Under the pieces are notes generated by a model that saw only the letters and a program-made list of their open reading frames with translations, was not told where the DNA came from and searched no databases. A stretch of 21,095 nucleotides of DNA from IMG/VR virus record IMGVR_UViG_3300032006_000113, positions 1-21,095 of that record, one strand, 5' to 3'. Shown piece by piece: positions 1 through 21,095 of the stretch. This DNA is from a virus. Both the position numbers and the translations under genes were made by a program. Numbering within the stretch: the first letter of the stretch is position 1; each line of letters starts with the position of its first letter.

Positions 1-13
1 CCCAACTATCCAA

Positions 14-259
14 TTATTCACTCCTTTCTTTTGCGCCTTCGTTAAACCATCTATAGATAGTGTTACACTGTAAGGATTCCCATTTCTCGTTTTCGGTATC
101 CCAGAAAGTAATATTATCACTACTTGCGTGTTGTAGAACCCACTTATCGCCTTGTAAAGTTCCTGTAACTTCTTTTTTCTTACCAGAAACTAAACTAGTG
201 TATCCTAGTTTTACATTTCCGATCTTCATTGCACTTAGTATATTTTCAATCATCACCAT
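14..259 (-). CDS. hypothetical protein, 81 aa
   Basis: I do not recognise this gene. It encodes a soluble 81-residue protein with no membrane segment; the second half is rich in Trp and Asp/Glu, with a DTENEKW stretch. The ATG at 257-259 overlaps the 3' end of the helicase gene by 14 bases and has a GAGGA Shine-Dalgarno motif 8 bases upstream inside that gene, so it is probably translated from the helicase transcript. A second in-frame ATG lies two codons later. The tight overlap is the main reason for accepting it as real. Confidence 0.7.
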   Translation of the reverse strand: MVMIENILSAMKIGNVKLGYTSLVSGKKKEVTGTLQGDKWVLQHASSDNITFWDTENEKWESLQCNTIYRWFNEGAKERSE

Positions 260-1583
260 CTTCCATATCCTCTTTGAGCTGTGCCTTCTGAACAGGGCTT
301 AGTGTTGAGTTTGGTCCAATCTTCAAAGTGTCCCAATCCATTTCACTTGTAAAACTATCCATAGCTCCATTTCTCATTTTCTTACAATCAAATGTAATAC
401 AACCGTCTTGTGGTGTCCATGCTTCTAGCGCAAAGGCTGCATCAGCCGCATCAAGGATGCCTTTTGCGAAGCGTGCTTCGCCGGTTGCATCGGTTTGGTA
501 AGGAGAGAAAATGAGCACATTGTAATCTTGAGCATACTGCTTCAATGCTTTACTAACTTCAATCTGCTCCGTCCAATCGTACTGGCCATTACGTCCAGGA
601 ATGTTAGAACGCTTGACCTGGTTTAGATAATCTACGATTACTACTTTTACATCCGATACCGATATCTTATGCTCTATCTCTGATTTAATCTTCGCTAGAG
701 TAAGTGACGGCTCATATACTATATCCATTTGGGTTTCTCGTAGTTCTAACTTAGTAATATCTTCTTGAAACTTTTCAAAGTCTTTAGTCTCTAAGTAACG
801 ATTTAACGTTTCATCTCCTCCCTCAAACCTACCTGCCTGAAACTTGGCAAGTATTTCGTATTCTATATCAGAAATCATTCGTTCTTGAATTCTCTTCAAT
901 GGAATACCTGTAGCAGTAGAAACCATTCGTCTAAATACTTGTTCTTTAGTCATTTCTATACTGAAATATAAGGAACTAGCATCGTTCAAATACTGACTGA
1001 CTGCTATATTTGTACAGGTAAAAGATTTACCTGCTCCTCTTCTACCTCCAAGAAGTATAAGATCGTTCTTTGTGAATCGCAATCCTTGATCGTATTCTGC
1101 ATTTAATCCTAAAGGAATATAGCTTTGTACATCTTCTTCTGTGGCTAAAATAGAAATTTTCTGCATACTTACAGATTCTGTATCTAATTCTACTTTATTT
1201 CTAAGGCTTAGTACTATCTCTTCTATAGCTTCTATATTCTCTTCTGCACGGGACATAGCTACAGAATTGTCCAGATATTTATCTATTTCATCTAAAACCT
1301 CTCCCTGAGTATATTCATTTTTTAGATACTCAAGAAGTAGGTAAGGTTCCGATTCTATATCTAAAGACTTTAAGGCAGTTATTTTTTCTTTTACTTCTCT
1401 GCTGGGTATACTAAGTATTAGGTCATCGAAAGTAGGAAGAGAATTTTCATGCTCAAAGTGTTTAGATATAGCTCGATAGATACTGTGATATTCTTTGGGT
1501 AAATAATGAAGTTGTAGGTTACCCCAGGTTTCGAGATCCTGTTCATTTATAAGCGAGCTGAGCAGGGCTGAGGCAATATTCAT
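246..1583 (-). CDS. DnaB-type replicative DNA helicase
   Basis: A 445-residue protein with the RecA-like ATPase core of replicative helicases. Residues 1-130 resemble the helical N-terminal domain of DnaB. Walker A is GGRRGAGKS at about 179-187, Walker B is VVIVDYLNQ at about 314-322, FSPYQ at 359-363 fits the sensor strand, and KKMRNG at 401-406 fits the finger segment near the C terminus. Family knowledge: such proteins form hexameric rings that unwind the replication fork on the lagging strand. The length is close to the usual 430-480. The gene follows a terminator-like hairpin (1611-1640), and I see no good promoter between that hairpin and the ATG, so expression may depend on read-through. 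It is followed by an overlapping small gene. Confidence 0.9.
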   Translation of the reverse strand: MNIASALLSSLINEQDLETWGNLQLHYLPKEYHSIYRAISKHFEHENSLPTFDDLILSIPSREVKEKITALKSLDIESEPYLLLEYLKNEYTQGEVLDEIDKYLDNSVAMSRAEENIEAIEEIVLSLRNKVELDTESVSMQKISILATEEDVQSYIPLGLNAEYDQGLRFTKNDLILLGGRRGAGKSFTCTNIAVSQYLNDASSLYFSIEMTKEQVFRRMVSTATGIPLKRIQERMISDIEYEILAKFQAGRFEGGDETLNRYLETKDFEKFQEDITKLELRETQMDIVYEPSLTLAKIKSEIEHKISVSDVKVVIVDYLNQVKRSNIPGRNGQYDWTEQIEVSKALKQYAQDYNVLIFSPYQTDATGEARFAKGILDAADAAFALEAWTPQDGCITFDCKKMRNGAMDSFTSEMDWDTLKIGPNSTLSPVQKAQLKEDMEDGDD

Positions 1584-1610
1584 CTAATATTCTTACGTTT
1601 TTCAGAGCCA

Positions 1611-1640
1611 AGAAAAGGCGGACACCTAAAGATGTCCACC
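1611..1640 (-). terminator. intrinsic terminator or attenuator before the helicase gene
   Basis: The minus strand forms a 10-bp stem (GGTGGACATC against GGTGTCCGCC, two G-U pairs) with a 4-base loop TTTA, followed directly by TTTTCTT. It lies 20 bases past the stop of the HTH-like gene and 28 bases before the helicase ATG. With no promoter visible after it, leaky termination could set helicase level. Confidence 0.75.
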
Positions 1641-1660
1641 CTACTTTGACTCCGAAAGAC

Positions 1661-2386
1661 TTAGCCTGCGGCTTTTTCTTTCTTAGCTGCTCCATCGTAA
1701 TCCTGAGCAATCAGGCCACGTCGAGTAAGCATAGTCTTAACACCACGCTCAGTTTTGCCGATTTCTTCTGCAATTTCCTCAACGGTCATGTCAGAAATAT
1801 CGCCAAGCTCAGTTAGAGGATCAACAGAAGCTGTTGACTTAGTTTCTCTCTGAGGAGGAATGGCGTCGATCTCGCCAGTTCTTAGGAAAGACAATGCTTT
1901 ACCTCTAATACTGTTCACCTGACGGTCAAGAGCTTCTGCGATATCTTCTACAAATGCTCCATCTGCAACCATCGATAAGAAGGTTCCTTCTTCTTCTTCG
2001 CTGTAAGTCCTAACACTAATAGGCTTTTCAGCAGGTTTTACGTGATCTGTCAATTCCATGGAAAGAATTTTTCCTTGGATTGATTTAGCACTGTACTTAC
2101 CACCAGCAAAGGTTTCTGCAATTTCTGCGTAAGTGTAAGTGCCAGAGTTGTCCTCAACAAAAGACGCTAAAGTAGCTTCTTCTTTATCAGAGAAGGTACG
2201 AGTGCTTGTAGCAGAGGCTAACTCTACTTCATAGCCCATTTTTCGTAGCTTCGAAGATACGGAACGAGAACTTGTTTCAAGCGATTCTGCAGCTTGTGCA
2301 ACGGTAGCTTGAGATACCGGGCTTTCGCTACCTACAAAGTTAGTTAACTCTGAGGTGCGATCTTCAGTCCACTTAGGTACTGCCAT
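1661..2386 (-). CDS. protein of four HTH-like repeats
   Basis: A 241-residue protein that appears to hold four degenerate copies of an HTH-like module. The recognisable cores are ESLETSSRSVSSKLRKMGY (about 34-52), AGGKYSAKSIQGKILSM (about 94-110), AEALDRQVNSIRGKALSFL (about 150-168) and AEEIGKTERGVKTMLTRRGL (about 207-226). Each copy has a short helix, a turn and a helix with a conserved S-I/V-x-x-K-L pattern, like the SANT/Myb or sigma-region-4 style helices of small phage DNA-binding proteins. The tail is Lys/Ala-rich. DNA binding is inferred from the fold-like pattern. The ATG has a GGAG motif 7 bases upstream and overlaps the end of the ligase C-terminal gene by 14 bases. It is the multi-repeat member of a family found in single-module form elsewhere in the window. 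Confidence 0.75.
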   Translation of the reverse strand: MAVPKWTEDRTSELTNFVGSESPVSQATVAQAAESLETSSRSVSSKLRKMGYEVELASATSTRTFSDKEEATLASFVEDNSGTYTYAEIAETFAGGKYSAKSIQGKILSMELTDHVKPAEKPISVRTYSEEEEGTFLSMVADGAFVEDIAEALDRQVNSIRGKALSFLRTGEIDAIPPQRETKSTASVDPLTELGDISDMTVEEIAEEIGKTERGVKTMLTRRGLIAQDYDGAAKKEKAAG

Positions 2387-3143
2387 GATTTTTCTCCAGT
2401 AATTCGTTTATATTTGTTACTATCGAGATACCTTCTGCTTCTGCCTTTTTTGTCTTGGCAGAAGGAATCCCACTCTCGTTTACTAAAATTTTTGTATTCT
2501 TAGTAACACTGTTTTTTACTATAAACCCGTTCTTTTGTAGAACAGACTTAGCAATCTCTTTAGTTTTGAAAGAGACAAGTTTCCCTGTAATAACTACTTC
2601 TGGCCCCGCTACAGGTACCTCTGTAGTTTTTATTGCTTTCCAACTAAAGGGTAGGGTATGATACGAAGTTTTATACGATTTTTCATACCATCGGATCAAA
2701 TGATCCGTTGTTTTCGGCCCGAGACCTGCACTACTACAAGCAACGCGACTAATTTGATCTATCTTAGAAATCTTACTACACAGTTTGTCGCTAGCAGTTC
2801 GTCCGAAGAGAGGGATCGAAAAGGCTGGAAGCAGTTCTTGCAGACCTGCTTTTTTACTTTCTTCTATCTGTTGAAGCAGTTTGTCACTTACCAACGTACT
2901 TCCAAGCCTTGTAACCATAAAACTTCGATCCATTGAATAGATGTCAGAAATACTTTCTAACCCTAGTTTTTCGATACTTTTTGGCCCTAATCCTTTAATT
3001 TTTAGGGTTTTGGCAAAATGTTCTACAATCTTTGCGTTCTTTGCGCTACAGTCAGAGTTCTTGCAGTATAGAATATCAGATTCCCATACTAGCTTTGAAT
3101 CACAACTGGGGCACAGTTCTGGCGGAATAATTTGTTTTTGCAT
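2373..3143 (-). CDS. ligB: NAD-dependent DNA ligase, C-terminal half (zinc finger, HhH, BRCT)
   Basis: A 256-residue protein matching the C-terminal half of bacterial LigA. A four-cysteine zinc finger lies at residues 11, 14, 27 and 32 (CPSC ... CKNSDC). It is followed by HFAKTLKIKGLGPKSIEKL, the start of the tandem helix-hairpin-helix region (about 40-170), and a BRCT domain (about 175-256, VVITGKL ... GISIVTNINELL). The adenylation domain is absent and encoded by the next gene upstream (3203-4174). Phage T5 has the same two-subunit arrangement, hence the symbol. An in-frame TTG start at 3158 is possible, but I chose the ATG at 3141-3143. A separate promoter (3170-3199) lies between the two halves, so the halves can be expressed independently. 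Confidence 0.88.
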   Translation of the reverse strand: MQKQIIPPELCPSCDSKLVWESDILYCKNSDCSAKNAKIVEHFAKTLKIKGLGPKSIEKLGLESISDIYSMDRSFMVTRLGSTLVSDKLLQQIEESKKAGLQELLPAFSIPLFGRTASDKLCSKISKIDQISRVACSSAGLGPKTTDHLIRWYEKSYKTSYHTLPFSWKAIKTTEVPVAGPEVVITGKLVSFKTKEIAKSVLQKNGFIVKNSVTKNTKILVNESGIPSAKTKKAEAEGISIVTNINELLEKNHGST

Positions 3144-3169
3144 TTGCTCTTTTCTCAAAGTATGCGGAT

Positions 3170-3199
3170 ATTATAACAAAAGTAATCAACAAAAGTCAA
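3170..3199 (-). promoter_or_regulatory. sigma-70 promoter for the ligase C-terminal gene
   Basis: The minus strand has TTGACT at 3199-3194 and a perfect TATAAT at 3175-3170 with an 18-bp spacer, preceded by an A/T-rich AAAAATAAATC tract. It lies in the short gap between the two ligase genes. Confidence 0.8.
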
Positions 3200-3202
3200 G
3201 AT

Positions 3203-4174
3203 TTATTTTTCCACACGTCCTGTAATTCTAGGAATTATATCACCCGATCTTATGACTTTTACCTCACATCCTATTTCTAAATTTAAACTTTCTATATAAG
3301 ATATGTTGTGTAGAGTTGCTCTACTTATATTTGCATCATCTATTTGTATAGGCTCTAGAATTGCAACTGGAGAAACCACTCCAGATTTTCCCACTTGCCA
3401 TTCTACATCCAGCAATGTTGTGATGACTGCTTCCTTTCTTATTTTTAAGGCAAAGGAACCCCTTGGATGGTGAGCAGTATATCCTTCTGCTTCAAAATCC
3501 TTATTGTCATCCATTCTCCATACTGTACCGTCTTGAGGAAACTCATTGTAGTCACGATCTAAAATAGTTCTAAATCCTAAACCCTGTAGTTTCATCATGT
3601 CGTTTGTATAATTTTTTTGAAAAGAAGGATTAATACCATGTGCAACAAAAGTCAAGTCACGAGAGAGGAACTCGCTAACATCTTTCAGGTTTAAAGCACC
3701 TGCAGCATAGTTACGAGCATTGGGTATTGTTTTGGGAGAGACAACCTCTCCCGTGACTTGAATATCTTTAGCTACATAAGGAATAGCTCTAGGAACTAGG
3801 AAACATACTGGCGAAAGAAATTTAGAAGTAATGTCAATACCTTCTTTTCCATCACCTCGTGTAAGTACTTTAGTTAGTACTCCTTGTCTGTATTGCACAG
3901 CTATAGATGCTCCATCTAATTTTGGAGTGGTTACTATCGGTTTGGCGTAAGTGAATAGGGGGTGCTCCGCACCTTCATCTGCAAAATGTTTTTGCAAACT
4001 ATACATACGATGCATGTGCGGAGTCCTTTCTCCCTCTTGTTTATAACCTACTTTTCCCCAATCGTGTGCTTCTGCCAAACGATCAAACTGTTCGTCTGAC
4101 ATTACAGGAGTACCCTCATAGTAGGCTTTGCTAGCCTTCTCTAGTAATTCTATAATTTGTGCTTTTACTCTCAC
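3203..4174 (-). CDS. ligA: NAD-dependent DNA ligase, N-terminal half (adenylation and OB domains)
   Basis: A 323-residue protein covering domains Ia, Ib and the OB fold of LigA. Landmarks in order: AYYEGTPVMSDEQFDRL and HRMYSLQK (NAD-binding Ia), KLDG at 85-88 with the adenylated lysine K85, TRGDGKEG, GEVV, NARNYAAGALNLKD, then QVGKSGVVSPVAILEP, ISRATLHN and IRSGDIIPRI of the OB region. It stops where the zinc finger should begin; that part is encoded by the next gene. Catalysis needs both halves in the known T5 case, so a heterodimer is expected. The start is a GTG at 4172-4174 with AAGGA upstream; a promoter lies just before it. Confidence 0.92.
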   Translation of the reverse strand: MRVKAQIIELLEKASKAYYEGTPVMSDEQFDRLAEAHDWGKVGYKQEGERTPHMHRMYSLQKHFADEGAEHPLFTYAKPIVTTPKLDGASIAVQYRQGVLTKVLTRGDGKEGIDITSKFLSPVCFLVPRAIPYVAKDIQVTGEVVSPKTIPNARNYAAGALNLKDVSEFLSRDLTFVAHGINPSFQKNYTNDMMKLQGLGFRTILDRDYNEFPQDGTVWRMDDNKDFEAEGYTAHHPRGSFALKIRKEAVITTLLDVEWQVGKSGVVSPVAILEPIQIDDANISRATLHNISYIESLNLEIGCEVKVIRSGDIIPRITGRVEK

Positions 4175-4200
4175 ACGCTTTCCTTAATTTTCTGAAATAT

Positions 4201-4229
4201 ATTATGCCAAAAAATAGGCAGTATGTCAA
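4201..4229 (-). promoter_or_regulatory. sigma-70 promoter for the ligase N-terminal gene
   Basis: TTGACA at 4229-4224, a 17-bp spacer and CATAAT at 4206-4201 on the minus strand, preceded by AGTTC. The -35 box overlaps the stop codon of the PC4-like gene. Confidence 0.75.
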
Positions 4230-4534
4230 GAACTATTATAAGTTGCGGTAAAAGCATCTTCAAAATGTTCAAGTACTCTGTCACGGCTTTCTGCCAGTGA
4301 GAGTATTTCTACTAAGCCAGTGAACAACTGATAAGAGTTGTCTAAGTCTAATGGCATGGCTATTCCGTCTTTAGTAGGAAGCCACTCTTCTTCAAAACTT
4401 AGATAATACTTTCTAAGATGTAAATATTCTTTTCCACGAAAAGTATTTACTGTTAGTCTTACTTGATAGTCTCCTTCTTCAGAAACATGAACTATACGAC
4501 TAAATTCTTCTGGAGCTTGCCATATATCTATCAT
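4226..4534 (-). CDS. PC4-like single-stranded nucleic-acid-binding protein
   Basis: A 102-residue protein whose middle part (about 22-75) has the pattern of the PC4/p15 coactivator fold: a strand with VRLTVNTFRGKEYLHLRKYY, then EEEWLPTKDGIAMPLD, then a helix (YQLFTGLVEIL). In known PC4 homologues this curved beta sheet plus helix forms a dimer that binds melted DNA. Position next to ligase and helicase fits a replication or recombination role, or a role in promoter melting; which one is inference. The ATG overlaps the stop of the preceding gene by 4 bases (ATGA type), so the two are translationally coupled. No catalytic motif is seen. Confidence 0.65.
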   Translation of the reverse strand: MIDIWQAPEEFSRIVHVSEEGDYQVRLTVNTFRGKEYLHLRKYYLSFEEEWLPTKDGIAMPLDLDNSYQLFTGLVEILSLAESRDRVLEHFEDAFTATYNSS

Positions 4535-4803
4535 CTTCTGTCTCCATTGCGGAGTACACTAGCTAAAGGGACTATACTAGTAACATTTTCAGGGCGAAGT
4601 AATCTATAGGAATCTGTATCCCAACAGAAAAGAAGGACATTGGTATCCGTTTCTTTCGCTCTGTTTTTCTTAGTTTGTATGTAGGGTGTGGAGAAGTCTA
4701 AAGTACAAACATTGTACTTTAGTTTTTTGGAATTTGTACTTCTATACGTTATTATAGCGTCCCCATGTCGGGACACGGCGTCTTTAAATTCTTTTTTAGT
4801 CAC
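4531..4803 (-). CDS. hypothetical protein, 90 aa
   Basis: I do not recognise the family. The 90-residue protein is predicted soluble and basic at the N terminus, with a protein-like core (LLFCWDTDSYRLLRP followed by NVTSIVPLASVLRN). The start is a GTG at 4801-4803. Its AGGA ribosome-binding motif sits in and next to the 3' arm of a 7-bp hairpin (4806-4826). It is the first gene after a strong terminator, and no obvious promoter lies between, so it is probably expressed by read-through. It overlaps the PC4-like gene by 4 bases. Confidence 0.75.
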   Translation of the reverse strand: MTKKEFKDAVSRHGDAIITYRSTNSKKLKYNVCTLDFSTPYIQTKKNRAKETDTNVLLFCWDTDSYRLLRPENVTSIVPLASVLRNGDRR

Positions 4804-4805
4804 AA

Positions 4806-4826
4806 GGATTTCCTAGTCAGAAATCC
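4806..4826 (-). promoter_or_regulatory. hairpin covering the ribosome-binding site
   Basis: GGATTTC pairs with GAAATCC around a 7-base loop TGACTAG on the minus strand. The AGGA motif used by the GTG start at 4803 is partly in the loop and partly in the 3' arm, so folding could reduce translation. Function is inferred. Confidence 0.4.
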
Positions 4827-4862
4827 ACATCAACGAGGTGCTAGGTTGTTTTTTCTGGGTAG

Positions 4863-4894
4863 AAAAAAGCTCGGGGAGTATTTCATCCCCGAGC
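4863..4894 (-). terminator. strong intrinsic terminator
   Basis: On the minus strand a 9-bp perfect stem (GCTCGGGGA with TCCCCGAGC, 8-base loop) is followed by TTTTTTC. It closes the unit of the HTH-like gene ending at 4911. A second 8-bp inverted repeat (AACTAGCT/AGCTAGTT, 4897-4917) overlaps that gene's stop codon and stacks just before it. Confidence 0.9.
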
Positions 4895-4910
4895 GAACTA
4901 GCTTTACCAG

Positions 4911-5264
4911 CTAGTTATTTATGGCAGTGATTACTCCTGCAAGATATTGTGCTGCTTTTCCAGACAGCTTATCGATAATATCATTATCAACAGCTTGCCC
5001 CGCGTCTGTAATAGCTGCTATCAACTCTTCTTGCATAGCTTGTTTGCTAACTCGGCCTCCGCCAGTGGAGCCACCTCCGCCATTAGTTGCAGGGGACTTT
5101 TTAACGTATACCCCTGCTTTAGTAAGAATCATACGAACCCCATTCGGGCTTTCATCTAATTCGTCTGCTATATCTTTTACGATTTCCATACTAGTCTCAG
5201 GAGTCGGGTCTTGCTCCTCGTACATGGAAACTGCTTGTGCTTTCTTATCGTCATCCCAAGCCAT
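4911..5264 (-). CDS. small HTH-like protein of the paralogous family
   Basis: A 117-residue protein. Residues 1-55 carry the family module: DDKKAQAVSMYEE, then IADELDESPNGVRMILTKAGVY, similar to the cores of the genes at 14189, 16966 and 20454. A Gly-rich linker (NGGGGSTGGG, about 59-68) separates it from a helical C-terminal domain (SKQAMQEELIAAITDAGQ ... GKAAQYLAGVITAI). Both parts look complete. I chose the ATG at 5262-5264, with GGAG upstream, because the longer reading frame runs into the promoter at 5292-5320. It is a single-gene unit bounded by that promoter and a strong terminator, which suggests high expression. DNA binding is inferred. Confidence 0.8.
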   Translation of the reverse strand: MAWDDDKKAQAVSMYEEQDPTPETSMEIVKDIADELDESPNGVRMILTKAGVYVKKSPATNGGGGSTGGGRVSKQAMQEELIAAITDAGQAVDNDIIDKLSGKAAQYLAGVITAINN

Positions 5265-5291
5265 TTTTATTTCTCCAAAAAATGTGTAATT

Positions 5292-5320
5292 ATTATGCCA
5301 AAAATCAACATACAAGTCAA
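5292..5320 (-). promoter_or_regulatory. sigma-70 promoter with AAAAAAGTTC upstream tract
   Basis: TTGACT at 5320-5315, a 17-bp spacer and CATAAT at 5297-5292, preceded on the minus strand by AAAAAAGTTC. It drives the HTH-like gene at 4911-5264. Confidence 0.8.
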
Positions 5321-5329
5321 GAACTTTTT

Positions 5330-5512
5330 TTAAGTTGCTTCTAAAATTGCCTTGTACTGTATGTCTTTGGCTCTTTCATCCGTCCACTTATGACCGCAAT
5401 CCCAGCACGTCATCACAGGCACGATCACTGCAATCTGTCTGTTGTTATACAAAAATTGTACTATTTCAGATGCTTCTTCATACTCTGTTGAGTTGCACTC
5501 GGTACAGTTCAT
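5330..5512 (-). CDS. small zinc-ribbon protein, 60 aa
   Basis: Residues 3-6 (CTEC) and 36-39 (CWDC) form two CxxC knuckles separated by about 30 residues, the layout of a zinc ribbon like the YgiT/MqsA-type N-terminal finger. No HTH follows, so it is not a full MqsA antitoxin. The ATG overlaps the TAA of the upstream coiled-coil gene by one base (TAATG), indicating coupled translation. The role is unknown; zinc binding is inferred from the cysteines. Confidence 0.75.
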   Translation of the reverse strand: MNCTECNSTEYEEASEIVQFLYNNRQIAVIVPVMTCWDCGHKWTDERAKDIQYKAILEAT

Positions 5513-5667
5513 TATTCTAACACCAATTCAGCTTTTGCAAGCTGCTCTTTAAGTTTTTTGTTTTCTTCTTGAAGTTCTACTATCTTAGCATATGCTTCAT
5601 AAAGATGTTTATTCTGGTCTGCTACTTGTCTTTCCATTGCCTCTTGCCAATCTATACTATCGTGCAT
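5512..5667 (-). CDS. 51-aa coiled-coil protein
   Basis: A short reading frame starting at the ATG at 5665-5667, which overlaps the TAG of the upstream gene, and ending at a TAA that overlaps the next ATG. Residues 15-50 have a heptad pattern rich in Glu, Lys and Leu (AKIVELQEENKKLKEQLAKAE), a confident coiled coil. I do not recognise the family. The exact one- to few-base joins on both sides are the main support that it is a real gene. Confidence 0.7.
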   Translation of the reverse strand: MHDSIDWQEAMERQVADQNKHLYEAYAKIVELQEENKKLKEQLAKAELVLE

Positions 5668-5893
5668 CCCAGTCCTCTTGTGTGGGGTCTATGTCAAACT
5701 CGTTGTTGACAGTATTCCACTTCTCAAGTGCATCAGTGTACAAAGTTACCTGCTCATCAAGAGCTGCTATTATATCTGGGTGCTCTCCAATACCTACTGG
5801 ACTTGTTAAGTACACCTCTATATTAGCCTGCGCTTCAAGCATTTGACCTTTATACTTTGCAAGTAATGCGTCTACTAAAGTTGTTCTAATCAT
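5657..5893 (-). CDS. hypothetical protein, 78 aa
   Basis: An acidic, mostly helical 78-residue protein (MIRTTLVDALLAKYKGQMLEAQANIEVYL at the start), unrecognised. The ATG at 5891-5893 has AGAGGA about 8 bases upstream and overlaps the end of the preceding membrane-protein gene by 8 bases. Its stop overlaps the start of the next small gene. It has no signal peptide or membrane span. Confidence 0.75.
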   Translation of the reverse strand: MIRTTLVDALLAKYKGQMLEAQANIEVYLTSPVGIGEHPDIIAALDEQVTLYTDALEKWNTVNNEFDIDPTQEDWDAR

Positions 5894-6149
5894 TCAATAG
5901 TCCTCTTATAAAATTCTCCAGAAAGGAGTCTCTTCGGGCTAAGATTATAAGCATCATTGGCCCGCTCAATAAAAAAATTACAAACATAATTACTGCACCT
6001 GCTCCATATCCCATGGGATGTAGTATCGGATGATTTGGTTCCAGTTGTGCTATTATCTTTATTGCTGGGAAAAAGATAATCAACATCATGGTAACTGCTC
6101 CCGATAGAACGAACAGTAAGTATGCTATCAGTATTTCGTTTAGTGTCAT
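5886..6149 (-). CDS. membrane protein with two transmembrane segments, 87 aa
   Basis: Two clear hydrophobic spans, about residues 5-33 (ILIAYLLFVLSGAVTMMLII) and about 48-70 (GAGAVIMFVIFLLSGPMMLI), joined by a loop with NHPILHP, and a charged C-terminal tail. Unrecognised. It starts 3 bases after the stop of the HTH regulator with AGGGA upstream. The other frame over the same bases (5890-6156) has a biased Ser/Thr/Asn composition and looks like a shadow. A two-span small protein in a phage could be holin-like, but it is far from the endolysin. Confidence 0.7.
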   Translation of the reverse strand: MTLNEILIAYLLFVLSGAVTMMLIIFFPAIKIIAQLEPNHPILHPMGYGAGAVIMFVIFLLSGPMMLIILARRDSFLENFIRGLLND

Positions 6150-6152
6150 TGT

Positions 6153-6857
6153 TCATCCCTGTAATCTCGCTATATCTACTCCATACGACTCCAGGTGTTT
6201 AAGACTGCCTAAATCATACGCTTGTGAGTAGGCGGTAAAACCTACTGTTTGCTCTCCTACCCAACCGCGTACATACATATCAGGACTCCATTCTAGCTTT
6301 TCAAAAACATATACGCAGTAACATTTTGCGCCATACTTTGCTTCGTAGTCCATATTAGTCATTTCTTTTTCTACTCTTGCTGCTTGGTCGTAGCTTGCAC
6401 TCCAAACTATTTCACCTACATCAAAAGTATCCCTAACGCACTCATCGGGTAGAAAATAAGGAACATAAGCTCCTCCTCTTTCTTCTTTACTTCTTTTTCT
6501 CGGTACTCCTGCTCTCTCGATTATTCCTTTCACGAAAGAAGGAGAGCGGTACATTCTCTGAGATATATCGGAGATATTGTTTCCGTGCAAAAAAGATTCG
6601 ATAGCATTTGTTATCTCAAACTTTGATGCAGGCTTTCCCCTGTTCTCAGATTTTCGTCTATCTCGGTAGTCTTTCTTTTCTACAAACTCTTCGATTATAG
6701 TCTTGAGTCTTGTAGTATTATAACTAATATTTAATATCGAACACGCTTCCTTTTTAGTAATTGGACTTTTTGCATTTAGCAACCCTATTACGTGTTGAAT
6801 ATTAGAATCAGTTAATTTTTCATGTGATCGTTTCTTTACTCCACGACTACCTGCCAC
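6153..6857 (-). CDS. HTH DNA-binding protein, putative regulator
   Basis: About 234 residues. Two HTH-like segments are visible: ITKKEACSILNISYNTTRLK near residue 33 and NISDISQRMYRSPSFVKGII near residue 94, the second like the resolvase/LuxR-type 'gxsxxxIa' pattern. The C-terminal part (from about 130) has a beta-rich, Tyr/Trp-rich domain (VGEIVWSASYDQAARVEKEM, then KCYCVYVFEKLEW). I do not recognise the full family. The start is uncertain: the frame is open to a GTG at 6875, an ATG at 6866 and a GTG at 6857. I prefer 6857 because GGAG lies 9 bases before it. It overlaps the DUF3310 gene by 11 bases. Confidence 0.75.
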   Translation of the reverse strand: MAGSRGVKKRSHEKLTDSNIQHVIGLLNAKSPITKKEACSILNISYNTTRLKTIIEEFVEKKDYRDRRKSENRGKPASKFEITNAIESFLHGNNISDISQRMYRSPSFVKGIIERAGVPRKRSKEERGGAYVPYFLPDECVRDTFDVGEIVWSASYDQAARVEKEMTNMDYEAKYGAKCYCVYVFEKLEWSPDMYVRGWVGEQTVGFTAYSQAYDLGSLKHLESYGVDIARLQG

Positions 6858-7146
6858 GCGGATCATCTCCCACACTCATACGAAGATACCATATTGCTTT
6901 ACGGACATCTTCTTTTTCTGTGTCTTGATCGCCTTTTTCTCCGGCTCTCCACACATACTTAAAAGCATTTACCCTACAATAGTCTTGCACTGCTTCTATT
7001 CCAAAAGCAGAGACCATTGCGTCAATACACTCGACTTGCCCACTACTATAGTGCTCCGGTCTTTCTACCGAATGATAGATAGGAGTGTCGATAGCGTAAT
7101 CACTTACGGTATAGTTTCCTGATAATTTTTTCGACTTCTCGTTCAC
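6847..7146 (-). CDS. DUF3310 (SaV-like) protein
   Basis: A 99-residue protein with the DUF3310 signature: RPEHYSSGQVECIDAM at about 29-44, then DYCRVNAFKYVWRAGEKG at about 55-72 and DVRKAIWYL near 81-89. The domain is also found in T7 gp1.7, a nucleotide kinase involved in dTMP/dGMP metabolism; whether this stand-alone short form has that activity is not known to me. The start is a GTG at 7144-7146 with GGAGC just upstream. Its neighbour two genes upstream is MazG, so a nucleotide-pool theme is plausible. Confidence 0.85.
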   Translation of the reverse strand: MNEKSKKLSGNYTVSDYAIDTPIYHSVERPEHYSSGQVECIDAMVSAFGIEAVQDYCRVNAFKYVWRAGEKGDQDTEKEDVRKAIWYLRMSVGDDPRGR

Positions 7147-7330
7147 TCTTGCTCCTCTGTTTGTGGAAAACTGTCTTCTGGTCTTCTGCCTTCGGATACT
7201 TCCACCACTCTACTATATCGCTCAAATTAGTTATCTCCCTCGCCATTGGAATAGCAAAATTGATTACCCAATAGTAACAAACCCAGCCGTATCCAAGTAC
7301 GGCAAGTATAGAAAGTAAATTATATATCAC
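7100..7330 (-). CDS. single-span membrane protein, 76 aa
   Basis: One hydrophobic N-terminal segment (about residues 3-28, LLSILAVLGYGWVCYYWVINF) followed by a charged, Lys/Arg/Glu-rich C-terminal half predicted to be cytoplasmic (SEREVEKIIRKLYRK). Unrecognised. The start is a GTG at 7328-7330, overlapping the end of the MazG gene by 11 bases, and its 3' end overlaps the DUF3310 gene by 47 bases in another frame. Confidence 0.65.
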   Translation of the reverse strand: MIYNLLSILAVLGYGWVCYYWVINFAIPMAREITNLSDIVEWWKYPKAEDQKTVFHKQRSKSEREVEKIIRKLYRK

Positions 7331-7739
7331 CCTCTTGTCTGTTCTCGGAACGAATAGCTTCGAATCCGCCTGGGTATCTTGCTTCCAATTTTCGAATGTT
7401 TTCTTGAATTACTTCATCTGGAGTTATATTTAGTGCATGAACGGCCTGCATCCAATACCACATAATATCTCCTAGTTCTCGAACTGCATGAAAGTGTGTA
7501 TCTTCAGTCATCTCTTTTCCTTGGAACATACACTTCTTAATAATCTCTGAGAACTCGCCGGTTTCGGCTGGAAGGCCGACGGCTGCGGTAAGTAGTTGAG
7601 GCCAGTTTACTTCTGGCTCATCTATTCTTCTCGACATTTTAAGAGTGTCCATTCGTTCAATGAACTTAGTGTGTCTTAGAGTTTCTTCGGAAGTTACCGA
7701 TATTACAAAGGCACGATAATCTTCTAAATCAATACTCAT
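7320..7739 (-). CDS. MazG-like nucleotide pyrophosphohydrolase
   Basis: A 139-residue all-alpha NTP-PPase. The metal-binding ExxE motif is E59-T-G-E62 in LPAETGEFSEIIKK, and the second acidic motif is ELGD at 88-91. Family knowledge: MazG enzymes hydrolyse (d)NTPs to NMPs and pyrophosphate and are common in marine phages, where they are thought to adjust nucleotide pools or ppGpp. The open frame extends upstream, but I chose the ATG at 7737-7739 because GGAG precedes it and the longer frame would cross the promoter at 7765-7793. It leads an operon running towards 5330. Confidence 0.88.
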   Translation of the reverse strand: MSIDLEDYRAFVISVTSEETLRHTKFIERMDTLKMSRRIDEPEVNWPQLLTAAVGLPAETGEFSEIIKKCMFQGKEMTEDTHFHAVRELGDIMWYWMQAVHALNITPDEVIQENIRKLEARYPGGFEAIRSENRQEGDI

Positions 7740-7764
7740 TTGCTTCTCCTCAATTTCAAAAAGT

Positions 7765-7793
7765 ATTATCTCAAAAATCAAGAATTTTGTCAA
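7765..7793 (-). promoter_or_regulatory. sigma-70 promoter for the MazG operon
   Basis: TTGACA at 7793-7788, a 17-bp spacer and GATAAT at 7770-7765 on the minus strand; the upstream tract is AAAAAATACTTC. It lies between the oxygenase stop (7807) and the MazG start. Confidence 0.75.
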
Positions 7794-7806
7794 GAAGTAT
7801 TTTTTG

Positions 7807-8319
7807 TTATCTAAACCAACCTACTAGGGAATGACGTGCTCCGGTGGTCACGGGAGTGATTTGATGCCAGAGTTCTGATTTAAATATTATGAGGGTGCCC
7901 TTTTCTAAGGCACTTTCGGGAAGGGAAGCGGACTTAAACTCTAAATCTCCTCCCTCGTACTCATCGTAGTTGTCTAACTGTACAGTGAAACTTAATCTAC
8001 GAGGTACTTCGGGAGAGTAGTCAGAGTGCCAGCCATAATAGCACCCAGGCATATAGGTACTAAGTTGTATAGGTTCGAGAGCCAATCCAAAGATATCAAA
8101 GAATTCACAGCCTACTTTTGCTACTGTTTGTTCCATCAGTTCAAAAAGGTTATTCCACTTGTCTCCTCTACGTAGCCAACGTACTTCAGAGGATCTAAGC
8201 TTGTCGTCTTCTGCAGATCCAATTAATCCAGCTACTGGTAAATGCTGAGTGTAGCCTTCATACTTTATCAGATTGCAAAGAGCGTCGGGGAAAGCCCCTT
8301 TTTGAACGTATACATCCAC
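7807..8319 (-). CDS. 2OG-Fe(II) oxygenase (prolyl-4-hydroxylase type)
   Basis: A 170-residue double-stranded beta-helix dioxygenase. The iron ligands are H98 and D100 (YGWHSDYSP) and H152 (LWHQITPV); R162 (GARHSLVGW) should bind the 2-oxoglutarate carboxylate. The strand-rich core FTVQLDNYDEYEGGDLEF is typical of the P4Hc subfamily. Such enzymes hydroxylate proteins or modify bases; the substrate is unknown here. The start is a GTG at 8317-8319 sharing one base with the upstream TAG stop, so translation is probably coupled. Common in marine phages. Confidence 0.9.
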   Translation of the reverse strand: MDVYVQKGAFPDALCNLIKYEGYTQHLPVAGLIGSAEDDKLRSSEVRWLRRGDKWNNLFELMEQTVAKVGCEFFDIFGLALEPIQLSTYMPGCYYGWHSDYSPEVPRRLSFTVQLDNYDEYEGGDLEFKSASLPESALEKGTLIIFKSELWHQITPVTTGARHSLVGWFR

Positions 8320-8465
8320 TACTCTTGTGCCATAGAGTTTGTCTTACTATATCTACGAGCGTATTCAATTTCAGAAAGCTTTTCGTCCTCTTCCTGTGGT
8401 TTGCGTCCGCCAAGAATAAGTTTTTTAACTTCTTCGATAAGACCTCTTATTTTCGACTCATCCAT
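8319..8465 (-). CDS. 48-aa hypothetical protein
   Basis: ATG at 8463-8465, with GGAG about 8 bases upstream, running to a TAG that shares a base with the oxygenase start. The product is charged and helical (MDESKIRGLIEEVKKLILGG at the N terminus), with no membrane span. Unrecognised. Its position in the run of overlapping genes is the main support. Confidence 0.65.
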   Translation of the reverse strand: MDESKIRGLIEEVKKLILGGRKPQEEDEKLSEIEYARRYSKTNSMAQE

Positions 8466-8476
8466 ACGAATACTCC

Positions 8477-8794
8477 TTATTTGTCCTTACTTTTGTTGAA
8501 TGCCTGTGCGCCAAAGAACGCTGACACTAAAGCAGCGATGGCAACAAAATAAGTCGGAGCAATATCTCCTATGATTTTAGCGGCGGAATCTAGTCCAAAT
8601 AGTACTGTACAAAAGATACCGAAGGGATAAAGTAACATACCAAAGAGAGAAAACCAAGCCATTCTTCGTTGAGAATCTCTCATTAAGTCTTGATCTTCAA
8701 GCTCCTTTCGCTTGAATTCAATATACATTCTTTTTTCTTCGTCATCAATTATCCCATCCGCGTTTATATCAGCAGGAAGTTTTTCACTCGTCAT
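8477..8794 (-). CDS. EF-hand membrane protein, holin-like
   Basis: A 105-residue protein. Residues 9-20 (DINADGIIDDEE) match a canonical 12-residue EF-hand loop: acidic or Asn ligands at loop positions 1, 3, 5 and 12, Gly at 6 and a hydrophobic residue at 8. A charged helix follows, then two transmembrane segments at about 46-68 (AWFSLFGMLLYPFGIFCTVLFGL) and 79-98. One EF-hand plus two spans next to other lysis-region membrane proteins suggests a holin or holin regulator responsive to divalent cations, but this is inference. The ATG overlaps the previous gene by 11 bases. Confidence 0.75.
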   Translation of the reverse strand: MTSEKLPADINADGIIDDEEKRMYIEFKRKELEDQDLMRDSQRRMAWFSLFGMLLYPFGIFCTVLFGLDSAAKIIGDIAPTYFVAIAALVSAFFGAQAFNKSKDK

Positions 8795-8954
8795 TATCTT
8801 CGCTCTTCACTAGAGTATATACTCCATACGCTAGTGCTGGCCACGCCAATAGCTTTACTATTGGAGCAGCAATGATGACTAATCCAGCCATCAAAATTAA
8901 ACTTATTCCATCTATAGAAGTTCTCTCCTTAATTCTAGCTTTTATCCAATCCAT
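8784..8954 (-). CDS. 56-aa membrane protein of the lysis region
   Basis: ATG at 8952-8954 (CGACTAATGG context) to a TGA at 8784. It has a short basic N terminus (MDWIKARIKERTSIDG) and then a continuous hydrophobic stretch, about 17-48 (ISLILMAGLVIIAAPIVKLL and on), long enough for one or two tight spans, and an acidic tail SEDNDE. Unrecognised, but size, topology and place fit a holin-type or accessory lysis protein. It shares bases with the genes on both sides. Confidence 0.7.
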   Translation of the reverse strand: MDWIKARIKERTSIDGISLILMAGLVIIAAPIVKLLAWPALAYGVYTLVKSEDNDE

Positions 8955-9226
8955 TAGTCGGCTCCTTGTCTTCGCTCTGGAACTAAATTATCCAGTGCGG
9001 CTTCGAGTATTTCTACTCTATCCTCTAGTCTCTCCATTCTTAGGGCTAAGTTAGGATATGCTTTCTTCCACTTCTCTTCTTTTTGCAATACTTCCCAGTC
9101 TAATTTATCAAGAGTATCGTTTAGTTTCATTTGAAACCATATGCCTAATTTGGTATTTTGCCACCAGCTATAAAAGCTACTACCTACTATAGATCCTAAG
9201 ATTGACTTGAGAAGGAAGAGGTACAT
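8954..9226 (-). CDS. small membrane-anchored coiled-coil protein, 90 aa
   Basis: An N-terminal hydrophobic segment (about 2-22, YLFLLKSILGSIVGSSFYSWW) is followed by an amphipathic, heptad-like C-terminal region (about 40-83, with MERLEDRVEILEAALDNLV). Unrecognised. Its start follows the stop of the upstream gene directly (TAA then ATG), and its stop adjoins the next ATG. It may be part of the lysis cassette or another envelope-associated factor. Confidence 0.7.
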   Translation of the reverse strand: MYLFLLKSILGSIVGSSFYSWWQNTKLGIWFQMKLNDTLDKLDWEVLQKEEKWKKAYPNLALRMERLEDRVEILEAALDNLVPERRQGAD

Positions 9227-9682
9227 TTAGATGCCCACCAAATCGGCACGAAGGGCTCTCCCTTCTTCTGTACTAAGAAAGGATGAGGCACGAAGGAGCC
9301 TTTCTTTCTTGTCTTGTTCCCTATAAAACTCTTGACTTTCTTCCCATGTTCCAAATCTTTGCTCCTCATATATCCAAAATTTTGCATTGTATGCACTATG
9401 TCTTTGCATCTTTTTTAAAGCCTCCATGTTTTGATCTTCTACTGCCCAACGATCATTTTCATAAGCATGAGCAGAGCAAGGTCCCACTTTTACTGGTTGG
9501 TCTTCTCCTTCGCCATACCAGTTCCATCTGCCGTTTGGCATGGCCTCGTCATAGTGTTCTCCAGTATTCCCGTTTTGTCCAATGACATCCATTCTACTTT
9601 TTTTCTTCACTTTCTCGTCTCCGTACCTAAATAACCAGGGCTCTGCTTGTTGTTGTTGCTTTATTTTTTCTTCTAACTTCAT
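9227..9682 (-). CDS. hypothetical protein, 151 aa
   Basis: A charged, soluble protein, rich in Trp, Tyr, Glu and Gln. The N terminus is a Gln/Lys-rich helix (EEKIKQQQQAEPWLFRYGDE); the middle has NGRWNWYGEGEDQP. No known domain is recognised. An upstream ATG at 9700 is in frame, but I chose 9680-9682 because AGAGGA sits 5 bases before it. It begins just after the o-spanin gene (the start codon abuts its TAA). Confidence 0.7.
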   Translation of the reverse strand: MKLEEKIKQQQQAEPWLFRYGDEKVKKKSRMDVIGQNGNTGEHYDEAMPNGRWNWYGEGEDQPVKVGPCSAHAYENDRWAVEDQNMEALKKMQRHSAYNAKFWIYEEQRFGTWEESQEFYREQDKKERLLRASSFLSTEEGRALRADLVGI

Positions 9683-9683
9683 C

Positions 9684-10208
9684 TTAGTCCTCTGCTTCAT
9701 CTCGATTAAATACTCCTTTGACTCGCCCCATAAAGGAGGAGGGGCCTTCCTCTTCTTGAATCTCGGTAGTTTCTTCTAATTGTTCCGCACGTAATTCTTC
9801 ACTTTTCTCTTCTGTGGTCTTCGGCGCTGTCATTTTCTCATAGTACACAATTATCTCGTTCTGTTGCAGAACGTAGCGCCTTATTTCTTGTAGGTTGTAG
9901 GACATCTTCTCGTAGTCCTGTGGAGTAAATGCAAAGAATACAGGTTCATCACTTTGTATCTTTCGCACTTTTTCTAAAAATTCTTGTAGGTTGGAGGAGT
10001 TGACCACAAACCACTCGGGTCTCTCCAGTTTGATTTCTTTTGGGCGTTCTGGCTGTGCTATCTCAATTTCAATAGGTTTTGTTTTGATTAGTACCTCTGT
10101 AACAGGCGTACTAGCACATCCTCCTAATAGGAGCAGAATTATAAACATGCATATAACTATTCCTAGATAAGCTCTTGCTAGTCTATTCTTGAACCATCTT
10201 CGTATCAT
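9684..10208 (-). CDS. o-spanin, Rz1-like outer-membrane lipoprotein
   Basis: A 174-residue protein with an N-terminal signal segment (about 12-30) ending in a lipobox LLGGC; C31 would be the lipidated residue. A Pro/Lys/Glu-rich linker (PIEIEIAQPERPKEIKLERP) follows, then a helical region with FFAFTPQDYEKMSYNLQEIR, and a charged tail. It starts inside the 3' end of the i-spanin gene (26-base overlap), the usual Rz/Rz1 arrangement. In spanin systems the lipoprotein contacts the inner-membrane partner and fuses inner and outer membranes in the last step of lysis. It is longer than lambda Rz1, as is common in separated or large-phage o-spanins. Confidence 0.85.
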   Translation of the reverse strand: MIRRWFKNRLARAYLGIVICMFIILLLLGGCASTPVTEVLIKTKPIEIEIAQPERPKEIKLERPEWFVVNSSNLQEFLEKVRKIQSDEPVFFAFTPQDYEKMSYNLQEIRRYVLQQNEIIVYYEKMTAPKTTEEKSEELRAEQLEETTEIQEEEGPSSFMGRVKGVFNRDEAED

Positions 10209-10557
10209 TTTCTATCACCGTAAATATTTCATCTGTCCTTTTATTAGCCCGTGTTTCGATCATTCCGGGCTTTGCGCGCGCAAGGCGCGTAAGGTCGTGG
10301 TCTTTAAAAATCTTTAAGTAATCTTTCATCTGAGCTTCTACTACAGCAGCTCTGTCATTCATCTCAATTAAAGATTCTTCTTGTAGTTTCATTACTTCTA
10401 ACTGCCTTTCCATAGCAGCTCTTTGCTCTTGAAATTTGACTTCCAAGGCGGCCTTTTCGTTAGCCATTGATTGCATCCGATTCATAGTATCGGTATACAT
10501 CTTAAAGCCAAGGCCGCCAAGGGAGCCTAAAAGAGCGATTATAAATATGTACTGCAT
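10183..10557 (-). CDS. i-spanin, Rz-like inner-membrane protein
   Basis: 124 residues: one N-terminal transmembrane span (about 3-20, YIFIIALLGSLGGLGFKMYT) followed by a long periplasmic coiled coil (about 25-75, NEKAALEVKFQEQRAAMERQ onwards), the standard i-spanin design. An upstream in-frame GTG exists, but the ATG at 10555-10557 has GGAGG about 10 bases upstream and overlaps the endolysin TAA by one base (TAATG). With the overlapping o-spanin and the endolysin just upstream, the assignment is firm even without sequence identity to lambda Rz. Confidence 0.85.
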   Translation of the reverse strand: MQYIFIIALLGSLGGLGFKMYTDTMNRMQSMANEKAALEVKFQEQRAAMERQLEVMKLQEESLIEMNDRAAVVEAQMKDYLKIFKDHDLTRLARAKPGMIETRANKRTDEIFTVIENDTKMVQE

Positions 10558-11015
10558 TAAGCTTCTACCTCCAAATAGTCCTTCCACTGTTCACCTTTAA
10601 ATAAAAGAGCTTCAGCATTTCTTCTTCTTGTTAGTCCTAGCAAAGGTTGCCCTCCTGCTTTGTCCCATCTTTTCATTTGGAAAGGTACTTCCTTAAACTC
10701 TCCAGCGTTTAATTTTTTTAGCATTGTACTGGAGCTAAGGTTGGTTGGTCCCAGATTATAGACCCAACATACTAAAGCATCAAACTCATGCTGTTGTAGC
10801 ATGGGAACTACTTTATCTGTTATATAACCTTCGTACTCTGGTAATTCATCTATAAGCATCTTTTCGGCCTCGCTCTGAGTTATCTCTAGCCCTTCATATA
10901 TTCCTTTTGTGTGCCCATATCCTATTGTCCACACACCTACGGAATCTTGATAAGCTTTCAGCTCACAACCTTCAAAATGTTTTAATAGTTCAATACCAGT
11001 TTTGCTTAATTGCAT
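10557..11015 (-). CDS. endolysin, GH24 lysozyme (muramidase)
   Basis: A 152-residue phage lysozyme. The catalytic triad with T4/P22 spacing is visible: E15 (HFEGCELKAY), D24 (YQDSVGVWTIGYGHT) and T30 in the same segment. The C-terminal lobe has CWVYNLGPTNLSSSTMLKKL and GLTRRRNAEALLF, the GLxxRRxAE signature. It hydrolyses the MurNAc-GlcNAc bond of peptidoglycan. There is no obvious signal-anchor at the N terminus, so release should depend on a holin. It has a good AAGGAG-type ribosome-binding site, and the operon order is candidate holin, endolysin, i-spanin, o-spanin. Confidence 0.95.
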   Translation of the reverse strand: MQLSKTGIELLKHFEGCELKAYQDSVGVWTIGYGHTKGIYEGLEITQSEAEKMLIDELPEYEGYITDKVVPMLQQHEFDALVCWVYNLGPTNLSSSTMLKKLNAGEFKEVPFQMKRWDKAGGQPLLGLTRRRNAEALLFKGEQWKDYLEVEA

Positions 11016-11027
11016 AATATTTACTCC

Positions 11028-11243
11028 TTAGTTCGTTAATGCAATAACAGCATATAACGGAGCCGCAAGGGCGGCTAGCAAAGCCCCTATGACAGGAATT
11101 GCATCTCCATTCCATAAGTCTTGTAGCTTCTTCTTTATCTTATCTACGAGACCCCCGAAAACCGACTGTTGCCTTTTTAGTACATCTAAAGGGTCAACAC
11201 CAGCTATCCAAGAGTCCCTCCACATATCGGGATCTATTGTCAT
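11028..11243 (-). CDS. candidate holin, 71 aa
   Basis: A 71-residue protein whose N-terminal two thirds are amphipathic and charged (DVLKRQQSVFGGLVDKIKKKL) and whose C-terminal quarter (about 49-69, AIPVIGALLAALAAPLYAVIA) is one hydrophobic span. It starts with ATG after AGGAG and ends 12 bases before the endolysin start, the usual holin place. A single C-terminal span is less typical than 2-3 spans, so it may be a pinholin, an antiholin or a C-tail-anchored factor. The EF-hand protein at 8477-8794 is an alternative holin. Confidence 0.6.
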   Translation of the reverse strand: MTIDPDMWRDSWIAGVDPLDVLKRQQSVFGGLVDKIKKKLQDLWNGDAIPVIGALLAALAAPLYAVIALTN

Positions 11244-11261
11244 TTTTCACTTCTCCTAAAG

Positions 11262-11296
11262 CGAAAAAGGCCCTACGTAACCAAACGCAGAGCCTT
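11262..11296 (-). terminator. intrinsic terminator after hsp20
   Basis: A 12-bp stem on the minus strand (AAGGCTCTGCGT with ACGTAGGGCCTT, including G-U pairs) around the loop TTGGTT, then TTTTTCG. It lies 25 bases after the hsp20 stop and separates it from the lysis operon. Confidence 0.9.
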
Positions 11297-11320
11297 CTTT
11301 TTGCCTGATAAGTTATTAAC

Positions 11321-11749
11321 TTATTCTATTTCTATAACTTGGGGCTGTAGTTCATCAGGCATATTCAATATTAGTTCGATTGTTAGTAAACCATCTTCTA
11401 GTTTCGCAGTTGATATTTCCAAATGCTCTGCTAGTCGAAAGTCTCTAGTGAAAGATTTTCCACTTATTCCCTTATGAACATAAGACTCTTCGTTCTCTGT
11501 TTTTGGTCTCTCACCTTTGATAAAAAGGCTACTGTCACTTCTAGAGTAATCTATATGTATCCATTCCTTCTTCCAACCAGGAAGGGCCATTTCAAGGATA
11601 TAATCTTGACCATTCTTGGATCTAATATTATATCTTGGGTACTCTGTAGTGTTGAATTTAGCAACATTCTTCAGGTGTTGCTCAATGTGGTCGAAACCGA
11701 GCCACATACGGTTGAACGTATCGTTCGTCAGTGCTTGCACTGTAGTCAT
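11321..11749 (-). CDS. hsp20: small heat-shock protein (Hsp20/IbpA family)
   Basis: A 142-residue alpha-crystallin-domain protein. Landmarks: YPRYNIRSKNGQDYILEMAL at about 38-57 (start of the domain), GWKKEWIHIDYS, LFIKGER, YVHKGISGKSFTRDFRLAEH with the long loop strand, and the C-terminal AKLEDGLLTIEL motif. The tail has VIEIE rather than a clear IxI (the I-E-I may serve). Such proteins are ATP-independent holdases. Hsp20 homologues are common in marine T4-like phages. The gene is monocistronic with its own consensus promoter, a ~200-base structured leader and a strong terminator, which implies independent regulation and high expression. Confidence 0.92.
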   Translation of the reverse strand: MTTVQALTNDTFNRMWLGFDHIEQHLKNVAKFNTTEYPRYNIRSKNGQDYILEMALPGWKKEWIHIDYSRSDSSLFIKGERPKTENEESYVHKGISGKSFTRDFRLAEHLEISTAKLEDGLLTIELILNMPDELQPQVIEIE

Positions 11750-11763
11750 TTTCTTCTCCTATA

Positions 11764-11940
11764 AGCTCCCTTTCGGAAAGCTAATTGTGATCCTTTCGGA
11801 ATCACGGGGTTTAAAAGTGGCGTAGATACCCATATAAATAACCGTCGTCGTTGGAGTGTAACGGTTAATTATGACCTGCCCTCCCAATTAGGAGTTACCC
11901 TAATTCACTTACGCCTGCACGAATGGAAAACGATTTCCCA
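11764..11940 (-). promoter_or_regulatory. structured 5' leader of hsp20
   Basis: Between the promoter and the hsp20 ribosome-binding site (AGGAG) the minus-strand RNA can form a series of hairpins: TGGGAAA/TTTTCCA (11924-11940), AATTAGGG/TCCTAATT with loop TAAC (11886-11905, closed by a minus-strand G-U), AACCGT/ACGGTT (11840-11866), and two near-identical 19-base hairpins at 11787-11805 and 11764-11782. The last pair have unrelated outer stems but the same core TTCCGAAAGG, separated by four bases. The conserved loops with changing stems argue for a folded RNA. Function (thermosensing, protein binding, stability) is unknown. Confidence 0.55.
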
Positions 11941-11952
11941 CTCAATGCCAAT

Positions 11953-11981
11953 ATTATACAGGGTTTACATGCAAAAGTCAA
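11953..11981 (-). promoter_or_regulatory. consensus sigma-70 promoter of hsp20
   Basis: TTGACT at 11981-11976, a 17-bp spacer and perfect TATAAT at 11958-11953, preceded by AAAAATAGTTC. It is divergent from the plus-strand promoter at 12039; the two -35 boxes are about 57 bases apart. Confidence 0.88.
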
Positions 11982-12038
11982 GAACTATTTTTAACGTGGT
12001 AATATACGTATTATTTAAGGCATAGTCAAAAAAATATC

Positions 12039-12068
12039 TTGACATTTATACGTCAGCTGTATTATAAT
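12039..12068 (+). promoter_or_regulatory. sigma-70 promoter of the plus-strand operon
   Basis: TTGACA (12039-12044), an 18-bp spacer and TATAAT (12063-12068), preceded by AAAAAAATATC. It is the only strong promoter with a visible plus-strand operon behind it. Confidence 0.88.
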
Positions 12069-12097
12069 ACACACATACTCGATAAAAGTAAAGCAAA

Positions 12098-12259
12098 ATG
12101 CGTTGGACACACGAAGAAAGGACTTGGTTAAAGGATAACTACTATTTATTACCAGTAGAACAGTGCGCAGAACATCTAGGACGCACCCCCAACGCAATAA
12201 GACTTCAAGTTCAATACTTGAGAAAGCGTGGATGGAAATTTTCTCGTCCACCTAAATGA
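12098..12259 (+). CDS. 53-aa HTH/SANT-like protein
   Basis: ATG at 12098 about 30 bases after the -10 box. The product is a compact three-helix module: MRWTHEERTWLKDNYYLLPV, then EQCAEHLGRTPNAIRLQVQYL, then a basic tail (RKRGWKFSRPPK). The pattern W-x-x-x-E/D ... A-x-x-L-G-R-T-x-x-A-I is that of Myb/SANT-like phage DNA-binding proteins and resembles half a module of the larger family elsewhere in the window. The ribosome-binding site is weak (AAAG). As first gene of the opposite-strand operon it could be a regulator. Confidence 0.75.
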   Translation: MRWTHEERTWLKDNYYLLPVEQCAEHLGRTPNAIRLQVQYLRKRGWKFSRPPK

Positions 12260-12266
12260 GAAGTTA

Positions 12267-12530
12267 ATGAGTAATGTTATAGAATTTACAGGCGAATATT
12301 ACACACGCCAGAAAAGATCACAAGAGTTTGCCGATGCGCTGGCTCTTCAGTTTGTAGAATATGCACAAGAACATTTAGATATGGATGTTCAAAATCAACA
12401 ATTTATGTACGACATGGCCTGGGTCATGAAGTTCACGGAAGTATTAGTCGACAACCAGCTAGGAGTAGCAAATCGACTAGCAAAATATATGGAAAGTATA
12501 AAAGCAGGTGAAAGTGGAAGTAAAAAATAA
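12267..12530 (+). CDS. hypothetical protein, 87 aa
   Basis: An 87-residue, mostly helical soluble protein (SNVIEFTGEYYTRQKRSQEF, then ALQFVEYAQEHLDMDV and MAWVMKFTEVLVDNQLGV). Unrecognised. I chose the ATG at 12267, seven bases after the upstream stop, with GAGAAG as ribosome-binding site; the longer frame would overlap the HTH-like gene. Its 3' end overlaps the bS21 gene by 23 bases. Confidence 0.75.
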   Translation: MSNVIEFTGEYYTRQKRSQEFADALALQFVEYAQEHLDMDVQNQQFMYDMAWVMKFTEVLVDNQLGVANRLAKYMESIKAGESGSKK

Positions 12531-12714
12531 TAATATAGATAGGGCATTATCCAAGTTTAAGAGAAAGGTAGAAGAGGATGGAAAACTTCAACTAATAAGA
12601 TCAAGAACTCATTATGAGAAGCCTTCAGCAAAGCGTAGGCGTCAGAAAATGGAGGGCACTTTGCGCTCTAAGAAACGTCAACAGATGAGGGATGCACCAC
12701 CTAGGAGGAAGTAG
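12508..12714 (+). CDS. rpsU: phage-encoded ribosomal protein bS21 homologue
   Basis: 68 residues matching the bS21 pattern: VEVKNNNIDRALSKFKRKVE (the N-terminal strand/helix with K-x-F-K-R), then HYEKPSAKRRRQKMEG (the diagnostic YEKPS-x-KR-R motif), then a Lys/Arg-rich C-terminal helix. bS21 binds the small subunit near the anti-Shine-Dalgarno region and affects initiation; phage homologues are known in some marine and huge phages and are thought to replace the host copy. The start is a GTG at 12508 or 12514; the second has AGGTGA upstream. The gene overlaps both neighbours, consistent with coupled translation. Confidence 0.88.
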   Translation: MKVEVKNNNIDRALSKFKRKVEEDGKLQLIRSRTHYEKPSAKRRRQKMEGTLRSKKRQQMRDAPPRRK

Positions 12715-12898
12715 TATCAGAGCGTATAAGTATTATCGGGCACAGGGATTCCCAAGGAAAGAACCCCGTAAAGAGTCTAAAAAGAACATACCACTAGAAA
12801 ATGTATCCTTATTGGAGTTGTATCCAAGGATAGATCTGTGCCCAGAAGAACTCCAAGCACAGTATATGGATTTACTCTTCGCCTCTGTGGGCAACTGA
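12692..12898 (+). CDS. hypothetical protein, 68 aa
   Basis: An ATG at 12692 inside the 3' end of bS21, product basic at the N terminus (AYKYYRAQGFPRKEPRKESK) and acidic at the C terminus (LYPRIDLCPEELQAQYMDLL). Unrecognised. Support: good size, position in the operon and protein-like composition. The ribosome-binding site is unclear. Its 3' end overlaps the convergent minus-strand gene by 27 bases, and no terminator is seen, so transcripts from both sides collide here. Confidence 0.6.
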   Translation: MHHLGGSSIRAYKYYRAQGFPRKEPRKESKKNIPLENVSLLELYPRIDLCPEELQAQYMDLLFASVGN

Positions 12899-13087
12899 CT
12901 TTAGATCGTAATCTATTACACAATCATCGGCCCAGTACTCTGCCATACTTTCATTACTGAAAGAACGCACACTGACCTCTTCTCCGTTCTCGTAAGTTCT
13001 TACGACGAATACTCCTTTCTCTTCGTAAAATACTTTCGCTTCGAACTCTCTGTCGTCGCTGTAATAGTTATGCAACTCTGTGCTCAC
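12872..13087 (-). CDS. hypothetical protein, 71 aa
   Basis: A compact acidic protein, beta-rich by eye (EFEAKVFYEEKGVFVVRTYE, then EEVSVRSFSNESMAEYWADD). Unrecognised. The start is a GTG at 13085-13087 with GGAGG about 6 bases upstream. It overlaps the lipoprotein gene by 20 bases and the convergent plus-strand gene by 27. Confidence 0.75.
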   Translation of the reverse strand: MSTELHNYYSDDREFEAKVFYEEKGVFVVRTYENGEEVSVRSFSNESMAEYWADDCVIDYDLKSVAHRGEE

Positions 13088-13268
13088 TGAATCCTCCTTC
13101 TATCTGCATACATCTGCACTCCATGTCAAAGGGGCTCCACCCTTCACAATATTTAATCTCTCTGTATTTGTCACAAGTAATCGGATATTCGAAATCCTCC
13201 GGTACATTCGTTGTAATACTACAACTAGTGGCTAATAGCAGAAAAAGAGCGATGAATCCTCGCAACAT
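13068..13268 (-). CDS. small lipoprotein, 66 aa
   Basis: An N-terminal signal segment (MLRGFIALFLLLATSC) ends in a lipobox LATSC, so C16 should be lipidated. The mature part has four further cysteines (C33, C41, C51, C53), suggesting disulfides in the periplasm. Unrecognised; small phage lipoproteins can block receptor sites (as T5 Llp does), which is only a possibility here. ATG with GGAGG about 7 bases upstream. Confidence 0.75.
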   Translation of the reverse strand: MLRGFIALFLLLATSCSITTNVPEDFEYPITCDKYREIKYCEGWSPFDMECRCMQIEGGFSEHRVA

Positions 13269-13404
13269 ATCTTTCCTCCAAATAGTTTCTATACTGTACT
13301 ATATACTCCTCATAGGACAGTAATTTCTCGCCACCAAGTGGCTGTTGATGTTCGTCACAGTAATCTAACCACATTCTGTGACAAAAGCTTTCATATGGTG
13401 TCAT
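13225..13404 (-). CDS. hypothetical protein, 59 aa
   Basis: ATG at 13402-13404 with GGGAG 9 bases upstream. The product (MTPYESFCHRMWLDYCDEHQ, then LLSYEEYIVQYRNYLEERY) is acidic and aromatic-rich, predicted soluble. Unrecognised. Its end overlaps the lipoprotein start by 44 bases in another frame and carries that gene's ribosome-binding site. Its ATG overlaps the TGA of the short frame upstream (ATGA). Confidence 0.7.
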   Translation of the reverse strand: MTPYESFCHRMWLDYCDEHQQPLGGEKLLSYEEYIVQYRNYLEERYVARIHRSFSAISH

Positions 13405-13535
13405 CTTCGGTTCTCCCGTTGTATTCTCTGAACCAATAATAATAGTACTCGGCGACAGTTTTGGTCCGATAATTCCACCACCGATCGTTGGCTCGACAGT
13501 ATTTCTTCGAGCAATTTTTCGTCTGTTCTAGTCAT
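13391..13535 (-). CDS. small gene that appears to need a +1 frameshift
   Basis: An ATG at 13533-13535 opens a frame (MTRTDEKLLEEILS and on) that stays open to 13401, but its second half reads RVLLLLVQRIQRENRR, which is unlike a normal protein. In the +1 frame the same bases read ANDRWWNYRTKTVAEYYYYW then FREYNGRTEDDTI and stop at 13391; this is protein-like but has no start codon. Joining the frames near 13494-13500 gives a sensible product of about 47 residues. This is either programmed frameshifting, a recent mutation or a sequencing error. No clear ribosome-binding site is seen. Confidence 0.4.
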
Positions 13536-13661
13536 AAATAAAACTTTTTTTCGTTAATCTAGCAAATCACAACCCATCCATACATCCACGTGGTCAAAAA
13601 TGATACTTTACATATGTTGAAAAGTGTGATAAAATATTTTATAACTTGTTAGTTACTACAG

Positions 13662-13758
13662 TCAATCAAATCAACAGAATAAATCGCTGTTATCGAATTT
13701 CATAGTTGATTGAGTATGACCTCTCGACTGTTGCGACCTCTGGAGCAACAGAGGAGAG
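13662..13758. other. hairpin-rich intergenic stretch
   Basis: Bases 13536-13690 hold no gene that I can support. Two stem-loops lie here: TCAATCAA/TTGATTGA (13662-13669 with 13706-13713) enclosing AACAG/CTGTT (13673-13677 with 13687-13691); and CTCTC/GAGAG (13721-13725 with 13754-13758) enclosing GTTGC/GCAAC (13730-13734 with 13745-13749). They overlap the end of a doubtful reading frame (13690-13923). There is no T tract, so they are not ordinary terminators. Confidence 0.45.
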
Positions 13759-13923
13759 AGCACATATCCAGTCAAATGAAATGCTAGATAAGATTGATTT
13801 ATTCGATAATACGCTGAACAAAACATGACCTATGTAATTAACTATATAACAAGCTATATCAACTTTTCCCATCATGGTGGGGCCATTCCAATTTTCGCTG
13901 GTTTCGCGATACTTAAATTTCAT
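13690..13923 (-). CDS. doubtful 77-aa reading frame
   Basis: ATG at 13921-13923 with AGGG upstream, overlapping the stop of the previous gene. The first third (MKFKYRETSENWNGPTMMGK) looks like a protein, but the C-terminal part covers bases that form strong hairpins, and its composition (Ser/Ile/Val-rich) is less convincing. It may be a short gene in decay or a non-coding tail. Confidence 0.35.
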   Translation of the reverse strand: MKFKYRETSENWNGPTMMGKVDIACYIVNYIGHVLFSVLSNKSILSSISFDWICALSSVAPEVATVERSYSINYEIR

Positions 13924-14077
13924 AAGACCCTTTTCGCTTTTCAACGAACCTTCTTTCCTGTCCATTACTCTTTTCCCCAATTATTTCCTCTTCCCACTCA
14001 ATTTGATGTTTTATTAGAATTTTCCGTAGTTTTTCCAGAACTTCGGGGCTTAGGTTTCCTCTTAGTTTCACTTTCAT
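13913..14077 (-). CDS. 54-aa basic protein
   Basis: ATG at 14075-14077 with GGAG 8 bases upstream. The product is a charged helical protein (KVKLRGNLSPEVLEKLRKIL, then HQIEWEEEIIGEKSNG and a Lys/Arg tail). Unrecognised. It overlaps the 3' end of the upstream frame by 80 bases, which is long, but the ribosome-binding site is good. Confidence 0.65.
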   Translation of the reverse strand: MKVKLRGNLSPEVLEKLRKILIKHQIEWEEEIIGEKSNGQERRFVEKRKGSYEI

Positions 14078-14204
14078 TATTAATCTCCTCGATGTGCACG
14101 TCAACACCTCTCAGATTTATAGAACCCATTTTCTTTTGTAACCACTTCTCGGGGTTCTCTAGCTCAGACAGTGTGACTTTTAGCGCAATTATATATTCTC
14201 GCAT
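13998..14204 (-). CDS. hypothetical protein, 68 aa
   Basis: Starts with ATG at 14202-14204; AAGGAG lies about 13 bases upstream. The N-terminal 45 residues (MREYIIALKVTLSELENPEK, then WLQKKMGSINLRGVDVHIEE) look like a folded protein; the C-terminal part is a Lys/Ser/Thr-rich tail read over the next gene. The opening MREY-x-x is shared with the small protein at 15743-15916, but no further similarity is evident. Unrecognised. Confidence 0.6.
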   Translation of the reverse strand: MREYIIALKVTLSELENPEKWLQKKMGSINLRGVDVHIEEINNESETKRKPKPRSSGKTTENSNKTSN

Positions 14205-14494
14205 AATAGCTTTAATACTCCTTTTGGGGCTTTTTCCAAGCCCGTTAAATTGTTTTCGTCAAGATTCAGTGTCTCTGCTATCGCACGCACAATCTCGATC
14301 TTTGTAATTGGCTTTTCTCCAGTCTTTGACACATACTCAGCCTTCTGGTACACGCCTTCGCGTGCTAGCTTTCCTATGATTGATTTCGGACTCTTACTGA
14401 ATTCTGCTGCAAGAGCCTCTACTGTTTCACGCGAAGGCGTGAGGTTGTATTTCCCAACCATATACTCAACTTGTTCTTCACTATAGTTTGCCAT
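14189..14494 (-). CDS. small HTH-like protein of the paralogous family
   Basis: 101 residues in two parts. The N-terminal half has the module YSEEQVEYMVGKYNLTPSRE ... LAAEFSKSPKSIIGKLAREGVY. The C-terminal half is a helical domain introduced by TGEKPITKIEIVRAIAETLN and ending KAPKGVLKLL. The same order and motifs occur in the proteins at 16966-17298 and 20454-20771 (K-x-G-x-x-I-x-K/R-x-x-I-V-x-x-I-A, then L-x-K-A-x), so these three are clear paralogues. DNA binding is inferred. It overlaps the genes on both sides by 14-16 bases. Confidence 0.8.
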   Translation of the reverse strand: MANYSEEQVEYMVGKYNLTPSRETVEALAAEFSKSPKSIIGKLAREGVYQKAEYVSKTGEKPITKIEIVRAIAETLNLDENNLTGLEKAPKGVLKLLCENI

Positions 14495-14639
14495 TACGGT
14501 ACTCCAGTTGGACTACCCAAAATAGGAAGCCGAACTTTAATGTGAAACCATACCACCACTCTACTGTGATGCTTGGTATTAGTACTATAGTTTTGTCCTG
14601 CGTGACGCAGTTGTATAACTCTATGTTAAACTTGCTCAT
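14481..14639 (-). CDS. 52-aa hypothetical protein
   Basis: ATG at 14637-14639, with GGAG 8 bases upstream, to a TAG at 14481 that overlaps the start of the HTH-like gene. The product (SKFNIELYNCVTQDKTIVLI, then VEWWYGFTLKFGFLFWVVQL) is beta-like and aromatic; the hydrophobic WWYGFTLKFGFLFWVV run could be a membrane-associated strand or a short span. Unrecognised. Confidence 0.65.
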   Translation of the reverse strand: MSKFNIELYNCVTQDKTIVLIPSITVEWWYGFTLKFGFLFWVVQLEYRNGKL

Positions 14640-14935
14640 TAGAACACTCCATAATCTTCGTCTGTACCGAAGCCTGCACTAGCAAGTGCATCTCCATCAT
14701 CGCTCATGTCATTTACTCCATGACTAAAGCGGTCATAATCTTCGTTTGTTATTGCATACTTGTCATTAGAGCCAGAATCTACCCATATTTTCCATACTAA
14801 TTCATCAGCGTCATAATCACTTAGACCGTATACTTTTTGTACACTACTGAGAATTTCCTCATACGTGTCGCCTTGTGAAATTAAATAGTTCGTATACTCC
14901 TGAATCGCTAGATTGAATGCTCCCATCTTACTCAT
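14639..14935 (-). CDS. hypothetical protein, 98 aa
   Basis: A strongly acidic protein, rich in Asp and Tyr (AIQEYTNYLISQGDTYEEIL, then LSDYDADELVWKIWVDSG and a tail with MSDDGDALASAGFGTDED). Unrecognised. ATG with GAGGA upstream; joins to both neighbours by 1-4 shared bases. Acidic, Asp-rich small phage proteins are sometimes DNA mimics, but nothing here proves that. Confidence 0.75.
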   Translation of the reverse strand: MSKMGAFNLAIQEYTNYLISQGDTYEEILSSVQKVYGLSDYDADELVWKIWVDSGSNDKYAITNEDYDRFSHGVNDMSDDGDALASAGFGTDEDYGVF

Positions 14936-15216
14936 CGTCCGATATCCTCCACATTATCTTGACTTATTACTTGGTATGCCCCTTTGTTGTACGCAGGTGC
15001 TATAGTATATTTACTACTTATAGCCCTTCGTTCCTCCAGGTACTGTGTTGTATTTGTTTGCCTTCCACTTTTAGGTGGATTGCTAGGGTTATGACTCCTA
15101 ATACTATCCCTATTGTTACTACTACTGCTGCAACTACTAATAGTGCGTCTATCATCTACTGGTTTCCTTTTAGAATTGTAAGTCTTCTTCCTGCGGCCGC
15201 TGGCCGTATATCCCAT
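14932..15216 (-). CDS. basic protein, 94 aa
   Basis: ATG at 15214-15216 with AAGGG a few bases upstream. The N terminus is strongly basic (GYTASGRRKKTYNSKRKPVD), the middle is low complexity (SSCSSSSNNRD and on), and the C terminus looks folded (SKYTIAPAYNKGAYQVISQD, then NVEDIGR). Unrecognised. The low-complexity middle coincides exactly with the transmembrane core of a nested frame (15018-15155), which explains its odd composition. An ATG at 15234 is an alternative start. Confidence 0.65.
   Translation of the reverse strand: MGYTASGRRKKTYNSKRKPVDDRRTISSCSSSSNNRDSIRSHNPSNPPKSGRQTNTTQYLEERRAISSKYTIAPAYNKGAYQVISQDNVEDIGR
15018..15155 (-). CDS. nested 45-aa membrane micro-protein
   Basis: Within the basic-protein gene, in another frame, an ATG at 15153-15155 (AAGGA 9 bases upstream) opens a 45-residue frame: MIDALLVVAAVVVTIGIVLG then VITLAIHLKVEG and a polar tail. 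Residues 4-27 are an excellent transmembrane span. Random frames rarely give such a clean Val/Ile/Ala/Gly run with a start and ribosome-binding site. It may be a true overlapping gene, similar in style to lysis micro-proteins. Confidence 0.45.
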   Translation of the reverse strand: MIDALLVVAAVVVTIGIVLGVITLAIHLKVEGKQIQHSTWRNEGL

Positions 15217-15223
15217 ACTACCC

Positions 15224-15613
15224 TTAATTATCATCTAAGTCAAACTCCGGTATAAAGTCTACTATCAATGTCTCATCCTCTAGTTCTAGCTCGAACTGTA
15301 TAGGAGCTTCCTCCTCTTCTTCCTCGCCATACCCTAATGATTCACGTTGGGCTTTGAGTGTTTGCATCCATTCGTCAATACCATTAGATTCTTGGATACC
15401 TAAAGCGACAGTAATTCCTGCCATATATGTTGACAGTTCCATGATGTACTGAGTCAGCTCATCCATCTCCTCAGTGATCTCGCTAAGCTCTTCGTCCGCT
15501 TTGTCAAGTTCGCTATTTACCCATTCTATTTCTCTAGCCATACTAAACTCATCAATAGGTTTTTTCTGCATTCTATCCTTGGCGGCTTGGAAGTCTATTA
15601 CTTTGTCAGCCAT
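15224..15613 (-). CDS. acidic coiled-coil protein, 129 aa
   Basis: ATG at 15611-15613, first gene after the promoter at 15657. A helical, heptad-containing centre (about 28-60, VNSELDKADEELSEITEEMD onwards) is followed by a Glu run (EEEEEE) and a strongly acidic C terminus (FELELEDETLIVDFIPEFDL). Unrecognised, but typical of small early or middle phage proteins. No membrane span. AAGGA serves as ribosome-binding site. Confidence 0.75.
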   Translation of the reverse strand: MADKVIDFQAAKDRMQKKPIDEFSMAREIEWVNSELDKADEELSEITEEMDELTQYIMELSTYMAGITVALGIQESNGIDEWMQTLKAQRESLGYGEEEEEEAPIQFELELEDETLIVDFIPEFDLDDN

Positions 15614-15656
15614 AAAAATTTTCCTTAAAAAAATGTTAGATTATTTTTCAGAATGT

Positions 15657-15686
15657 ATTATAACAATATTTGAGGTACTTTGTCAA
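15657..15686 (-). promoter_or_regulatory. sigma-70 promoter
   Basis: TTGACA at 15686-15681, an 18-bp spacer and TATAAT at 15662-15657 on the minus strand, preceded by TTTATTTC. It starts just after the terminator at 15692-15715 and drives the genes from 15613 down to about 13690. Confidence 0.82.
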
Positions 15687-15691
15687 GAAAT

Positions 15692-15715
15692 AAAAAAGGG
15701 CTGCCTAAGCAACCC
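15692..15715 (-). terminator. intrinsic terminator downstream of the ncRNA region
   Basis: The minus strand has a 7-bp stem (GGGTTGC with GCAGCCC; the single G-U pair works only on this strand) with loop TTAG, followed by TTTTTTA. It ends the unit containing the small gene 15743-15916 and the long non-coding region. Confidence 0.88.
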
Positions 15716-15742
15716 TTCCTTAAAGTTTGTGTTATTTTTCTA

Positions 15743-15916
15743 CTATTCAGATACTTGAAGAATGTCCAGTGAACCTTCGTCCATCCCAAGTCGGCGACGT
15801 CGCGCCTCTATCATGTCATTGAGTCGCTCTTCTAAGAGTTTCTCATTCCCTGCTTTCAGCTTCAACTGGCTCACTCGCTCGTATGTCTCTAAGATTTCCA
15901 CTGTGTATTCTCGCAT
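15743..15916 (-). CDS. 57-aa coiled-coil protein
   Basis: ATG at 15914-15916 with AAAGGAG 6 bases upstream; ends 28 bases before a strong terminator. The product (MREYTVEILETYERVSQLKL, then EKLLEERLNDMIEARRRRLG) is a charged helix with heptad spacing. Unrecognised. It lies directly downstream of the 1-kb non-coding region, whose last hairpin ends 20 bases before the ATG, so it is likely co-transcribed with it. Confidence 0.75.
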   Translation of the reverse strand: MREYTVEILETYERVSQLKLKAGNEKLLEERLNDMIEARRRRLGMDEGSLDILQVSE

Positions 15917-15936
15917 TTGTACTCCTTTCGTAGAAA

Positions 15937-16954
15937 CACCTCCGACCCGAAAGCCGGAGGTGCATTACCCATCTAACTAGTTGGCAGCAAGCCCCACCAT
16001 ACTCACTGAATGACTCCCCCAGTACGTCATGCTGATAAGACACGATTTCCTTTATGACAGCCTCCCGACTCTAATCGATTTTTTCGTGCATCCAACAGGA
16101 GCGGCACAGAGGATATATCGCATATTAAAGACATATAACCTACCTAGGTACATTGCCACTACTCAGTTATCCGCTGATATGTAGATTTTACAATGCTAGG
16201 ATTTTACTCCATGTGTTCGTCGTGTGGCAACTGAATGCCCTTTGTATCGTTCCAATGCAGGGTACCGTTTCCTGCGACCTCTTTTGTTCGAACTGTAATC
16301 CCAGTAAGGTCAGGTACTGATTAACGTAGTCAGCCGTACCATTCACGAGTAGTTATTGTACTACTAAACATCGAAGGTAAGGACTCCCCACCGCTAAGTG
16401 GGTCGGATTGCCTGTTTTAAGCTGCGGCTCCCTAACGGATCAGGGCTTATACTCTCAACGCCTTCGTCGGTCTACTACTTCTTTTGGGCTTAGCCAAGGG
16501 CGAGTAGACTCCTTCATTTTTCGATATGGCCCGCCATGCCGAGGTGATTAGCAGGTGTTTTCTCCACTGCTCCTAGGAAGGAGTGCGAGTGTTACTACCC
16601 ACTACAATTTTCCATCGATTATGCAGTTGTTATCTTTCCTCTATCTGCACCATACCTATAATATAGCTGGGACTTAGAGTTCTTTGTCATGCCCATGAAC
16701 CTCGGCTTTTTCATTCTAGGATGAATGCGCGACACTATGTCTAACGTGCAGCTGACCTTAGTTACTATACTAATTCTAGCGTGAGGCTGGGGTTAGGCAC
16801 TTTTATCTTCTCCCCGATCTTTATTGACATATGCGAGTATATATTCCCGCGCCCGATCTTCCTCACTTAAAAAGAATGTCTGTCCATAGGAATTTATACC
16901 AATTTTCGTCCAAACACTCTTTTTAAGTGAAGCCCTCTATATCCCCGAGGGCTT
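15937..16954 (-). ncRNA. candidate large structured non-coding RNA (about 1 kb)
   Basis: About 1 kb with no credible gene in a window that is otherwise almost fully coding. The minus strand forms many local helices. At the 5' edge an 8-bp hairpin (16930-16937 with 16947-16954) abuts a 13-bp perfect stem, extended to 17 with one G-U (16859-16930 region; TCACTTAAAAAGA at 16863-16875 with its complement at 16918-16930). Further stems: 16565-16591, 16470-16509 (7 bp plus an inner 7-bp hairpin), 16387-16402, 16348-16365, 16313-16340, 16257-16275, 16158-16183, and an 8-bp hairpin at 15937-15962 at the 3' edge. Size and context (phage, minus strand, between two genes) recall the GOLLD and ROOL classes of large ornate phage RNAs, but I cannot confirm membership. 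No separate promoter is visible, so it may be cut from the transcript starting at 17385. It ends before a terminator at 15692. Confidence 0.6.
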
Positions 16955-16965
16955 GGGTTGCAACT

Positions 16966-17298
16966 CTACGAAGTAGCTTTTACAATCGCATCTTCTAGCA
17001 TGAGAAGGTCTAGCTTTGATGCTTTAACAAGAGATGGAGCTTCCAACTCTACACCTAATTGACCTGCAATCCTCGCAACGATCTCTGACTTGCGAACGAT
17101 TGGATTGCCTGACTTAGTGGTCTTAGGCTGTGCTACATAAACACCTTCGCGTGATAACTTCGCAATGATGCTTCGTGCGGTCTTGCCGAACTCGTCTGCT
17201 AGTGCGTCAACAGTTGCTCGAGTCGGAGTTGCTGTGTACTGATCGATCATAGTAGCTACCATTTCGTCAGTGTAATTCTTAACTTGTGCTTCGGCCAT
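16966..17298 (-). CDS. small HTH-like protein of the paralogous family
   Basis: 110 residues with the two-part family layout. N-terminal module: YTDEMVATMIDQYTATPTRA then ALADEFGKTARSIIAKLSRE and GVY. C-terminal part: KSGNPIVRKSEIVARIAGQL, then PSLVKASKLDLLMLEDAIV. It is the closest paralogue of 14189-14494 in this window by eye. ATG at 17296-17298 with GGGAG upstream; the longer frame crosses the promoter at 17357-17385. It is the first gene of the unit leading into the candidate large RNA. DNA binding is inferred. Confidence 0.82.
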   Translation of the reverse strand: MAEAQVKNYTDEMVATMIDQYTATPTRATVDALADEFGKTARSIIAKLSREGVYVAQPKTTKSGNPIVRKSEIVARIAGQLGVELEAPSLVKASKLDLLMLEDAIVKATS

Positions 17299-17356
17299 AT
17301 TAGTTCTCCCAAACTTAAATAATTTTTTTATTCTTTGTCTCAATTTCATGACAACT

Positions 17357-17385
17357 ATTATTTCAAAATTTAAGGAAGTTGTCAA
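17357..17385 (-). promoter_or_regulatory. sigma-70 promoter upstream of the HTH-like gene and ncRNA region
   Basis: TTGACA at 17385-17380, a 17-bp spacer and AATAAT at 17362-17357, preceded by AAATAAATC on the minus strand. The -10 is one base off consensus. Confidence 0.72.
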
Positions 17386-17395
17386 GATTTATTTT

Positions 17396-17614
17396 CTACT
17401 TCCAGACCAATTGTCCTATTGATTTATAAGGCACTGGTCTACCGTTCGCGCCTTTGATAACCTCTCCGTCGCGTCCTACTTTTCCGCCCATGATGTCCCA
17501 CTTGTTACCTTTCTCTGTAGAAACGCACCTTACTGGGGTTATGATCTCGCCCTTGTACACGCGCACGTGCCGAAGGATCTTCTGTGTTCTTCTTACTGGT
17601 CTGCGTCCTGCCAT
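17396..17614 (-). CDS. basic beta-rich protein, 72 aa
   Basis: ATG at 17612-17614, with GGAG about 11 bases upstream. The N terminus is Arg-rich (MAGRRPVRRTQKILRHVRVY), followed by alternating strand-like segments (KGEIITPVRCVSTEKGNKWD, then GGKVGRDGEVIKGANGRPVP). Unrecognised; it could be a small nucleic-acid-binding barrel. A longer frame would use TTG at 17629. It overlaps the previous gene by 19-22 bases and ends 11 bases before the next promoter, with no terminator visible. Confidence 0.72.
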   Translation of the reverse strand: MAGRRPVRRTQKILRHVRVYKGEIITPVRCVSTEKGNKWDIMGGKVGRDGEVIKGANGRPVPYKSIGQLVWK

Positions 17615-17739
17615 TTCTTCTTTCTCCAATACTTTGTGCGGTCACGGTGTGTCACCGCACGATTAAACTTTCTAGCAAACTTTGCTACTGGGTTGCTTCT
17701 TTTGCTCTTGCGCTTGCTTTTACGTGATTTGTTAGCCAT
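17593..17739 (-). CDS. very basic 48-aa protein (DUF7230-like)
   Basis: ATG at 17737-17739. The product begins MANKSRKSKRKSKRSNPVAK and continues FARKFNRAVTHRDRTKYWRK. The core NPVAK-x-x-x-KFN-x-x-x-x-H/F-x-D-K/R is a pattern I know from short basic proteins widespread in phages (DUF7230), where function is unknown. About 45% Lys/Arg suggests nucleic-acid or ribosome contact. It overlaps both neighbours. Confidence 0.75.
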   Translation of the reverse strand: MANKSRKSKRKSKRSNPVAKFARKFNRAVTHRDRTKYWRKKKWQDADQ

Positions 17740-17858
17740 AATATATCCTCTACCGACTCACCCATTAGTGTTAAGTATGCAATCACTTCTGAAGACTTAA
17801 CGCCGTCTTGCATCATGCCTGAGTGCATCATAAGGATGTCGAATTGTCGATCTGTCAT
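17685..17858 (-). CDS. 57-aa hypothetical protein
   Basis: ATG at 17856-17858, with AGGGA 5 bases upstream, to a TAG at 17685. First gene of the unit from the promoter at 17887. The product (MTDRQFDILMMHSGMMQDGV, then SSEVIAYLTLMGESVEDILW) is helical and Met-rich, with no signal peptide. Unrecognised. Its 3' part overlaps the basic-protein gene by 55 bases, carrying that gene's start; only the first 40 residues are fully independent. Confidence 0.7.
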   Translation of the reverse strand: MTDRQFDILMMHSGMMQDGVKSSEVIAYLTLMGESVEDILWLTNHVKASARAKEATQ

Positions 17859-17886
17859 GTTGTCCCTTTTTCCAAATTATGTGTAT

Positions 17887-17915
17887 ATAATACGGCAAGA
17901 AGAGGTAATTGTCAA
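17887..17915 (-). promoter_or_regulatory. sigma-70 promoter
   Basis: TTGACA at 17915-17910, a 17-bp spacer and TATTAT at 17892-17887 on the minus strand, with AAAAATAAATC upstream. It drives the three overlapping genes at 17858-17396. Confidence 0.75.
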
Positions 17916-18072
17916 GATTTATTTTTCGATTGGTCAGGAACGCAAAGGAACTCTCGCGGGCCGGACGCGGCCTCGACGTGTCAAGAACTTTTTTCAAATT
18001 TCCTCAAATTTATCCCCAAGCCCCAGAAAGACTAGGCAAAACCATTAAAATAGGCGAAATTGAAAAAAGTTC

Positions 18073-18152
18073 TTGACAGCGCGCTCAGCGGTGTGGTATA
18101 ATCGGCGCCGCGCGCTATTTACCTTCGTAGTTGCACTACTGCGGTCGGCGCC
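18073..18152 (+). ncRNA. promoter and short stem unit 1 (putative small RNA)
   Basis: Plus-strand TTGACA (18073-18078), an 18-bp spacer and TATAAT (18097-18102), preceded by AAAAAAGTTC. Behind it the sequence CGGCGCC ... GGCGCC can close a stem of about 45 bases that contains CGTAG-TTGC-ACTACT. No reading frame follows. The layout is repeated in unit 2, so a short structured transcript is likely. It has no T tract after the stem. Confidence 0.45.
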
Positions 18153-18212
18153 ATTGATTTACTACTTGACTTCGGTGCCTGGATTTATTTTCGGCAATCC
18201 TTAAAATTTTTC

Positions 18213-18307
18213 TTGACATCGTTGGTCCACTACTGTACAATCGGCGCGCCCGCACCATTTTTTCGTCGTAGCACTACTACTTAGGCGCAGCGCGCTTTTT
18301 TACCTTT
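18213..18307 (+). ncRNA. promoter and short stem unit 2 with terminator (putative small RNA)
   Basis: Plus-strand TTGACA (18213-18218), a 17-bp spacer and TACAAT (18236-18241), then CGGCGCGCCCGC, ATTTTTTCGTCGTAGCACTA, and GGCGCAGCGCGC followed by TTTTTT. GCGC-type arms pair on both sides of the CGTAG-GCACTACT core and are followed by a T tract, as in an intrinsic terminator. The predicted transcript is only about 60 bases. It aligns with unit 1 in promoter, the CGGCGC start and the CGTAG...GCACTACT core, 139 bases apart. Confidence 0.5.
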
Positions 18308-18318
18308 CAAAGATGCCC

Positions 18319-18438
18319 CAAATGAGAATGGTTCTTAAATGCGAATGAGACGCATTCCGGCCAAAAAGGCTTTTCTGTAGGTTTTGTCAACGTAAAAAAG
18401 GGGTTTTTGCGCGGCAAATGAGAATGGTTCTCATTTGC
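18319..18438. repeat. direct repeat and 25-bp Fur-box-like palindrome
   Basis: CAAATGAGAATGGTTCT occurs at 18319-18335 and again at 18415-18431. The second copy is part of a perfect 25-bp inverted repeat (18414-18438: GCAAATGAGAA, TGG, TTCTCATTTGC). Its core TGAGAATGGTTCTCA differs at one position from the 7-1-7 Fur-box form TGAGAATnATTCTCA. In RNA from ppk2 the palindrome would also be a 3' hairpin, so either a protein site or an RNA stem is possible. Confidence 0.55.
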
Positions 18439-18467
18439 GATTTCGGTGCCCGCGCGGAGCGCGACCG

Positions 18468-19100
18468 TCAAGCCGCGCCGCCGAGCACCGTGTTGAGCCT
18501 TGTTAGTAGCTCGAGCCTACCGTTGGCTTTGTTGTTAAAATCGACAGTCTCCCAACCGCCGCGAGAAATCACGCGCTCTTTAAGCAGAGTCATCTCGTCA
18601 TAGTATGAAAGCGCGCGCTCATCATTAGGCGATAGCTTCCAATATTTCAGAGGCGAGATTCTGCGCTCTTCGATTCGTCGCGCTTGCTCATCTTCAGAAA
18701 TCGAAAGCCAGAATTTAATGAAGCGCACATTTTTATTTGCCTCCCATTCCTCGATTGAATTCATAAAATTAAAGTATTGAAGATCGGAGCACCAGCCGTT
18801 GATTTTCTGAACCAAAGCGCGAGAATACCAAGAGCGATCATAAAACACGAGTCCGCTTTCTGGCAGTTTCTTAGCCCAGAAACCGAGCCAATTTTCCATT
18901 GTGGATTTGCTAGGCTTAGTCGATAGAACAACCGAAAAAAGCCGAGGCGGTAGGTATTGAGTTAATGCGCGAATAGTGCCAGATTTGCCAGCCGTGTCGC
19001 GCCCCTCGAGAACAACCGCGACAGGGCCGGTCAGCCCTTCCGCGATTTCGTTTAGTCGAGCTTGTTGTTGCTCGAGTTTGTTTAGCTGAATATCAACCAT
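18468..19100 (-). CDS. ppk2: polyphosphate kinase 2 family protein
   Basis: A 210-residue P-loop kinase of the PPK2 family. Walker A is GRDTAGKS at 33-40 within VVLEGRDTAGKSGTIRAL; the lid region starts PPRLFSVVLSTKPS; the second motif is FYDRSWYSRALV; then EEWEANKNVRFIKFWLSISE, RRISPLKYWKLSPND and SYYDEMTLL follow the family order. PPK2 enzymes transfer phosphate between polyphosphate and NDPs or NMPs. It is shorter than most one-domain members (about 230-300), mainly at the N terminus. ATG at 19098-19100 with AGGAGG upstream; a longer frame to 19346 lacks such a site and crosses other genes. A phage copy would let infection draw on host polyphosphate; this is inference. Confidence 0.9.
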   Translation of the reverse strand: MVDIQLNKLEQQQARLNEIAEGLTGPVAVVLEGRDTAGKSGTIRALTQYLPPRLFSVVLSTKPSKSTMENWLGFWAKKLPESGLVFYDRSWYSRALVQKINGWCSDLQYFNFMNSIEEWEANKNVRFIKFWLSISEDEQARRIEERRISPLKYWKLSPNDERALSYYDEMTLLKERVISRGGWETVDFNNKANGRLELLTRLNTVLGGAA

Positions 19101-19183
19101 AGTATGCCTCCTAAGATTAGTAGATCCGCGCTGACCGAATAGATCAGGTAGATTGTTAGTAGAATTTTGCGAAGTTTTTTCAT
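19082..19183 (-). CDS. 33-aa membrane micro-protein overlapping ppk2
   Basis: ATG at 19181-19183 with GGAG about 8 bases upstream. The product is basic at the N terminus (MKKLRK) and then almost wholly hydrophobic (ILLTIYLIYSVSADLLILGG then ILWLIFS), one or two spans. Its stop lies 17 bases inside ppk2, and its body holds the ppk2 ribosome-binding site. Unrecognised; support comes from the start signal and the clean span. Confidence 0.55.
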   Translation of the reverse strand: MKKLRKILLTIYLIYSVSADLLILGGILWLIFS

Positions 19184-19228
19184 TGTCAGTCTCCAAATTG
19201 TAGGCACATTTTACCATATCTAAAATCA

Positions 19229-19825
19229 TTAAGCAACCCCACCCTCTAGTCCGATTTGTGGAGCGAATTCTGGTACACCATGCTCCTCGCGCTGTCGCTT
19301 GCCTTGCATAATCTCGCGCCCTATCTCTAGGTTTCGCTTTCTCCATGAATTCGCAAACCGTCCCAGAATAGTGCGCTCTTTAACAGCATAAAATTCTGTC
19401 TTGCCTCCGAATCTCATCCAGCGTCTATGCATAGTCGGGCTGAGTTTGTTCATAACCTTGTCACCGTCATTATGAAAATGAACAAATTGCTCCGCGCTCA
19501 TTGTCACGTCCCAATCATCTCGCTTCATATATACAACCCTCGCCCGAAGTGAGAGAACATCTAAATCAAACGCTCGCTCAATATCTCGCAACGTGCCTAT
19601 GATTCGAGATTGGCCGCCATGATAGAAGCCAGTGCTAGATTTTCTATTCTTATATGCCGCCCTCGCAAATCCATCCTTATACATCCCCTCGAAATCTCGG
19701 AATTGAGAATAGTGAGATTCTAAGTCTAGTAATTGCCAGAGATAGTTATAAGAGTCGCGCCCCTCATAGTCGGTAGGGCTAACTTCTTCCGGTGTGGATT
19801 TGCTTGTTAGTATGTAATTTTCCAT
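19229..19825 (-). CDS. hypothetical protein, 198 aa
   Basis: A basic, soluble protein, unrecognised. Visible elements: an N-terminal part with GRDSYNYLWQLLDLESHYSQ, a centre with AFDLDVLSLRARVVYMKRDD and HFHNDGDKVMNKLSPTMHRR, and a C-terminal basic helix with RFANSWRKRNLEIGREIMQG. The HFHNDGD stretch (His, Asp) could bind metal, but I cannot assign a family. Its ATG shares a base with the TAA of the HAD gene (TAATG), so the two are translated together; a functional link is possible. Confidence 0.75.
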   Translation of the reverse strand: MENYILTSKSTPEEVSPTDYEGRDSYNYLWQLLDLESHYSQFRDFEGMYKDGFARAAYKNRKSSTGFYHGGQSRIIGTLRDIERAFDLDVLSLRARVVYMKRDDWDVTMSAEQFVHFHNDGDKVMNKLSPTMHRRWMRFGGKTEFYAVKERTILGRFANSWRKRNLEIGREIMQGKRQREEHGVPEFAPQIGLEGGVA

Positions 19826-20268
19826 TATTGATATTTCCTTGCGTCGATTAGTTTCATTCCAGAGTTAGACAAAGTATCTAACACATCATCATTATCATCA
19901 AACATAACAGTATGTCGAATGAAGTCACCCCAAACATACCCCATGTTTGCAACAAATTTGCGAATCAAGTCGAGCTTCATAGCACCGCATGAAGTATTGT
20001 CGCCATGTTTGCGAGACAGTATGAAGACAGGATCTATATTGTTTCGCTTGAGAAACATATAGTCGGCATCTGTCATCTGTCGAGACGTGCAGACAGCCGT
20101 AGCGTTGCCTTTCTTGTTTTGCATCTGAAGATGCTGAGCAAGTGGAAGCAGACGATCACGAGCGATCTTGTCTGGTGTGTTGTTGGCAAACCAATCATCG
20201 AGTGAGCCATCACCAAGCCGGTGAGAGCTATCGATAACAGTGCCGTCTAGGTCATAGATAAAGAGCAT
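19825..20268 (-). CDS. HAD-superfamily phosphatase
   Basis: 147 residues with the HAD motifs: DLDGT at 6-10 (the two Asp, nucleophile and acid), TSR near 61 (motif II), a Lys in the SRKHGD/KLDL region (motif III) and MFDDNDD near 122-128 (motif IV metal site). The short, cap-poor form resembles the phosphatase half of phage polynucleotide kinase/phosphatases or small 5'-nucleotidases. The substrate is unknown. ATG with GGAGG 7 bases upstream, overlapping the previous membrane-protein gene by 17 bases. Confidence 0.85.
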   Translation of the reverse strand: MLFIYDLDGTVIDSSHRLGDGSLDDWFANNTPDKIARDRLLPLAQHLQMQNKKGNATAVCTSRQMTDADYMFLKRNNIDPVFILSRKHGDNTSCGAMKLDLIRKFVANMGYVWGDFIRHTVMFDDNDDVLDTLSNSGMKLIDARKYQ

Positions 20269-20452
20269 ATAAGTAGCCTCCGATTCCTGTTAAGTTAAGT
20301 AAGATTAGATTATAACACCGAGTGGCTCTCGCTTGCAAGCAAAGAATTGCTAGTCCAGAGATTGCCAGCCATTTGCCAAGATCCGAATCTATGATGAATG
20401 GGGCGACACAAAGAAGTGCCGCACCAATCCAACCCGCGACGTTGGCTACCAT
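20252..20452 (-). CDS. small membrane protein, 66 aa
   Basis: Hydrophobic spans at about 4-22 (NVAGWIGAALLCVAPFIID), 27-41 (KWLAISGLAILCLQA) and 49-65 (LILLNLTGIGGYLYALY), so two or three crossings. The last segment LNLTGIGGYLYAL recalls small phage or bacterial inner-membrane proteins, but I cannot name a family. ATG with GGGAG about 10 bases upstream, just after the stop of the HTH-like gene. Confidence 0.75.
   Translation of the reverse strand: MVANVAGWIGAALLCVAPFIIDSDLGKWLAISGLAILCLQARATRCYNLILLNLTGIGGYLYALYL
20309..20338 (-). promoter_or_regulatory. possible internal promoter for the HAD gene
   Basis: TTGCAA at 20338-20333, an 18-bp spacer and perfect TATAAT at 20314-20309 on the minus strand, inside the membrane-protein gene. 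The -35 matches 4 of 6. It is followed by the leader ACTTAACTTAAC, which also follows the promoter at 20800. Confidence 0.45.
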
Positions 20453-20453
20453 G

Positions 20454-20771
20454 TTAAGGAATCTCCCTTAACAAAGCAGACAACGCTGAAGCCGGAGCTT
20501 TGGTCAAGCCATCAAGATCATCGGCATCCATGTCGAGAGCTTTAGCAATCGCCAACACCGTATCGATCTTGCGAGTGATAGCCGAGCCATCCTTGCGAGT
20601 CGGTCGCTGTACCGCATAGGGAAGTCCCATGCTCTTAATTTTAGCGATTACCGAGCGACGAGATTTGCCGATGCGAGCCGCGATGTCACCAGCGATTTCC
20701 TTGTTAAAGGGCCGCTCGTTTGTGCCGTTGATAACGGCTACCATTTCTGGCGTGTAGTTAGGTTGTCTCAT
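20454..20771 (-). CDS. small HTH-like protein of the paralogous family
   Basis: 105 residues with the two-part family layout: YTPEMVAVINGTNERPFNKE then IAARIGKSRRSVIAKIKSMG in the N-terminal module, and KDGSAITRKIDTVLAIAKAL then LDGLTKAPASALSALL in the C-terminal part, colinear with the proteins at 14189 and 16966. The ATG at 20769-20771 has GGAG 8 bases upstream; the longer frame uses a TTG. It stands directly behind its own promoter. DNA binding is inferred from the module. Confidence 0.82.
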   Translation of the reverse strand: MRQPNYTPEMVAVINGTNERPFNKEIAGDIAARIGKSRRSVIAKIKSMGLPYAVQRPTRKDGSAITRKIDTVLAIAKALDMDADDLDGLTKAPASALSALLREIP

Positions 20772-20799
20772 AAGAGTCTCCAAGTTAAGTTAAGTGCAG

Positions 20800-20828
20800 A
20801 TTATCTCAAAATATCGGGCTGGTGTCAA
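20800..20828 (-). promoter_or_regulatory. sigma-70 promoter of the HTH-like gene
   Basis: TTGACA at 20828-20823, a 17-bp spacer and GATAAT at 20805-20800 on the minus strand. The A/T-rich upstream tract seen in the other promoters is missing here. Confidence 0.75.
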
Positions 20829-20866
20829 CCCTCTGGCTATACCGTGTGGGTATAAGCTTATAACCA

Positions 20867-21082
20867 TTATGGCCGCTTCGTCCATGCTATTAGGAATAAC
20901 AAGGTAGTCATACAAAACGAAATCAAGATCATACCATAGCCCATGATTTGGTTAAGCCAAACCGCACCATCAAAGGTTACGAATAACAGGCCAGTGTACG
21001 CCATGCCCCAAACCATCAAGACCCAGATGGCAGCCCCTAACAGGGCCGCGCACGTTTTCAATCCTTTCTTAAATGATGTCAT
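20867..21082 (-). CDS. small membrane protein, 71 aa
   Basis: Two hydrophobic segments, about 9-33 (TCAALLGAAIWVLMVWGMAY) and 45-66 (IMGYGMILISFCMTTLLFLI), with a basic N terminus (MTSFKKGLK) and basic C terminus (TKRP), predicting both ends in the cytoplasm. Unrecognised. ATG at 21080-21082 with GGAGG about 8 bases upstream. A 38-base gap with no terminator separates its end from the next promoter. Confidence 0.75.
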   Translation of the reverse strand: MTSFKKGLKTCAALLGAAIWVLMVWGMAYTGLLFVTFDGAVWLNQIMGYGMILISFCMTTLLFLIAWTKRP

Positions 21083-21095
21083 GTTGTTTGCCTCC

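Follow-up and report, generated by a model that had tools for sequence, protein, structure and literature searches.

What does a T5-like phage carry in about 1 kb of DNA that appears to hold no gene? The question was raised by a virus record of 21,095 bases, analysed over its whole length (hereafter the window). The window harbored T5-like genes, including a DnaB-like helicase, a D5-like regulator and a split NAD ligase, in the gene order of the cultured T5-like vibriophage VCPH; no close DNA relatives were found among cultured phages. Genes around the stretch in question were oriented on the minus strand. On its upstream side lay the small D5-like helix-turn-helix (HTH) gene (16966..17298, minus strand), which matched phrog_323 and phrog_1725 and had relatives in 79 loci; it encodes 110 aa counted from the first ATG, while the open reading frame (ORF) call reached further, to a TTG at 17385. 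On its downstream side lay a conserved 57-aa gene (15743..15916, minus strand), preceded by a ribosome-binding site and noted in the window and its relative L002 only. No credible ORF was found on either strand between the stop of the D5-like gene (16966) and the ATG of the 57-aa gene (15916), which bears out the gene desert of about 1 kb described in an earlier, sequence-only reading of this DNA. Elsewhere in the window, the phage gene at 18468-19346 on the minus strand carried a polyphosphate kinase 2 (PPK2) domain (E 2e-41).

We consider it likely that the region (15937..16954, minus strand, running approximately from 16954 to 15937) encodes a structured non-coding RNA of about 1 kb, from a class outside Rfam that holds a fixed slot across a large uncultured clade of T5-like phages. 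Folding of the window sequence by itself was unremarkable (z -1.6, with equal folding in 2 of 20 shuffles), so the case for a structured RNA rests on comparison. The sole close relative found was L002, located on a 38-kb IMG/VR contig, whose D5-like protein was 82% identical and whose DNA was about 80% identical over the region. The whole RNA block was retained in L002, where 18 of 21 gap runs had lengths that were not multiples of 3; the 57-aa gene had no gaps, and its substitutions were distributed 7/5/22 by codon position. The consensus fold of the two sequences reached a z-score of -7.7 against column-shuffled alignments, a value that depends on one pairwise alignment since the window type has two members only. 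The alignment contained 25 compensatory pairs (10.7±2.7 in shuffles, with a maximum of 16 in 60 shuffles), while two flanking coding stretches used as controls were at chance (z -0.7 and -0.05). On the opposite strand, folding energy was weaker (z -3.7) and compensatory pairs were equally high (25 vs 11.9±3.5). Searches for further members of the window type by conserved DNA words and by a 129-aa neighbour returned L002 alone; two other loci, L081 and L082, were rejected as apparent chance matches, their similarity being confined to the shared word.

Several hairpins noticed in the sequence-only reading were recovered and could be followed in L002. The perfect 13-bp inverted repeat (16863-16875 with 16918-16930) was present and formed the core of a longer 5' hairpin (16863..16930, minus strand) with 20-nt arms that were 90% complementary (16863-16882/16911-16930); both arms were altered in L002 with pairing kept. 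The 8-bp hairpins at both edges were also found. At the 5' edge (16930..16954, minus strand; arms 16930-16937/16947-16954), directly after the D5-like stop, both arms were unaltered in L002, and the GC-rich hairpin at the 3' edge (15937..15962, minus strand; arms 15937-15944/15955-15962), just ahead of the 57-aa gene, was retained. Local inverted repeats do exist in the region as had been described, but their abundance did not hold, as only four pairs reached 8 bp or more within a distance of 120 nt. A 9-bp complement (16305-16313/16752-16760) put forward as closing a domain was rejected: the pairing was broken in L002, where TAAGGTCAG became CTTGGTGAG and the partner was unaltered, so it is probably a chance match, as had already been suspected. 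Conservation of the RNA was highest in a block of 107 nt (16270..16376, minus strand), identical between the window and L002.

Beyond L002, related loci were collected from the D5-like protein search (79 loci), with more obtained from two further scans. An RNA unit was present in 71 of the 92 distinct downstream regions examined (window and L002 included), measuring 0.6-1.4 kb; in each of these 71 distinct viral loci, the same small D5-like HTH gene was its immediate upstream neighbour. All but two of the units (69/71) were flanked by a TTGACA/TATAAT promoter on one side and by the next promoter on the other, the remaining two being the window and L002, and in most members the unit ended at a terminator or at the next promoter. 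An own consensus sigma-70 promoter ahead of the RNA, as found in these 69 relatives, is usual in the class and is not regarded as essential. Strong fold conservation was displayed by five alignable clusters, A1, A3, B1, A2 and A5 (z -9.2, -8.0, -11.3, -12.7 and -6.8, respectively). Units were heavily enriched in cUUCGg tetraloops (74 vs 5.9 expected) and in AGUA (938 vs 573 expected), a sequence that occurs in loop-E motifs. The large structured phage RNA anticipated in the sequence-only reading is supported by a conserved fold, compensatory changes, non-coding indels and synteny of the RNA unit across about 70 related viruses, and the presence of a structured RNA in the window region is very likely.

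A tRNA-Glu or a tRNA-like element adjoined the RNA in 13 of 69 relatives, and neither was found at the window or L002. The tRNA-like element of L003 (1397-1463) was located downstream of the D5-like gene and ahead of the RNA promoter, and a similar one was observed in L006, L010, L020, L027, L048, L119, L122 and L123. It had a covarying 7-bp acceptor stem, a conserved D-arm GTGTCTACGGAAGCAC, a T-arm with a TTCGA loop and a short or odd anticodon arm; ARAGORN made no call in the loci scanned. A normal tRNA-Glu (TTC) occupied the same small gap ahead of the RNA in L115 (577-651), L122 (2216-2290) and L123 (471-545). One further locus, L224, carried the RNA core and D5-like gene on a 4.4-kb contig that had been assigned to a Flavobacteriaceae MAG, which possibly points to the host or to misbinning of a phage contig.

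Most RNA units were joined by a covariance model of a pseudoknotted core of about 107 nt. The core comprised an interlocking helix pair and, after it, a hairpin with a loop that pairs back to the base immediately ahead of GUGAUUG; it was defined as a helix, NGUGAUUG and a hairpin with a C-N'-xx-AA loop making the pseudoknot. The first covariance model was built from 17 core sequences, and a covariance search of 68 sources at E<=1 gave 43 matches, all on the sense strand. Across the core alignment of 38 loci, both-side changes were found in 22 of 25 pairs, and 85% of cells were paired, dropping to 27-42% after sliding by 1-3 columns. The loop pseudoknot pair (107-135) was C-G in 24 loci, G-C in 11 and A-U in 3, and was broken in none of the 38. 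A CC-UUCG-GG hairpin initially included in the core model gave way to a better supported helix (6-9/37-41). A DNA core pattern that ignored gene neighbours was also run over 2.9 million viral contigs; the D5-like gene was upstream in all of the 21 loci obtained (21/21), a set that samples the better conserved members, as the pattern is strict, and that includes several contigs already known as loci. The core was not found in T5, two vibrio T5-like phages, ICP1 or phage K. Comparative sequence analysis thus established conserved structure, non-coding character, synteny and a core common to most members.

Whether the window RNA shares this core was less straightforward. Like the other units, the window and L002 carried the RNA directly downstream of the D5-like HTH gene and on the same strand, and the size, non-coding character and conserved structure of the window RNA all matched the class definition (0.6-1.4 kb). 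BLAST and sequence-word comparison of the window with the A and B types displayed no similarity, so covariance models were used. A candidate divergent copy of the core was located at 16313..16365 (minus strand), inside the 107-nt block identical in L002, by a match to covariance model R1 and by a motif rule derived from the A and B types. It encompassed a first hairpin AGUAGU/ACUACU with a 6-bp helix (16360-16365/16348-16353), CGUGAAUG at 16340-16347, and a second hairpin CUGA-CUACGUUAA-UCAG (16317-16333) with outer GGUA/UACC, whose loop CG is able to pair with an upstream CG (predicted pseudoknot). The best place for model R1 in the RNA region was 16292-16381, with 10 bits and an E-value of 0.05 in 1.1 kb. 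With model R2 over the whole window, the core place came third with a non-significant E-value of 1.4, behind two better-scoring chance places, and L002 behaved in the same way under the covariance model, without significance. Within the window RNA the motif rule matched a single place; among 3000 shuffles it matched 17, or 7 when a 5-bp first helix (H1) was imposed, so that the chance of the window core was 0.2-0.6% under a rule that had been loosened slightly with the window match in view. The rule matched 3 places in 837 kb of non-RNA sequence and recovered 40 of 71 units. Because the putative core lies inside the L002-identical block and the gene neighbour is identical, membership of the window RNA in the class of the A- and B-type RNAs is likely, though less certain than the RNA itself.

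Promoter arrangement differed between the window type and its relatives. The D5-like gene of the window was preceded by a consensus sigma-70 promoter (17357..17385, minus strand; TTGACA-17-AATAAT, 11/12), possibly the start of a transcript that holds the RNA. No consensus -35/-10 pair was found ahead of the RNA in the window or L002. An extended -10-like site, TGGTATAAA (TGGTATAAT in L002), was present in the loop of the long hairpin (16893..16901, minus strand); promoter scans found no -35 partner for it in either sequence, and it is a possible, putative weak promoter of the RNA. The minus-strand terminator named in the sequence-only reading was present at 15722-15691, where an intrinsic terminator (15691..15722; 14-pair stem and T tail, conserved in L002) closes the unit, followed by the promoter of the next unit, a perfect sigma-70 match (15657..15686, minus strand; TTGACA-18-TATAAT, 12/12). 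Since the window type lacks a strong promoter, its RNA probably comes from the D5-like transcript or from the weak extended -10 site. Processing from a transcript beginning at 17385, as had been proposed, is therefore plausible for the window and L002, but is not the general rule, because the RNAs of 69 relatives start at their own strong promoter.

Large RNAs of comparable setting are known in phages. GOLLD RNAs are large (often >800 nt), ornate and phage-borne, lie near tRNAs and have conserved and variable parts, ROOL RNAs are large and phage-borne with multiple pseudoknots and lie near tRNA islands, and both build RNA-only cages (PMC12286853). Vibriophage ICP1 produces an abundant unclassified lncRNA of about 800 nt from an ORF-less space of about 1 kb (PMC7567579), and staphylococcal phage K encodes the long RNAs lnc001 and lnc002 in gene-free stretches near tRNAs, lnc001 having its own early promoter (PMC9241854). 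The RNA described here resembles the ICP1 lncRNA in its origin from an ORF-less stretch of about 1 kb, and the phage K RNAs in its gene-free stretch and, for lnc001, in the own promoter of most members; comparison of the core alone gave best E-values of 0.9 and 0.95, respectively, not above chance. No description of the class was found in the literature searched, which consisted mainly of open-access papers.

Two possibilities had been offered in the sequence-only reading, a divergent member of GOLLD or ROOL and a new class. A member that drifted beyond recognition would fit the size range, the phage setting and the tRNA-Glu or tRNA-like element beside the RNA in some relatives, GOLLD and ROOL being large, ornate, located near tRNAs and of unknown function (PMC12286853). 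Rfam 15 gave no match in the window and relatives besides tRNAs and sub-threshold noise, including miRNA-like and L20-leader hits (E 0.2-8) that fell mostly on the long hairpin and were all far below gathering scores. The specific search at E<=10 over the window and 19 related records was likewise negative for the ROOL model (RF03087, gathering score 99.1 bits), and returned one 15-nt fragment of 5.8 bits only for the GOLLD model (RF02032, gathering score 150 bits); a positive control, run for the ROOL model only, detected the known ROOL of an L. salivarius plasmid (NC_007930) at 1e-29. Unlike GOLLD, the RNA here is linked with a D5-like HTH gene of T5-like phages and has a core in which GUGAUUG is combined with a hairpin-loop pseudoknot. 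As neither model matches, a new class is favoured, and a divergent member of GOLLD or ROOL appears very unlikely. A role for DNA itself, as an origin, packaging site or recombination site, is suggested by the long inverted repeat at 16863-16930 and the adjoining gene for a DNA-binding protein, but folding is stronger on the sense strand than on its complement (z -7.7 vs -3.7), members keep one orientation between promoter and terminator, and UUCG tetraloops, loop-E-like AGUA and the loop pseudoknot are RNA signatures; we regard this role as extremely improbable.

In the window and L002, the RNA region is not set apart from the D5-like gene by a consensus promoter and leads into the 57-aa gene with its ribosome-binding site; this would also suit a cis-regulatory leader or 3' UTR controlling one of these two genes rather than a trans-acting RNA. 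Such control is improbable given that 69 relatives have an own promoter and then another promoter, with no gene in the same transcript, and that about 1 kb with many covarying helices far exceeds known leaders. A further alternative is a replacement in this slot, by which the RNA of the window and L002 would be structured without being homologous to the A and B types. The absence of BLAST similarity and a covariance match that is not significant over the whole window point that way, whereas the same gene neighbour, the same slot, a similar size and a core motif on the right strand, in the right order and within the most conserved block argue for homology, so that replacement is rather unlikely.

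The D5-linked RNA is thus probably a large phage RNA acting in trans. Two features of the window count against this main reading, namely that its RNA has no strong promoter of the kind seen in relatives and that a protein gene, seemingly absent in relatives, comes after it. In most members it would form its own transcription unit under a strong host-type promoter, and the consensus promoters suggest early synthesis by the host polymerase. In the window and L002 it more likely rides the D5-like transcript from the promoter at 17385 and would be released near the long 5' hairpin, or alternatively would start at the weak extended -10 site within that hairpin. The product may be a stable, abundant RNA acting during infection, working as an RNA-only scaffold or oligomer by analogy with GOLLD and ROOL, or alternatively as a ribonucleoprotein with a protein of the phage, for example the HTH protein encoded next to it. 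The full reading, by which these giant ornate RNAs form a new class with no relation to GOLLD or ROOL, are fixed in a T5-like clade, are tightly linked to the D5-like gene and work during infection as an abundant RNA-only assembly or as a ribonucleoprotein with the HTH protein, is in our view about evenly balanced; the strict linkage may also reflect nothing more than shared ancestry of the locus. Few large ornate RNAs are known, and another class, with some 70 diverse members and a core supported by covariation, would add a fresh case for asking whether RNA assemblies are a general phage strategy, with a single constant protein neighbour as a testable handle on the function of the RNA.
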